From an uncultured Chloroflexota bacterium (lineage in GTDB: Bacteria; Chloroflexota; Dehalococcoidia; Lucifugimonadales; CAJXCD01): a stretch of 64,000 nt of DNA. Numbering within the stretch: position 1 is the first letter of the stretch; each line of letters opens with the position of its first letter. The notes beneath the pieces were generated by a model. It made no database searches, was not told the origin of the DNA, and was given only the letters and a program-made list of their open reading frames with translations. This document shows, in pieces, positions 1-64,000 of this stretch. A program made the translations under genes and the position numbers. The DNA is taken from assembly GCA_913051545.1 (NCBI GenBank), contig CAJXCD010000001.1:362863-426862 (forward strand), in the 5' to 3' direction.

Positions 1-385
1 CAGGCGATTGAAGAAGTTTATATATCTCTTCCTTTGATAAGAACCTTGGTAAACGAATTTCACGTTTCATAACACCCTGTCTGGGAAGCGGATCATGGTC
101 GATGATATTTTCTTTTGTGAGCCACCGCAGAAAGATTCGAAGGGTGCTTACTTTTCGCATAATGCTTGATCTCACATATCCAAGTGAAACGAGCCAAGAC
201 AAATACCCTCTTAGTACATATCTTTCAAGAGATTTAAAATCCTCCAACTTGTTTTGTAATGCATACTCGTGTAGTGGTTTTATGTCAGTCATATAATTGC
301 GCACAGTGAGAGGTGAAAGGCTTTTGTGAACCTTTAAATAATTTTCGAACCGTTTCATTAGAGGATGCCATTCACTGAAATGCAT
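1..385 (-). CDS. Tyrosine recombinase XerC/XerD, N-terminal SAM-like domain (truncated by window edge)
   Basis: Manual reverse translation from cat at 383-385: MHFSEWHPLMKRFENYLKVHKSLSPLTVRNYMTDIKPLHEYALQNKLEDF..., open to base 1. Matches the Xer N-terminal pattern (FxxYLxxxKxLSxxTVRNYxxDL). Sits downstream of topA, a common topA-xer order. Absent from the ORF track because it is partial. Confidence 0.88.
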   Translation of the reverse strand, partial: MHFSEWHPLMKRFENYLKVHKSLSPLTVRNYMTDIKPLHEYALQNKLEDFKSLERYVLRGYLSWLVSLGYVRSSIMRKVSTLRIFLRWLTKENIIDHDPLPRQGVMKREIRLPRFLSKEEIYKLLQSP

Positions 386-427
386 TGTATGTAAGGGTAT
401 CCGTTATTGACATTTAAATTAACAGTA

Positions 428-2569
428 CTAAGTGGTTGGTTCTTCTGGGATTGGTCCTCTGTATTTACAGGTAGCGCAACGGGCGTTTTCTTTACCGGAT
501 GCAAAGAGCATTTGCCCACATTCAGGACAAGGTTGTATCAGGGGTTTCTGATTTGACGCATAGTTGCATGAAGGATAATTTGAACATCCGTAGAATTTCT
601 TTCGCTTTCCGTTAACACTCCGCTCTACTAAATCGCTATCGCATTCTGGGCATGCTACGCCAATACGCGCCAGAAACGGTTTGGAGTTTCTGCATTCAGG
701 AAATCCACTACATGATAGGAATTTGCCGTATCTGCCAGATTTTATAACCATTGGTCGTTCACATATCTCACACGATTCGTCGGATTCTTCATCGATTTGA
801 CCTCGTGAGACACGTTCAGCTTTTTCCATAGCGAGTTCGACAGTTTTACAGAAAGGGTTATAAAAATCTCTAAGCAGAGGAATCCATTCACGCTCTCCAT
901 TCGCTACATTGTCTAGCTCATTTTCTAGTCGTGCTGTGAATCCAACATCAATTATGTCAGGGAAATGTTTAGATAGAAGATCATTGACCACGGATCCCAA
1001 TTTAGTTGGTACGAAACGTCCATTTTCTTTGACCACGTATTCCCTATCCATTACTGTAGCTATTGTAGGGGCATAAGTGCTAGGTCGCCCTATTCCCTGC
1101 TCCTCCAGTGTTTTTATCAGAGTAGCTTCAGAGTATCTGGCTGGCGGTTTGGTGAATTTTTGCTCTGGGTTTACAGACTGGCAACTTAGTTTATCCTTTT
1201 CGAACATGTCTGGTAAGATCGTGGATTTTTCTGGATTTATGTCAGAATTGTCGTCGGTATCTTCGAAGTATAATTTTCGAAAACCTTGGAATTTTAGTAT
1301 TGAACCTGACGAACGCAGATCATATTTTGTATTTGAACCTACATGTTTTGCATATATATCTATGCTTGTCGAATCTAAGATGGCGTCTACCATTTGACTG
1401 GCTAGCGTTCGTTTCCAGATCATTTCATATAAACGGAATTGATCTCGATTGAGAAATGTCTTCATAGAGTCAGGATCTCTGCTAATAGAAGTTGGTCTAA
1501 CGGCCTCATGTGCTTCTTGTGCACCTTTTGCTTTTCTCTTATAAATACGAGGTGATTTTGGTAGGTATTCATTGCCAAATCTTTCTTTAATATACCTAGC
1601 TGCTTCTTCTAGAGCTGTATTGGCAAGGTTGGTTGAGTCTGTTCTCATATATGATATGAGTCCTACAGGGTCATCTCGCGTAATGTCTATCCCTTCGTAG
1701 AGTTGTTGGGCTAAAACCATTGTTCTCCTGGATGAAAATCTGAGCTTACGCCACGCTTCCTGTTGCAATGTACTGGTTGTGAATGGCGCAGCGGGACGGA
1801 TGCGTTTTTCTTTCTTTGTGACTTTACCTACGGAAAATTCTGATTCATTCAGTTCATTGGTAATATGGTTAGCTGTTTCCTGATTCGGTATCACAAGTGT
1901 ACCGCTTGTCCCACTAGCATTGCGGAGGGTGGCGTTGAAGGTGCTCTGGCTTCCATTTGTCGATCCATTCTTACCCAAAACAGTTTCTATTTTCCAATAT
2001 TCCACTGGTATGAAAATGCTAATTTCATTTTCTCTGTCTGCCACTAATTTTAGTGCGACTGATTGGACTCGACCTGCCGACAAACCTCTCTTGATTTTTT
2101 TCCATAGCACTGGACTTAAGTCATATCCGACGAGTCGGTCTAAAACTCTACGTGCTTGCTGTGCATCTATCAGGTTTTTGTCTAGAGCTCTTGGGTTATC
2201 GAATGCATGCTGAACGGCTTCTTGAGTTATTTCATGGAATACTACTCGTTGAACCTTCGATTCATCTATTTTTGCAGCTTTTATCAAGTGCCATGATATA
2301 GCTTCACCTTCTCTATCGGGATCGGTAGCTAGATAAATTTTGTTTGCATTTCTGGCTTCTTTCGTTAGCTCAGATACAAGCTTACGCTTGTCGGGTGGTA
2401 CAGTGTACTTTGGGCTGAAATAGTTGTTTTCTATAATGATCCCCATTTCACGTTTGGGTAGATCTCTGACATGACCCATTGAAGCCTTAGTGGAGTACTT
2501 ATTGCCTAGGAATCGGCCTATAGTACGTGCTTTCGCAGGTGATTCTACTATTACTAGTTCTTTTGCCAT
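428..2569 (-). CDS. topA: DNA topoisomerase I (type IA) with C-terminal zinc ribbons
   Basis: MAKELVIVESPAKARTIGRFLG (TOPRIM), YMRTDSTNLA active-site region, C-terminal CxxC zinc ribbons. The ATG at 2569 is preferred over the track start at 2587. Confidence 0.97.
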   Translation of the reverse strand: MAKELVIVESPAKARTIGRFLGNKYSTKASMGHVRDLPKREMGIIIENNYFSPKYTVPPDKRKLVSELTKEARNANKIYLATDPDREGEAISWHLIKAAKIDESKVQRVVFHEITQEAVQHAFDNPRALDKNLIDAQQARRVLDRLVGYDLSPVLWKKIKRGLSAGRVQSVALKLVADRENEISIFIPVEYWKIETVLGKNGSTNGSQSTFNATLRNASGTSGTLVIPNQETANHITNELNESEFSVGKVTKKEKRIRPAAPFTTSTLQQEAWRKLRFSSRRTMVLAQQLYEGIDITRDDPVGLISYMRTDSTNLANTALEEAARYIKERFGNEYLPKSPRIYKRKAKGAQEAHEAVRPTSISRDPDSMKTFLNRDQFRLYEMIWKRTLASQMVDAILDSTSIDIYAKHVGSNTKYDLRSSGSILKFQGFRKLYFEDTDDNSDINPEKSTILPDMFEKDKLSCQSVNPEQKFTKPPARYSEATLIKTLEEQGIGRPSTYAPTIATVMDREYVVKENGRFVPTKLGSVVNDLLSKHFPDIIDVGFTARLENELDNVANGEREWIPLLRDFYNPFCKTVELAMEKAERVSRGQIDEESDESCEICERPMVIKSGRYGKFLSCSGFPECRNSKPFLARIGVACPECDSDLVERSVNGKRKKFYGCSNYPSCNYASNQKPLIQPCPECGQMLFASGKENARCATCKYRGPIPEEPTT

Positions 2570-2641
2570 ATATATTTCATTCTGCAATCATATTTTCTAA
2601 GCTTCTGGCGATTTACACCAAAAGTTTAACTTCAATAAAAC

Positions 2642-2666
2642 AGTATTAATACTAAAGTATGCAGTA
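2642..2666 (+). repeat. Copy 1 of a 25-bp dispersed repeat, containing the palindrome AGTATTAATACT
   Basis: Direct comparison with 9740-9764. Confidence 0.75.
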
Positions 2667-2862
2667 TTGAGATTCTAGATTTGAAATTTAATTCCATCTT
2701 AAGTTTAGCACAGGAAGTAATATGCAAAATACGTAATTTGCACTACAAAATGAAATTTACCCAGTCAATTTTTTGGAGTGAATAAGTTGGAAACGTTGAG
2801 AGTTGCAACAGTGAATTGTTAATAATTACACACACGTACTTGCAAGAAGATGTGTTTTGACG

Positions 2863-2954
2863 TGGCGGAGAGGATGGGATTCGAACCCATGGTCCCGCGT
2901 AAACGGGACACGCGATTTCCAGTCGCGCCCGATCGGCCTCTCTGGCACCTCTCC
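2863..2954 (-). tRNA. tRNA-Ser(GGA), CCA encoded
   Basis: Acceptor GGAGAGG/CCTCTCC, anticodon loop CTGGAAA, long variable arm, T-arm GGGTTCGAATCCC, encoded G-CCA end. Confidence 0.95.
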
Positions 2955-3040
2955 GAAGATACAATGGGTTTATAGTATAGCGTAGATGTGATCCATTTGA
3001 ACCGTTATTATAAGAAACTATTCCCCAGTATTTCATGATA

Positions 3041-3132
3041 CGGACAGGGCGGGATTCGAACCCGCGATATCCGGAAATGTATACTGGTTTTCGAGTTCAG
3101 TCCCCTAGTATCATTCCAGTTCGATACCGTCC
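3041..3132 (-). pseudogene. Degenerate tRNA-Ser(CGA)-like element
   Basis: Perfect T-arm GCGGG-TTCGAAT-CCCGC and a 17-nt identity with the tRNA-Ser(CGA) at 5767-5857 (gtatactggttttcgag). The anticodon stem is mismatched (CTGAA/ACCAG), the acceptor is imperfect (GGACGGT/CCTGTCC) and no CCA is encoded. Confidence 0.55.
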
Positions 3133-3255
3133 ACTCTCGTACCGCTCCACGTCTATAGTACCACGCAAATGATAGATTGTTTAGATTTTAGTACGTCAGT
3201 GCACTTGTGCGGATTGCATAGGATAAGTTTCATAATGGGGGGGTACAAGTAGTTG

Positions 3256-3281
3256 TAGCTAGGTTAGCTAGGTTAGCTAGG
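3256..3281. repeat. Short 9-bp tandem repeat (tagctaggt, ~2.9 copies)
   Basis: Direct reading: tagctaggttagctaggttagctagg. Confidence 0.8.
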
Positions 3282-3385
3282 GATTGAATGGGTAAAAGTG
3301 TGGGAAAGTGTGTGAGGGGGGTATGTCTTGAGTATGTATATATATAGGTAAAGGTACGTATTACAGACCTTTGAGACAAAAAAGG

Positions 3386-3469
3386 CTACCGTCTAAATAT
3401 AATCCAGAGGATAATCATTACACCTATAACTGCTCCCCCTATGATATATGCTAATCTTATTTCTTCCAT
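3386..3469 (-). CDS. Putative 27-aa single-pass membrane microprotein
   Basis: ATG..TAG: MEEIRLAYIIGGAVIGVMIILWIIFRR, one hydrophobic helix with a basic C-terminus. No clear SD. Confidence 0.35.
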   Translation of the reverse strand: MEEIRLAYIIGGAVIGVMIILWIIFRR

Positions 3470-3479
3470 AACTTAGAAG

Positions 3480-3889
3480 GAATTATACACAGGGTGTCTT
3501 CGTGTCATACCTGGATCTCATAGATCGCCATTATTGAGTCTCTGGGGAATATGAAGCAACAGTATGACGATCCCGATACGATGCCACTTAGTCTTCTGGC
3601 ACCGGAAGTGCCATGCGTATACTTAGAGTCTGAGCCAGGCGATCTCATCGTATTTCTAGAGGAGGTCTACCACTCGGCTTTCGGAGGACGTGCAGGACGT
3701 CCTCGAATAGCACTGAACTTTGAAGCATCTCCCTTTACAGATGCACGTATCGAGATCATGAAGGCGGAGTACACCAAGACTGTATACATGTACTGTCCTG
3801 CCAGATCGCTACTGGCGAGTGATAGTCGTCGGCTCCGAGATATGGTGGTACCGTTGCACGACCTTGGATTCGATATTTTCAACGTGTAG
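3480..3889 (+). pseudogene. Phytanoyl-CoA dioxygenase (PhyH) family C-terminal remnant, frameshifted
   Basis: Frame 1 (3480-3550) reads ELYTGCLRVIPGSHRSPLLSLWGI then stop. Frame 2 (3551-3889) continues MKQQYDDPDTMPL...GDLIVFLEEVYHSAFGGRAGRPRIALNFEASP. Both halves carry PhyH motifs; the N-terminal half is missing. Confidence 0.75.
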
Positions 3890-3919
3890 TGCAGAACGGC
3901 GTTACATGAACATATTTTG

Positions 3920-4024
3920 TTAATCATTTTGTTCGCCCTTACGCAAAGCCAAAAGCGCAGGGACGGTTATCAACACCAGTAATGTCACAAATAGCAACCA
4001 AAAAGAATGCTCATCTACAGACAC
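3920..4024 (-). CDS. Putative 34-aa membrane microprotein (GTG start)
   Basis: MSVDEHSFWLLFVTLLVLITVPALLALRKGEQND; hydrophobic helix followed by a charged tail, downstream of the 4084-5259 oxidoreductase on the same strand. Confidence 0.3.
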   Translation of the reverse strand: MSVDEHSFWLLFVTLLVLITVPALLALRKGEQND

Positions 4025-4083
4025 TGAAATGAACCAAGGTACCGGACAAAGTCTGAATAAAATGTCTTCAATACATTCTCAAC

Positions 4084-5259
4084 CTAGCCTCGATTTCCAC
4101 CGTAGGTGGACTGAAGCGTGGTATTGTCATCAAATCGTCCAGCTCGCAACGAGGTAATATCTACAGTTAAAGCTTCACCGTAGACTACTAATTCAGCTAA
4201 GCATTGTCCAATCGCTGGTGATAATTTGAACGAATGCCCACTGCCACCAACTGCTAGGTAAAAGTCTTTAATATCCTGAACTTTGTCTATAATCATGTTC
4301 CAATCAGGGGTGATTGTATAAAGACCAGCCCAACTGGAAATAATTTCAGATTCGGAAAAATCCGGGATCCGACGGCTAATGCGATTACTGACATCCTCTA
4401 GAAATGTGTTATCAGCATGAGTATTATAGCTGTCAGGATTAACCAATTCATTCTTCTTAGGATGTCCCACTCCTACCAAAATGGTACTTGGATCACGGGT
4501 TGGCCGGAAGTAAGTTTGGTCTACCATGTTTGAAACGGAGCGTTGTAAAGATGGACGATTTGGTGAGATACGAAGCATCATCTCCTGCTCACGCGATACT
4601 TCCAAGGGTAGATCCAAACCGACCCATTTAGCAATTTCCTGAGCCCAAGGCCCCGCTGCATTAATTACCCTGGAAGTGCTAATTTGACCATCGTTAGTCT
4701 TAACTCCTGTGATTTTGTTCCTCGACATTATAATCCCGGTTGCAGGCGTATTGACACGGATTTCTGCTCCCAGATGTCTTGCCATATTGGCGAAACCTAA
4801 CACTGTGGAGTGTGGATCTGCATATCCCGAATCAGGTTCATAGGCAACTTTGGATATGTCATCGAGCACTAACCCCGAGATATGCTCTAGGACAACTTCC
4901 TGAGGAGAAATTTCCCAAGTTCGCACTCCTAGTTTTTGCAATCTACGCATATTGATTACAAACGAACTTTGAGCTGATGGAGGCACAAGAAAAATCCAAC
5001 CAATTGAATTGAATACTTCAGTACCAAATTCTTCTGGAAAGCTTCGCAATATCTCTATGCTTTTCATCACTAGTCGAACACTAACTTCATTGGAGTAGTG
5101 TTGTCTTACAATAGCAGCGGAATCACCCGTAGAACCTGAAGCCAAACTTGCCTTCTCAAGCAACACAACGTTATTCATTCCAAGTTTGGCCAAATAGTAG
5201 AGTGTGCTAACTCCGATACAACCCCCACCTATAATCACGGCATCAGCAGTACTACGCAT
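4084..5259 (-). CDS. FAD-dependent oxidoreductase, DAO family (sarcosine oxidase beta / glycine oxidase-like)
   Basis: N-terminal ADAVIIGGGCIGVSTLYYLAKLG dinucleotide-binding motif; C-terminal LAVGGSGHSFKLSPAIGQCLAELV typical of DAO family. Confidence 0.9.
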   Translation of the reverse strand: MRSTADAVIIGGGCIGVSTLYYLAKLGMNNVVLLEKASLASGSTGDSAAIVRQHYSNEVSVRLVMKSIEILRSFPEEFGTEVFNSIGWIFLVPPSAQSSFVINMRRLQKLGVRTWEISPQEVVLEHISGLVLDDISKVAYEPDSGYADPHSTVLGFANMARHLGAEIRVNTPATGIIMSRNKITGVKTNDGQISTSRVINAAGPWAQEIAKWVGLDLPLEVSREQEMMLRISPNRPSLQRSVSNMVDQTYFRPTRDPSTILVGVGHPKKNELVNPDSYNTHADNTFLEDVSNRISRRIPDFSESEIISSWAGLYTITPDWNMIIDKVQDIKDFYLAVGGSGHSFKLSPAIGQCLAELVVYGEALTVDITSLRAGRFDDNTTLQSTYGGNRG

Positions 5260-5766
5260 AGGTATCGATATCCTTATACATGAATGATAGATGCTTCATT
5301 TTGAGCTAGTGTACCCGAGGCGGTCAAGGGAAAGCTCAAAATCAAAAGTTGCAGAACTGTAGCACAGGACGGTAAAGCTAAGTAGGTATGGGAACTACCG
5401 AAGAAATTAAAACTTGATGAATGATCCAAAGGTGATCAAAGAAATCTCCTATCCCTTATCACATACCTTGATTATGTTGATCATGTTAAATGCAACTTTA
5501 AGTAATTATTAAGGATAGCAAGGTACTCAAGGTGATCATGAATATATATAAGGAATTACATCCTGATTACATGTAATTACAGAGGATATCGTGGCTCAGG
5601 CTACAGCGGAGAAAACAAGTGCGACCACATATCAGGCTCATGCGTATAATGAATAGGGAACAAGAACCCACCACGAATAACGAAATGGGGGTACAAGCAC
5701 TAAAGCAGGGGGTAATTCTTAACTAAATATAGGTACTTAGGAATGTCTGTTTACGCCTGTAATACG

Positions 5767-5857
5767 TGGCGGAGAGGGTGGGATTTGAACCCACGATACC
5801 CCATAAGAGTATACTGGTTTTCGAGACCAGCGCCTTAAGCCGCTCGGCCACCTCTCC
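5767..5857 (-). tRNA. tRNA-Ser(CGA), CCA encoded
   Basis: Acceptor GGAGAGG/CCTCTCC, D-arm GCCGAGCGGCTTAAGGC, anticodon arm CTGGT-CTCGAAA-ACCAG, T-arm GTGGGTTCAAATCCCAC. Confidence 0.95.
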
Positions 5858-5992
5858 TTGGGAAGCCGATTATAACATAGGGTTTGTTATTTGGATTCTG
5901 GATGGGTTGGTACTAAATTTGACCCATAATCAACACCACCATATACTGCGTGTTGAAGATTTCAACACTAGTTATATCTGGTGGAGTATTGG

Positions 5993-7096
5993 ATGAAAAT
6001 AATTGATGTTTCGACTACTCAAGTTTTTTACCCTGATGTTCAACCGGTAAAGCATGGCACCTCAAAATTTTCAAGGAAACATTCAGATCAGTTATTTGTA
6101 CATTTAAAAACTGACGAGGGAATTGAGGGCCTTGGAATTGGAGAGGCTCCACCCGGTGCGCGCGCTGTCGTCGAAAATGGACTAAGGGATATACTGATTG
6201 GTAGTGACCCATTCGATATAGAACGACTATGGAGTGAGATGTTTTGGCGGATAAATACGTATGGTCGGACTGGAATTGCACTCAGGGCGCTATCTGCTGT
6301 AGATATAGGCCTGTGGGATCTAAAAGCCAAGGCTCTTAGTCAACCGCTATACAAACTTCTTGGGGGATATACTGAAAGTATTCTTGTATACGGAAGTAGC
6401 GGATGGACAAGTTTCACCGAGGAGGAATTATTGTCAAGTTTGACAAAATTTGTTGAGCTTGGATTCGTTGGGGTAAAAATGAAGGTCGGTAAAGATTTTG
6501 GAAATTCAGAAAGAGAAGATATTGATCGTGTAGCGGCAGTAAGAAATTCCATTGGAAATGATGTCGCCTTATATGTGGATGCTAATGGGGCCTACCGAGC
6601 AAAACAAGCTATATATCTTGCCAAGGAATATGAAAATTATCAGATTGGTTGGTTTGAGGAACCTGTAATTGCTGATGATATATATGGATTAGCGCAAGTT
6701 AAGAATTCAATCCCCATTCCAGTTGCAACTGGGGAAAATGAGTTTACGCGCCACGGATTCAAAGAACTTATGTCAAGAGACGCAGTAGATATCGTTCAGC
6801 CTGATGTAGGAAGAGTTGGAGGAGTTACTGAATGGATGAAGATAGCTCAACTAGCAGATTCATTTAACTTGCAAGTGGCCTCACATTGTTTGCAATTCGT
6901 ACATATCCACCTTGCATGCTCTACGCCGAATTTCAAAATACTTGAGAGTTTGGATATGGATAATACGACCGGAGATATTTGGTATACGGAAGTTCCGCAG
7001 GTACAAATGGGTAAATTGTCCCCTTTCCCAGACAGACCAGGATTAGGGTTAGAATTAGATCCTTACGCTATGGAGAAGTGGTCAGTTCAGAGTTGA
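5993..7096 (+). CDS. Mandelate racemase/muconate lactonizing enzyme (enolase superfamily) protein, likely sugar-acid dehydratase
   Basis: KMK (KxK base), DANG, EEP and GEN metal-ligand motifs, and ASH near the C-terminus (His of the His-Asp dyad of the MR subgroup). SD-like GGTGGAG upstream of the ATG at 5993. Confidence 0.93.
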   Translation: MKIIDVSTTQVFYPDVQPVKHGTSKFSRKHSDQLFVHLKTDEGIEGLGIGEAPPGARAVVENGLRDILIGSDPFDIERLWSEMFWRINTYGRTGIALRALSAVDIGLWDLKAKALSQPLYKLLGGYTESILVYGSSGWTSFTEEELLSSLTKFVELGFVGVKMKVGKDFGNSEREDIDRVAAVRNSIGNDVALYVDANGAYRAKQAIYLAKEYENYQIGWFEEPVIADDIYGLAQVKNSIPIPVATGENEFTRHGFKELMSRDAVDIVQPDVGRVGGVTEWMKIAQLADSFNLQVASHCLQFVHIHLACSTPNFKILESLDMDNTTGDIWYTEVPQVQMGKLSPFPDRPGLGLELDPYAMEKWSVQS

Positions 7097-7128
7097 TTTA
7101 TTAGAGGACTATTTAGGAGGAATGAATT

Positions 7129-7965
7129 GTGGTTTCTATGTCTGTAGTTTCTACTGAGTGGGTTTCGAAGCATTTAGCAGATCCTTCTGTAACAATTGTT
7201 GAAGTTAATACTGACTCAGATAAGGGATATAACACAGGACATATACCAGGGGCTCTACTTTGGAATCTTCATGTGGATCTTGAAGATGAAGTTAGACGTG
7301 ATATTCCTGGGATTTCAAAAATGGAGAAACTTTTTAGTAGTTCTGGGATTACTAATAACACTACAATTGTGTTGTATGGTGATGGGAATAATAGGTCTGC
7401 GACATGGGCTTTTTGGGTACTGAAAATATACCGACACGAGAATGTGCGAATAATGGATGGGGGTCGTAAAAAATGGTTGATAGAGGGACGCCAAATATCG
7501 CATCTTACCCCGTCTATAGAATTTAACAGATACAAAATTATTGCGCCAGATTTTTCCATCAGAGCGACCAAAGACCATATACTCCGTAGGCTTGGTGACT
7601 CAAAACTACAAATATTGGATACCAGAACACATGAAGAATTTACTGGAGTGTATTCTTCATCTTCAGATAAAGAACAGACTGCTATTTACCGAGCAGGTAG
7701 AATTCCTGGGGCGGTTCATGTCCCATGGGATGATGGTACGACCGAGAATGGTTTATTTAGGCCTGTAGATCAATTAAGAGACTTGTATAGTGAATCTGGT
7801 ATATCTTCTTCGGAAGAGGTAGTTACTTATTGTAGATTAGGCGTTAGGGCTTCATATACTTGGTTCGTTTTGAAATATTTATTGAAATTTCCTTACGTTA
7901 AGAACTATGACGGTTCGTGGACTGAATGGGGAAATGCAACAAATGTGCCTATAGAGAGAGGATAA
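7129..7965 (+). CDS. Sulfurtransferase (tandem rhodanese domains, thiosulfate/3-mercaptopyruvate type)
   Basis: Two rhodanese domains; active-site loop CRLGVRASYTWFVL; GTG start with AGGAGG 8 nt upstream. Confidence 0.92.
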   Translation: MVSMSVVSTEWVSKHLADPSVTIVEVNTDSDKGYNTGHIPGALLWNLHVDLEDEVRRDIPGISKMEKLFSSSGITNNTTIVLYGDGNNRSATWAFWVLKIYRHENVRIMDGGRKKWLIEGRQISHLTPSIEFNRYKIIAPDFSIRATKDHILRRLGDSKLQILDTRTHEEFTGVYSSSSDKEQTAIYRAGRIPGAVHVPWDDGTTENGLFRPVDQLRDLYSESGISSSEEVVTYCRLGVRASYTWFVLKYLLKFPYVKNYDGSWTEWGNATNVPIERG

Positions 7966-8046
7966 TGTATCACTAGTCATAATTCGATTTAATATGTGAA
8001 AATTTGAGTTTTTACGTGTGAATTCGTTTGTGATTATAAAAATTTA

Positions 8047-8748
8047 GTGTTAGCAAGGTTAGATGGTATGATTCGACCGTTGCCGTTTGGAGAAAGTGAA
8101 TATTTAGATTCAATCGCTATTGATGCGATCAGAAGTCATGGCATAAACCCATTCATAATAGACAGTGATGAATCAATAAAATCACTCTCTCGGAGTGACG
8201 GACCTACGGTCGCAATAATCGTGGTTCAGAATCTATCAGATGATGGATTTGATAGATGTTTAAAAAGATGTTCAGAGCTAAAGTTGCCTTCGGTCGCTTT
8301 GATTGAACCTAGACACGTTGAACATATTGCTAATGTTTCCAATTTGAACGATTTTTTGACGTATCCTCCGAATGTAATAGAACTGATAGCCCGTTGTAAA
8401 AAAGTCATTAATAGTAGTATGTCTTCCAAAATCGAAGGCGCCATAGTTCTGGGAGGATTAGTAATCAATCCGGTAAATTACGAGGTTTCAATTGATGGAA
8501 ATAGAATCAACCTTAGATTCAAAGAATATGAACTTTTGCTTTTGTTGGCCACCAGTCCGGGTCGTGTATATACGAGAGAGGCCATATTAAATCAGGTTTG
8601 GGGGTATGACTACTTTGGAGGCACTAGAACAGTAGATGTGCACGTCAGGCGCCTACGCAGTAAGATAGACAGTTACGGCGAGAAATTTATTGAGACAGTT
8701 TGGAATCTAGGATATAGATTCAAGGATATTCACAACACAATCGAATAA
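8047..8748 (+). CDS. OmpR-family winged-helix transcriptional regulator with degenerate receiver domain
   Basis: C-terminal Trans_reg_C: LRFKEYELLLLLATSPGRVYTREAILNQVWGYDYFGGTRTVDVHVRRLRSKI. N-terminal receiver-like fold lacks an obvious phospho-acceptor Asp. Confidence 0.9.
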   Translation: MLARLDGMIRPLPFGESEYLDSIAIDAIRSHGINPFIIDSDESIKSLSRSDGPTVAIIVVQNLSDDGFDRCLKRCSELKLPSVALIEPRHVEHIANVSNLNDFLTYPPNVIELIARCKKVINSSMSSKIEGAIVLGGLVINPVNYEVSIDGNRINLRFKEYELLLLLATSPGRVYTREAILNQVWGYDYFGGTRTVDVHVRRLRSKIDSYGEKFIETVWNLGYRFKDIHNTIE

Positions 8749-8774
8749 GAAAATCGTTTTAAGAGGTCGTGTAT

Positions 8775-9725
8775 ATGGCAAATTTTCATGTGTCGTCTTT
8801 AGATCCGGAAAAGGCATTGAACCACTTGCTCAAAGAAGGGTACGTGGTTATAGAAGGCATGCTACCTGACGAAGAGCTTATCCAAATTAGTGACACTGTT
8901 GATGAACTATTTAAATTAGAACGTGATGATCCGTATGATCCTGGAGATGCCCCCTTATTTTCTAACGAAGATGAAATTAAAAAATACGTCAGCACTTCAT
9001 ATAAGATTAGCAACGCTGAAACTGATCGTATAATGCGCCGGATTAGGCATACTAGAGCAGAAAATTATGATACTCCTTGGCCAGTCACCCCTGAGGTTAT
9101 GAACAAATCTTTTATACACGTACCTACGCTTTTTGATTATGATAAATCTCAGCGTATTTGGAATTTACCAGCTAAATTGAAGCAATCTGGACGTTTAATA
9201 GAGGATCCGGTACTTCTCCAGTTGGTGCGTGAAGTTTTAGGTCAAGATTGTTTACTTTCCGATATAAGTGCCACTAGTATTGGTCCCAATTCAGGAGGTA
9301 GCGGTGCGTGGCATATAGATGCTCCATTGACGCAAATGCCCGAGCCATTGCCGGAAATACCATTCGCTGTACAGAATGTTTGGATCCTAGATGATTTCAC
9401 TGCAGAAAATGGGGCAACTAGAGTAGTGCCTGGTAGTCATATTAGTAGGAAGAAGCCAAAATGGGGATATGATTCACTGGAAGCTGAAATTGCATTGACA
9501 GCTCCTGCAGGGTCTTTAGCAATGTGGACATCTCATACGTGGCACAGGTCAGGTGAGAACATTACTGATAATCCTAGACGTGCGATATTAGGCTATTATG
9601 TTAGGTCATGGGTTAGGTCTTGGTCTGACTACACAAGGTCTTTGCCTGAAGAGACTATTAGAAATTACTCCCCCACGGTACGATATTTACTTGGATTTTC
9701 TGCTAACGCCCTGAGGCGTGGATAG
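8775..9725 (+). CDS. Phytanoyl-CoA dioxygenase (PhyH) family protein
   Basis: GAWHIDAPL (HxD), ENGATRVVPGSHISRKKP, WTSHTWHRSGEN distal His, R for 2OG binding. Confidence 0.9.
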   Translation: MANFHVSSLDPEKALNHLLKEGYVVIEGMLPDEELIQISDTVDELFKLERDDPYDPGDAPLFSNEDEIKKYVSTSYKISNAETDRIMRRIRHTRAENYDTPWPVTPEVMNKSFIHVPTLFDYDKSQRIWNLPAKLKQSGRLIEDPVLLQLVREVLGQDCLLSDISATSIGPNSGGSGAWHIDAPLTQMPEPLPEIPFAVQNVWILDDFTAENGATRVVPGSHISRKKPKWGYDSLEAEIALTAPAGSLAMWTSHTWHRSGENITDNPRRAILGYYVRSWVRSWSDYTRSLPEETIRNYSPTVRYLLGFSANALRRG

Positions 9726-9739
9726 TACATCGTCGGATA

Positions 9740-9764
9740 AGTATTTATACTAAAGGATGCAGTA
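9740..9764 (+). repeat. Copy 2 of a 25-bp dispersed repeat (other copy 2642-2666)
   Basis: agtatttatactaaaggatgcagta vs agtattaatactaaagtatgcagta: 23/25 identical. Confidence 0.75.
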
Positions 9765-9920
9765 AATAGAATGATAAATATCTGTTTTTAACTTTGGAAG
9801 AAGTACCCTCATATAATCCATTTGCTATTGCTAGACTGCCTCTTTTGCGTAATATCTGGAACTTTCATGGATTGTGTTGATTAGGGAACATTTAAATCAC
9901 CTAAACATGTCGCAACTAAG

Positions 9921-10628
9921 ATGAGTAACGATAATATTGTATTGTTAGAAATTTATCGTCAAATGGTTCGGTGCCGTTTGATGGATGAGCGTGTCTGGCT
10001 TCTAAACAGACAAGGTAAGGCGGCAATTGTAGCATCAGCCCAGGGACATGAAGCGTGTCAAATTGCGAGTGTATGGGCCTTAGACAGAACAAAAGATCAT
10101 TTCTTTATATATTATCGTGACCTTTGTGTATTAATAGGTTTGGGTGTGAGTGTGCGTGAAATTATGTTGGGCTATGCTGCAAAGGATGGAGAGCCACTCA
10201 GTAGCGCGAGACAATTTCCTATTCATGGTGCTAGTAGAAGTCACAATGTGGTCAATTTATCTAATGTCGTCGGTACTCAAATACCTCAGGCAGTAGGATC
10301 CGCGCTAGCGTCAAAAATGAGAAGGGAAAAAGGGATCACCATAGTCTATTTTGGAGATGGAGCCTCTAGCGTAGGAGATTGCCATGAGGCTATGAACTTT
10401 GCAGCTATCCACAAACTTCCGGTTATATTTATGTGTGAAAATAATAAATATGCGATTTCTGTTCCATTATCTAAACAAATGGCTATCGATAGTATCGCGG
10501 GTCGTGCGGATGGGTATGGTATGCCAGGCATTTCGATAGATGGATCGGAAGCAAGTAGATTTTTGTCAGATGTAAAAAAGAAGCTAGAAATGATTACCTT
10601 ATCTACAAAGAAATCACAGGAATCATGA
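9921..10628 (+). CDS. Truncated/chimeric 2-oxo acid dehydrogenase E1-alpha (TPP-binding) with E2-like C-terminal tail
   Basis: E1-alpha motifs: YYRDLCVLIGLG, GTQIPQAVGSALASK, YFGDGASSVGDCHEAMNFAAIHKLPVIFMCENNKYAIS. The ORF stops at 235 aa, ending GISIDGSEASRFLSDVKKKLE, which resembles the end of E2 catalytic domains (HRVVDGAxAxRFLxxLKxxLE). Confidence 0.8.
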   Translation: MSNDNIVLLEIYRQMVRCRLMDERVWLLNRQGKAAIVASAQGHEACQIASVWALDRTKDHFFIYYRDLCVLIGLGVSVREIMLGYAAKDGEPLSSARQFPIHGASRSHNVVNLSNVVGTQIPQAVGSALASKMRREKGITIVYFGDGASSVGDCHEAMNFAAIHKLPVIFMCENNKYAISVPLSKQMAIDSIAGRADGYGMPGISIDGSEASRFLSDVKKKLEMITLSTKKSQES

Positions 10629-11335
10629 ATACAGGAGTAGTTTTAGATATCGGTCTTATGGAATACAGATTGGCATGGGATCTTCAAAAATATCTTCATG
10701 ATCAGGTTTCCAGAAAGTTATTGCCAGAGTTATTGTTACTAGTAGAACATCCACATGTCTATACCCTAGGACGTCGTGGCAATACTATAGACATACTTAT
10801 TTCTCAACGAGCCATTAAAAACCTAGGGATTGAAGTACATCATGTAGACAGAGGTGGAGAGGTTACATATCATGGGCCGGGTCAATTGGTGGGATACCCT
10901 ATAGTTAATTTAAGAGAACGAAAAATGGGGCCTTTGGATTATGTGCGATCCATCGAAATCGTATTATCTGAAACATTGAAAGAGTATGGAATAGATTCTT
11001 ATAGTGCAGACATGCCTACCGGAGTATGGGTGGGTGGGTCTAAAATTGCTGCAATCGGCGTCAAAGTCAGTAGGGGTGTGACGGCTCACGGATTTGCTTT
11101 AAATGTTGTTCCTGATCTCTCTTATTTTAATCACATAGTACCTTGTGGCATAAAAGGGGCAGAGGTGACTTCAATGGCTTCGGTTGGCAAATGTGCCACT
11201 GATATAAAATCGGTCAGTATTTCATTGTCCAGACATTTTGAATCTGTTTTTGGCATCGAAATGGAGATGGATACTTTAGAAGGATTTGAACGAAGATTCA
11301 ATTTTTCAGTCGAATCTATACGGACATGTACTTAA
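10625..11335 (+). CDS. lipB: Lipoyl(octanoyl) transferase
   Basis: GRRGN, GGEVTYHGPGQLVGYPI, GSKIAAIGVKVSRGVTAHGFALN motifs; ATGA overlap with the upstream ORF. Confidence 0.96.
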   Translation: MNTGVVLDIGLMEYRLAWDLQKYLHDQVSRKLLPELLLLVEHPHVYTLGRRGNTIDILISQRAIKNLGIEVHHVDRGGEVTYHGPGQLVGYPIVNLRERKMGPLDYVRSIEIVLSETLKEYGIDSYSADMPTGVWVGGSKIAAIGVKVSRGVTAHGFALNVVPDLSYFNHIVPCGIKGAEVTSMASVGKCATDIKSVSISLSRHFESVFGIEMEMDTLEGFERRFNFSVESIRTCT

Positions 11336-11464
11336 TTTGCTAATAATTCTCTAATTCTTATTGCTAACGTTTTTTACAGTTATTAGTGAAAAAGTCTCTT
11401 TGGCCAGTGGTTTGATATGATGTTTTTAAGTTTATAGTGCTGGATAAAACCCTAAAGCTGATAA

Positions 11465-14400
11465 TTGATAGCTATGTTAATTTTCACCTTAAAGAGATTT
11501 TATAGAGACCGTCTAACGGCAGTAATAATATCAATGGCTGTGGTTATATCTGTAACTTTAGTTGTGATGGTCCCGACTTTATTTGCAGCTATAGAACAAT
11601 TGGCCTTGAATCAGACAATTAGTGGATTGGCTGATAGAAAATCAGGTATCACGGTATTGAGTTACAACTTGGTGGTTACTGATTCTGTGTTAGAAGGAGC
11701 TGACAAGAAGGTTCGCAGCGCTATTATCGGCTATATTGGTGAAGTCTACCAAAGGCACGCAAGATATGTGGTTGTTGATCCATATTTAGCCTGGCTGCCT
11801 GATAAGGGATTCGATGTCTCCGGTAACAGTATATTAACTAGTAGAGTTTTTCGTGGATCTATTCGGTATCTGACAGGCCTCGAAGACAATGTAAATTTTG
11901 TAGAAGGAAGGATGGCAAACTCTTCGATTTACTGGACGAATAATGGACTTACGGTAGAAGCGGTAATAAGTCCTACTACAGCTAGAAAATATAATTTGGA
12001 GTCTGGCGATTTTATTTCTGTGGCGCCAACCTTAGAATCTTCTCATCATTTAGTTATCAGGATAGTTGGAATAATTGAAGCTAGTGATCCAACAGGGCCG
12101 TATTGGAGTCCACATGCAAACCTTTTTCTGGATCCTTATGAAGTAGCTGACACTTTTGTTGAAGGGTATTCAGAAGCATTTGGATTTCCATCAGTAGAAT
12201 TTGATAATGAACTGCCACCACTGCCGCTATTTGTAAATGAAAATGTTCTTGCTGATGCGATTAATGATACATTTCCTGGGTCACTGGCGGATTCGGTTTG
12301 GTTTTTGGATGTGAATGTAGATCTACTTAAAGAATGGTCCTTGAGTGAATCCACAGGTCGCCTCAACGATTTCAGGGCCATTATCCGTAGGACAATTCCT
12401 GGGGCAGAGGTTACTACCCTTGTTGAAGGGGTTCTTAGTGATTTTGAAAGGGAGAATTTTCTGTCTAGGATACCTTTGCAGATACTAGTAGTTATATTAT
12501 CCTTCTCGCTTTTGTTGTTCGTTTCGATTGTAGTGATGTATAGAGTTTATGCTGCTGAAAGAGATATCGTAGTTTTTAGATCACGTGGTGCAAGTATTTC
12601 AATCTTAGCCAAGTTATGTTTGATTGAAGGGTTAATTATTTGTGTAGTAGCAGTAATGACAGCTCCTGTTTTATCAGTAATCTCAGTAAGTTTATTTGGT
12701 AAATTGCCTTTTTTTGCTTCTATAACAGGAGGCGAGTTGTTGCCAGTTAAAGTTCACAAAGATCTGTTTTTATGGGCTTTAGGGGTTGGCTTTTTGTTGC
12801 TAGTAATATATGTGTTTGTTTATGTTCTGCTTGGGAGAACAAGATCATTGGTGCAGAAATTAAATTCTTCCAGGCCTTCTCAAACTCTATTCTTTCATAG
12901 CGGGTATATTGACATAGGATTTCTGGTCGTTGTGGGATTAATAGGTTGGGAACTATATGAGCGTGGGCAAATTACTTCTTCAGGATTGTTATCAGTAATT
13001 GGAGGCAATGAACTTCTACTTGTAGCTCCGGTATTATTAATTATAGGGGTAGCATTTATCTTTCTAAGGCTATCCGATTTGATTAGTAGAATCTTTAGTA
13101 GTCGGTTAACTAATCTTTCTAATTTGATTGTATGGATTTCAATTTTATCTTCGGTAGGTGTTGCGTTATTTACCAGGTCGAAACAGTGGGATTTTACTAT
13201 TGATTTTGCACCCATAATTCTGCCAATAGCCTTTGGTATTACCTACATTTTTGTGTACCAGCGCAAGCAGTGGGGCATAAGAAGTTTAGGGATATTGTTC
13301 CAGTTGGTATTATTGACAGGATTATTTTATTTCAGGCCAGATGAACCATTTTTGATGTTACCGTATGTGGGTTTGTGTTTTGTTCTAATAGTGCAAATTA
13401 TTCTCGTAGCAGGTAGGCTGTTATTCTTCATAGCGCCAGTGTGGTTATCTTTTGGCCTCGAGAGAATAGTACGGACTCCATTCGAATACACTTGGCTGAT
13501 TATATTGTTCATTGTGGTGTCAGCAGCAGGCGTTTTTTCCACAACAGTCGGAGGGTCTCTTGAAGTTAACCAATCAGACCGTATCAAATATGAAGTTGGT
13601 AGTGATATTAGAGTGGTCGACGTAGATGGATACTCGCCTCAAGGGCACCGCCAGTTTAAAGAGAGGTATAAATCTATAGTAGGTATTGAATCAGTTGCTT
13701 TAGCACTCAGACTTCGTGCAGCAGCAGGTCCCGCAAATATAGAGATGTTAGCTGTGGAAAGTTTTGAATTTCCAGACGTATCTTGGTATAGAGACGATTT
13801 TTCATCTAGATCTCTAGATAGCCTCATGCTTGCGCTAAGATCGCATAATTCAACTAAGAAAATAGTTATTCCTGAAGAAGCGGTTTCGATTTCGGTTTCC
13901 CTTCGACCTGACAAGGAGTATCAGAATATATCGATGTGGATTGTAATGCAGGATGGACGTGGAGTTATTAGGCCAGTTTCCTTGGGTAATTTAGGCCCGT
14001 CTGAATGGCATTCGATTGCTGGAAGATTACCAGATGGGCTTACCAACCCTGTTTCCATAGAGGCAGTCCAGTTATTCGAACCAGGACAAGGTTCAGTGCT
14101 TACGGTGGGCACAGTTGAAATCAATGAAATAGTAGCTACTACTCGTTCTGGAAAGGAACATCTTTTGGAGGATTTTGAGGGATTTTCACGATGGACTCCC
14201 ATAGTAACCTCCGTACTAAGGCCAGACAATATTGAGATCAAGCTTTCAAGGGGATCTTTGGGTGGGAAAGTAGCAGTGTTTTCTTTTGGGGAAGAGAACA
14301 TCAGGGGCGTTAGAGGATTTTATAACAGTACTACAGGGGGACCTGTACCAGTGCTTCTCAGTTCTTCGTTTGTTGCCCAGACGGGGATACAAAATGGAGA

Positions 14401-15127
14401 TATGTTAGTGTTGGAAATAGCAGACAGGAAAATTCCGGTGATTTTAGTCGATACGGTTGATTACTTTCCAACTATGGATCCGTATGACGAAGGCTTTGTA
14501 ATTGCAGACATTGATAGCATATTATGGCATCTCAATATTGTGGGACACCAGTCACAATTATATCCAAATGAAGTATTTCTGTCAGAAGTATCCACAGATC
14601 AGAAAGCGGTTCGTCAAGATCTCTCAATGATGACTCTGTTATCTGGGCAAGTGCTAGACAAGTCAAAACAACTTAGTACTTTAGAAACAGATCCCTTATT
14701 ATCAGCTGGATGGAGATCATTTGGCCTTGTGTCTGTAGGTCTGGTAGTTTTGTTGATTTCTCTAAGTTACTTTATGTATGCACTATTTTTCTTTAATAAG
14801 CGTCGAAGTGAAGTTGGTTACATGAAATCAATCGGGTTTTCTAGGGGGCAAATGCTAGGCTTGTTAAGTCTTGACCATATATTAATTAGTTGTATTGGAT
14901 TGGGTATCGGGTCTGCAGCTGGTTTCTACGTTAGTGAACTTATCGTGTCTTCAATCGTGTCATTTGGAGACGGGCAGTACGCTGCACCTCCATTTAGAAT
15001 CATAGTTGACTGGGTTCTTCTAATACCGGCTTATTTTGGATTAAGCATTGCATTTTTTGGTAGCCTGATCTTGCTTGAGCGATCCGTAAACCGTTTAGAT
15101 TTGCAGGCGGTTGCGAGGGTAGAATGA
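11465..15127 (+). CDS. FtsX-like (MacB-type) ABC transporter permease, large extracytoplasmic domains
   Basis: Multiple TM segments; C-terminal FtsX motif RRSEVGYMKSIGFSRGQMLGLLSLDHILISCIGLGIG; 1220 aa. Confidence 0.85.
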   Translation: MIAMLIFTLKRFYRDRLTAVIISMAVVISVTLVVMVPTLFAAIEQLALNQTISGLADRKSGITVLSYNLVVTDSVLEGADKKVRSAIIGYIGEVYQRHARYVVVDPYLAWLPDKGFDVSGNSILTSRVFRGSIRYLTGLEDNVNFVEGRMANSSIYWTNNGLTVEAVISPTTARKYNLESGDFISVAPTLESSHHLVIRIVGIIEASDPTGPYWSPHANLFLDPYEVADTFVEGYSEAFGFPSVEFDNELPPLPLFVNENVLADAINDTFPGSLADSVWFLDVNVDLLKEWSLSESTGRLNDFRAIIRRTIPGAEVTTLVEGVLSDFERENFLSRIPLQILVVILSFSLLLFVSIVVMYRVYAAERDIVVFRSRGASISILAKLCLIEGLIICVVAVMTAPVLSVISVSLFGKLPFFASITGGELLPVKVHKDLFLWALGVGFLLLVIYVFVYVLLGRTRSLVQKLNSSRPSQTLFFHSGYIDIGFLVVVGLIGWELYERGQITSSGLLSVIGGNELLLVAPVLLIIGVAFIFLRLSDLISRIFSSRLTNLSNLIVWISILSSVGVALFTRSKQWDFTIDFAPIILPIAFGITYIFVYQRKQWGIRSLGILFQLVLLTGLFYFRPDEPFLMLPYVGLCFVLIVQIILVAGRLLFFIAPVWLSFGLERIVRTPFEYTWLIILFIVVSAAGVFSTTVGGSLEVNQSDRIKYEVGSDIRVVDVDGYSPQGHRQFKERYKSIVGIESVALALRLRAAAGPANIEMLAVESFEFPDVSWYRDDFSSRSLDSLMLALRSHNSTKKIVIPEEAVSISVSLRPDKEYQNISMWIVMQDGRGVIRPVSLGNLGPSEWHSIAGRLPDGLTNPVSIEAVQLFEPGQGSVLTVGTVEINEIVATTRSGKEHLLEDFEGFSRWTPIVTSVLRPDNIEIKLSRGSLGGKVAVFSFGEENIRGVRGFYNSTTGGPVPVLLSSSFVAQTGIQNGDMLVLEIADRKIPVILVDTVDYFPTMDPYDEGFVIADIDSILWHLNIVGHQSQLYPNEVFLSEVSTDQKAVRQDLSMMTLLSGQVLDKSKQLSTLETDPLLSAGWRSFGLVSVGLVVLLISLSYFMYALFFFNKRRSEVGYMKSIGFSRGQMLGLLSLDHILISCIGLGIGSAAGFYVSELIVSSIVSFGDGQYAAPPFRIIVDWVLLIPAYFGLSIAFFGSLILLERSVNRLDLQAVARVE

Positions 15128-15137
15128 AATCATGATG

Positions 15138-15199
15138 TCTAAACGCCCAATCTAGTAATCTGTTTCGGTATACAGCTTATTTTAGATTGGGCGTTTAGA
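15138..15199. terminator. Bidirectional terminator candidate between convergent genes (17-bp perfect inverted repeat)
   Basis: tctaaacgcccaatcta (15138-15154) / tagattgggcgtttaga (15183-15199), 28-nt loop, between convergent stop codons. Confidence 0.75.
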
Positions 15200-15211
15200 T
15201 ACGGTTGCAAG

Positions 15212-17203
15212 TTAAACTTCTCTGTACTCGCCGTCAACGGTATCGTCAGATGGGTCATTGGTTGTGTTTTCTGAGTCGTTAACATGTTCGTCATTCATGT
15301 TTTCAGCATTATCAGACTGCTGCTGGCCATAGATTAATTGACCCAAATTTTGCATCGCGGTTTGCAATTCATCTGTTGAGGATTTGATCTGATCTAGATC
15401 TTCTGCTTCTAGAGAAGAACGCACTCCTTGAATTTTTGTTTCAATTTCTTCTTTGGATTCATCTGGAATAGAGTCTTTATTATCCTCTAACATTTTTTCA
15501 GCTGAGTATGCTACATTTTCAGCATTATTTTTCAGTTCAACTGACTCACGCTTCTTTCGGTCTTCATCTGCGTGGATTTCCGCATCTTTTATCATTTGAT
15601 CCACTTCTTCTTTTGACAGCCCCGAACTAGCAGTTATGGTGATGCTTTGTTCCTTACCTGTACCTTTATCTTTAGCGGATACGTTAATGATTCCATCCGC
15701 ATCGATGTCAAAAGTCACTTCTATTTGTGGAGTACCTTTAGGTGCTGGAAGTATTCCGTCAAGCATAAATCTACCGATAGTCTTATTTTCTGAAGCCATG
15801 GGACGTTCACCTTGGAGTACATGTATTTCAACGCTTGGTTGTCCATCTGCCGCGGTCGTGAACGTTTCGCTTTTTGCGGTCGGTATGGCTGTATTACGTT
15901 GGATGAGTGAGGTTGTTACACTTCCTAGAGTTTCAATGCCTAGTGTTAGTGGAGTAACATCGACTAGAACGATATCTTGGTCAATATCTTCCATCATCAC
16001 TCCAGCTTGAATTGTAGCACCTACCGCAACCACTTCATCCGGGTTTACTCCTTGGTGTGGTTCCTTTCCGAAGAAATCGGTTACGGCCTTTTGGACAGTG
16101 GGCATCCTAGTCATTCCGCCCACTAATATCACTTCTTGAATTCCAGATGCAGAAACTTCAGCGTCTTTCAAGGCTTGTTTGCATGGCTGGATTGATTTTT
16201 CAACCAGATCTGACACTAGTTGTTCAAGTTTTGTTCTGGTTAATGTCATTACCAAGTGCTTAGGTCCTGAGGAGTCAGCAGTTATAAACGGCAGGTTTAT
16301 TTCTGTTTCCACTAGGGCTGATAGTTCTATCTTAGCTTTTTCCCCGGACTCTCTTAATCGCTGCAATGCCATTCTGTCTTGTTTTAAATCGATACCCTGG
16401 TCTTTTTGGAACTCCTCACAAATCCAATCCACAATTCTTTGATCAAAGTCGTCTCCGCCTAGGTGAGTGTCTCCGTTTGTAGACAAGACCTCGAAAACTC
16501 CATCTGCTAATCGTAGGATAGTAACATCAAAGGTTCCACCTCCCAGATCATATACAGTGATTATCTGTTCAGTTTTTTTGTCTAATTTGTCTAACCCATA
16601 TGCTAGTGAGGCTGCGGTTGGCTCGTTGATTATTCTACAAACACACAGCCCAGCAATGCGTCCAGCGTCTTTAGTGGCATTTCGTTGGCTATCATCGAAG
16701 TAGGCAGGTACTGTTATTACAGCGTGTCCGACGCTTCCTCCTAGCTTTGATTCCGCATCCTGTTTCAGCTTTTGAAGTATCATAGCTGCAATTTCTGGGG
16801 GAGCATGACTCTTGCCGGCCATTTCAACGTGTGCGTCTCCGTTGCTATGCTTGACGACTTTAAAAGGGACTAGCGTGTTAGTTTTTTTGATTGTTTCATC
16901 ATCAAATTTTTGTCCCATAAAACGCTTCACTGAGAACACGGTATTGTCTGGATTAGTCACTGCTTGACGTTTTGCAGTCAGTCCAACGTATCGTTCCTCT
17001 GTCTTGGGGTTTGTGCCGACTACAGATGGGGTCGTTCTAGCTCCTTCTCCGTTTTCAAGGACTCGAGGTTCTCCCCCTTCAATGACGGCCATACATGAAT
17101 TAGTAGTACCTAGATCTATACCTATTACTTTGTCCCCTGGTTTAAATTGTGGGCAGCCAAATTCTTCTTGTTTTTCTTCTGGCATTTCTTTTTCTTCTGA
17201 CAT
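15212..17203 (-). CDS. dnaK: Molecular chaperone DnaK
   Basis: [37 protein letters not shown]70 SBD; unusual ~24-aa acidic N-terminal extension. Confidence 0.98.
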
Positions 17204-17205
17204 TA

Positions 17206-17781
17206 TTAATCACCCTCCTCGGTAGATTCCTTATCCATATTTTCTGGTTCTTGAGGTTTTTTAGCGACTGTAACTTGAGCTGCTCTGAGAACCCGGTTGC
17301 GATGTTTATAGCCTTCACGTAACACACTAAGGATTTGCCCTTCTTCTACGTCTAGTGTTTCTTCATGTAGCACAGCTTCAAATTCAATTGGTTCAAAGTG
17401 GTGCCCCACAGCTTCTATTTTTGTAACTCCTTCTGACTCAAGAATTTTATGAGCATTGCGGAGGACTAACTCAAGACCTTCATACCATCCTTGAGATACT
17501 TCATCTTTTGGAACTAGTTCTACAGCTTTCTCAATGCTGTCTACGATAGAGAGTATATTAAGAAGTAGCCTTGAGTTAGCCTCGCGGCGAACTTCTTCTT
17601 TTTCCTCCGATGCACGGCGTCTGTAGTTAACTAAGTCGGCTTGAGATCGCTGTGCAAGTGTCCGGAATTGATCCTTCTCTCTAAGAATCTCGTCTATTTC
17701 CAGATTTTCAGTGCTACGTGATGGTTCTTTGGTTCCATTTTCAGAAACCTCGTCCTGGATTACTTCATCCGGATCAGTCAT
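17206..17781 (-). CDS. grpE: Nucleotide exchange factor GrpE
   Basis: [18 protein letters not shown]...; [13 protein letters not shown]...[25 protein letters not shown] at 17781 preferred. Confidence 0.95.
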
Positions 17782-17815
17782 ATATGTATTTCTCCATTGT
17801 GATGGTAATTCGTGC

Positions 17816-18202
17816 CTAAATTTGATGAGCATGTAGCAATTCAAAAACAGAATCCAGAGTTTCTGAAAGGAAGCTTCTTAGGTGAATTTGATCAGTTGAA
17901 GTTGCTCTTGCTCTCGTCTTAAGAAGGTGGTTGAATACCCCAATCACTATTTGTACACCGGCAAGATTAAGTCCAAGGTCTCCAACTAAATGTTTTATTA
18001 GTTTCAAACGTGCTATATCTTCTTCAGAGTAAAGTCTTAGAGACCCACCTGTTCTAGAAGGAGTTACTAATCCCACCCTTTCGTATTTACGTAGTGTTTG
18101 AGGGTGCATTTCAAGTATGCGTGCAGCGACACTGATTATGTACAAGCCCTCTACTTCATGTAGGTTAATCTCACTGTCGATTCTAGACTTCTCAAATCTC
18201 AT
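17816..18202 (-). CDS. hspR: MerR-family heat shock repressor HspR
   Basis: YIISVAARILEMHPQTLRKYERVGLVTPSRTGGSLRLYSEEDIARLKLIKHLVGDLGLNLAGV; immediately upstream of grpE-dnaK. Confidence 0.93.
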   Translation of the reverse strand: MRFEKSRIDSEINLHEVEGLYIISVAARILEMHPQTLRKYERVGLVTPSRTGGSLRLYSEEDIARLKLIKHLVGDLGLNLAGVQIVIGVFNHLLKTRARATSTDQIHLRSFLSETLDSVFELLHAHQI

Positions 18203-18461
18203 GTCGTTTTATCGCTTTTTACCATTGTTCCTGATATCGGATCACTAACTTTGTACCTTTGTTGCTCGTTTTAACATTAGAATTGAATATGTCAACTCTG
18301 ATAAGCATACAAGTTGATATAGTGTGTGTCAAGGTACATGCTCTGGTGCATTTCATATGTGCTGATAACAAATGGCCTCTACTGATAGTAATTCAGGTCA
18401 TTTAGAGATGTATTTGAAAACATACCCATGTGTGATAGATGTTGATTGGAGGATGAGTATT

Positions 18462-18659
18462 ATGCTCTATTTTAAATCCTGTCCCAAGTGTAAAGGGGAT
18501 ATGGTTAATACGAATGATGTTTACGGGGACTATAAAAGATGCCTACAGTGTGGGTTAACCAATGAGATTAAAAGGACCGACGTGGTAAAGAGCGTCATTC
18601 GAGGCATATCAAAGAATGGAGGTCCTTCGGTAAGAGATACCAGACGAATACCTACTTGA
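18462..18659 (+). CDS. Small zinc-ribbon protein (65 aa)
   Basis: MLYFKSCPKCKGDMVNTNDVYGDYKRCLQCG: CxxC...CxxC; GGAGG SD at 18448-18452. Confidence 0.65.
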   Translation: MLYFKSCPKCKGDMVNTNDVYGDYKRCLQCGLTNEIKRTDVVKSVIRGISKNGGPSVRDTRRIPT

Positions 18660-18727
18660 ATAACTATGCTACAACCAAAATGTATCTGGTTTACTAGCAA
18701 TCTAGGTAATCAATGAAACAAACTAAT

Positions 18728-19684
18728 TTAAGTATCAAGTTTTCTACTTAAATTATCAATCATATCGTCAGCCATTGTTTCTAAATTATACCGTGGGTAC
18801 CAGTCCCACTCTAGGCGAGCTACCGTATCATCTAATGAATTTGGCCAGGAATCTGCAATCGATTGTCTCAAAGGATCGATCTCGTAATTTATCTTGAATT
18901 CCGGGAATCGTTTTACAATAACATCGGCTAATTCCTTTGGGGAAAAACTCATGGAATTAACGTTGTAGTCCGAATGGTGGTTAAGCCTTTCCCGGTCTGC
19001 TTTAGCGAGATCCATTAGGGCACTGATGGCATCTGGCATGTACATCATAGGTAGGTAGCTATCTGGTGTTAGGAAACAGGTATATTTGTTTTCCTTTATC
19101 GCTCCGTAAAATATGGCAACAGCGTAGTCAGTAGTGCCAGCTGTTGGTTCTACTTTCCAGCTTATTATCCCAGGTAATCGTACTCCCCTAACGTCTAAGC
19201 CATGTTTTGACTCATAATAATTACCCATCAATTCTGAAAATACTTTGGATATGCCGTAGATGGTGGTTGGTTTCTGAATTGTTTCATTAGGTGTTTTGTC
19301 CCGAGGGGTTTCGTGACCAAAGGCGGCTATAGAACTAGGAACTATTATCCGTTCTAACTTGTACTTTATACCTGCTTCCAAGATGTGATATAACCCTGTG
19401 AAATTGACTTCGTAGGCGCGTTCTCGGTTTTGTTCGGCTAATGCAGACAAGATAGAACTCAGGTGGTAAATAGTGTCTATTTCATATTTCTGTATAGTAG
19501 AATTTACGTCACCCCAGTTTGTAACGTCTACTCTAGTATGTGGACCTGAATTAGTGATTTCGTCTGTTAATGGGTGATTATGGCTTGCTGCAACCACATT
19601 TTCGTTTCCAAATTCTAATCTGAGAGCAGGAACTAATTCTGAGCCAATCTGGCCTGCTGCACCCGTAACTAAAATCCTTTTCAT
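18728..19684 (-). CDS. NAD-dependent epimerase/dehydratase, short-chain L-threonine 3-dehydrogenase type
   Basis: MKRILVTGAAGQIGSELVPALR, YGISKVFSE (YxxxK), RGVRLPGIISWKVEPTAGTTDYAV typical of SDR-type TDH. Confidence 0.9.
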   Translation of the reverse strand: MKRILVTGAAGQIGSELVPALRLEFGNENVVAASHNHPLTDEITNSGPHTRVDVTNWGDVNSTIQKYEIDTIYHLSSILSALAEQNRERAYEVNFTGLYHILEAGIKYKLERIIVPSSIAAFGHETPRDKTPNETIQKPTTIYGISKVFSELMGNYYESKHGLDVRGVRLPGIISWKVEPTAGTTDYAVAIFYGAIKENKYTCFLTPDSYLPMMYMPDAISALMDLAKADRERLNHHSDYNVNSMSFSPKELADVIVKRFPEFKINYEIDPLRQSIADSWPNSLDDTVARLEWDWYPRYNLETMADDMIDNLSRKLDT

Positions 19685-19777
19685 ATGCTTGCAAGTCCTA
19701 TTCTCATGTTTGTATATGTGTTTTCAAAATTGCCCAATACAAACCGTCTGGTTTTCCGTTGAGCCGAGATTTGAATA

Positions 19778-20389
19778 TCAATCATTAGAGTCAAACCTTT
19801 GTTCAAGTAATGGATTCCCGTCCATGTGGTATCCTTGGCTTTCCCAAAAGCCAGAAGCGTTTGCTTCCATGAACTCCAAGCCGTTGACCCATTTTGCACT
19901 CTTCCACGCATATCTCTTGGGGACAACTAGTCTAAGGGGACCACCATGGTCTTTATTGATTTGAGTCCCATTAAGGCTATGTGCGAATAGGACATCTTGG
20001 TCTGTGAGTACGTCTAATTCAAGATTTGTAGTATATCCCCCATAGCAATGAACCATCACAAAACGTGCCTTTGGTTTTGGTTGTATAAGCGGCATTAGAT
20101 CATTAAATAATATGCCTTCCCACTCATTATTTATTCGGCTCCACTGTGTTACACAATGGAAATCAGCAGTAATTTTGGTACTTTGTAGAGATGTGAACTG
20201 GTTCCAGTTAAGCACTATCGGAGTATCAATCAATCCGAAGATATTAAACTCCCATAAATGTAAATCTATAGAAGGCGTATCTCCGAAAGTCATTACTGGA
20301 AACTTGTCAGTCTCATATTGTCCGGGTGGGACTTGTGGTGTTTCTGTAGAACTATTAATTTTGGTTGAATTTTTAATTTTCTTTAGCAT
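19778..20389 (-). CDS. Sulfite oxidase-like molybdopterin-dependent oxidoreductase
   Basis: DFHCVTQWS (Mo-ligand Cys), GYTTNLELDVLTDQDVLFAHSLNG, HGGPLRLVVPKRYAWKSAKWV. Confidence 0.9.
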   Translation of the reverse strand: MLKKIKNSTKINSSTETPQVPPGQYETDKFPVMTFGDTPSIDLHLWEFNIFGLIDTPIVLNWNQFTSLQSTKITADFHCVTQWSRINNEWEGILFNDLMPLIQPKPKARFVMVHCYGGYTTNLELDVLTDQDVLFAHSLNGTQINKDHGGPLRLVVPKRYAWKSAKWVNGLEFMEANASGFWESQGYHMDGNPLLEQRFDSND

Positions 20390-20644
20390 GACTTAAAGCC
20401 CCTTTCCTTTAGGGGAGCATGACCCTCGCATTGTACACCACAGGACATGAAGCTCATAGCGAAAATATATTTATGGTTAGACAATTAAGACGGATATGAA
20501 GCATTAATGTAATCTTATAGTAATCATTTATATCAGGTACTTTAACAAGAGATGTATAAGTACTAGGATGGTCTGACTTTTTTGTGAAGTGCTTGACGTC
20601 CAATATGCTTTACCTATATCGAATACGCGTCTACAATCCTAATT

Positions 20645-21700
20645 ATGCTTGTGGAAGATGTTGGAGAAAACAATCTAATAGACATTCTTACCAGTGTATT
20701 TCGAGATACAGATGGCAAAGTATCAAGGCCTTACAGTAGTAAAAATAGTGATTTGGACTTAAAAGTAGGTATCGGTGACGATGCTGCTGTACTAGATTTC
20801 TCCAATAATACGATTGTATTTACAACAGATTCGTTGGTTGAAGGAGTTCATTTCGATACAAGAACTTCTGATTGGCGTGCCATAGGTTGGAAGGCGATGG
20901 CTGTGAATATGAGTGATATCGCAGCTATGGGGTGTGTTCCTACTGGTTTCACAGTATCGTTAGGTCTTCGTAGAGATATTCCGGTCAATTTTCTTAAGGA
21001 AATGTATTGCGGTATGAAGGATGCCTGTAACGTATTCGGGGGAACAATAGTAGGAGGTGATACTGTAGAATCTGATGTAATGTTTATATCAATATCGATG
21101 TTTGGAGCTTTAGAAAACGATTCAAAACAAGCGTGTGAACAAAAAATAATGACTAGAGATTCTGCGCAACCTGGGGACAAGGTTGCTGTAACCGGTACTT
21201 TTGGTTGTGCTGCTGCGGGATTGGCCGTGGGTTTCAAAGATTTCAAGGGAACGAAATTCGAAATGGAGGATAAGATTTTAAAACATTTGAGGGATGCGCA
21301 AAATTTGCCATCTCCTAGGGTTACGGAAGGTGTGGAATTGCTCAATAGTGGTGTGAAGGCTGCTATGGATAGTAGTGATGGCCTTGTGGAAGATTTAGGT
21401 AAAATTTGCGAGTCCAGTGAAGTAGGTATTCGTCTCAGGACAGATTGGATACCAGTAGATGATTTTCTTGTCAAGGCGTTTCCGGAAAGGTGGCTTAATT
21501 TAGCACTGTCTGGAGGGGAAGATTATGAATTGATATTGACTGTTGAGGAAAACAAAATAGAAAAAATCAACAGAAAATTCCCTGGAATGATAACAGTCAT
21601 AGGGGAGGTGGTTGAAAACCCTCAGAGAGTCATATTACTAGATCAAAATAACAACGAAAACGAGATTAATGTCAAAAGTTGGCAGCATTTTAGTAAATAA
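20645..21700 (+). CDS. thiL: Thiamine-monophosphate kinase
   Basis: GDDAAVLDF, TTDSLVEGVHFD, GWKAMAVNMSDIAAMG, AMDSSDGLVEDL, LSGGEDYELI. Confidence 0.96.
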   Translation: MLVEDVGENNLIDILTSVFRDTDGKVSRPYSSKNSDLDLKVGIGDDAAVLDFSNNTIVFTTDSLVEGVHFDTRTSDWRAIGWKAMAVNMSDIAAMGCVPTGFTVSLGLRRDIPVNFLKEMYCGMKDACNVFGGTIVGGDTVESDVMFISISMFGALENDSKQACEQKIMTRDSAQPGDKVAVTGTFGCAAAGLAVGFKDFKGTKFEMEDKILKHLRDAQNLPSPRVTEGVELLNSGVKAAMDSSDGLVEDLGKICESSEVGIRLRTDWIPVDDFLVKAFPERWLNLALSGGEDYELILTVEENKIEKINRKFPGMITVIGEVVENPQRVILLDQNNNENEINVKSWQHFSK

Positions 21701-21769
21701 TTTGATGCGTTACTAATGGTCATAGGACGCGGTATGAGATTTGTATATAAGCAGGGAAGGAGAATTTAA

Positions 21770-22300
21770 TTGGCTAGATTGGATTATTTATCGAGAGAGG
21801 ATCTTCCTCCGAATAAACGAGAAATATATGATCGAATATCAGGATCTAGAGGTACAGTACTCAATCTATTCAAAGCGCTTCTGAACAGTCCTGATGCCAC
21901 CGACTTAGTTGCTAGGTTAGGGCAGTATATAAGATATGAGTCTTCTTTGAATCCAGTATCTAGAGAAATAGCTATCCTGGCAACAGCAAAGGAAATGGGT
22001 AGTGAATATGAGTGGACACAACATGAGAAAGTGGCTTTAGATCTTGGCGTATCTAGGGAAACTCTTAAATCTATATATTCTGGTCGTGCACCTTTAGGTA
22101 TGTTTCCCAAGGAAGGAGTGTATGTTCAGGCGGCTAAGGAAATTGTTAATGAGGGGACTTTAAGTGATTCAACATTCAAGGCCCTAGAACATCTTATCGG
22201 TTCAGAACTAGTCGTAGATCTTGTCGTGTTAGTGGGATATTATTCAATGATTGCGCGAATTATCAATTCTTTGGGAATTGAACTCGAAGAACGTTCTTAA
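21770..22300 (+). CDS. Carboxymuconolactone decarboxylase (AhpD-like) family protein, TTG start
   Basis: LNPVSREIAILATAKEMGSEYEWTQHEKVALDLGVSRE, the CMD family signature. Confidence 0.85.
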   Translation: MARLDYLSREDLPPNKREIYDRISGSRGTVLNLFKALLNSPDATDLVARLGQYIRYESSLNPVSREIAILATAKEMGSEYEWTQHEKVALDLGVSRETLKSIYSGRAPLGMFPKEGVYVQAAKEIVNEGTLSDSTFKALEHLIGSELVVDLVVLVGYYSMIARIINSLGIELEERS

Positions 22301-22333
22301 ATGCACTATATTCAGTATTCTCAATCTTACACA

Positions 22334-23653
22334 CTAAAGGTTCGTGTCGTGTAATGCATTTTTGAAAAGTATATGCTCTTTTATTGGTCCAACAATAGCC
22401 AAATTAAGTTTTTCGCCTAATAAAAAATTATTTGCAGTTCTATGGATATCTTCAACTGTGACAGAGTCGATCTTTTTAATAACTTCATTCACATCCAATA
22501 TTTTTCCAAGAGTGAGTTGTTGCATGCCAGCCCAAGATGATACATATCTAGTATCTTCCATTTCCATGGTAAGTAATCCTGAACATAGTTGTTTGGCTTT
22601 TTGAAGCTCTTGATCAGTTACGCTGTTTCTAATTCTGGATAATTCTTTGATTATAGTTATTAATGCTGACAATGTGTTTCTTGGATCCACTCCTGCATAG
22701 ATATTTATGGTTCCGCAATCTTGAAGAAAATTTGTTTCACTGTGAATATCATAAGCTAGACCCTTTTTTTCTCTAACCTCCACGAATAACCTGCTACTCA
22801 TTCCTTCTCCTAATATCACACTTAACATTCTGAGTGAGTATTTATCAGGGTGGCTTAAATTTAATCCTGGCAAGCCTAAATTGATATGGGCTTGCTCGAT
22901 TTTGCGGTATTCTATGCAGTGTTTTGGTTCTTTTTGAGATTCTTTAAATGGAATAGTTACAGGAAGTTTATGATTGTCCCAATCTTTTGTAAGTGAGTCT
23001 ATTGTTTCCACCAGTCGGTTATGTTTCACTTTACCAGCAACACTTATAACAATGTTTTGTGGGATATAGAATCCATGAACCTGATTTAGGATCATTCTTC
23101 TCGTAAGGTTTGATACTGATTTTCTGGACCCGCCTATTTCTTGTCCGAGCGGGTGGGAACTCCACATAAGCTTATCCAAGAGTATTGCGACTCGGTCGAT
23201 AGGGTTATCATAAGACATGTTTTGTTCTTCTATCACAACCTGTATTTCGCTAGAAATATCTGTGTCATCAAATTTCGAGTTGCGTAGCATGTCAACTTTT
23301 AGATCGAGTGCATCATAGAGATAGGTTTTTGGAATCTTAGACCAGTAAGTAGTGACTTCTTGCTCAGTGCTAGCATTCAAAATTCCACCAACATTTTCGA
23401 TAGTCCCACTTATTTCTATGGGGGATGGGCGTTTATGTGTACCTTTAAAAAGTAAATGTTCAATTACATGTGATATTCCAGATTGACCTTTCGGGTCGTT
23501 TCTTGATCCGATTTTGGCAAGTACATTAATGCTAGTAGAAAAGGCGTGTGGCATGAATGTGCTCAGGACGAATAAGCCATTGTCAAGACGGGTATGACGA
23601 GTCAATAATTTTAAAGTTGAAGGCATATTCAAATTATTATGTAAGAGCTCCAA
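22334..23653 (-). CDS. M16 family zinc metallopeptidase
   Basis: HVIEHLLFKGT (HxxEH) with downstream Glu; second inactive half present; R/Y pair near the C-terminal half. Confidence 0.93.
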   Translation of the reverse strand: MELLHNNLNMPSTLKLLTRHTRLDNGLFVLSTFMPHAFSTSINVLAKIGSRNDPKGQSGISHVIEHLLFKGTHKRPSPIEISGTIENVGGILNASTEQEVTTYWSKIPKTYLYDALDLKVDMLRNSKFDDTDISSEIQVVIEEQNMSYDNPIDRVAILLDKLMWSSHPLGQEIGGSRKSVSNLTRRMILNQVHGFYIPQNIVISVAGKVKHNRLVETIDSLTKDWDNHKLPVTIPFKESQKEPKHCIEYRKIEQAHINLGLPGLNLSHPDKYSLRMLSVILGEGMSSRLFVEVREKKGLAYDIHSETNFLQDCGTINIYAGVDPRNTLSALITIIKELSRIRNSVTDQELQKAKQLCSGLLTMEMEDTRYVSSWAGMQQLTLGKILDVNEVIKKIDSVTVEDIHRTANNFLLGEKLNLAIVGPIKEHILFKNALHDTNL

Positions 23654-23957
23654 TCGTGCGTCAATGTAATTTTCTGGATTATTGTTTAATCATAGTCACC
23701 TATGATTCTATGCGAATTTGATCAATGGGGGTGATACCAGGTGCATATTAATTAAAGGTTTCATAGACGGGCACTATCTTGATGTTTTAGTTTACTAAGA
23801 GTAGTATACCAACCCGTTCATTTATATTCTGAGAGTATTCAAGGCGTGGTTTAAGTAAATAAGGTTTAGATATTTGGTATTATTCGTTTTTATTGCCGTT
23901 TTGTTGGGGAGACAAGTGTTAGAAGCAAGATGATTTCATAGTAATTTATACGAAAGA

Positions 23958-24965
23958 GTGGGAGAGATGGTTAATCCGGAGTTTGATGTAAGGCGGCCAG
24001 TATTGGTAGGAGAAACGGCGGATGTCTTTCTTCAGAGAACGCAGACTATATTGCGTAATGAAGGGATAAATCCGGTCGTTACCATTGAGTTTGCACCTGA
24101 AAGAAAGGGAATATTTTGTGGATTATCGGAGGTTCAGACATTGCTGTCCAGAATCTTACCAGAAACTGGCAGTGAAGTTTGGGCTTTGGGAGAAGGCGAG
24201 GCTGTAGATGCCAAAGAGGTAGCATTGAGAGTCAGGGCTCCATATGGCAGCATAGGATTATACGAGACAGCTATAAGTGGTACGCTTTCTTCTAGTACAG
24301 GATGGGCTACTGGAGCCAGAGAGTGCGTTGATGCGGCTGGTGAGATACCTGTAGTAGCTATGGGTGCTAGGAATATTCACCCTAATGTTGCAGCGAATCT
24401 AGATTATGCTTCAGTGATAGGCGGGTGTGTTTCGTGTACTACAATTCTAGGTGCAAGACTGGCGGGAGTAACCCCTGCTGGTAATATGCCTCACTCTTTA
24501 CCCCTGTTGATGTCGGATACTCTCAGGGCGATGCAGGCATTCGACATGCATATGCCACAGGAGGTTCCACGCATAGCGCTTGTTGACACTTTTAAGGATG
24601 AAGCGGAGGAATCCCTAATCGTAGCAGGATCGCTAAGAGAAAAGCTTAGAGGGGTACGTCTTGATACTCCGTTTGAACGAGGTGGCGTCACTCCAGATTT
24701 AGTGAAGGAAGTTCGATCCCGTCTCGATGAAGCGGATTTTAGACACGTAGAAATAATGGTAAGTGGAGGATTTACACCTGAGAAAATAAGGCGGTTCATA
24801 GATTTGAATTCACCAGTGAATATTTTTTGTGTAGGTACATACATAGCCAAGTCGTCTTTGAATCCATTTACATCTGATATACATGAAATAGATGGAAGGC
24901 CTGTAGCTAAACGAGGTAGATTGCCTGGAGTGACACTTAACGACCGGCTTGATAGAGTGATGTAG
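23958..24965 (+). CDS. Nicotinate phosphoribosyltransferase
   Basis: YETAISGTLSSSTGWATGAREC, GARNIHPNVAANLDYASVIGGCVSCTTILGARL, GNMPHSL, SGGFTPEKI. Confidence 0.9.
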   Translation: MGEMVNPEFDVRRPVLVGETADVFLQRTQTILRNEGINPVVTIEFAPERKGIFCGLSEVQTLLSRILPETGSEVWALGEGEAVDAKEVALRVRAPYGSIGLYETAISGTLSSSTGWATGARECVDAAGEIPVVAMGARNIHPNVAANLDYASVIGGCVSCTTILGARLAGVTPAGNMPHSLPLLMSDTLRAMQAFDMHMPQEVPRIALVDTFKDEAEESLIVAGSLREKLRGVRLDTPFERGGVTPDLVKEVRSRLDEADFRHVEIMVSGGFTPEKIRRFIDLNSPVNIFCVGTYIAKSSLNPFTSDIHEIDGRPVAKRGRLPGVTLNDRLDRVM

Positions 24966-24983
24966 ATTGACTTTGTAATGGGT

Positions 24984-26513
24984 TTATATGCTATTTGGAA
25001 GGGTAGTTGCAAAGCATATTTCTATGCATCGAGTATCTTTCTCTAGTACCTTAGCCCATTCAGATATACGCCATCCTACCACCCATGCTATACCGGAAGT
25101 GTTTGTTACTAGTGGTATTTTGCTTCTCCACCACTTGGGAATTTTTGAATCTACCATGAAGTCTTGTATTGATTTGTTCCCATTCATGCCTAAAGGTTGA
25201 AAAGAGTCTGAATCATTACGGTTACGAACGTATAATTTCGTTCCTAGATTCGAGTAGCTGAATAATTCTGAAAAGTGTACCTCTTTTCTAGAATTGCAGT
25301 CATTAAATTCATTTGAGATATCATACGTGAGTATATTTGGAGTTGTGGATGTAACCTTTCTCTCCGAATTTTGTATTTTTTGTTGATTTATTATGTTGAC
25401 TGTAATATCCCATTGACCTACTGTAGTTTTACCTGGAACGGATAATTTGTGAATGCCTTCTAAAGAAGGGAAGGGGCAATGGTACGCATCGTATTCACTA
25501 TCAACTAAGGCAAGTATGTCGCGTTCGATTAGTAGCCTCAGATTTCCAGGAAGATCCAATGTTCGTCCACGTCGCCCATAAATCAATTTAATCATTGAGT
25601 CAATGTGACTTTGATATATCCCATTTAGTGTTCCATTCTTAACTTCTATCGCATGACGCAGTAGATGGGTCTGCATTGCATTAGAGAGACTTTGGATGGA
25701 GTTGACGTCAAAAAATATCTGGCCAAATTGCTGTTTAACTGTATCTTGCCAGATCTTATTTAAATCGGTATCTAAGTGTTGGCGAATCTGGTCAGCATTA
25801 TAAGACAGCCTTATTAGAGAATCTTTAACTTTTGGGTTAAATTTTTCTAGCATAGGTAAAAGTTCGATTCTTAAACGATTCCTGTCATAAATTGGTAGAG
25901 AATTAGTTTCGTCATGCACAGGTTTTAATTTCAGTGCTTTACAATATTCAAGAGTTTCCATGCGTGAAATATTTATAAGTGGTCTTACTAGATTTATTTG
26001 GACATTACCAATCTTGCGTTCGGTTATTAACTTGATGCCAGAGAGTCCGGTTACTCCAGATCCCCTCATAATGTGCATAAGTATAGTCTCTGCTTGGTCA
26101 TCAGAAGTATGCCCTAATAATACTGTTTTTGCACCATGATCTACAGCCGTTGTAGCTAGGAATTTGTACCTGGCTTCACGAGCTAATTGCTCAGTTGGTA
26201 ATCTTTCCCCTGACTGTAGTTTTTGTAGATCACAGTATCCTATGGTCGACGGTATTTTCAATGAATCGAATACAGTTTTAACGAAATCAGCATCTCTCTC
26301 CGACCTTTCTCCTCTAATTCCATGATCTAGATGTGCTCCGTGTAATTTTATTCCTAAGACATTCCGCAGGCTAAAAATAGAATATAACATCGCGAGTGAG
26401 TCAGGTCCTCCTGATACAGCAACAACAAGAGTAGACCCAGGCTCAAGGCATATTTTATCTATGTTTTTTTCAACGCATTGTTCTAAATACAATACATTGC
26501 CATCATCAGTCAT
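24984..26513 (-). CDS. tilS: tRNA(Ile)-lysidine synthase
   Basis: VAVSGGPDSLAML PP-loop, HLDHGIRGERSERDADFV, LLGHTSDDQAETILMHIMRGSG. Confidence 0.95.
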   Translation of the reverse strand: MTDDGNVLYLEQCVEKNIDKICLEPGSTLVVAVSGGPDSLAMLYSIFSLRNVLGIKLHGAHLDHGIRGERSERDADFVKTVFDSLKIPSTIGYCDLQKLQSGERLPTEQLAREARYKFLATTAVDHGAKTVLLGHTSDDQAETILMHIMRGSGVTGLSGIKLITERKIGNVQINLVRPLINISRMETLEYCKALKLKPVHDETNSLPIYDRNRLRIELLPMLEKFNPKVKDSLIRLSYNADQIRQHLDTDLNKIWQDTVKQQFGQIFFDVNSIQSLSNAMQTHLLRHAIEVKNGTLNGIYQSHIDSMIKLIYGRRGRTLDLPGNLRLLIERDILALVDSEYDAYHCPFPSLEGIHKLSVPGKTTVGQWDITVNIINQQKIQNSERKVTSTTPNILTYDISNEFNDCNSRKEVHFSELFSYSNLGTKLYVRNRNDSDSFQPLGMNGNKSIQDFMVDSKIPKWWRSKIPLVTNTSGIAWVVGWRISEWAKVLEKDTRCIEICFATTLPNSI

Positions 26514-27792
26514 TTTTCTCTGGTTGCCTCCGAGGATTTTTTGTAATAGTGACCGTTTCTATCTTTAAGCCTTTCATGTAGGACACTTCAAAATGTATGT
26601 TACTATGGTCAAATTGTTCCCCCTCAGTGGGTATATGGCCAAGTATGTTTAATACAAATCCAGCTACAGTCTCAAAATCACCTTCCGGCAATTTAATGCC
26701 AAGTTCGTCTGTGATTTCGTCTATACCCATGCCTCCATCCACTTGGAAGGTATTTTCTCCGATTGCTTCATATTCTTCTTCAGGTTGAATACCCTCCTCC
26801 CCTACTTTACCAGCAATTTCTTCCAGTAATTGCTTAAGGGTAACTAGGCCTGCGACTCCACCGTATTCGTCGACTGCTATTGCCATTTGATTACCAGATC
26901 TTCGGAGTTCATCAAAAAGTTCGGCGATACGCTTTGTTTCCGGAACGAAATAGGCATCTCTTATTGTTTCAGTAACGGGATCGTCGAAATCCATAGTGCG
27001 AGTAGCCATAGCTTTCAATAAGTCTTTCGCAGAAAGTATTCCGACCAGATTGTCGGCAGTTTCTTTAAATACGGGAAATCTGGTATGAGCGTGGCTCGCA
27101 TACATATCCAGGACGTGTGACAAAGAAGCGCCCCTTCCGACAGAAATTATATCGTTACGTGGTGTCATTATGTCCCTTACTTGTCGATCTCCGAATCTGA
27201 ATACACTTTCAAGCATCTCGGCTTCTTCTGGTTGAAAAGCCCCTTCCGCTTCGCCGACGTCTATAAGTGAAAGCAACTCCTCCTCAGTTATAGATGTTTC
27301 CAATTTTTTGTCCTTTTGTCCGATAGATAATATCTGTGTAATCCAATCCAACGCGGCTACTAAAGGGAGAAGGAAGACTTCGATAGTTTGAAGTGACCTA
27401 GCATAGGAAAACGCCAGACGTTCGGAATGACGGACTGCTAGAGTTTTCGGTAGCACCTCCCCAAATACAAGTAATATAGAGGTTCCTAGAATTGTTGCTA
27501 CGAGAACACCGGTTTGTGGATTCCCTAATGTCGAAACGGCTACTATAGTTATTGAGGCTGTGAATGCCACGTTCACTAAGTTATTACAGAGTAGGATTGT
27601 TGATAAGAGCCTACCAGGATTATCCAACATCTTTGATACTCTGCGAGCACTTACGTTTCCAATACTCACTAGGTGAGTGAGTCTAGCTGTGTTTTGAAGA
27701 GAGAGAAATGCCGATTCGGAACTTGAAAAGAATGCGGATAGCAGGATACAAATTGCCATTACAATTAAATTACCTGTATGTTCATCTAGCAT
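26506..27792 (-). CDS. CNNM/CorC-type hemolysin family transporter (DUF21 + CBS pair + CorC_HlyC)
   Basis: FFSSSESAFLSLQNTARLTHLV, VRDIMTPRNDI, DEYGGVAGLVTLKQLLEEIAGKV. Confidence 0.94.
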   Translation of the reverse strand: MLDEHTGNLIVMAICILLSAFFSSSESAFLSLQNTARLTHLVSIGNVSARRVSKMLDNPGRLLSTILLCNNLVNVAFTASITIVAVSTLGNPQTGVLVATILGTSILLVFGEVLPKTLAVRHSERLAFSYARSLQTIEVFLLPLVAALDWITQILSIGQKDKKLETSITEEELLSLIDVGEAEGAFQPEEAEMLESVFRFGDRQVRDIMTPRNDIISVGRGASLSHVLDMYASHAHTRFPVFKETADNLVGILSAKDLLKAMATRTMDFDDPVTETIRDAYFVPETKRIAELFDELRRSGNQMAIAVDEYGGVAGLVTLKQLLEEIAGKVGEEGIQPEEEYEAIGENTFQVDGGMGIDEITDELGIKLPEGDFETVAGFVLNILGHIPTEGEQFDHSNIHFEVSYMKGLKIETVTITKNPRRQPEKND

Positions 27793-27922
27793 AGAAAAAA
27801 ACTCCTAAGATTCTTTTTAAATATTGGATTGCTTTATAGGATTCGGCGATCTGCTTTTTCTCTGTTGAGAGGTATAATTTACGTACTCTGGATAGTTGCA
27901 CATCGATTTGATTATTCGACAC
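27782..27922 (-). CDS. Putative small ORF overlapping the CorC-family start (GTG start, 46 aa)
   Basis: MSNNQIDVQLSRVRKLYLSTEKKQIAESYKAIQYLKRILGVFFYAR; amphipathic, overlaps the next start by a few nt. No family recognised. Confidence 0.25.
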   Translation of the reverse strand: MSNNQIDVQLSRVRKLYLSTEKKQIAESYKAIQYLKRILGVFFYAR

Positions 27923-28048
27923 ACAATTATTTATGCATTGATGTGATTTGTGACCGTTGGGGTACTAGGATTATGGTTTTACTGCTAATATTTTGTATGT
28001 GACCGAGTTATCGATATGACTTTACGGCCATATCTTATTATCTTGTTT

Positions 28049-29101
28049 TCAATTTTTTTCAGATGTTTCAGGGTTTTTTGTTATTAAACTCGTTATCTCA
28101 CTGCTCACATCTTTGTGTTCCTTCAGGAAGGTTTTAGAATTTTCGCGTCCTTGACCCAGACGAGTTTCTTTAAACGAATAGAAAGAGCCGCTTTTTCTTA
28201 TATATCCCATAGACTCTCCTAGATCAATTATGTCACCTTCTTTACTGATGCCTTCGGCGAACATTATGTCAAATTCAGCTACTCGAAATGGAGGCGCCAC
28301 CTTGTTTTTTACTACTCGGGCCCTGACTCTAGATCCCATAATGTCGTTCCCTTGTTTGATTGATTCGATTCTACGAAGGTCAATCCGTACAGAACTGTAA
28401 AATTTTAGTGCCCTGCCTCCAGGGGTTACTTCCGGGTTCCCCCACACTACTCCAACCTTCTCTCTTATCTGGTTGATAAAAACAACTGCCGTATTTGAGC
28501 GATTTATTGCAGCAGTAAGTTTTCGGAGTGCCTGGGACATTAGTCGGGCCTGTAGTCCTACATGAGCGTCACCCATTTCTCCTTCCAATTCATTTTTTGG
28601 TACCAACGCAGCTACGCTGTCCACTACCACTATATCTAACGCACCGCTGCGTACAAGGTATTCACATATTTCCAAAGCTTGCTCTGCACTATCTGGTTGG
28701 GACACTAACAAATTTTCAGTATCCACACCACATTTTGCTGCATAATCTGCGTCCAGGGCATGTTCGGCATCTATGTATGCTGCTGTGCCACCGGCGATTT
28801 GGGCTTCTGCCATAACGTGGTGTGACAAAGTTGACTTTCCAGCGGACTCAGCTCCAAATATCTCTGTCACTCTGCCTCGAGGAATACCACTAATACCTAG
28901 AGCAACATCTAAAGACAGTGATCCTGTTGATATAGCATTGGCTTTAGTCTGTACAGGCACTTCTCCCAAGCGCATAACAGCACCAGCTCCGAACTGGCGA
29001 TCTATTTGACCCATGGCCAATTCTAGTGCCTTTTCTTTTTCTGCACCTGCACCGGACTTCTTACTCGTCAATTCAATTCCATAATGTTGATTTACGGACA
29101 C
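28049..29101 (-). CDS. recA: Recombinase RecA
   Basis: [19 protein letters not shown] Walker [66 protein letters not shown]. Confidence 0.98.
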
Positions 29102-29256
29102 AGGAACGTGTCTCTCGGCCCAATTCTAGCACGTATGTTTCTAAATTCGCAAGGATGGTATAGCGGTAATGAAACATTTAGTCGTAGTTAATGAAGGGAT
29201 TATTGACCATGATTGACTTAGTTTAGATATGGCCATAAACTTTACCGTTAAGAACA

Positions 29257-29904
29257 ATGGTTGTTAGTAACACCCCAGCAATAGGCATTATTGCTACCGA
29301 AGAATCTCTTATACCAAGATTGAAAACTCTTACGGAGATTTATGGTGGCAAACCAGATATTCTTTCTATTACGGACAACATTTTGGATGGGCGCAAGGAG
29401 TCTGATGTAGAGGGTTTGATGTGTATTTCTCCTCCTACTGATAAAGTTTTAAAATTACTTAGTTCAGCTGTGGACATAGATTTACCTATTCTTGCAATCG
29501 GACCAGGGCTTGAAGCTCTCAATATTGTATTTGGGGGTACATCTGCTGTAGCTGTGGAAGGTCACGAACCAAAGGTAAAGGACGATCTTTTACAAGCCTC
29601 GAAGCATAGAATATACATAGCACCCGGGAGTAAATTAGCTGCTATTCTGGGCTCTGGTGGAGTTGTTATGGTTAACAGTCATCATAGATTAGGTTTACAT
29701 GAAGCACAGAAATCGTTGTCTCTGCTAGCTTCAGCATACTCTTTGAGTGACGGAGTAATAGAAGCAGTTGAAAGTCCAAGCCATTCTTGGATAATTGGAG
29801 TTCAATTTAGTCCGGATAGAAAACTTGAGGTTCCTCCTCAATTCGAACGCCTTTTTGGTTCTCTTGTTCATAGAGCGTCTATTAGACAGACATGTAGCCG
29901 TTAA
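29257..29904 (+). CDS. Class-I glutamine amidotransferase-like (peptidase C26/PuuD-like) protein, catalytic residues lost
   Basis: PILAIGPGLEALNIVFGGT aligns with PI(F/L)(A/G)ICRGxQxLNVxxGGT; VNSHHR retained; WIIGVQFSPDRK in place of GVQWHPE. Confidence 0.75.
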   Translation: MVVSNTPAIGIIATEESLIPRLKTLTEIYGGKPDILSITDNILDGRKESDVEGLMCISPPTDKVLKLLSSAVDIDLPILAIGPGLEALNIVFGGTSAVAVEGHEPKVKDDLLQASKHRIYIAPGSKLAAILGSGGVVMVNSHHRLGLHEAQKSLSLLASAYSLSDGVIEAVESPSHSWIIGVQFSPDRKLEVPPQFERLFGSLVHRASIRQTCSR

Positions 29905-29951
29905 CCCTCGCAATAATTCAGACGAACTTATTAGTCGTATATTTAAATTAG

Positions 29952-30740
29952 TCACGATTCATAGTTTTGTGTTAAGTCAACTAATTTCATTATGAACTCT
30001 CTATCTTTGGCAGATAGCTTGAAAAGATCTAGTGATAGTTCAACTGTGACCGTTCCTCCGCTTTCAAGGTTTAATGACATTAGATTCCCCCGCATATTAT
30101 TTAATTGGATGATGTCTTGTTTAGGAATTGATTTGAAGTCTGAATCTTGAGTGCTGCGTACGATTTGACCTACAGTTGCCTGTCTAATCCTAGTAGATGG
30201 ACGGTTTGTTTTTGATATTCTAGTACGCGCCATTTTTTGGATGGAATTGGACATTGGGATTTCAGCATCTTTAGATGCATTCACGAAGAAAGACATAGCT
30301 TTTCTCAATGTGTGTCCGTCGATAGGATAAATACGAAACCACCCTTTTAGCATCGAAGGGGTAGCTCTGTCCAAATCCTTAAAAGCTATATTTACGTATG
30401 AGCGTTTCAATATTTCCCCGAGAATGAATTTGCGATCCTCAGGGATTGAATCTACAAGGGTATAAAGGTCTTGTGTGGGGCTTTCTCCTTGTACTAAACC
30501 AAGAAATCTGAGGGCGGCTATTAGCTGAGTGCCTGTACTCCCACTAAATTTAGATCTCCAAAACGACCGATCTAAACGTAACGGAACACCTTCTGCTCGA
30601 AGCCAATCCATTAAGGTTTTGAAAGTTGAGAAGCTCACGTAGGGCGGAGATATAATTTCGTTTGGTGTAATACTATGTTCCTGTTCCAACAAGCCACACT
30701 CCAGAAGAGGGTATTGAAACAAGTATAGTACTTCTCCCAA
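29952..30740 (-). CDS. DUF5343-like hypothetical protein
   Basis: ISPPYVSFSTFKTLMDWLRAEGVPLRLDRSFWRSKFSGSTGTQLIAALRFLGLVQ resembles DUF5343-family proteins from memory; needs an HMM check. Confidence 0.65.
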   Translation of the reverse strand: MGEVLYLFQYPLLECGLLEQEHSITPNEIISPPYVSFSTFKTLMDWLRAEGVPLRLDRSFWRSKFSGSTGTQLIAALRFLGLVQGESPTQDLYTLVDSIPEDRKFILGEILKRSYVNIAFKDLDRATPSMLKGWFRIYPIDGHTLRKAMSFFVNASKDAEIPMSNSIQKMARTRISKTNRPSTRIRQATVGQIVRSTQDSDFKSIPKQDIIQLNNMRGNLMSLNLESGGTVTVELSLDLFKLSAKDREFIMKLVDLTQNYES

Positions 30741-30894
30741 AGTAATGCCACTTCATTATGGCATTACTCGGGACAATATTTGAAAATGATATGTGGCATC
30801 CGTAAAATGTTAACATGTCAGTTTTTAATCTGAACTGATACTAACGATCCTGACGGACGCCTTGAATGGTGTGTTAAGGGATCCCCCAAAGCAT

Positions 30895-30922
30895 CCAGGG
30901 CCCTGTCCCCCCAGGGCTCTGG
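30895..30922. other. GC-rich stem-loop in the divergent intergenic region upstream of gyrA
   Basis: ccagggccctg-tccccc-cagggctctgg: 11-bp arms with one G-T pair, in AT-rich surroundings. Confidence 0.6.
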
Positions 30923-31175
30923 TAAAGGTGTTTTAGTGTAACGGTTTGGGTGTCGGCATACAAATATAATTCTGAGTGATTTAAATGAAAATTGAATAGG
31001 TGTCCAGAGTGTATTTTGTGGGCTTTTCTGTGAAAGCATGCAATCAGCGGTGTTTGTTGCAGTGATGCCATAGTGGAAGATATTCGTAAGTGCCAAAAAT
31101 AAATATAGTGCCACAATTCAAAAAAATAGTATAGAATATGAAACTGAAAAGTAAGAGTGTGTAAGGAGTATTTTA

Positions 31176-33686
31176 ATGGTTGGTAAGACCGAGTACGGAC
31201 TTGTCAGGTCCAGGCAGTTAGTCGAAGAGATGCAGGCCTCTTACATGGACTACGCTATGAGCGTGATAGTCTCCCGCGCCTTGCCTGACGTACGAGATGG
31301 TTTAAAGCCGGTTCAGCGCAGGATCTTGTACGCTATGCACGAATTAGGTATGAGGCCAAACTCCCAGTACAAGAAGAGCGCACGATTAGTTGGGGATGTG
31401 CTAGGTAAGTACCATCCCCATGGTGACGGCGCTGTTTATGATGCCATGGTTAGAATGGCGCAAGATTTCAGTATGAGAGTTCCCCTAGTTGATGGGCAGG
31501 GTAATTTTGGAAGTGTTGATAATGACCCTCCGGCCGCCATGAGGTATACAGAGGCTAGGCTTAGTGCTACTGCAGAGGAAATGCTGGATAGTCTGGATCA
31601 GGACACTGTAGATTTCATAGAAAATTACGATGGTAGCCAAACGGAGCCCTCTGTCTTGCCTGCAAAGCTCCCGAATTTGTTGGTGAATGGCGCTGCCGGG
31701 ATAGCTGTTGGTATGGCAACTAGTATCCCTCCGCACAACGCAACAGAGGTGTGCAACGGCATAGTTCACCTGATAGACAATCCGGAGGCTAGCGTAGATG
31801 ATTTGAATCAGAAGATTAAGGGGCCTGATTTTCCGACTGGTGCCACAATTATGGGTCGGGATGGAATTAGAAAGGCCTACGTTACTGGAAAAGGTCAGGT
31901 GATTGTACGTGCTACTGCAGAAATCGTAGAGCAAAAGCGTTCTAATAAGATGCAGTTAGTTGTTTCTGAGTTGCCTTATCAGGTAAATAAAGCTGGCCTT
32001 ATAGAAAAGATAGCTGCTCTTATGAAAACTAAGAGGCTTGACGGCATATCAGAGATTCGGGATGAATCAGACAGACAGGGGATGCGTATCGTGATGGATT
32101 TGCGGTCCGGGGCTCAAGGCTTAGTAATTCTAAACAATTTATACAAATTAACTCCCATGCAGAGTAGTTTCTCTATTAATATGCTGGCGTTGGCTGACGG
32201 CACCCCTAAAGTCATGGATCTTAAGCAGATGTTGCTCCACTACATTGATTTTAGGAGAGTAGTAGTCACTCGTAGGTCAGAGTATGAGTTAGCTAAAGCA
32301 CGTGCTAGGGCCCACATCTTAGAGGGTCTGCGGATCGCATTGGCTAATCTAGATGCGATCATCGCACTGATACGAAATGCTAAAGACGTAGAGACCGCTA
32401 GAGAAGGACTCATGTCATGGTATAGTCTTGATTTGGCTCAGGCTCAAGCCATACTGGACATGCAGCTAAGGCGCATATCCGGTTTAGAGCGCGAAAAAAT
32501 TGAGTCTGAATATACAACTCTCCAAGAAACCATAAAGATGCTTGATTCTCTTCTTTCTGATCCCGCGAAGGTTTTAGCTGAAGTGAGACAGGAAACTGAT
32601 GATCTAAAAAAAAGAGTTCGAGGGGCGCGGAGGACCTTTATTAGAGGTCCAGTTCAAGATTTCAAACGAGAAGAGTTAGAAGCACATGAGCAGGTGGTAG
32701 TGACATTAAGCAAAGATGGTTATATCAAGCGCATTCCTGCTAATACTTATCGCAATCAGCATCGTGGTGGTAGGGGTGTTTCTAGTATGAACACCAAAGA
32801 TGATGATCCGGTTAGGCACATACTGGTTGGTGACACACATGACACACTATTGTTTTTCACTAATACTGGAAGAGTGCTTCGTTTAACTTCCTATGAACTT
32901 CGTGCGGATACCTCTCGGAACACTAGGGGTGTACCGGTGGTAAATGTCGTGGCTCTTAAGGATAGAGAAAAAGTGAGCGCTATTGTTGGAGCTAGTAATT
33001 TGTCTGACAAAGATTTATTCCTGGTTTTGACAACTAGTACGGGACGGATTAAACGTGTTGCCCTAGAGGAATATAAGAACATTAACAGGGCCGGGCTGAT
33101 CACTATGATTTTGAAAAATAATGAAAATTTAGTAGGAGCTCTTTTGGCTAAAGAGGATGAAGACATGATACTGGTTACTGAGGGTGGGAAGTCTATTCGA
33201 TTCTCTGTTGCTGAAATCAGGGCTCGACATAGAGCTGCTGGAGGTGTGAAAGGAATTACTTTATCTCCTAAAGACAAAGTCGTCTCTTCAGATATAGTGG
33301 TTGCAGACAGCAAGCTTCTAGTAATAAGTAGGAATGGATTTGGAAAGCTCACGGACTTAAATAGATATAGGCGACAAGGACGGGGTGGTTCAGGTACTAA
33401 AACTTTGAATGTAACGAAAAAGACAGGGAAGCTTGCAGCAGCTCAAGTTATTGCAGATAGCGATGAGGTATATGTCCTGTCAGAAAAGGCTCAGGTCATA
33501 AGGACAAACCTAGCTGAGATACGAAGTACAGGACGGTCGGCTCAGGGTGTAACAATATTCAAGCCAAGTTCCGGGGATTTTGTTTCTTCAATAGCATGTG
33601 TTGGTGAGTTTGAAGTACCAGAGCCATCTGAAGAAATTATGGCGGCATTGATAAACGGTAAACAAAAAGAAAAAAAATCCTCCTAA
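31176..33686 (+). CDS. gyrA: DNA gyrase subunit A
   Basis: [64 protein letters not shown]-terminal beta-pinwheel [12 protein letters not shown] (GyrA box-like). Confidence 0.97.
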
Positions 33687-33780
33687 ATAGTTAGTATCAA
33701 TCTGACCTAATAAATTCTGTGGCGAAGCTATGGTGATGATCTAGGTATGAAAGCAATCTAGATCTGTATACTGTTAGGGT

Positions 33781-35091
33781 ATGATAAATTTCAAATCCCG
33801 ATCGAATCTCAATTGCCTGTTCACTTTATTATTAGTACTCTCCTCACTATTGTCAGAAGCATGCGTGTCAGGAGATAATTCTAGTAACTTACTAGTCACC
33901 GATGATACGTATGAACAAAGTGTGGTGGTGGAAACACCTACCGTTGATGGCCTAGCAAGTAAGTCATGGCAGATTTTGACGGCGCTTACAGAAGATTTTA
34001 GTCCTCGTACCAGTGCAACTGATGAAGAAAAACAGGTATCTGTTTTTCTTGAAAGTGAATTTAGACATATGGGGTTGATAACAGAAGTTCAAGCATTCAA
34101 CGTTGAGCTATTTGATCCTGATTCTGCATTTATGTACGTTAGTATTCCTAGATCAGAAGAAATTGATGCAAGTCCAATTTTCATGAGTGGTACAGGAGAA
34201 TCATCGGGGATACTTGTAGATGTTGGAAAGGCTCTGGAATCTGACCTAATAGGAAAGGATATTGATGGGAATATAGCATTGATACAAAGAGGTAAGATAA
34301 CTTTTCAGGATAAAGTATCTAATGTACTAGAGGAGGGAGCAGTAGGTGCAGTTATCTACAATAATGTGCCAGGGGGTTTCAACGCTAGACTATTAAACCA
34401 AGTTTCTATACCTGTCGTATCAATATCTAAGGAAAGTGGCATTGTCATAAAGAAGAGTATAGAAGTTCAGGAAATTGAGTCTACAATTTCCGTATCTGCC
34501 AGCCATCGGGAATCACGGAACATAATCGCTGAAAAGCCGGGGGAGGACCGAGAGGCTGGGGTTATTCTAATTGGTGCTCATTACGATACAGTGCCCAATA
34601 CACAGGGGGCTAATGATAACGGTTCTGGGATTTCCACTTTGTTTTCATTAGCTAATTTTATTAATGATAAATCTTACCCGTTCACTATAAGGTATGTAGC
34701 TTTTGGGTCAGAGGAGATTGGATTATTTGGAAGTAGGCATTACGTTAATTCTCTTACAGATGCTGAACTTGATAAAATAATCGCGATGATCAATTTTGAT
34801 GTAGTAGGATCAGGAGAATTCATAGAATTGATAGGCGATGATATTTTAGTTAACAGGGTGTTGGATTACGGCAATGCCAATAATCTTAGCATTGAGAGAG
34901 GAGTTGAATTAGATTGGGCTGCTAGTGACCACGCTCCGTTTAGTGAAGTAGGTGTACCGGTTCTATTCCTATTAGCGGATGATTTATCTAGAATTAACCA
35001 GCCCGGAGATGATCTGCAGTTTATTGATCCAATTTTGATGGGTACAGCGGCTATATCAGGTATAGCTTTGATAGAATCGTTTAATAAATGA
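33781..35091 (+). CDS. M28 family metallopeptidase with PA domain, exported/lipoprotein
   Basis: N-terminal signal with a Cys (LLSEACVSGD); IGAHYDTVPNTQGANDNGSGISTLFSLA, GSEEIGLFGSRHYV, DWAASDHAPF. Confidence 0.92.
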   Translation: MINFKSRSNLNCLFTLLLVLSSLLSEACVSGDNSSNLLVTDDTYEQSVVVETPTVDGLASKSWQILTALTEDFSPRTSATDEEKQVSVFLESEFRHMGLITEVQAFNVELFDPDSAFMYVSIPRSEEIDASPIFMSGTGESSGILVDVGKALESDLIGKDIDGNIALIQRGKITFQDKVSNVLEEGAVGAVIYNNVPGGFNARLLNQVSIPVVSISKESGIVIKKSIEVQEIESTISVSASHRESRNIIAEKPGEDREAGVILIGAHYDTVPNTQGANDNGSGISTLFSLANFINDKSYPFTIRYVAFGSEEIGLFGSRHYVNSLTDAELDKIIAMINFDVVGSGEFIELIGDDILVNRVLDYGNANNLSIERGVELDWAASDHAPFSEVGVPVLFLLADDLSRINQPGDDLQFIDPILMGTAAISGIALIESFNK

Positions 35092-35163
35092 TATGTTTCA
35101 GAAATTGTCTATTAATTGTAGTAAATTTATTTTTGGCATCTATGATTAGATTTAAACACTCGC

Positions 35164-36666
35164 TTGGAGAGAAAAAAATCGATTCTAATGGATGATAGAA
35201 TGACAGGCAAAATTCATCCCAAAATGGTTGTAGGTTTTGTAATTGCAGCAATTGCAGTGTTACTAATGATTCCTATTTCCTGTACCTCAGCCGAAGAAAC
35301 GGTGTTCGAGCCTCTTCCACACAGGTCTATGCCTACTCCTGCTGCCAGAGCTACACCTACCTTTACCCCAATACCTGTGCCCACTCCGATGCCTACCGAA
35401 ACCGTTTTAGATATACCTGCTTCTTCTAGTCCGCCAGAGAGTGTGCATTGGGAGGACATACCTAAAACCTATAGTAATGCTTCAGAGAATATTTTGACCG
35501 CAGTTTTATATGAAGCAAGAGATGAATCTTTACTGGATCAGCCTAGGCTGGAAATAACTAATAGAGGTATAAAATGGGCCTTAAGGGTAACAGATCAACA
35601 GGGAAGCATGGTGGTATTGAATGGACAAAGCTTGGGTCGTTACACAAGTGTAGATAGCCCCACATTCAGTCCAGATGGGAAATCGTTTGCTTATATGGCT
35701 AGACGTGGTAAGGAAACATTTGTTGTACTTAATGGACAAGAATTAGATAAATTCGATTTAGTAGAAGACCTCGTTTTTAGTCCAGATGGGTCTCGGTTAG
35801 CCTATAATGCTTCTATTGGAGGTCAATCATTTGCAGTGATAGATAATGAACCATCAGATCTCTACGATTGGGTCGGGAAAGTAACTTTCAGTGGAGATGG
35901 TTCTAGGTATGCATTTGTGGTCGAGGATGAGGGGGAAATGTTTGTTGTTCTAGATGGTCAAGAAAGTAGTAAGTACGATTGGGTTGGTCGATTGATTTTT
36001 AGTTCAGATGGTTCAAGGTTCGCATATGTCGCTACCGAAGATCGATACAGTTTTATTGTATTAGATGGTAAGGCGCAAGAAACATTTGATTCTATCGATG
36101 AAGTAGTGTTTAGTTCTACGGGTTCCCATTTTGCCTTTTTGGCTCATAAGTCGCCTGACTCGTTTGTCGTATTAGATGGAGAACACCTAACATCATATGA
36201 AGCAGTAGCATTTTTATCATTTAGTCCAGATGGTTCGAGGTTCGCATACGCTGGGAAAAGAGGTGATACTTGGACTGCTGTGTTAGATGGCCAGGAAGTG
36301 GCTACTCATCAGATAGTTGATCGCCCTACATTCAGTTCAAATGGGTCAAGGTTTGGATTTGGCGTTCGTGAAGATGGGTTTTCATACGTAGTTATAGATG
36401 GACAGGCAAAACAGAAATTTGAAGGACCTTGGAGGCTGAGGCAGATATTATTTAGTTTAGATGGGTCTAGGTTGGCGTATCGTTTTAAAGATACTCAAAG
36501 TAAGGATTCAACAACTTCAATTATGGACGTAGTGGACGAGGAAATATTCCATCAGGTAGATAATGTAAAAATCAGTTCACCAGAATTTAGCCCTGACGGA
36601 CAGAAATTCGCAGTTTTGTTTCTGGATGCTGGTGGATTGAAAATCGTTTACAAATCTGGTCAGTAA
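35164..36666 (+). CDS. Secreted lipoprotein-like beta-propeller protein (TolB/WD40-like repeats) with Pro/Thr linker
   Basis: VLLMIPISCTS lipobox-like; PTPAARATPTFTPIPVPTPMP linker; about eight repeats of ~42 aa around FSPDGSRFAY...FVVLDGQE. Confidence 0.8.
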   Translation: MERKKSILMDDRMTGKIHPKMVVGFVIAAIAVLLMIPISCTSAEETVFEPLPHRSMPTPAARATPTFTPIPVPTPMPTETVLDIPASSSPPESVHWEDIPKTYSNASENILTAVLYEARDESLLDQPRLEITNRGIKWALRVTDQQGSMVVLNGQSLGRYTSVDSPTFSPDGKSFAYMARRGKETFVVLNGQELDKFDLVEDLVFSPDGSRLAYNASIGGQSFAVIDNEPSDLYDWVGKVTFSGDGSRYAFVVEDEGEMFVVLDGQESSKYDWVGRLIFSSDGSRFAYVATEDRYSFIVLDGKAQETFDSIDEVVFSSTGSHFAFLAHKSPDSFVVLDGEHLTSYEAVAFLSFSPDGSRFAYAGKRGDTWTAVLDGQEVATHQIVDRPTFSSNGSRFGFGVREDGFSYVVIDGQAKQKFEGPWRLRQILFSLDGSRLAYRFKDTQSKDSTTSIMDVVDEEIFHQVDNVKISSPEFSPDGQKFAVLFLDAGGLKIVYKSGQ

Positions 36667-36689
36667 AATCATTAAGTTCAGGTAGAGTA

Positions 36690-38021
36690 ATGCTGGAGAG
36701 TTTATCTGAAAAATTAAACTTGGTATTTAAGAAACTCGGTAGCAAGGGGCGCTTGACCGAGAAGGATATTGACGACGCCCTGCGCGAAGTCCGCATGGCT
36801 CTCTTGGGTTCAGACGTGAACTATAAAGTAGCTAAAAACTTCGTCGAAAGTATACGAGAACGTTCACTAAACAGTGATGTTTTGAAAAGTCTCAGCCCTG
36901 GGCAACAGGTAGTTAAGATTACTAATGAAGTGTTGACAGAAATTCTAGGAGGTGGGGTACGGGGGCTTATTTCTGATGTTGACCCACCTTCAGTGGCAGT
37001 TATGGTGGGGTTGAATGGTTCAGGAAAGACAACTACTTCTGCGAAATTGGCTTGGACTCTCAAAAAATCTGGGCAAGTTCCAGTTTTAGTTGCAGCAGAT
37101 CTTTACAGACCTGCTGCTATACAACAACTGGAGGTTTTGGGAGAAAAAGTTGGTGTAGATGTGTATCGGGGTGATGTTTCTAGTAATTGCGTAGATGTTG
37201 CCAAGGAAGGTGTTGCGCAGGCATCAAAATCCAAGGCAGCATGGGCCATAGTAGATACTGCTGGCAGATTTCAAATCGACAGTGATTTAATGGGAGAATT
37301 GAGGCAGATCTGTGAGGCTATTAAACCTTCAGAGAAGATTTTGGTTGTAGATTCAATGACAGGGCAGGAAGCGGTTGAAGTGGCCAAAGAATTTCATTCA
37401 GATATTGGATTGACTGGTTTGATATTGACAAAAATGGATGGTGATTCTCGTGGGGGAGCAGCCTTATCAATAGTTTCAGGTACCGGTGTTCCCATAAAGT
37501 ATATTGGTACGGGTGAGAAAGTAGAAGATATCCAACAATTTTTTCCTGACAGATTAGCGTCTCGCATCTTAGGTATGGGCGATATGTTGACACTAATCGA
37601 AAAAACTCAAGCAACGTTTGAGGAAGGTCAGGCTGCAAGCTTAGAGAAAAAAATAATTGATGCCACTTTTGATTTGAATGATTTTTTGTCCCAGTTACGA
37701 CAGTTAAAAAAAATGGGTCCGTTGAGTCAGATCACAGACATGATTCCTGGCATGGCTTCACTGAAAGGTAGAATATCAACCGATGGATTGGAGGAGGATA
37801 AGATAAAAATTGTAGAGGCAGTGATACAGTCTATGACTCCTGAAGAGCGACGCAAACCAGATATTATTGGAGGTAGACGTAGAAAGAGAATAGCAAATGG
37901 TAGTGGGACTACGGTTCGAGATGTTAATCAACTGTTGAATCAGTTTAAGCAAATGCAGAAAATGATGAAGCAACTTACATCTGGGAAAACCATGACTGGT
38001 CTGGGCAGGTTTTTGAGATAA
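36690..38021 (+). CDS. ffh: Signal recognition particle protein Ffh
   Basis: VGLNGSGKTTTSAKLAW, DTAGRFQID, TKMDGDSRGGAALS, Met-rich M domain QMQKMMKQL. Confidence 0.97.
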   Translation: MLESLSEKLNLVFKKLGSKGRLTEKDIDDALREVRMALLGSDVNYKVAKNFVESIRERSLNSDVLKSLSPGQQVVKITNEVLTEILGGGVRGLISDVDPPSVAVMVGLNGSGKTTTSAKLAWTLKKSGQVPVLVAADLYRPAAIQQLEVLGEKVGVDVYRGDVSSNCVDVAKEGVAQASKSKAAWAIVDTAGRFQIDSDLMGELRQICEAIKPSEKILVVDSMTGQEAVEVAKEFHSDIGLTGLILTKMDGDSRGGAALSIVSGTGVPIKYIGTGEKVEDIQQFFPDRLASRILGMGDMLTLIEKTQATFEEGQAASLEKKIIDATFDLNDFLSQLRQLKKMGPLSQITDMIPGMASLKGRISTDGLEEDKIKIVEAVIQSMTPEERRKPDIIGGRRRKRIANGSGTTVRDVNQLLNQFKQMQKMMKQLTSGKTMTGLGRFLR

Positions 38022-38140
38022 ATAATTTTCTGACAGAGTATTATTTAAGGTACAATGAGAGCTTAGGTTAAGCACAGTTATCTTTAGAGTTTTTCTACAC
38101 AGGGACAAGCCATCTTTTTTCTGTGAGCGTCAATAATCAA

Positions 38141-38230
38141 GGAGGGATGGCCGAGCGGCTTAAGGCGCCGGTCTTGAAAACCGGTATACGTGCAAGCGTA
38201 TCGTGGGTTCGAATCCCACTCCCTCCGCCA
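38141..38230 (+). tRNA. tRNA-Ser(TGA), CCA encoded
   Basis: ggagggatggccgagcggcttaaggcgccggtcttgaaaaccgg...gtgggttcgaatcccactccctccgcca; anticodon loop CTTGAAA. Confidence 0.96.
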
Positions 38231-38281
38231 GTTATTAGTGTTTACTGAGTTCGATTCAAAATCAAAATACGGAGAAACATT

Positions 38282-39457
38282 TTGAAGTTACATGAATATC
38301 AAGCCAAGGACATGTTGTCCAAAGGGGGAATTAAAGTACCGGAAGGTCAAGTTGCATATACAGCAGAGGAAGCCTATAGGGTGGCATCACAGTTGGGAGT
38401 AGGATCTGTGGTTAAGGCTCAAGTCCATGCTGGTGGAAGGGGTAAGTCTGGTGGTATTAAACTGGCTAGAAATGCCTCTGAGGTAAGAGAAGTTGCAGAT
38501 TTACTGTTGGGGACGAGGCTAGTGACTCCCCAGACCGGTGAAGAAGGAGTACCTGTAAGTAGTGTTTTGGTCGAGGAAGCTTTAGATATATCCCAGGAAT
38601 TATATCTGGGAATTGTGGTTGACGGAAGTTTAGGTGGAGATGTAGTGATGGCTAGCGTTTCAGGCGGTATGGACGTAGAAGAAGTTGCTGAAAGTACACC
38701 AGAAAAACTTTACAAGCTACCAATTGATCCCATGATAGGATTTCAACCATTTCAGGCTCGCCGTTTAGCCTACCTAATGGGATTAACTCCAAATTTGATA
38801 AGAGAATTCACCAGTCTTATGATTAACCTCCACAAAATTTTTTCTGAAAATGACTGCTCTCTCGTAGAGATTAATCCATTAATAGTTACTTCGGATGAAA
38901 GATTGCTTGCCGGTGATGCAAAGATAGGTTTAGATGATGATGCTCTTTACAGGCATCCAGATCTGTTGGCTTTAAATGACTCTGAACAGGAGGAGCCTCT
39001 TGAATCTGATGCAAGGAAGTTTGGCATTAGCTATATCAGACTGGATGGGGATGTCGGGTGTCTTGTAAACGGAGCAGGGTTAGCAATGGCAACCATGGAC
39101 ATCACTCGCAGCGCAGGTGCGGGGCCAGCAAATTTCCTAGATGTAGGAGGAAGCGCAGATGAAAATAAAGTAGCAGAAGCGGTAAAAATTATATTGTCAG
39201 ATTCAAGTGTAAAAACAGTACTGGTAAATATTTTTGGTGGTATTTTGAGATGCGATGTAGTTGCAAGAGGGATGATTCTAGGCGTTGAAGAGTTACCTCA
39301 TATAAATGTCCCCATTGTGGTTAGGATGTTGGGGACAAACGCTGAAGAGGGAAGAGATATACTGTCTCGGTCGGAATTGAACGTGACTTTAGTGGATGAC
39401 ATGGCCCAAGCAGCTGAAGCTATAAAATCAACAAAATATTCTAAGTCGTCGGGCTAG
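38282..39457 (+). CDS. sucC: Succinate-CoA ligase subunit beta, TTG start
   Basis: MKLHEYQAKDMLSKGGIKVPEG; VEINPLIV; NIFGGILRCDVVARG. Confidence 0.97.
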   Translation: MKLHEYQAKDMLSKGGIKVPEGQVAYTAEEAYRVASQLGVGSVVKAQVHAGGRGKSGGIKLARNASEVREVADLLLGTRLVTPQTGEEGVPVSSVLVEEALDISQELYLGIVVDGSLGGDVVMASVSGGMDVEEVAESTPEKLYKLPIDPMIGFQPFQARRLAYLMGLTPNLIREFTSLMINLHKIFSENDCSLVEINPLIVTSDERLLAGDAKIGLDDDALYRHPDLLALNDSEQEEPLESDARKFGISYIRLDGDVGCLVNGAGLAMATMDITRSAGAGPANFLDVGGSADENKVAEAVKIILSDSSVKTVLVNIFGGILRCDVVARGMILGVEELPHINVPIVVRMLGTNAEEGRDILSRSELNVTLVDDMAQAAEAIKSTKYSKSSG

Positions 39458-39470
39458 ATGGAGTGTTTAG

Positions 39471-40346
39471 ATGAGCATATTGGTGAATAGTGAAACTCGT
39501 CTCTTGGTTCAAGGAATTACTGGTAAAGAAGGTAGTTTTCATGCCAAGCGCTGTAGAGAGTATGGGACTAATCTCGTAGCAGGAGTCACGCCTGGTAAGG
39601 GAGGGGAGGTTTTTGACAATTCTGTTCCTGTTTTCAATAGTGTGGATGATGCTGTCTCCAAAACCGGAGCTAATTTTTCTCTTATATTCGTACCAGCGCC
39701 ATTTGCTGCGGATGCGATTCTAGAGGCAGTTGAAGCTGGCGTAAAAACTATAGCGTGTATAACCGAAGGAATTCCAGTTTCAGATACAGTGCGAGTAACT
39801 CATTTCATTAAGGGGAAGGATGTAGTGTTATTGGGTCCTAATTGCCCAGGTGCAATATCCCCCGGGGAAAAATGTAAAGTTGGGATAATGCCTGGGTATA
39901 TTCATAAGCCCGGTAAAGTAGGAGTTGTGTCAAGGAGTGGAACTCTAACATATGAGGCGGTGGGTCAGTTGACAGGAATTGGGATTGGCCAATCGACGTG
40001 TGTTGGTATAGGAGGTGATCCAGTAAGCGGCACAACTTTTGTTGATATATTACAGATGTTCGATTCAGACCCAGAGACTGAAAGTGTCGTGATGATAGGC
40101 GAAATAGGTGGTACGCGTGAGCAAGAGGCGGCAGAGTATATTAAGAACGATTTTTCTAAACAAGTGGCTGCTCTAATAGTTGGTAAGAGCGCTCCTCCTG
40201 GACGAAGAATGGGTCACGCCGGTGCAATAATAACTGGTCGCGCTGCGCGAGCTGATGAGAAAATCAAAGCTCTAGAAGATGCAGGAGCATCCATTGTTCC
40301 ATCTCCTTCAGAGATTGGAACCACAGTACAAAAAATGATCGATTGA
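39471..40346 (+). CDS. sucD: Succinate-CoA ligase subunit alpha
   Basis: [44 protein letters not shown] active-site His. Confidence 0.97.
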
Positions 40347-40390
40347 ACAGTATATCTATCCCGCTGGAGTTTGCTCCATTAACTTTTGGA

Positions 40391-41299
40391 TTACACGACA
40401 ATAACGTCGTTTTCCAGTGTCCCAATTCCGTCGATCTCAACGGTTACTATATCCCCTTCTCCTAGGGTAATATCAGGAGGCGGTACTATTGATGTTCCTG
40501 TGAGGACAGTTGTCATATCCGGCAGTGAGTTATGTCGATTAGCCCAACCGACTAATTCTTCGATTGTCCTGTTCATTAGTGAGGTTGAAGTTTTATCGGA
40601 GAAGATCTCTTTACCTTCTCTTGAAATTGTGCACCGGATCTCCAAATCCTGGGCATTTTCGATAGAGTCTTTAGGGACAAAGCTTGGTCCTATTGAGCAA
40701 CACCTTGCATATTGTTTAGCCTGAGCTTGATATAGGGGATTCTCTCCTTCAATTGAGCGACTACTCATATCATTCCCACAGGTATATCCAGCTATTTCAC
40801 CTTTGTATAATATAAAAGCTAGTTCTGGTTCTGGTACGTCCCAGCTAGAATCTCCACGGACACCTACTGATTCAAATGGACCAACGTATCTTTCAGGCGT
40901 AGCTTTTAGGAATAATGCAGGCCTATCAGAGTTATATACTTTTGCATATAAATCAGGGGAATCGCTCTCCCTTTGACGTTCCATCACGCTATTTTGATAG
41001 GTAACTCCAAATGCCCAAACTTCAGGAGTATCAATTGGTATATCCAGCCACAAATCTCCAGCACCATCTCGGGATGATTCAATAATTTCTTGTAGGTTGT
41101 AGTTCTCAGGAGATCCTTGCGTAATCAGGTGCTTTGCCAATTTATCCATAGAAGTCCCTGATAAAGAAGCGATCTGTATAATTTGTTCGATGTCTGTAAT
41201 CTCGTTATGGACGGATGTGATATCTGTCAGAGTGCCCTCTTTACTTTCGACCGTCACATGTGTTTCTCCAACTGAATCTACTAGTCTGTAGAATCTCAT
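40391..41299 (-). CDS. Fumarylacetoacetate hydrolase family protein (2-dehydro-3-deoxy-sugar-acid dehydratase-like)
   Basis: VWAFGVTYQNS, VPEPELAFIL, YTCGNDMSSRSIEGENPLYQAQAKQYARCCSIGPSFV. Confidence 0.88.
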   Translation of the reverse strand: MRFYRLVDSVGETHVTVESKEGTLTDITSVHNEITDIEQIIQIASLSGTSMDKLAKHLITQGSPENYNLQEIIESSRDGAGDLWLDIPIDTPEVWAFGVTYQNSVMERQRESDSPDLYAKVYNSDRPALFLKATPERYVGPFESVGVRGDSSWDVPEPELAFILYKGEIAGYTCGNDMSSRSIEGENPLYQAQAKQYARCCSIGPSFVPKDSIENAQDLEIRCTISREGKEIFSDKTSTSLMNRTIEELVGWANRHNSLPDMTTVLTGTSIVPPPDITLGEGDIVTVEIDGIGTLENDVIVV

Positions 41300-41638
41300 A
41301 TTTGTTACCCTCTTTCAATTTGATACTTCAGTAACCGATCAGTTGCAGTTTAAGGTCGTGTCTATGATTAGGTCAAGAATTTCTAATTATATCCCTATAG
41401 CATTGACATCATATTGTAAGTGGCTCTATACTTTTTCAAACCATTGAGGGGGCAATCAGATCATTGTATAGATGTGAGAGTAGTCGCCCTCGGGATACCT
41501 TGTTTCAGTGTTAGAGTCGACTGGATATTTTGACGCTGCTGATTTTCCTTCGTTATGTATTCAACTTTTTATTACTCTTTTTGTGTTATATAGATTACCA
41601 GTGAGGAACTTGTCATATTATTGGATGAGACGTTCATG

Positions 41639-43267
41639 ACCAAATTCATTTTCGTTACAGGGGGAGTTGTCAGCTCCATAGGTAAAGGAATAGCCGTGGC
41701 GTCAATCGGTAGAATCCTGAAAAGTCGTGGTATCTCCGTATCTGTTCTAAAACTAGATCCTTATTTGAATGTTGATCCAGGGACGATGTCTCCTTACCAA
41801 CACGGGGAAGTGTTCGTAACAGGCGATGGGTGTGAGACAGATCTAGATTTAGGGCACTACGAACGTTTTATAGATATTGATTTGACGCAATCCTCGAATT
41901 TAACTGCCGGTCAGATATTTAGTGAGGTGATCGCGCGAGAGAGGAGAGGAGAGTTCCTTGGCGGGACCATACAGTCTGTACCTCACGTGACTGACGCTAT
42001 TAAAAAACGTATGCACAGTCTTGCAGAGGAGAGTGGGGCTGATGTAATTGTCGTGGAGGTGGGGGGTACAGTTGGAGATATTGAAGGTCTGCCTTTCCTT
42101 GAAGCTATTCGGCAGATGAGGAATGAAGCAGGAAGGGATAATGTGCTCTACGTCCACGTTACGCTCTTGCCATACATTGGAGCAACTGGGGAACTTAAAA
42201 CTAAGCCAACTCAACATAGTGTTCGGGAGCTAAGAAGTATTGGAATTCAGCCTGATGCTATTATTTGCCGCAGTGATCAGCTTATCACGGATGATATTCG
42301 AAATAAGATATCAATTCACTGTGATGTTCAGATCAAAGCTGTTATATCTTTGCCCACAGTACCATCAGTTTATGGAGTTCCTTTGATGCTAGAAGACGAA
42401 GGCCTAGGAGATTTTATTGTAAGTAGCCTGACACTATCTGGCACTACAGGTGATATGACCGATTGGCAGAATATGGTTAGTTCTATTGAACAGCCAGACA
42501 AGTCTATGTTGGTGGCGGTAGTTGGTAAGTACGTTGAGTTGCAAGACTCATATATTTCTGTGAAAGAAGCGTTGGTACATGCAGGATTATGGCATAAGCT
42601 TGATGTCAACATACGTTGGGTTCAAGCACAAGATGTCGAAAAGTACGGTCCTGAAGAATATTTGGATGATGTTTCGGGAATTGTAATACCGGGTGGTTTT
42701 GGACGTCGTGGGGTAGAAGGCATGATCGAAACTGTGCGTTATGCTCGTGAAAAGGAAGTTCCTTACCTAGGTCTATGTCTTGGGCTGCAGGTAATGGTTG
42801 TCGAGGCAGCACGAAACCTTTTAGGGAAAAGCAATGCCAATTCGACAGAGTTTGATCCCGATACTACAGATCCTGTCATTCATCTCATGCACGAGCAAAA
42901 GGAAGTTACCGAAAAAGGCGGTACGATGCGACTTGGTATATACCCTTGTGAGTTGGTCGAAGGGACAATAGCTAGTAAGTCTTATGGAGATACTCTTATA
43001 AGTGAACGTCACAGACATAGATTTGAGGTTAATAATGAATACAGAGACTTGTTTAAGTCAGTAGATGTTTTACCCTCCGGAATTTCCCCGGACGGAAACC
43101 TAGTGGAAATCATGGAGATGTCCGGACACCCTTACATGTTAGGAGTTCAATTCCATCCTGAATTTCTTTCACGCCCTGATCGACCTCATCCTCTTTTCCG
43201 AGAATTTGTGGATACTGCTAAACGTACTCTCCGTGAGGGTGGCCAGCATGTGTTGCCACTATCCTAA
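41639..43267 (+). CDS. pyrG: CTP synthase
   Basis: MTKFIFVTGGVVSSIGKGI, LDPYLNVDPGTMSPYQHGEVFVTGDG, GLCLGLQ GATase. Confidence 0.98.
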   Translation, partial: TKFIFVTGGVVSSIGKGIAVASIGRILKSRGISVSVLKLDPYLNVDPGTMSPYQHGEVFVTGDGCETDLDLGHYERFIDIDLTQSSNLTAGQIFSEVIARERRGEFLGGTIQSVPHVTDAIKKRMHSLAEESGADVIVVEVGGTVGDIEGLPFLEAIRQMRNEAGRDNVLYVHVTLLPYIGATGELKTKPTQHSVRELRSIGIQPDAIICRSDQLITDDIRNKISIHCDVQIKAVISLPTVPSVYGVPLMLEDEGLGDFIVSSLTLSGTTGDMTDWQNMVSSIEQPDKSMLVAVVGKYVELQDSYISVKEALVHAGLWHKLDVNIRWVQAQDVEKYGPEEYLDDVSGIVIPGGFGRRGVEGMIETVRYAREKEVPYLGLCLGLQVMVVEAARNLLGKSNANSTEFDPDTTDPVIHLMHEQKEVTEKGGTMRLGIYPCELVEGTIASKSYGDTLISERHRHRFEVNNEYRDLFKSVDVLPSGISPDGNLVEIMEMSGHPYMLGVQFHPEFLSRPDRPHPLFREFVDTAKRTLREGGQHVLPLS

Positions 43268-43572
43268 TCGTTAATATTGTTGAAAAAGGTCTAGACTATC
43301 ACCCAACTAATGTGGTAGATTGTAGTTCGAACTACGACTTACACCTCTTGGCACGGTATCTAGCACAGATCTGCCCCAACTGAATAGGCGAACGTGTCCC
43401 TTGTGCCGTTTCCCTAGCCTTTGAGCTTCCATTGCAATGCAGTTTGCGGCGCAAGGAAGGGTGCGCGCCAGAGCCAAGATTAAATAATACACAATGTTGT
43501 TGGGATATGTGTTTGTATAGGAAACAAAGAAAAGGAGTTTAGTAGCTCCAGTTGGAGTCGCTCGGAGATAGT

Positions 43573-44847
43573 ATGAATATAACAGAAATACAGGCTAAAA
43601 CAGATGCTGAGCTAGCTGATTTAGCTAAAGGGATGGGTATTTTAGAAGATGGCGTTGTGCTTAGGCGTCAGGATTTAATAAATCGAGTAATCAGAACTCA
43701 ATCTGAACAGAATGGGAGTCTTGTAGCTGGCGGTATATTGTCTATCACTGGTGATGGTTATGGTTTTCTACGTTCCACTGGTAGTGCAGATAGATCAGGT
43801 GACGTTTACGTTTCACAGTCACAAATCAGACGGTTTGGGCTGAGAAGCGGAGACCAGTTGTCCGGCCAGGTAAGGCCACCTAAGGATGGGGAACGGTACT
43901 TTGGATTGGTGAGAGTGGATTCGGTGAATGATCTTGACCCTGATCTATCTAAAGACAGGCCTCATTTCGAACGATTGACCCCTATATTTCCACAAGACAT
44001 GATTAAAATGGAGACGGTGAAAACGGAACTGTCTAATAGAATCATTGATTTGATTTCGCCAGTTGGTAGAGGTCAGCGTGGAATGATAGTAGCCCCACCA
44101 AAGGCTGGGAAAACCACTTTACTGAAGCAGATTGCCAATGGGATTACTGCAAATGCTCCTGATATTCACCTCATGGTGGCTCTTATTGGTGAGAGACCTG
44201 AAGAAGTGACGGATATGATGAGGTCAGTTCGTGGTGAAGTTTTCAGCTCCACTTTCGATGAACCGGTTGAAGATCACTGCAAAGTTGCAGAGTTGGCATT
44301 GGAAAGGGCAAAGCGTCAGGTAGAGGCAGGACGTGACGTGGTGATATTACTGGATAGTCTTACGCGCCTTACGAGGGCTTACAATCTATCTGTTCCTACG
44401 AGCGGCCGAACCTTGTCTGGAGGAATAGATCCAGTTGCTCTTTATCCTCCCAAGAAATTTTTTGGTGCGGCTCGGAATGCAGAAGACGGAGGCAGTCTTA
44501 CAATACTAGCAGCTTGTCTTGTAGAAACCGGGAGCCGGATGGACGATGTGATATATGAAGAATTTAAGGGTACGGGAAACATGGAGGTTCATCTGGACCG
44601 TAAGTTGGCAGAACGGAGACTTTATCCTGCCATAGACATATCCCGTAGCGGAACCAGGCGAGAGGAATTACTCCTTGATGAGGAAACGCTCCGCCAAGTT
44701 TGGCTTCTTCGCAGGATGGTCAGCATGGTTGCTACAGATTCCATTAATTCTTCTGAGGCTACTGAAAAAGTTATAGAGCGACTTAGAAACAGTAAGGACA
44801 ACAAGGACTTTTTGGTAAAGCTCAGTAGTCCTGAAAAGGGAGACTAA
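43573..44847 (+). CDS. rho: Transcription termination factor Rho
   Basis: GYGFLRS RNA-binding domain, [70 protein letters not shown]. Confidence 0.98.
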
Positions 44848-44961
44848 TAATATCTAGTCTCTAATTAATTTTTAGTGATGTGTATATATCAAGTATTATA
44901 GATGGAAATTTCGATTATGTGAGCTTTCGTAATAACTGGCAAATTAAGGGTTTGTGAGTTA

Positions 44962-44991
44962 TTGACAATGTATCTGCGGCTAATATATAGT
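44962..44991 (+). promoter_or_regulatory. Predicted sigma-70-type promoter of the 45328 surface-protein gene
   Basis: TTGACA (44962-44967), 18-nt spacer, TATAGT (44986-44991); alternative N16-TATATA. Confidence 0.65.
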
Positions 44992-45000
44992 TTCGCTAGG

Positions 45001-45242
45001 ATCGGTGCGGGAGGACTCGGGAGGGAACCTCACCCATGTTTCAGCCGATTTAGTTGAATCACTATGGTCAGGCAGTTAGGCAGTTCCCTTCACTAAGCAC
45101 GTGTAACTACTTGACAAGCTACGGCTCATAGTGTAAAAATTCTAACGTCTGATTAGATATATCGGCGAGGTTCTGATGGTCATATCTACCGCCCGTAGAA
45201 CGGCGGAAAGGGAATTTGTTCCTGAGATACATATGTCTCAGG
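45001..45242 (+). ncRNA. Candidate structured 5' leader RNA (five consecutive helices)
   Basis: Pairs: ATCGG/CCGAT (45001-45005/45045-45049); CACTATG/CATAGTG (45060-45066/45127-45133) enclosing GTCA/TGAC and AGTTA/TAACT; TAGATAT/ATATCTA (45154-45160/45182-45188); CCGCCcGT-AGA-ACGGCGG (45189-45206); CCTGAGA/TCTCAGG (45221-45227/45236-45242). Confidence 0.5.
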
Positions 45243-45327
45243 GCTTCTCCGTGTCTAAAAGACAATAAATATAGAAATAATCTAAGTTAAGTCTGTTTTA
45301 GGAAACATTTAAGTAGGGGGTTAGGCA

Positions 45328-48129
45328 GTGAAAAAGGTAGCCACCATAACGCCGAAGATTCTTATAGCGGTGTTGCTGATCGCGACCGTTGGTCTCTATG
45401 GTTCATCCGGGGTAGTCGAAGGACTGGCCGAGGATGGAGTAGAGTGGACCGACTCCTCGGGTACAGCGATAACGCACGCGAAACCGTCTGCGGACGAAGT
45501 AGTGTTCTACATACAGGACGCTGACCTGGGTATGACAAAATCTGGAACCCGAGTGTTCGGTACTCTATCGAGCGCCGCAGCAGCCGGTACCAGTTTCGTT
45601 ATACCTGCGGCAACTATCGGGGGTGCAGCGGCTGGTACCACAACAGGTAGCAGTCTGGGCACTTACGATACTACTACTCCAGCAGATACTCCTCTAAGTG
45701 CATGGCCTACGGCAACGATAGGCAGCGCTGGGGTGTTGGTGACGTCGGCAAATCTAGATACGGGTGCTTTCACAATTGGAAGCATAGCAGCGCAAGGAGC
45801 AGATGTAACTGCTACTTTCTCGTATCACGATGTTGACGTTTATGCCAGTAGTACAGCACAGAGAGCAGAAGTTGTGAGTAGCTCCGACGTAGTCGGTGAG
45901 CCCATAACTATTACAGAGGTAGCAAGTAATTCTACTTCCACAGCTGCTTCCAATTCGAATATATTCAGGGGTACGGTCGTTCTTAGCAGCGACCCAGCAG
46001 ATAATGGCCCCGGTGATGGTAAGGTCTGGGTAGAGGACGGAGACACAGTCACTGTTAACTACCTGAATTCTGACGGTGCTACTATAGCATCAGACACCCT
46101 TACTATAGACGCTGTCGATCCTACTGTTACTGTAGGCCAGCCTTTGACCGGTCTGAAGACCCAGACTCTCAACCCGAGAGTTGAGTTTGATATAACCGAC
46201 GCTGGCTCCGGTATCGACAAGACCACTTTGGTACTCACTATCAATGGTAATGTTGTAACTCCAGCATCTCTTGCTAGTGCGCCAGTGCTTCAGGGTTACA
46301 CAGTCCTGTACGCAAGTGATACCTCTTGGAAGACAGCATACTCAGTCGCAGAATCGACAGAGTTCACCATGAATATCGCTGTTTCGGACGCGGCAGGTAA
46401 CTCTGCTAGTACCGATGTCAAGATAACCATGGACACTACGGTTCCGACGTTTACCGGTGCCACAACTGGTTCTGGTAGGACAACCGTAACTGCTACGTTC
46501 AGTGAAGCTCTCGATAGTACCACTGTTGACGCGGCAGACTTTACAGTTGTTGATGGGACCAAGACATACGCAGTTTCATCTGCAACTTTGAATGCAGATA
46601 CGGCGACTCAGGTTGACATAGTATTAGGCGCAGATCTTGATGCAGATGCGACTCCTACAGTAACTGTTGTCGGTACGATCTCTGATCCTGCTGGCAATTC
46701 AGTAGCTGCTGATTCGTCGCAAGCCGCTCCTGACGGAGTAGCTCCTGCCCTAACTATTAGCATAGACACGGCCTTAGCGACGCTCGCAGATGTAGTGAAG
46801 ACCACTGTAGTGAGCGACGAGAGGCTGGTTTCTGGCGGACTGAAGGTTTCGGTCTTTGGTCCTAACGGGGCACCAGGTAATGGTAGTCTTAGCCAAACCG
46901 CCCCTGTTCCTCTGTCCTCAGAGGGTTCGGTTACGATAGCTGCCGGTGACGGTACTGGACAGTATGGTGTGACCGTTCAGGCTTCCGATGGTACGAACAC
47001 TGCAGATAACCTCACAGACGTAGCAGACGAGGCTCAGACTGCAGTAGCCAGTGTAGTTACCCTGGCTAATGGTCCTATTGGAGACGCAAACTTCGATGGT
47101 AGCCTTAACACCAGTGATATAACTGTTAAGGTCGGTGGTACAGCGGTTACGCTCAGTTCCACAACTACCATAGATGCTTCTGCCAGGACGATTACGTTCG
47201 TTAACGGCGACGTTGCAGCAACTGCAGACGTAACCGTTAGCTACAGTTATGTAGGTACGGACGTGTTCGAAGTGGATCAGACCGCTCCTACGGTAGTCTT
47301 TAATCCTGATGGAGCATCAGCGATACAGGACACTTCACCGTTTATACGTGTGACCTTCACTGATGACGCCTATGTAGGCGACTCTTATAAGGACGTCGCA
47401 CTCTCAACGGCTAGCCATACGCCTCCTGGCGGAACGGCTACAGACATTTTGGCATGGTTCACGGAAAGGACTTCTAGTTCTTACATGTGGGCGGCTTCTG
47501 ACTTAGCTCTTGGAGCACATAGTCTCGCTATTACAGGAACAGACTCAGCAGGTAACGAAGTATCTTCGACCTTGGCTTTCACGATCGAAGAGCGAACCTA
47601 CAGCTTGAGCCTAGAGCCTGGTTGGAACTTGGTATCACTACCTGGATCGCCGTCCCCGTCCGACGTGGCCGATGTATTCAGCGATGCCAGCATATCAACA
47701 GTAATGACCTATGACCCGTCCACTACAGGACTGTGGTCCTTCGTGACTCGAAATGCTGATGGTACCTACTCAGGTGCTATGACTATCGAGGCTCAAAGAG
47801 GTTATTGGATTGAGACTACGGCTCCTGTAACCCAGTCAGTCAAGATTCCTGGTCTAGCGGCCGGTGCGATGTCTCCTCCAGACTCGTATCGACTTGCGGC
47901 AGGTTGGAACTTGGTGGGTATTAATACCTCCGATATAGCAGGTACGACCAGCAGAGATGCTGATGAGTACTTCTCTACACTTGATTGGTCAAGGGCTTAC
48001 ACTTATAACGCTATAAGTAAGTCGTGGGCCAGCGTTGTTCCTGACGCGTCGACCACAGCTGGAGATACCGTAACGGTAGGTAAGGGATACTGGGTATACC
48101 TCAACTCCCGAGGCAACCTAACTCCGTAA
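45328..48129 (+). CDS. Large secreted S-layer/adhesin-like protein with Ig-like repeats
   Basis: Signal peptide MKKVATITPKILIAVLLIATVGLYGSSG; acidic, Thr/Ser/Ala-rich, no Cys seen; Ig-like motif blocks (DTTVPTFTGATTGSGRTTVTATFSEALDSTT); tandem GWNLVSLP / GWNLVGIN C-terminal domains. Confidence 0.8.
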   Translation: MKKVATITPKILIAVLLIATVGLYGSSGVVEGLAEDGVEWTDSSGTAITHAKPSADEVVFYIQDADLGMTKSGTRVFGTLSSAAAAGTSFVIPAATIGGAAAGTTTGSSLGTYDTTTPADTPLSAWPTATIGSAGVLVTSANLDTGAFTIGSIAAQGADVTATFSYHDVDVYASSTAQRAEVVSSSDVVGEPITITEVASNSTSTAASNSNIFRGTVVLSSDPADNGPGDGKVWVEDGDTVTVNYLNSDGATIASDTLTIDAVDPTVTVGQPLTGLKTQTLNPRVEFDITDAGSGIDKTTLVLTINGNVVTPASLASAPVLQGYTVLYASDTSWKTAYSVAESTEFTMNIAVSDAAGNSASTDVKITMDTTVPTFTGATTGSGRTTVTATFSEALDSTTVDAADFTVVDGTKTYAVSSATLNADTATQVDIVLGADLDADATPTVTVVGTISDPAGNSVAADSSQAAPDGVAPALTISIDTALATLADVVKTTVVSDERLVSGGLKVSVFGPNGAPGNGSLSQTAPVPLSSEGSVTIAAGDGTGQYGVTVQASDGTNTADNLTDVADEAQTAVASVVTLANGPIGDANFDGSLNTSDITVKVGGTAVTLSSTTTIDASARTITFVNGDVAATADVTVSYSYVGTDVFEVDQTAPTVVFNPDGASAIQDTSPFIRVTFTDDAYVGDSYKDVALSTASHTPPGGTATDILAWFTERTSSSYMWAASDLALGAHSLAITGTDSAGNEVSSTLAFTIEERTYSLSLEPGWNLVSLPGSPSPSDVADVFSDASISTVMTYDPSTTGLWSFVTRNADGTYSGAMTIEAQRGYWIETTAPVTQSVKIPGLAAGAMSPPDSYRLAAGWNLVGINTSDIAGTTSRDADEYFSTLDWSRAYTYNAISKSWASVVPDASTTAGDTVTVGKGYWVYLNSRGNLTP

Positions 48130-48158
48130 CTCTGCCAACACTCTACTAGAGTTGATAT

Positions 48159-48201
48159 AATAAGGCCTCCCTCCTCAGCAACGAGGTAGGGGGGCCTTAT
48201 T
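48159..48201 (+). terminator. Strong intrinsic hairpin terminator
   Basis: aataaggcctccct-cctc-agcaac-gagg-t-aggggggccttatt: 14-bp outer stem (one G-T) plus 4-bp inner stem. Confidence 0.8.
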
Positions 48202-48226
48202 AGTAATAAGAGGTAAATTATCTAAA

Positions 48227-49369
48227 ATGTGGTGGTTTGTAACAAGGTTCCTAGTTTTGGGTTATGTATCTATCCTTGCTCTTGGAGTGGGTATAGCGTA
48301 TGCAGATGATGATATTTCTGCTAATCCACCGCCCCTTCCTACCTCTTTTCAGGGAGTTGCTTCTCTATCAGATGGCTCATTTGTTCCGGAGGGGTTCGAA
48401 ATAATTCTTAGGTTTGGTGATCGGCAGTCACTTAGGGTAGATAGATTTGATAACATCAGAGGCCTGGTAGGAGAAGACGGGAAATACAGTCCTCTATTAG
48501 CTGAACCACCCGACGAGTCATATGACGGAAATGAAATTACGTTTTATCTCTCCAGATTAGGAATTGAGGTTCAGGCTGAAGAGGCTTATGTTCTGGATAC
48601 AGATTTAGGTTTTCCTGAAATAAATAAGGATTTTATTCTAACTTTTCCGAATTTACCGCCCCTTCCTACTCCAACTCCAACTCCTACACCTACATCCACG
48701 CCTACACCTACATCCACGCCTGTACCTACATCCACGCCTGCATCAGATGCATCTGTGTTTTCAGGTAACATCACAGTTGCTGGAATGAATGTCCCTGAAA
48801 ACGCCGTTCTTGTGGCTAAGATAGGGGAATATGAAAGTTATCCAGCCTTGATAGAAGGAAACGAATATTCAAGTTTAGTTGTAGCTCCGGGAGATTTCAG
48901 TTTCCTCGGAGAGGAAATCGAGTTCGTTTTAAATGGGATAAAGTCAAATAAAGTGAGTACTTTTGAAAGCGGGACGGTCGTTTCAGGATTTAATCTAATT
49001 TTTGAAGGGTTACCTACTCCCACGCCTGTACCTACATCCACTCCTACTCCTACTGCGACGCCTACTGTTACTCCTATCCCTACGGATACGCCTGTTCCTA
49101 CTCCCACTCCTACACCTATATTCACGCCTACACCTACATATACGCCGCTTCCTGTACCTACCGCTACTGTCGTCCCCACACCGGTACAAGAAAGTTTTGA
49201 TGTAGAAACTCCAACCCCAATCCCAACCCCAACTCCGGTGCCTGATGGAGGTTTTTGTCTATTTTCACCCAATAGACCACTGTCTTCGGGTGTTGGGAAT
49301 CTTATGTTTTTGCTTGCTCCGTTGGGTATGGCAGTAGGAATAAAACAGTATAACCGTAGGAAGAGATAG
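48227..49369 (+). CDS. Cell-surface protein: two related domains separated by Pro/Thr-rich linkers, C-terminal membrane anchor
   Basis: Signal peptide; PTPTPTPTSTPTPTSTP repeats; C-terminus VGNLMFLLAPLGMAVGIKQYNRRKR (TM plus basic tail). Confidence 0.75.
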   Translation: MWWFVTRFLVLGYVSILALGVGIAYADDDISANPPPLPTSFQGVASLSDGSFVPEGFEIILRFGDRQSLRVDRFDNIRGLVGEDGKYSPLLAEPPDESYDGNEITFYLSRLGIEVQAEEAYVLDTDLGFPEINKDFILTFPNLPPLPTPTPTPTPTSTPTPTSTPVPTSTPASDASVFSGNITVAGMNVPENAVLVAKIGEYESYPALIEGNEYSSLVVAPGDFSFLGEEIEFVLNGIKSNKVSTFESGTVVSGFNLIFEGLPTPTPVPTSTPTPTATPTVTPIPTDTPVPTPTPTPIFTPTPTYTPLPVPTATVVPTPVQESFDVETPTPIPTPTPVPDGGFCLFSPNRPLSSGVGNLMFLLAPLGMAVGIKQYNRRKR

Positions 49370-49501
49370 TGGTCTAGACAGCGTTATACACTCATTAATC
49401 TCGTAACGAATATCCTTTAGATCGGAAGTTTCTCTTACACGTGTACTTAATTTTGTCCTTGTTTTGGTATTTCGGATCCTTGATTTGAAAATGAGTTGGT
49501 A

Positions 49502-49528
49502 TTGACACTACATTCACTCTGGTGTTAA
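49502..49528 (+). promoter_or_regulatory. CIRCE-like operator overlapping the putative hrcA promoter
   Basis: TTGACACTA-cattcactc-TGGTGTTAA: 9-N9-9 architecture of CIRCE; arms 7/9 complementary; -35 TTGACA lies in the left arm and a -10-like TTAAAT starts in the right arm. Confidence 0.5.
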
Positions 49529-49568
49529 ATCGCCACACTACTAACAAATTTGTTATAAAGGTGCACTT

Positions 49569-50594
49569 ATGCTTACTCAAAGAAAGCGTAACATCCTTAA
49601 CATGATAGTTGGAGATTACATCTCGTCAGGTGCTCCCATAGGTTCAGAATCTATCGCGCGCCGACATGGCCTTGCGGTCAGTCCCGCCACTATAAGAAAT
49701 GATGTGGCAGAGTTAGAGCAGGAAGGCTACCTAACCCGACCGCACACTTCAGCCGGTACAGTCCCATGTGACAGAGGGTATAGGTTGTACGTTGAAACAG
49801 TCATGGCTGTCAGAAATACGTCTTTGCCTGATAGTACAAAGACCATGGTCCGTAATCAGCTCTCTGAAGTTGAGACTAATGTAGATGGGTGGTCAGACAT
49901 GGCTGCTACTATTTTGGCTAATTTAGTTGGGAATATGGCAATAGCAACTTTCCCTAGACAGCGTGAGTCTAGGATCAATCATGTAGAGGTAGTGAGAGTT
50001 CAGGATTTGCTGGTGTTATTAATAGTTGTTTTTCAACAGACGAGGCTAAAAAGGCACTTAATTCGTCTAAAGCAGCCAGTTGAATCTAATGATTTGGTTA
50101 ATTCCTCTAATAAAGTCAACAAAATTCTAAAGGGTCTAAGTCTTACCGAGATACAGTCAAAAAAAATGAAACTTAACCCTTTTGAACGTGAACTCGTTGA
50201 TGCTACGGCTGGTATGTTGAAGGAGGAAGATACAGATGAAAATAGGTACCATGCGCTAGATGGGTTGCATAACTTATTAAGGCAACCTGAATTCGGAGAG
50301 AGTGAAATGGTACGATCGGTTGTTAGAAGTGTTGAAGATGGCAGTTTAGCGAACGCTATATTGGATAAGGCACCTGAAGCATCCGTTATAAGAGTGGTGA
50401 TTGGTCAGGAGAATAGTGAAGATCTATTGTGGCCACTTAGCATAGTGGTCGGCAGGTATGGGATACCTGGCAGGGTTACTGGTACTTTAGGTGCAATCGG
50501 CCCAGTTCGTATGGAATACACACGTACAATAGCTGGTGTTGAGCTAATGTCGGATATATTGAGTGGCATGGTAGAAGATTTTCAGGTATTTTAG
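49569..50594 (+). CDS. hrcA: Heat-inducible transcriptional repressor HrcA
   Basis: MLTQRKRNILNMIVGDYISSGAPIGSESIARRHGLAVSPATIRNDVAELEQEGYLTRPHTSAGTVPCDRGYRLYV. Confidence 0.96.
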   Translation: MLTQRKRNILNMIVGDYISSGAPIGSESIARRHGLAVSPATIRNDVAELEQEGYLTRPHTSAGTVPCDRGYRLYVETVMAVRNTSLPDSTKTMVRNQLSEVETNVDGWSDMAATILANLVGNMAIATFPRQRESRINHVEVVRVQDLLVLLIVVFQQTRLKRHLIRLKQPVESNDLVNSSNKVNKILKGLSLTEIQSKKMKLNPFERELVDATAGMLKEEDTDENRYHALDGLHNLLRQPEFGESEMVRSVVRSVEDGSLANAILDKAPEASVIRVVIGQENSEDLLWPLSIVVGRYGIPGRVTGTLGAIGPVRMEYTRTIAGVELMSDILSGMVEDFQVF

Positions 50595-50780
50595 CCTTTA
50601 TGGCTTACTTATAAGCAGGATTCTTAACTTAACGACTTGATACTGTTTTGATAAGGACTGCTCTAGGATACTATCTCTAATTCTAAGAATCATTGTTTTT
50701 GCATTCCTTTTTCTCTTGTGAAGTGTATAACTCACAAACTATAATTAGGCTCGAATACATATTGGTTTTCAGAGGGTTTT

Positions 50781-51902
50781 GTGACAACAAAAAAAAGAGA
50801 CTATTACGAAGTTCTTGGAATATCTAAAACTGCTTCTGATGAGGACATTAAAAAAGCCTTTAGGAAGCTTGCGCTAAAATTCCACCCCGACCGTAATAAG
50901 AGCAGTGATGCCTCTGATAAATTCAAAGAGGTTAATGAAGCCTATCAAGTTCTCAGTGATAGATCCAGTCGTGACAAATACGATAGATTTGGTCATGCTG
51001 GTATAGGTGGGGCTGGAGCACAAGGTTTCGATGGGTTCGAAAACTTTGGGGGATTTGGGGATATATTCGATGCGTTTTTCGGTGGTACACAGCGGGACAC
51101 TGGTCGTTCTTCAGCCAGACGAGGTGCTGATATACAGTGTCTCATCACAATAAGTTTTGAGGAGTCTGTTTTTGGTACCGACAAGGAAGTAGAAGTTAGC
51201 AGATTGGAGATGTGTGGGCGCTGCAATGGGATGAGAGGAGAGCCAGGAACATCTCCGTCAATGTGCATAAATTGCGATGGTTCAGGTAGAGTTAGAAGAG
51301 CTACACAAAGTATTTTCGGACAATTCAGTCAGGTTGCAACGTGTAGTGATTGCGAGGGTGAAGGCAAAGTTGTAAGCAGTCCTTGTTCAAGATGCAAGGC
51401 AAGTGGTAGAGAGGTAAGAAATAGGAAATTAGTCGTTTCGGTTCCGGCAGGGATTGATCAAGGGACTCAGATTAGGCTTGGAGGTGAAGGAGAGGCTGGT
51501 TTTAATGGAGCTTCATCTGGAGATCTTTATGTACCAGTTCAAATACAGAGTCATTCTGTGTTTGAACGTGAGGGTTACGACATATTTTCTGAATCTTATG
51601 TAAATGTAGCTGAAGCTGCTTTAGGTGCATCCATTATTGTACCTACTCTAGATGGAGACTCAGAAATAGGTATACCAGCAGGTACCCAAAGTGGTGACGA
51701 AATCCGTTTGAAAGGTAAGGGAGTTCCACATCTTCATGGACGTAACAGGCGTGGAGATCAAGTAGTCACGCTTGTTGTAAAAACTCCTACGTCATTGACT
51801 GATACTCAGAGGGATTTGATGGAAAGTCTCGCACGCAGTTTCGACCGTGAATCTCCAGATAAGGATAATAAATCCAAGAAGTGGTTTGGGAAGAAAAAAT
51901 AG
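50781..51902 (+). CDS. dnaJ: Chaperone DnaJ
   Basis: [37 protein letters not shown] region; four CxxCxxx zinc-finger repeats. Confidence 0.97.
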
Positions 51903-52040
51903 TTTTAGTACCAGAAACTATACGAATTATGTATGACGGTTGACGATTTCATTATGATAGATATTTCCCTACTCAATATTATTATATTTGGATAGAATGT
52001 TTAACTAGTGATATCTCACTTCACAGATAGGTGTTGATAG

Positions 52041-52940
52041 TTGGATTTAATAGAAATTGCGGTAGATTGCGATTCAGAATTTGTTGAGCCCATTACTGAG
52101 GTGTTTAGGCGCTACGGCGGTAGTGAAGTAGCAGTCGAGGAACCAGGTGGATTTAACCCTGATGAAGGTGAAAGCCCACCACAGATAAGTCGTGTAAGTG
52201 TCAAGACATACATAATTTTAGATTCAAAATATTTATCACGGTTGAATAGTTTGGATTTGGCGATTAGATTGTTATCAAAACTTGGAAATGTAAGCGAACC
52301 CAAGACTCAGATATTGAAGGAATCAGAATGGAGAGATGCTTGGAAAAATCATATACAAGTTCTCAAGATTGGTGACAAGATACGAATCGTTCCTAGTTGG
52401 TGTAGCTATCAAAAATGTGCGGGAGACATCGTTTTAGAACTTGATCCAGGAATGGCATTTGGCACGGGACACCATCCGACAACCTTTATGTGTGTGGAAT
52501 TATTGGAAGAGTTAACACATCTTAGTTCAACGGTTTTGGATGTAGGGTGTGGTTCAGGTATATTGTCGATCGTTGCATCGAAGTTAGGTGCTGCGAGGGC
52601 AGTTGGTCTTGAAATTGACTCTAATGCTGTTAAGACAGCTGAAATGAACGTAGATAGGAATTGTGTATCAGATTCTGTAAAAATATTTAATGAGACACTA
52701 CCGAATCGGAGTATTCAGGCTAATGAGTATGAAATTGTAGTGGCAAATATATCCTCAAAAGTAGTTTTGGAATTATCTGAAGATTTGGTGTCTTCAACAG
52801 CTACAGGTGGTCGAATAATAGTGTCAGGCTTTCTTTCTAAATCTGTAGATGACATCAGAGCCCGTCTCGAGTCTTTCGGATCACTATGTATAGACACGAG
52901 ATTTAGGGAAGAATGGGCTTCTATGGTTTTGAGAGTGTAA
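52041..52940 (+). CDS. prmA: Ribosomal protein L11 methyltransferase, TTG start
   Basis: LDPGMAFGTGHHPTTFMCVELLEEL, VLDVGCGSGILSIVASKLGA, VANISSKVVLEL. Confidence 0.93.
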   Translation: MDLIEIAVDCDSEFVEPITEVFRRYGGSEVAVEEPGGFNPDEGESPPQISRVSVKTYIILDSKYLSRLNSLDLAIRLLSKLGNVSEPKTQILKESEWRDAWKNHIQVLKIGDKIRIVPSWCSYQKCAGDIVLELDPGMAFGTGHHPTTFMCVELLEELTHLSSTVLDVGCGSGILSIVASKLGAARAVGLEIDSNAVKTAEMNVDRNCVSDSVKIFNETLPNRSIQANEYEIVVANISSKVVLELSEDLVSSTATGGRIIVSGFLSKSVDDIRARLESFGSLCIDTRFREEWASMVLRV

Positions 52941-52946
52941 TTTACT

Positions 52947-53942
52947 TTACTCTGGTGAAACAGCTCTGTCCATTAATTCTGATATAGCTTGCTTGACGCT
53001 CATCTTTTCGAATAAGATTTTGTAGGTAAAAGATGTAATTGGCATTTCTACTTTTAATCTATTCGCTAGGTACATTGCTGCTTGAGTTGTATTTATGCCC
53101 TCTGCCACATTTTCCATGGAGGCTCTAATTTCATTCAGGGTTTTACCTTTAGCTAGTTCTTGTCCAACATGGCGATTTCTGCTAAGTTTACTTGAACACG
53201 TGGCTATGAGATCACCAATTCCTGCCAAGCCTGATAGGGTTATAGGTTGCGCTCCTACAGCTAGTCCTAAACGTGATATTTCAGCCAACCCGCGCGTAAT
53301 GAATGCAGCTTTAGTGTTGTCTCCGTATCCGAGGCCGTCACATATGCCTGCACCAATAGCAATTATATTTTTTAGTGCTCCTCCTAGCTCTACTCCTGTG
53401 ATGTCATTATTAGTATAGACGCGAAACATGTTGCCCGTTAGTGTATTTTGGACTTTAGATGCGGCTGTCATATTACTCGATGCGACGACTGTCGATGTCG
53501 GTTTGCCTTCGATTATTTCCAGAGCTAGGTTAGGACCTGACAGTACAGTTATGTTCGTGTGTAATTCGGATGGACATTCTTCTTGAATCAACTGGCTCAT
53601 TCTTTTGCCAGAATCTATTTCTAGGCCTTTTACAGCGCTTACTAATATGCAATCTGTAGGAAGATATTGCTTTATAAGTTGTAAGTTACCACGTAGCGTG
53701 GCAGAAGGAACTGCTAAAATGACTATTTCTGCGTCATTTAGATCCAAGGCAGACGAGGATATCTTCAAGTTTTCGGGGAACTTATGACCGGGTAGGAAGC
53801 GTTCGTTTTGCCTGTGGGATGTTAAACTATCAGAATCTTTTTTGGTCCTAGCCAATAGTGTTACTTTATTGGATCTTTCTGCGGCAATAATAGCAAGAGT
53901 GGTGCCCCAACTAGTAGTACCTATTACACTAATTTTGGCCAT
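52947..53942 (-). CDS. gpsA: Glycerol-3-phosphate dehydrogenase [NAD(P)+]
   Basis: VIGTTSWGTTLA, SAVKGLE, SGPNLALEI, GVELGGALKNIIAIGAGICDGLGYGDNTKAAFITRGLAEI. Confidence 0.96.
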   Translation of the reverse strand: MAKISVIGTTSWGTTLAIIAAERSNKVTLLARTKKDSDSLTSHRQNERFLPGHKFPENLKISSSALDLNDAEIVILAVPSATLRGNLQLIKQYLPTDCILVSAVKGLEIDSGKRMSQLIQEECPSELHTNITVLSGPNLALEIIEGKPTSTVVASSNMTAASKVQNTLTGNMFRVYTNNDITGVELGGALKNIIAIGAGICDGLGYGDNTKAAFITRGLAEISRLGLAVGAQPITLSGLAGIGDLIATCSSKLSRNRHVGQELAKGKTLNEIRASMENVAEGINTTQAAMYLANRLKVEMPITSFTYKILFEKMSVKQAISELMDRAVSPE

Positions 53943-54601
53943 CTAAAACCTTTATTTTTTCTTGCGGACTGAGTTGACACAGTTGATTTACCTATTTGGA
54001 GCTCGTTCCCTTTTATTAGCCTAGATATATTATCTCGGTGGCGAATAATTATAAGAGGTCCTGCTATAACTGCAAACCAAATATTAACAGTTGGATCGGA
54101 ACCAATTAACGACATAAATATCATACATAATGCTCCAGCAGTAGTACCTACTATAGATCCCAGGGAAATGTATCGAGTAATTCCGATTGTGATTGCTGCA
54201 AGTAGTATTGAGACTAAGCCACATATAGGTGAGAATGCTAGGAGTGCACCGAGTCCTGTAGCAGCAGCTCTGCCCCCTCTGAACCGAATAAAAACTGGCC
54301 AGATATGTCCTGACAGGGCAGCTAGTCCGGAAACAACTTTAACGGTTGGTGAATCAGTGATAATGCCAGCTAGAACAATAGGTATAATAGCCTTACATGA
54401 ATCCAACAATAACACTATTATCGCAGGTCCAATTCCAGTAGTGCGCAGGACATTTGCCATTCCGATATTACCACTGCCGTGTTCTCGTACGTCTATACCG
54501 GCACGAAGTTTACTTACAATTAAACCAAATGGCATTGACCCTAGTAGATATGAAAAAAATGGTATTAATATAAGGGAGAGTGTCGAACCTGACAATTCCA
54601 T
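53924..54601 (-). CDS. plsY: Glycerol-3-phosphate acyltransferase PlsY
   Basis: SYLLGSMPFGLIVSKLRAGIDVREHGSGNIGMANVLRTTG; FRGGRAAATGLG. Confidence 0.96.
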   Translation of the reverse strand: MELSGSTLSLILIPFFSYLLGSMPFGLIVSKLRAGIDVREHGSGNIGMANVLRTTGIGPAIIVLLLDSCKAIIPIVLAGIITDSPTVKVVSGLAALSGHIWPVFIRFRGGRAAATGLGALLAFSPICGLVSILLAAITIGITRYISLGSIVGTTAGALCMIFMSLIGSDPTVNIWFAVIAGPLIIIRHRDNISRLIKGNELQIGKSTVSTQSARKNKGFRWPKLV

Positions 54602-55929
54602 TATTCTTCACCCCTCCCCTTGAATCTCATTCTTAATGGACTGCCTTCAAAGCCGTATTTAGACCTCAACGAATTTTCCAAGTATCTTCGATATGAGAAG
54701 TGTAACATGTCCGATTTGTTTACGTAGAAAGTGAAACTCGGTGGTGCCGTTTGATCTTGTGTTACACCATATACTTTTAGTTTGTTTCTACCTGTAGTGG
54801 CTGGTGGGTTTTGAGCAACCGCATCGAGTACGGTTCTTCGTAAATCGTACCTAGGGAGAGTTTTGTTCCATTGTACGTGAACAGATTGTACGGTACGTAA
54901 CAGACTATCTATACCATTATGGTTAAGGGCAGATATGAAACAAAGTGGTGCGAACGGCATAAATTTAAACCTGGTTTTGGTTAATCTTTCAGCATTCTGT
55001 TTATCTATGTCTAATTCTTGTGACATGTCCCATTTATTTACAGCTATGACGATACCTTTGTGTGCATCTGTAACATATCCGGCGATATGAGCATCTTGTG
55101 AGGTTGCTAATTCTGATGCATCTGTCATTAGGATAGCTATGTCAGCTCGGTCAAGAGCTCTTATTGTTCTTAAAGTGCTGTATTTTTCTACACCCGGTTC
55201 TATACTACCCTTACGTCTAAGTCCTGCTGTATCTATTGCAAGTATGGATTTATTCTCAAAATTTATCAGTGTGTCTATAGCATCACGAGTAGTTCCTGGG
55301 ATATCGCTTACTATTGAACGATCTTGTCCACAAAGTGTATTTATGAGGCTTGATTTACCAACGTTTACTCTGCCAACTATAGCTAAATTGATGTCAGCCT
55401 TATGTTCAGCCAAGGCATTATTGGATGGGAAATTTGATATGACGGTTGTCATGAGGTCGTCTATACCTTTGTTATGGTATGCACTGATGGAAATGGGTTC
55501 TCCAAGTCCCAACTCAAAAAATTCATATATAGCGTGTTCCCGTGTCTCATTATCAGACTTATTTACTGCAAGAATAACTGGTTTTTCAGTTTTACGCAGT
55601 TTTTCAGCCACTTCTAAATCTAGTGACATAATTCCTGTACTAGAATCTACTAGCATAACTAGGATATCAGCATCACTAATTGCCACATTTATCTGTGACT
55701 CAATTAGTTGGCTGAGTTTATCTCCGGGAAGGACGTTGAGTCCACCGGTGTCAACCAGTATGAATACCTGATCACCCCAATATGTTTCAGTGCTAATACG
55801 ATCACGAGTTGTTCCGGGTACGTCTGAAACGATTGCCATACCGCGGTTAGTAAGGCGGTTAAATAGCGTTGACTTCCCTACATTAGGACGACCTACTATG
55901 GCAACTAAAGGTTTTATCGAATTAACCAT
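54601..55929 (-). CDS. der: Ribosome biogenesis GTPase Der (EngA)
   Basis: Two G domains: GRPNVGKSTLFNRLT and GRVNVGKSSLINTL; C-terminal KH-like domain. Confidence 0.97.
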   Translation of the reverse strand: MVNSIKPLVAIVGRPNVGKSTLFNRLTNRGMAIVSDVPGTTRDRISTETYWGDQVFILVDTGGLNVLPGDKLSQLIESQINVAISDADILVMLVDSSTGIMSLDLEVAEKLRKTEKPVILAVNKSDNETREHAIYEFFELGLGEPISISAYHNKGIDDLMTTVISNFPSNNALAEHKADINLAIVGRVNVGKSSLINTLCGQDRSIVSDIPGTTRDAIDTLINFENKSILAIDTAGLRRKGSIEPGVEKYSTLRTIRALDRADIAILMTDASELATSQDAHIAGYVTDAHKGIVIAVNKWDMSQELDIDKQNAERLTKTRFKFMPFAPLCFISALNHNGIDSLLRTVQSVHVQWNKTLPRYDLRRTVLDAVAQNPPATTGRNKLKVYGVTQDQTAPPSFTFYVNKSDMLHFSYRRYLENSLRSKYGFEGSPLRMRFKGRGEE

Positions 55930-55970
55930 GAGCATTTTTGTGGATGATGGCACCCGTAGAATAAAGAAAT

Positions 55971-56882
55971 TTAAGCTAACAACTTTTCAAGCAGAGCAGA
56001 TTGTGCGTGTAGTCTGTTATCCGCTTGGTCAAATACAACGGACTGGTCACTATATAGCATTCCTGGTGATATCTCTTCGCCTTCATGTGCTGGCATGTCA
56101 TGCATGAATATAGCATTTGGTTTAGCCTTGGACATTAGCGTTTCATCAACCTGATAATCTTTAAAGCACTTTATTCTTTTATCACGTTCGTGCTCTTGTC
56201 CCATACTGGCCCATACGTCTGTATAAACTACATCGGCTCCTCTAACCGCATCTTCCGGGGAATTCATTTGCTCAATCACGGTGTTGGATAAAGATGCTAT
56301 TTCTAGAGCTTTTTGCCAAATGCTATGAGGTATTTCATATGCTGTAGGAGTGGCTATGTAAAATTCTGTTTCTACTGATGCACATGCTAGTGCTAGACTT
56401 GATGCTACGTTATTACCATCCCCTATGAATGCGACACGAGTTCCTTTTAATTTATCTTTGTGCTCATATATAGTAAGTAGATCAGCAAGTGCCTGACAGG
56501 GATGCTCATAGTCTGATAGGGCATTTATTACAGGTACATCTGCATGTTCGGCTAATAGTTCGAGGTTTGTGTGTGAAAATACCCTTGCGACAATACAATC
56601 TACCCATTGAGATAGCACGTGCGCCACGTCTTGTACAGGCTCACGTACTCCTAGACCTATTTCTTCTTTAGTGATATAGATACTTTCACCACCGAGTCTT
56701 CGTATACCGATTTCAAAGCTTACTCGCGTTCGTAGTGATGGCTTTTCAAATATTAAGGCAACTGTTTTATCTTCAAGGGGTTTACTGGAATAGGAAGTTT
56801 TTAATTGAGATGCTCTCTTAATGATGGCACCAATATCATTGGGAGACATGTCAGACACAGATAAAAAGGAGTTGTATTTCAT
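55971..56882 (-). CDS. argF: Ornithine carbamoyltransferase
   Basis: FEKPSLRTRVSFEIGIRRLGG, DYEHPCQALADLLTIYE, DMPAHEGEEI (diverged HCLP loop). Confidence 0.92.
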   Translation of the reverse strand: MKYNSFLSVSDMSPNDIGAIIKRASQLKTSYSSKPLEDKTVALIFEKPSLRTRVSFEIGIRRLGGESIYITKEEIGLGVREPVQDVAHVLSQWVDCIVARVFSHTNLELLAEHADVPVINALSDYEHPCQALADLLTIYEHKDKLKGTRVAFIGDGNNVASSLALACASVETEFYIATPTAYEIPHSIWQKALEIASLSNTVIEQMNSPEDAVRGADVVYTDVWASMGQEHERDKRIKCFKDYQVDETLMSKAKPNAIFMHDMPAHEGEEISPGMLYSDQSVVFDQADNRLHAQSALLEKLLA

Positions 56883-57035
56883 TGGTTTACCCTGGACGAT
56901 ACTTAAGTATACCAGACCCTTTAGAAGGAGTTTCTCCTATTTAAACTTACAACGCATGATTCTAAGCTGTCAGGTCAGTCGTTCTAAATTGATGGGCGAT
57001 TGTATACTATTTTATCTGCCACAATAGTTAAAACC

Positions 57036-58214
57036 TTATAACCGATTGAAACGAGGCAATGGTTTACCTACCAGTGGTGTAGCATAATCTATGAATTTGG
57101 AAGTCACCATGTAATCAGAAGTATCGTAATACCCTTCTGGAATCTTTTTTTCAACACCAGCTATATCTTTTAGAGGTGAGATTCCAGTAGTGCAGGTGTA
57201 TGGTCCGTCAGCATTACGTAGTAGCGTTACCATCACGTCAGAGTAGCCTTTGATGGCAAGTTGTATTGCCGACCTACCGGCTTCTTCAGCTTCAATGCTA
57301 TCAGTGGAGGATAAACAGGTTACCATAGACCTCTGTATCGTTCCTGGTTTTTCATACCTGACTCGTAATTTTAGGTGTTTGCTTACAGCAATGCCCAAAT
57401 ATCGAGCTGGTCCATCGAAGTATGCGTGACCGAATTCATCGGTGTAGTAGGGTATTTCCTGACCACCTATAACACCATTCGGACCACGAGTATTTTCTGC
57501 TACGACTGCTACAGCAAATCCGTAACGATCGTATGCATCAGCAAGGATATCTAAAAAACGAGTCTCCTCTATCGGAATTTCTGGTACACATATCACGTGT
57601 GGAGCATCCATGTTTTCGTATTTAGAAATTGCTGATGCAGCTGCTAGCCATCCTGAATTACGACCCATAACCTCCATAATTGTGATTGGAGAAGCATTTC
57701 CCATAGTTTCGGCATCACGGCCTATTCCCATAGTAGCTAAGGAAACAAACCTTGCGGCACTTCCATAACCTGGAGAATGGTCTGTGACAGCGAGGTCATT
57801 GTCAATAGTTTTAGGAACATTTACTATCCTGATATCTATGTTTGAGGAGAGGGCTTCAGCCGCTATTTTATGACCAGTTTCTGCAGAGTCATTGCCACCA
57901 ATGATAAATAAGTAGCCTATAGAATGATCTAATAGTATTTTAATGATTTCTGAGACTCTATCATCTTGCAATCTTTTCCTAGTGGATCCTAGAATTGCGC
58001 CTGGGGTGCGTGCTGTTCGTTGCCACCATGACCTGTTTTGGATATCTAAGTTGACTAAGTTTCCTGCATAGAGTCCTTCAATACCGTGTAGTGAACCCAT
58101 TAACCCACTTATTTCATTGCTTTCTTCAACTGCCTTGGCTATGCCGAACAAGCTACGGTTGAGTACAGGGGTGCTACCACCTGATTGCATTACGAGTGCT
58201 TTTGTGTTTGCCAT
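57036..58214 (-). CDS. 6-phosphofructokinase, probable pyrophosphate-dependent type
   Basis: IIGGNDSAETG and PKTIDNDL, Asp/Lys positions characteristic of PPi-PFK; PGYGSAARFVS; MEVMGRNSGWLAA. Confidence 0.9.
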   Translation of the reverse strand: MANTKALVMQSGGSTPVLNRSLFGIAKAVEESNEISGLMGSLHGIEGLYAGNLVNLDIQNRSWWQRTARTPGAILGSTRKRLQDDRVSEIIKILLDHSIGYLFIIGGNDSAETGHKIAAEALSSNIDIRIVNVPKTIDNDLAVTDHSPGYGSAARFVSLATMGIGRDAETMGNASPITIMEVMGRNSGWLAAASAISKYENMDAPHVICVPEIPIEETRFLDILADAYDRYGFAVAVVAENTRGPNGVIGGQEIPYYTDEFGHAYFDGPARYLGIAVSKHLKLRVRYEKPGTIQRSMVTCLSSTDSIEAEEAGRSAIQLAIKGYSDVMVTLLRNADGPYTCTTGISPLKDIAGVEKKIPEGYYDTSDYMVTSKFIDYATPLVGKPLPRFNRL

Positions 58215-58361
58215 GGTTTTCTATAGTTCAGGTTCACTTTTGGTTATATATTGAGTCATGTGGACTATTTAATAATTAGATTAGTCCGGGCTAATATCAT
58301 TCTAGTTTCAAAGTACATGTATTGAAAGAATTTCAGATAATAACATTTAGTATAGACAATT

Positions 58362-58520
58362 TTAATAAAAGATGGCGGTTATAATTATAGAAGTCAATGT
58401 GGTTACCAATGCTATGCTTGTAACAAGTGTAGATTCTAAAGTGACTGCGCCAAGGTATAGTAGGGGGAAGCTTATAGCCAGCAACCATAGAGGAATTTGA
58501 CGTAGTATTGTTTTTGTCAT
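58362..58520 (-). CDS. 52-aa two-helix membrane protein, translationally coupled to the lactate permease gene
   Basis: MTKTILRQIPLWLLAISFPLLYLGAVTLESTLVTSIALVTTLTSIIITAIFY; ATG begins 3 nt after the permease stop codon. Confidence 0.6.
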   Translation of the reverse strand: MTKTILRQIPLWLLAISFPLLYLGAVTLESTLVTSIALVTTLTSIIITAIFY

Positions 58521-58523
58521 GGA

Positions 58524-60107
58524 TTACCCTTTTAGTACGTACGTGATTATCCAGGCTTGTATCCCTAGAATTACTAATATAGCTAAGCAGTAAGGCATTG
58601 TTTTACGCAGGACTTTATTTTCACTGCCTGAAAGACCAACTAGAGCGGTTCCTACTAGTACCTTTGCAGGAGCAATCGAACTACCAATTCCTCCACTTAG
58701 AGACTGTGTGGCAGCGATTATAAATTTATCGATTCCTAGTGCTGATGCTGTTTCTACCTGCAGTGAAGCAAACATAATATTAGAGCTTGTGTTACTTCCG
58801 GTGAGAAAAGTGCCCAACATTCCCATAAATGGTGATAATATCGGGAAAACCATATTAGTACTTTGTGCCATAGCTCTTCCCAATGTGGTTGTCATTCCTA
58901 CATCCGTCATTACGATGGCCATCATTATCATAGCACCAACTCCTATTGCGGATGACAGACTTTGGTTGTATGTTCGTTTAAGTGAATAAAGCATTGTGCC
59001 ACGTGTCCATAATCCCATTATCATATATATAAAGCAGGACAAAGCCAAAGCTGAAAGCAAAAGTGGGGCGGGGTGTCTTAGCATTCTTATTTTCGCATAG
59101 CTTTCTTGCTGAGCACTCACGAATCCCAGGGCAGTTTCGATTTCCGGGTAGTTTAGTCCCCAGTACCATGTCGCACTGATGTCTTTGATCCATGGAGTCT
59201 GAGATAGAAAGCTAAGAAAAACCACTAAGTAGTAGGGAAGAAACATTAAGTGAAAATTATGTCTAGGTTTAGTTTTATGCATATCACTGGAGGGTTTAGT
59301 AATTTCTTTACCCAATAAACCAAGGTTTATAAGTATCCAGCCAGTTCCGGCTCCAACTAGACCTGAAGCTATTGAAGCAATTTGGGGGGCACCAATATAT
59401 GAAAACCCCCAATTAGTTAAAGCCATTGCAATTCCCATTAACAGTATCGTCGAAGCTCCCTTTTTTACAGATGACATTCCTCCTTCAATATGGGCAACGG
59501 CCACTCCACTCAGTAGTATAGGCAATGTTGTTAGTAAGGCTTTGATATGTGCGAGTTCATCCGCAGGTAGGCCAGTCACTAAAGTGAGTGTATAAAAGGA
59601 TGAACCTAATGATCCAAATGATACTGCCCAAGCATGTCCAACTAGTACTATAGCAGTGGCTTTAACTGGCTTAAAACCCATGAACATCATTAAAGGTGTC
59701 ACTACGGCTACAGGGACCCCAAATCCTGCGACCCCTTGCATGAATCCTGAGAAGGCCCAGCCAACTACCAGAGATTGAGATAATGAGCCACCAACCAGAT
59801 TAGTCATGTGCTGACCTATTACGTCTATGCCTCCCAGTCGATCTATAACGTTATAGAGCAGCACTGAGCTAAAAAGAATAGATAATATGAAAACGGACAG
59901 GCTTAATCCTTTAGAAGATCCTATTGCAATGATGGTAATGTCAGCGCCGAAACTTACTAGTGCAATAATTACAGCCACTATCCATGCAACCGCTGCAGCT
60001 TTTGGTGCAGTCCATTTGATGACAAGTATTCCGAAAACTAGAATGAATATGGGTACTGAGGATAGTATCGCATTGATTATATTTACCTCAGGGCCTTGGT
60101 TAGTCAA
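58524..60107 (-). CDS. L-lactate permease (LctP) family transporter
   Basis: Polytopic; FSGFMQGVAGFGVPVAVVTPLMMFMGFKPVKATAIVLVGHAWAVSFGSLG; LTGSNTSSNIMFASLQVETA. Confidence 0.93.
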   Translation of the reverse strand: MTNQGPEVNIINAILSSVPIFILVFGILVIKWTAPKAAAVAWIVAVIIALVSFGADITIIAIGSSKGLSLSVFILSILFSSVLLYNVIDRLGGIDVIGQHMTNLVGGSLSQSLVVGWAFSGFMQGVAGFGVPVAVVTPLMMFMGFKPVKATAIVLVGHAWAVSFGSLGSSFYTLTLVTGLPADELAHIKALLTTLPILLSGVAVAHIEGGMSSVKKGASTILLMGIAMALTNWGFSYIGAPQIASIASGLVGAGTGWILINLGLLGKEITKPSSDMHKTKPRHNFHLMFLPYYLVVFLSFLSQTPWIKDISATWYWGLNYPEIETALGFVSAQQESYAKIRMLRHPAPLLLSALALSCFIYMIMGLWTRGTMLYSLKRTYNQSLSSAIGVGAMIMMAIVMTDVGMTTTLGRAMAQSTNMVFPILSPFMGMLGTFLTGSNTSSNIMFASLQVETASALGIDKFIIAATQSLSGGIGSSIAPAKVLVGTALVGLSGSENKVLRKTMPYCLAILVILGIQAWIITYVLKG

Positions 60108-60130
60108 ATTAAAACTCCACTAATATTGAA

Positions 60131-61522
60131 TTAGGATACAGAAGGAACTTTGTAGAAACGGAATGGTCCTAGTTCGAATCCAGATATAATATTACTTGCT
60201 GATCGTACAAATTTTACCGTTTCTCCAATCCATCTTCCTTCCGTTGAGACAAAAATGTCTCTTTCTCCTGTTTCTCGAATGATTCCAGGAGCAAATCCGA
60301 GAGCTGTCCCAACTATGATTGAGCATTCCAAATTTGATCTAGTGTAATCTACACTTACGGTTAATCCGAGACTTGAGTTGTACTGTCCGAGGTAGTCCTC
60401 CAATTTTTTCGGAATCTTAGACGAATTTGTTGGAGATGTGGTAACGGACTTTGATGTAACTGATGAAAGCAGTATTTGGTAGATGCTCTTTCTAATAGGT
60501 GGAAGTGTAGATGTATTAAACAGTGCTATAAGTCCAAGTTTATTTGTCGGGTTGAAAGAGACGTCAGCTCTGTAGCCAAATAAATACCCAGTGTGGCCGA
60601 TTAGTATGTGGTTTCCCATTCTAGACGATATCCATGGTAGTCCGTAGCCGGTTGACCAATCTGGTTCTAGGAAAACTGGTCGGTGCATTTCTCTTATAGA
60701 TGTCTCAGCCAATATTTGGGTTGCGTCACTTTGGAGATTTTCAGTTCTGAGCTGTAATGATATCCATTTTGTTAAATCCGATACTGTTGAATATAGTTGT
60801 CCTGCTGCTGAAATCCCTTTCATATGTGGAGTAGGGGCTACACTAAGCTGATTACTCGCTGTATTTGTTTCATACCCAATAGCGTGCGGCATATTGTTTG
60901 TTTCATCAACATCAAAAAATGTTGAGGTCATATCCATTGGGATTAGTATTTTATTTTTGACGTATTCTTCATATTTTTGCCCAGAAACTCTAGCTATCAC
61001 TTCTCCTAACAAAGCAAAACCAAGATTTGAGTATTTGAAGTGTTTATCTGGTTCAACTATTACCTCTGTTCTATTAAGTGATTCTAATATCTCTTCGATC
61101 GTAGGAGTGCGCAAAGTTTCCCAGTATGGATCATGTGTAGTAGGTTCACATATAAGGCCTGAGTGGTGGCATAGTAGCCTTCGAATTGTTACATCTTCTA
61201 TTGTCCCATGCCGAGCAGTGGCTGCAGAAAACTCGTCAATATAATTTGTTAGTGGATCATCTAGGTTTATCATACCGGCATCACGTAGCTGAAAAAGTGC
61301 AGTTGCAGTAAAAGTTTTTGTTACAGATGCTATTCGGAATATAGTATTTTCGTCTGGGCGAGATTCAGTGTCTTTATTTGCGAACCCATACCCACAACTC
61401 CAAACTAGATGCTGGTCTCTAATTACACCTAAGGATGCACCTACAACATTTGGGTCATCACATAAATTCGATACGATGTAATCAAGTTCCTGAGATACAA
61501 GTTCAATTGTTGGGTCTCGCAC
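60131..61522 (-). CDS. Serine hydrolase, beta-lactamase (class C/esterase) family
   Basis: FRIASVTKTFTATALFQLRDAGMINLDDPL (SxxK), YSNLGFALLGEVI (YxN), HTGYLFGY. Confidence 0.92.
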   Translation of the reverse strand: MRDPTIELVSQELDYIVSNLCDDPNVVGASLGVIRDQHLVWSCGYGFANKDTESRPDENTIFRIASVTKTFTATALFQLRDAGMINLDDPLTNYIDEFSAATARHGTIEDVTIRRLLCHHSGLICEPTTHDPYWETLRTPTIEEILESLNRTEVIVEPDKHFKYSNLGFALLGEVIARVSGQKYEEYVKNKILIPMDMTSTFFDVDETNNMPHAIGYETNTASNQLSVAPTPHMKGISAAGQLYSTVSDLTKWISLQLRTENLQSDATQILAETSIREMHRPVFLEPDWSTGYGLPWISSRMGNHILIGHTGYLFGYRADVSFNPTNKLGLIALFNTSTLPPIRKSIYQILLSSVTSKSVTTSPTNSSKIPKKLEDYLGQYNSSLGLTVSVDYTRSNLECSIIVGTALGFAPGIIRETGERDIFVSTEGRWIGETVKFVRSASNIISGFELGPFRFYKVPSVS

Positions 61523-61671
61523 GCTGTCCCTCCAATATGAATAAGGTTATGAAAATAGTACATATTTAGCAATCACGTTACTACTTTTTCGGACAATTAG
61601 GTCTTCAAATTCCAAAAGTCCTGAATGTCCAAGGGATATTTATGTGACATGTACGTAGAGAGAACAACTGC

Positions 61672-62760
61672 TTAAGAGCCCATCCAAGGGGATAATTTTA
61701 CTTCTATATTTTTTGTGTCAGAGTCCCGTATAGTTGTTAGAAGAATTGTATCCCCAGGTTGTAAATCATTTAAATATTTGACCATATCTACCACCGATTG
61801 AACTGGATTGCCATCCAATGCAATAATTATGTCGCCTATACCATCATCAGCTGTGGCACTTCCTATGAGTTGAGCCATTGAAGCAGGACTGTTTTCCCAG
61901 ACCCTCACAATAAAAATCCCAGTTTTAGATGGTAAATCTAGTGATTCGGATAATTGTTTAGTTATAGGGACTCCACTTATTCCTATCCAAGGTCTGCGAA
62001 GTTCTCCAGGTGTTATAAGTTCAGGAAGTATATTTTTTAATGTATTACTTGAAACAGATAATCCCACTCCTGTATCAGCATCTATCAGAAATTTCACAGA
62101 CGTATTTATACCTATCACGTGACCATTTGAATTGAGTAGAGGCCCACCTGAATTACCAGGGTTAAGTGCGGCATCTGTTTGTATCAAGTCTGGTATGGGG
62201 CGTTGGAGATCACTAATAATATTTCGTCCTATACCACTTACTATTCCAACGGACATTGAGTTGGATTGTTCGAAAGGGCTTCCTATCGCGACCACCATTT
62301 CACCGGTAGTGATTTTATCCGAATCATCGAGGGTTAATGGATTTATAGAAGTGATTTCTTCTTTTTCGACTTTTAGGATGGCTAAATCATCGGCTATACT
62401 TGTGCCCATTAAAGTAACAGGGAGTTCACGCCCGTCAGATAGAATAACAGTGATTGATCTAGCGTTGTCAATCACGTGATGATTGGTAACGATATTGCCT
62501 TCTCTATCGACCAAAAATCCTGAGCCAAAAACTGTTTGCGCAGATGATGAAAATAAGCTTATGGTTTTAGGTATGACTCTAACTTCTACTACGGCAGGAC
62601 TCGCGTCTTTGTAAATTGAGGAGACAAGTTCTTCATCAAATAAAACTGTAGGACGACCGGGGTTATTGACCGTAGACAAAGCTGTCAGCCACCCTATTGA
62701 GAAGCCAATCAGTATTCCAGTGAGAGCTATCGCAAGTACTGGTTTTGAAAAAAAATTCAC
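61672..62760 (-). CDS. HtrA/DegP-like trypsin-fold serine protease with PDZ domain, membrane anchored
   Basis: VTNHHVIDNA, DLAILKV, TDAALNPGNSGGPLLNSNGHVIGIN, C-terminal PDZ. Confidence 0.94.
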   Translation of the reverse strand: MNFFSKPVLAIALTGILIGFSIGWLTALSTVNNPGRPTVLFDEELVSSIYKDASPAVVEVRVIPKTISLFSSSAQTVFGSGFLVDREGNIVTNHHVIDNARSITVILSDGRELPVTLMGTSIADDLAILKVEKEEITSINPLTLDDSDKITTGEMVVAIGSPFEQSNSMSVGIVSGIGRNIISDLQRPIPDLIQTDAALNPGNSGGPLLNSNGHVIGINTSVKFLIDADTGVGLSVSSNTLKNILPELITPGELRRPWIGISGVPITKQLSESLDLPSKTGIFIVRVWENSPASMAQLIGSATADDGIGDIIIALDGNPVQSVVDMVKYLNDLQPGDTILLTTIRDSDTKNIEVKLSPWMGS

Positions 62761-62830
62761 GTCTTATTCTAAATTCCTAACTTATTATTTTACAGATGGA
62801 TTATTGTTTAGGATCATACTATATGCTTTT

Positions 62831-63622
62831 TTAGTTCCCTTTCAGAGACTTTATGAATTCGGATGCTTCTAATACGACGTTACCGTTTTTCGCATTACTT
62901 ATTGAATCTAGGAGTGCTGCTCCTACAACTACTCCATCAGCAAAACCACTTATAGTTTCTACATGGCTTCGAGACGAGACCCCAAATCCTACAAGGATTG
63001 GCAAGTTGGTATTCTTGCGAATTCTGGAGACGAGACTAGGGAGGTCTTTATTAAGCTGAAGTCGAGCTCCCGTGACACCGGTTACACTCACACAATAGAC
63101 AAATCCGCTTGCCCTTTCACATACTTTATTAATACGTTCATCTGTACTGGTAGGGGTTAGCAGTGGTATTAAATGGATTTTTTTCCGCAAACACAAGTTG
63201 TTAAAATGTTCCGATTCTTCCCAAGGTAGGTCTGGGATTATAAATCCATCTACACCCGCGTCGGATGCTTCGACGACGACATTTTCTTGTCCGTATTGGA
63301 AGAAAGGATTAAAGTAACCCATAATTACTAAGGGCGTACTTGTGTCAATGTCCCGTATTTTCCTGACTATTTCGAATCCAGTGCTTACGGTCACGCCGTT
63401 TTGTAATGCCTGGTAGCTGGTTTTTTGTATCGTATGTCCTTCAGCTAGTGGGTCACTAAATGGTATGCCTAGCTCTAGCATGTCTGCGCCAGATGATATT
63501 ATTGCCTTAGATATTTCGAAAGATGTATCTAAGTCAGGGTATCCTATAGTCAAGAAAGGAGATAGAATATTATCACCTTTGGCAATGATCGAATTTAGGG
63601 TTTTATCTATCCTGTTAGTCAT
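62831..63622 (-). CDS. trpA: Tryptophan synthase subunit alpha
   Basis: LELGIPFSDPLAEGHTIQKTSYQAL, MGYFNPFFQYG, DGFIIPDLPWEE, VSVTGVTGAR, VGFGVSS. Confidence 0.97.
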   Translation of the reverse strand: MTNRIDKTLNSIIAKGDNILSPFLTIGYPDLDTSFEISKAIISSGADMLELGIPFSDPLAEGHTIQKTSYQALQNGVTVSTGFEIVRKIRDIDTSTPLVIMGYFNPFFQYGQENVVVEASDAGVDGFIIPDLPWEESEHFNNLCLRKKIHLIPLLTPTSTDERINKVCERASGFVYCVSVTGVTGARLQLNKDLPSLVSRIRKNTNLPILVGFGVSSRSHVETISGFADGVVVGAALLDSISNAKNGNVVLEASEFIKSLKGN

Positions 63623-63838
63623 TTTGATCCTTATATAGATTATTTACTAAGAATACCATTCTCGCATTTGAGGTACTGTTCGCAACAGTCATTATTTTAA
63701 GATTCTTAATTTTTCTGAGTGGTAATAGTTGTAAGTAACAGCATTATAATTCTTGGTGGTACATTAATGCCATTAGGTCTAGAGTAGTATTAATTGAAGT
63801 GTATAAATAATTTTTTTTATAAATGAGGTGAATTGAAG

Positions 63839-64000
63839 TTGAATAACAATTTAACACTGGAAGGCGAAACAGGTAGTAAGAGAATTAAGTTAGAGTGTGA
63901 TCATCAAAAAGGAGTACTTTACATGGTTCCTGCTGAAGGTAATTGGGTATGTTCAGACAGCTTGATGCACGTCCATGCTTTAGCTGGATTCTTTGGTCAA
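63839..64000 (+). CDS. Hypothetical protein, 5' part (TTG start, runs off window)
   Basis: LNNNLTLEGETGSKRIKLECDHQKGVLYMVPAEGNWVCSDSLMHVHALAGFFGQ..., open to 64000; GAGGTG SD 8 nt upstream. Confidence 0.5.
   Translation, partial: MNNNLTLEGETGSKRIKLECDHQKGVLYMVPAEGNWVCSDSLMHVHALAGFFGQ

Follow-up and report, generated by a model that had tools for sequence, protein, structure and literature searches.

Two promoter sequences and a fast-evolving leader precede a putative S-layer protein gene in a SAR202-type Chloroflexota bacterium

We analyzed the region between rho and a surface-protein gene in a 64,000-nucleotide stretch of DNA (hereafter the window), which belongs to a 1.86-Mb genome assembled in 31 contigs. 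The window comes from a SAR202-type Chloroflexota bacterium, and relatives with the same surface-protein gene are labelled Chloroflexi, SAR202 cluster or Dehalococcoidia. Both genes and the control elements between them lie on the forward strand. The rho gene (43576-44847; Pfam PF07497, PF00006 and PF07498) has the S-layer-like gene as a neighbour in many of the order's genomes. Because a terminator-like hairpin and T-rich tail (44839-44873), detected by pattern scan and visible in the sequence, overlap the rho stop codon, the surface-protein gene probably forms a separate transcription unit. This gene (45328-48129) starts with GTG and encodes a 933-amino-acid Ig-like secreted protein with a Pfam Big_5 domain and an N-terminus that, as judged by eye, is hydrophobic and signal-like. 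Homologs are present in 144 of 250 genomes of the order, and among the genomes examined in which the gene lies 3' of rho, its start is mostly 290 to 600 nt downstream. The product thus has the features of a secreted, repetitive, Ig-like surface protein and is probably an S-layer subunit, an identity taken from homology and the Ig-like domains only. SAR202 bacteria lack peptidoglycan genes and an S-layer wall has been proposed for them (PMC11994032; PMC10444878); with such a presumed wall, very high expression of the surface protein would be needed. Directly downstream of the surface gene, positions 48227-49369 encode a second secreted protein with long TPTPTP/PTPVPT repeats and a membrane-anchor-like C-terminal end. 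Elsewhere in the window there are three tRNA genes, every one for tRNA-Ser, at 2863-2954 (GGA anticodon), 5767-5857 (CGA), and 38141-38230 (TGA).

The gap between rho and the surface gene (44848-45327) contains two promoter sequences. The upstream one, P1 (44962-44991), is the TTGACA-N18-TATAGT element that the original prediction had placed just after rho; our pattern scan confirmed it with 11 of 12 consensus matches and a predicted start at about 44998, and most homologous gaps have the same element. A relaxed P1 pattern has only two matches in the window's genome, one of them at the surface gene. The sole other TTGACA-N17/18-TATARTT (G000:C22:8565-8594; L248) lies 5' of rpsL, and P1 therefore looks like a strong housekeeping promoter. 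The downstream promoter, P2 (45111-45140), reads TTGACA-N17-TAAAAAT with a TG before the -10 box and has a predicted start at about 45147; it was recognized from the pattern scan, the order-wide pattern and the consensus. The scan itself lists this site with an 18-nt spacer and AAAAAT, for which N17 plus TAAAAAT is the alternative reading. The -10 box of P2 (TAAAAAT/TACAAAT) departs from TATAAT and is less canonical than that of P1. Before the GTG codon, the G-rich ribosome-binding site AGGGGGTTAG (45315-45324) is a member of a conserved AAGGGGGTAGnnAGTG block, which is nearly invariant in a cross-family alignment (A3).

We then considered these elements across the order. A count of exact TTGACA in 54 gaps between rho and the surface gene gave 95 copies on the coding strand; the opposite strand has 4, and shuffled sequences have 6.3 ± 2.6. 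At least two copies are present in 39 of the 54 gaps. The gaps are related sequences, so that the counts are not independent. Three misfits (L109, L112, and L113) were excluded here, and promoter positions, among them several of P1, were partly assigned manually. Most homologous gaps combine an upstream TTGACA-N17/18-TATAGT with a downstream cTTGACA whose -10 box is GTGTA[A/C]AAAT or a near variant, and the spacing to the -10 box is mostly 17-18 nt in P1 and P2 alike. P1 and P2 lie 95-220 nt apart (median 142), and P2 precedes the start codon by 123-372 nt (median 211), with the value of 372 coming from a gap with one recognized promoter only. A clear P1 or P2 is absent from some gaps, for example L094-L098 and L132. 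With two -35/-10 pairs at 16-18-nt spacing that are conserved with the gene, the arrangement is that of tandem sigma-70-type promoters. A search of the literature on S-layer promoters of SAR202 or Dehalococcoides returned nothing on this control region. As a separate observation, only two proteins with sigma-70 region 2 were found in the window's genome, encoded about 3 kb apart (G000:C1:136285-139379; L244 and L245); one is a 532-amino-acid protein of the primary type, and the other is a small protein of 201 amino acids followed by a possible membrane partner.

The distribution of P2 was followed with a strict pattern, TTGACA-N13-17-GTGTANAAAT, in 247 genomes of the order. This pattern gave 17 matches, whereas the reversed pattern used as a control gave 3, and 15 of the 17 lie 5' of a member of the surface-gene family. 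In this tally, the contig of L240 ends before the gene and the site follows rho, and the gene start of L228 was placed from a homolog search. The matches include five genomes (G170, G171, G004, G042, and G021) in which the surface gene is away from rho or on a different contig, so that the element tracks the gene and not rho. Within the window's genome, a relaxed P2 pattern has two matches only, one at the surface gene and the other 5' of a transporter permease gene. Beyond the order, in a class-wide sample, matches are few and mostly have an ordinary TATAAAT -10 box, and P2 thus looks order-specific. It is conceivable, but in our judgment quite unlikely, that P2 represents a dedicated class of SAR202 wall-protein promoters, in which TTGACA, together with a -10 box that is off-consensus and nearly specific to the gene (GTGTA[A/C]AAAT), would be served by a specialized sigma factor or activator and paired with the housekeeping P1. 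If such a class existed, wall synthesis would be switchable apart from growth.

The sequence following P1 had been proposed as an undescribed structured RNA driving the S-layer-like gene, with about 330 nt of multi-helix leader and no convincing ORF. There is indeed no ORF of at least 80 amino acids on either strand between the rho stop codon (44847) and the GTG at 45328, the named helix arms are present, and a long leader in front of the S-layer-like gene is supported, with P1 and the layout of rho and the surface gene recurring in dozens of genomes. The unusual stability implied by such a structure was not borne out, since the 330-nt fold has a z score of -1.15 (-1.18 in a repeat) and 14 of 100 shuffles were equally stable. 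Perfect stems of 7 bp or more number four in the leader, and none reaches 8 bp; the expectation from dinucleotide shuffles is 0.99, with as many as four in 5 of 200. The four are AGGGAAC/GTTCCCT (45022-45028/45083-45089), CACTATG (45060-45066/45127-45133), TAGATAT (45154-45160/45182-45188), and CCTGAGA (45221-45227/45236-45242). By domain, the z scores are -0.25 for helix 1, -2.08 for helix 2, and -1.17 for the region of helices 3-5. Chance-level folding (z of +0.66 and +1.03) was obtained for the segment carried only by P1 transcripts (44998-45110), in which helix 1 and the 5' half of helix 2 lie. The proximal leader of about 180 nt that would be common to P1 and P2 transcripts (45147-45327) gave z scores of -0.8 to -2.0 depending on boundaries and shuffles, which is not above the coding-sequence control. 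Locally, only a single hairpin stands out, CCTGAGA...TCTCAGG at 45218-45248 (helix 5; z of -3.96, equalled by 0 of 300 shuffles). As for helix 2, its arms are present but overlap P2, which the original prediction had overlooked: the -35 box includes the TGAC arm, and the -10 box begins right after the CATAGTG arm. Promoter DNA can therefore supply part of what looks to the eye like a series of leader helices.

The covariance models of Rfam 15 produced only chance matches to the leader below the gathering threshold, and none of them was a match even at a relaxed E-value. The original prediction had recognized no known riboswitch consensus here. A nucleotide search for leader homologs in 58 same-order genomes returned the window itself only, and a cross-family leader alignment contained 0 consensus pairs, this alignment being poor and the window's genome the only one of its own family among the genomes covered. 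Representative leaders were not more stable than the coding sequences that follow them (mean z of -1.50 versus -1.81), nor more stable than their own reverse complements. An apparent order-wide excess stability of proximal leaders (mean z of -1.77) was rejected because it failed these coding-sequence and reverse-complement controls. Given no Rfam match, a near-chance fold, no cross-family consensus and a stability not exceeding that of coding sequence, a structured RNA is unsupported in the window.

In homologous gaps of the order, the segment between P1 and P2 gave more stable folds for the transcribed strand than for the complementary one (mean z of -1.73 versus -0.79, p = 0.0007), a result from 28 related segments and one of three comparisons, which hints at some selection at the RNA level; the window is an exception to this asymmetry, with a z of about +1. 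In a SAR202-related sister family, f28, the proximal leaders of 11 members (L114, L185-L190, L192, L194, L196, and L197; alignment A2) share 46 conserved pairs, of which 10 have changed on both sides, and 94.5% of cells are paired, as compared with 89.2% in shuffles and 35-50% when the partners were slid. At its outermost helix, which shows no double changes, the 5' end would pair with bases beside the ribosome-binding site. Independently of the window, this covarying structure downstream of P2 is a candidate new leader RNA. R1, a covariance model built on its 3' domain, recovered 11 of the 11 members and gave no convincing coding-strand score in leaders outside the group; with filters off, its best score against positions 44900-45400 of the window was 2.8 bits, which is no match. 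Leaders of another family, f23, also fold well, with z scores of -2.4 to -6.0. The covariation in f28 suggests that the leader RNA may have a role in particular lineages.

How, then, should the leader in the window be understood? That it is a genuine regulatory or mRNA-stabilizing structure peculiar to its lineage, produced for the most part from P1 and extending over the five helices, is unlikely. Four perfect stems where about one was expected, the strong hairpin at 45218-45248, the covarying leader in the sister family and the long life of S-layer mRNAs (PMC8056022) would all be consistent with it, but they are set against a whole-leader fold near chance, an unstable P1-P2 part, arms of helix 2 that overlap P2, the failure to find a homologous leader in the 58 same-order genomes, and the sister-family model's lack of a match in the window. 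We set aside a separate non-coding RNA that would start at P1 and end before the gene as very improbable, because the pattern scan detected nothing terminator-like in the stretch from P1 to the gene and Rfam gives no match. The good conservation of P1 and the better folding of the transcribed P1-P2 strand across the order would accord with such an RNA, whereas this same segment of the window folds no better than chance. The chance that the region is a riboswitch or another metabolite-sensing leader seems slimmer still. While a long, helix-bearing leader does lie 5' of the ribosome-binding site, neither an Rfam match at a relaxed E-value nor a consensus structure across families was obtained, and a constitutive wall gene would be an unlikely target of such control.

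We consider it probable that the locus is instead a tandem-promoter, high-output control region of a major wall protein, with a fast-evolving and partly structured leader, and not a conserved structured RNA family. The comparisons above directly establish the gene layout, the presence of two promoter sequences that are conserved together with the gene, the conservation of the ribosome-binding site, and the lack of detectable shared RNA structure. According to this explanation, the two sigma-70-type promoters would give transcripts with leaders of about 330 nt from P1 and about 180 nt from P2. Since much of the long leader is upstream of P2 or is P2 itself, a start near 45147 and a leader of about 180 nt are probable for many transcripts. 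Translation would then be strongly driven by the conserved G-rich ribosome-binding site before the GTG codon. Sequence that separates the promoters or follows P2 evolves fast; its ordinary hairpins may stabilize the mRNA or tune translation, and in some lineages the leader RNA has settled into real structures. We infer that both promoters are active and that output is high, and the leader may also affect the half-life of the mRNA. As read from the sequence, the conserved function of the region is the initiation of transcription and translation.

The dark ocean holds large numbers of SAR202 bacteria, which are hard to grow. Because they lack peptidoglycan, their wall is probably made of the surface-layer protein, and the promoter pair and ribosome-binding block conserved with the gene for this protein across the order would provide a direct handle on wall making. 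The conserved promoter/ribosome-binding signature could also serve to find the gene in metagenomes and supplies candidate strong promoters for genetics.

Among the systems with which the locus can be compared, the leader of the sister family f28 likewise lies between P2 and the same gene, but the window has neither its structure nor its sequence. In Lactobacillus and Bacillus, slp genes have tandem promoters and a long leader. A strong promoter (PMC6176008) and a stable S-layer mRNA (PMC8056022) have been described for these genera. The likeness to the present locus is one of working: strong promoters and a long leader before the gene for an abundant surface protein. The locus differs in the unusual -10 box of P2, and no homology in sequence or structure to the slp genes is expected. 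In the cwp cell-wall-protein operon of Bacillus brevis, several tandem promoters and a long leader precede the gene for a major wall protein. Although that operon belongs to an unrelated phylum and the gene in the window has a single start codon, the two share tandem promoters and a long leader ahead of a major wall-protein gene.
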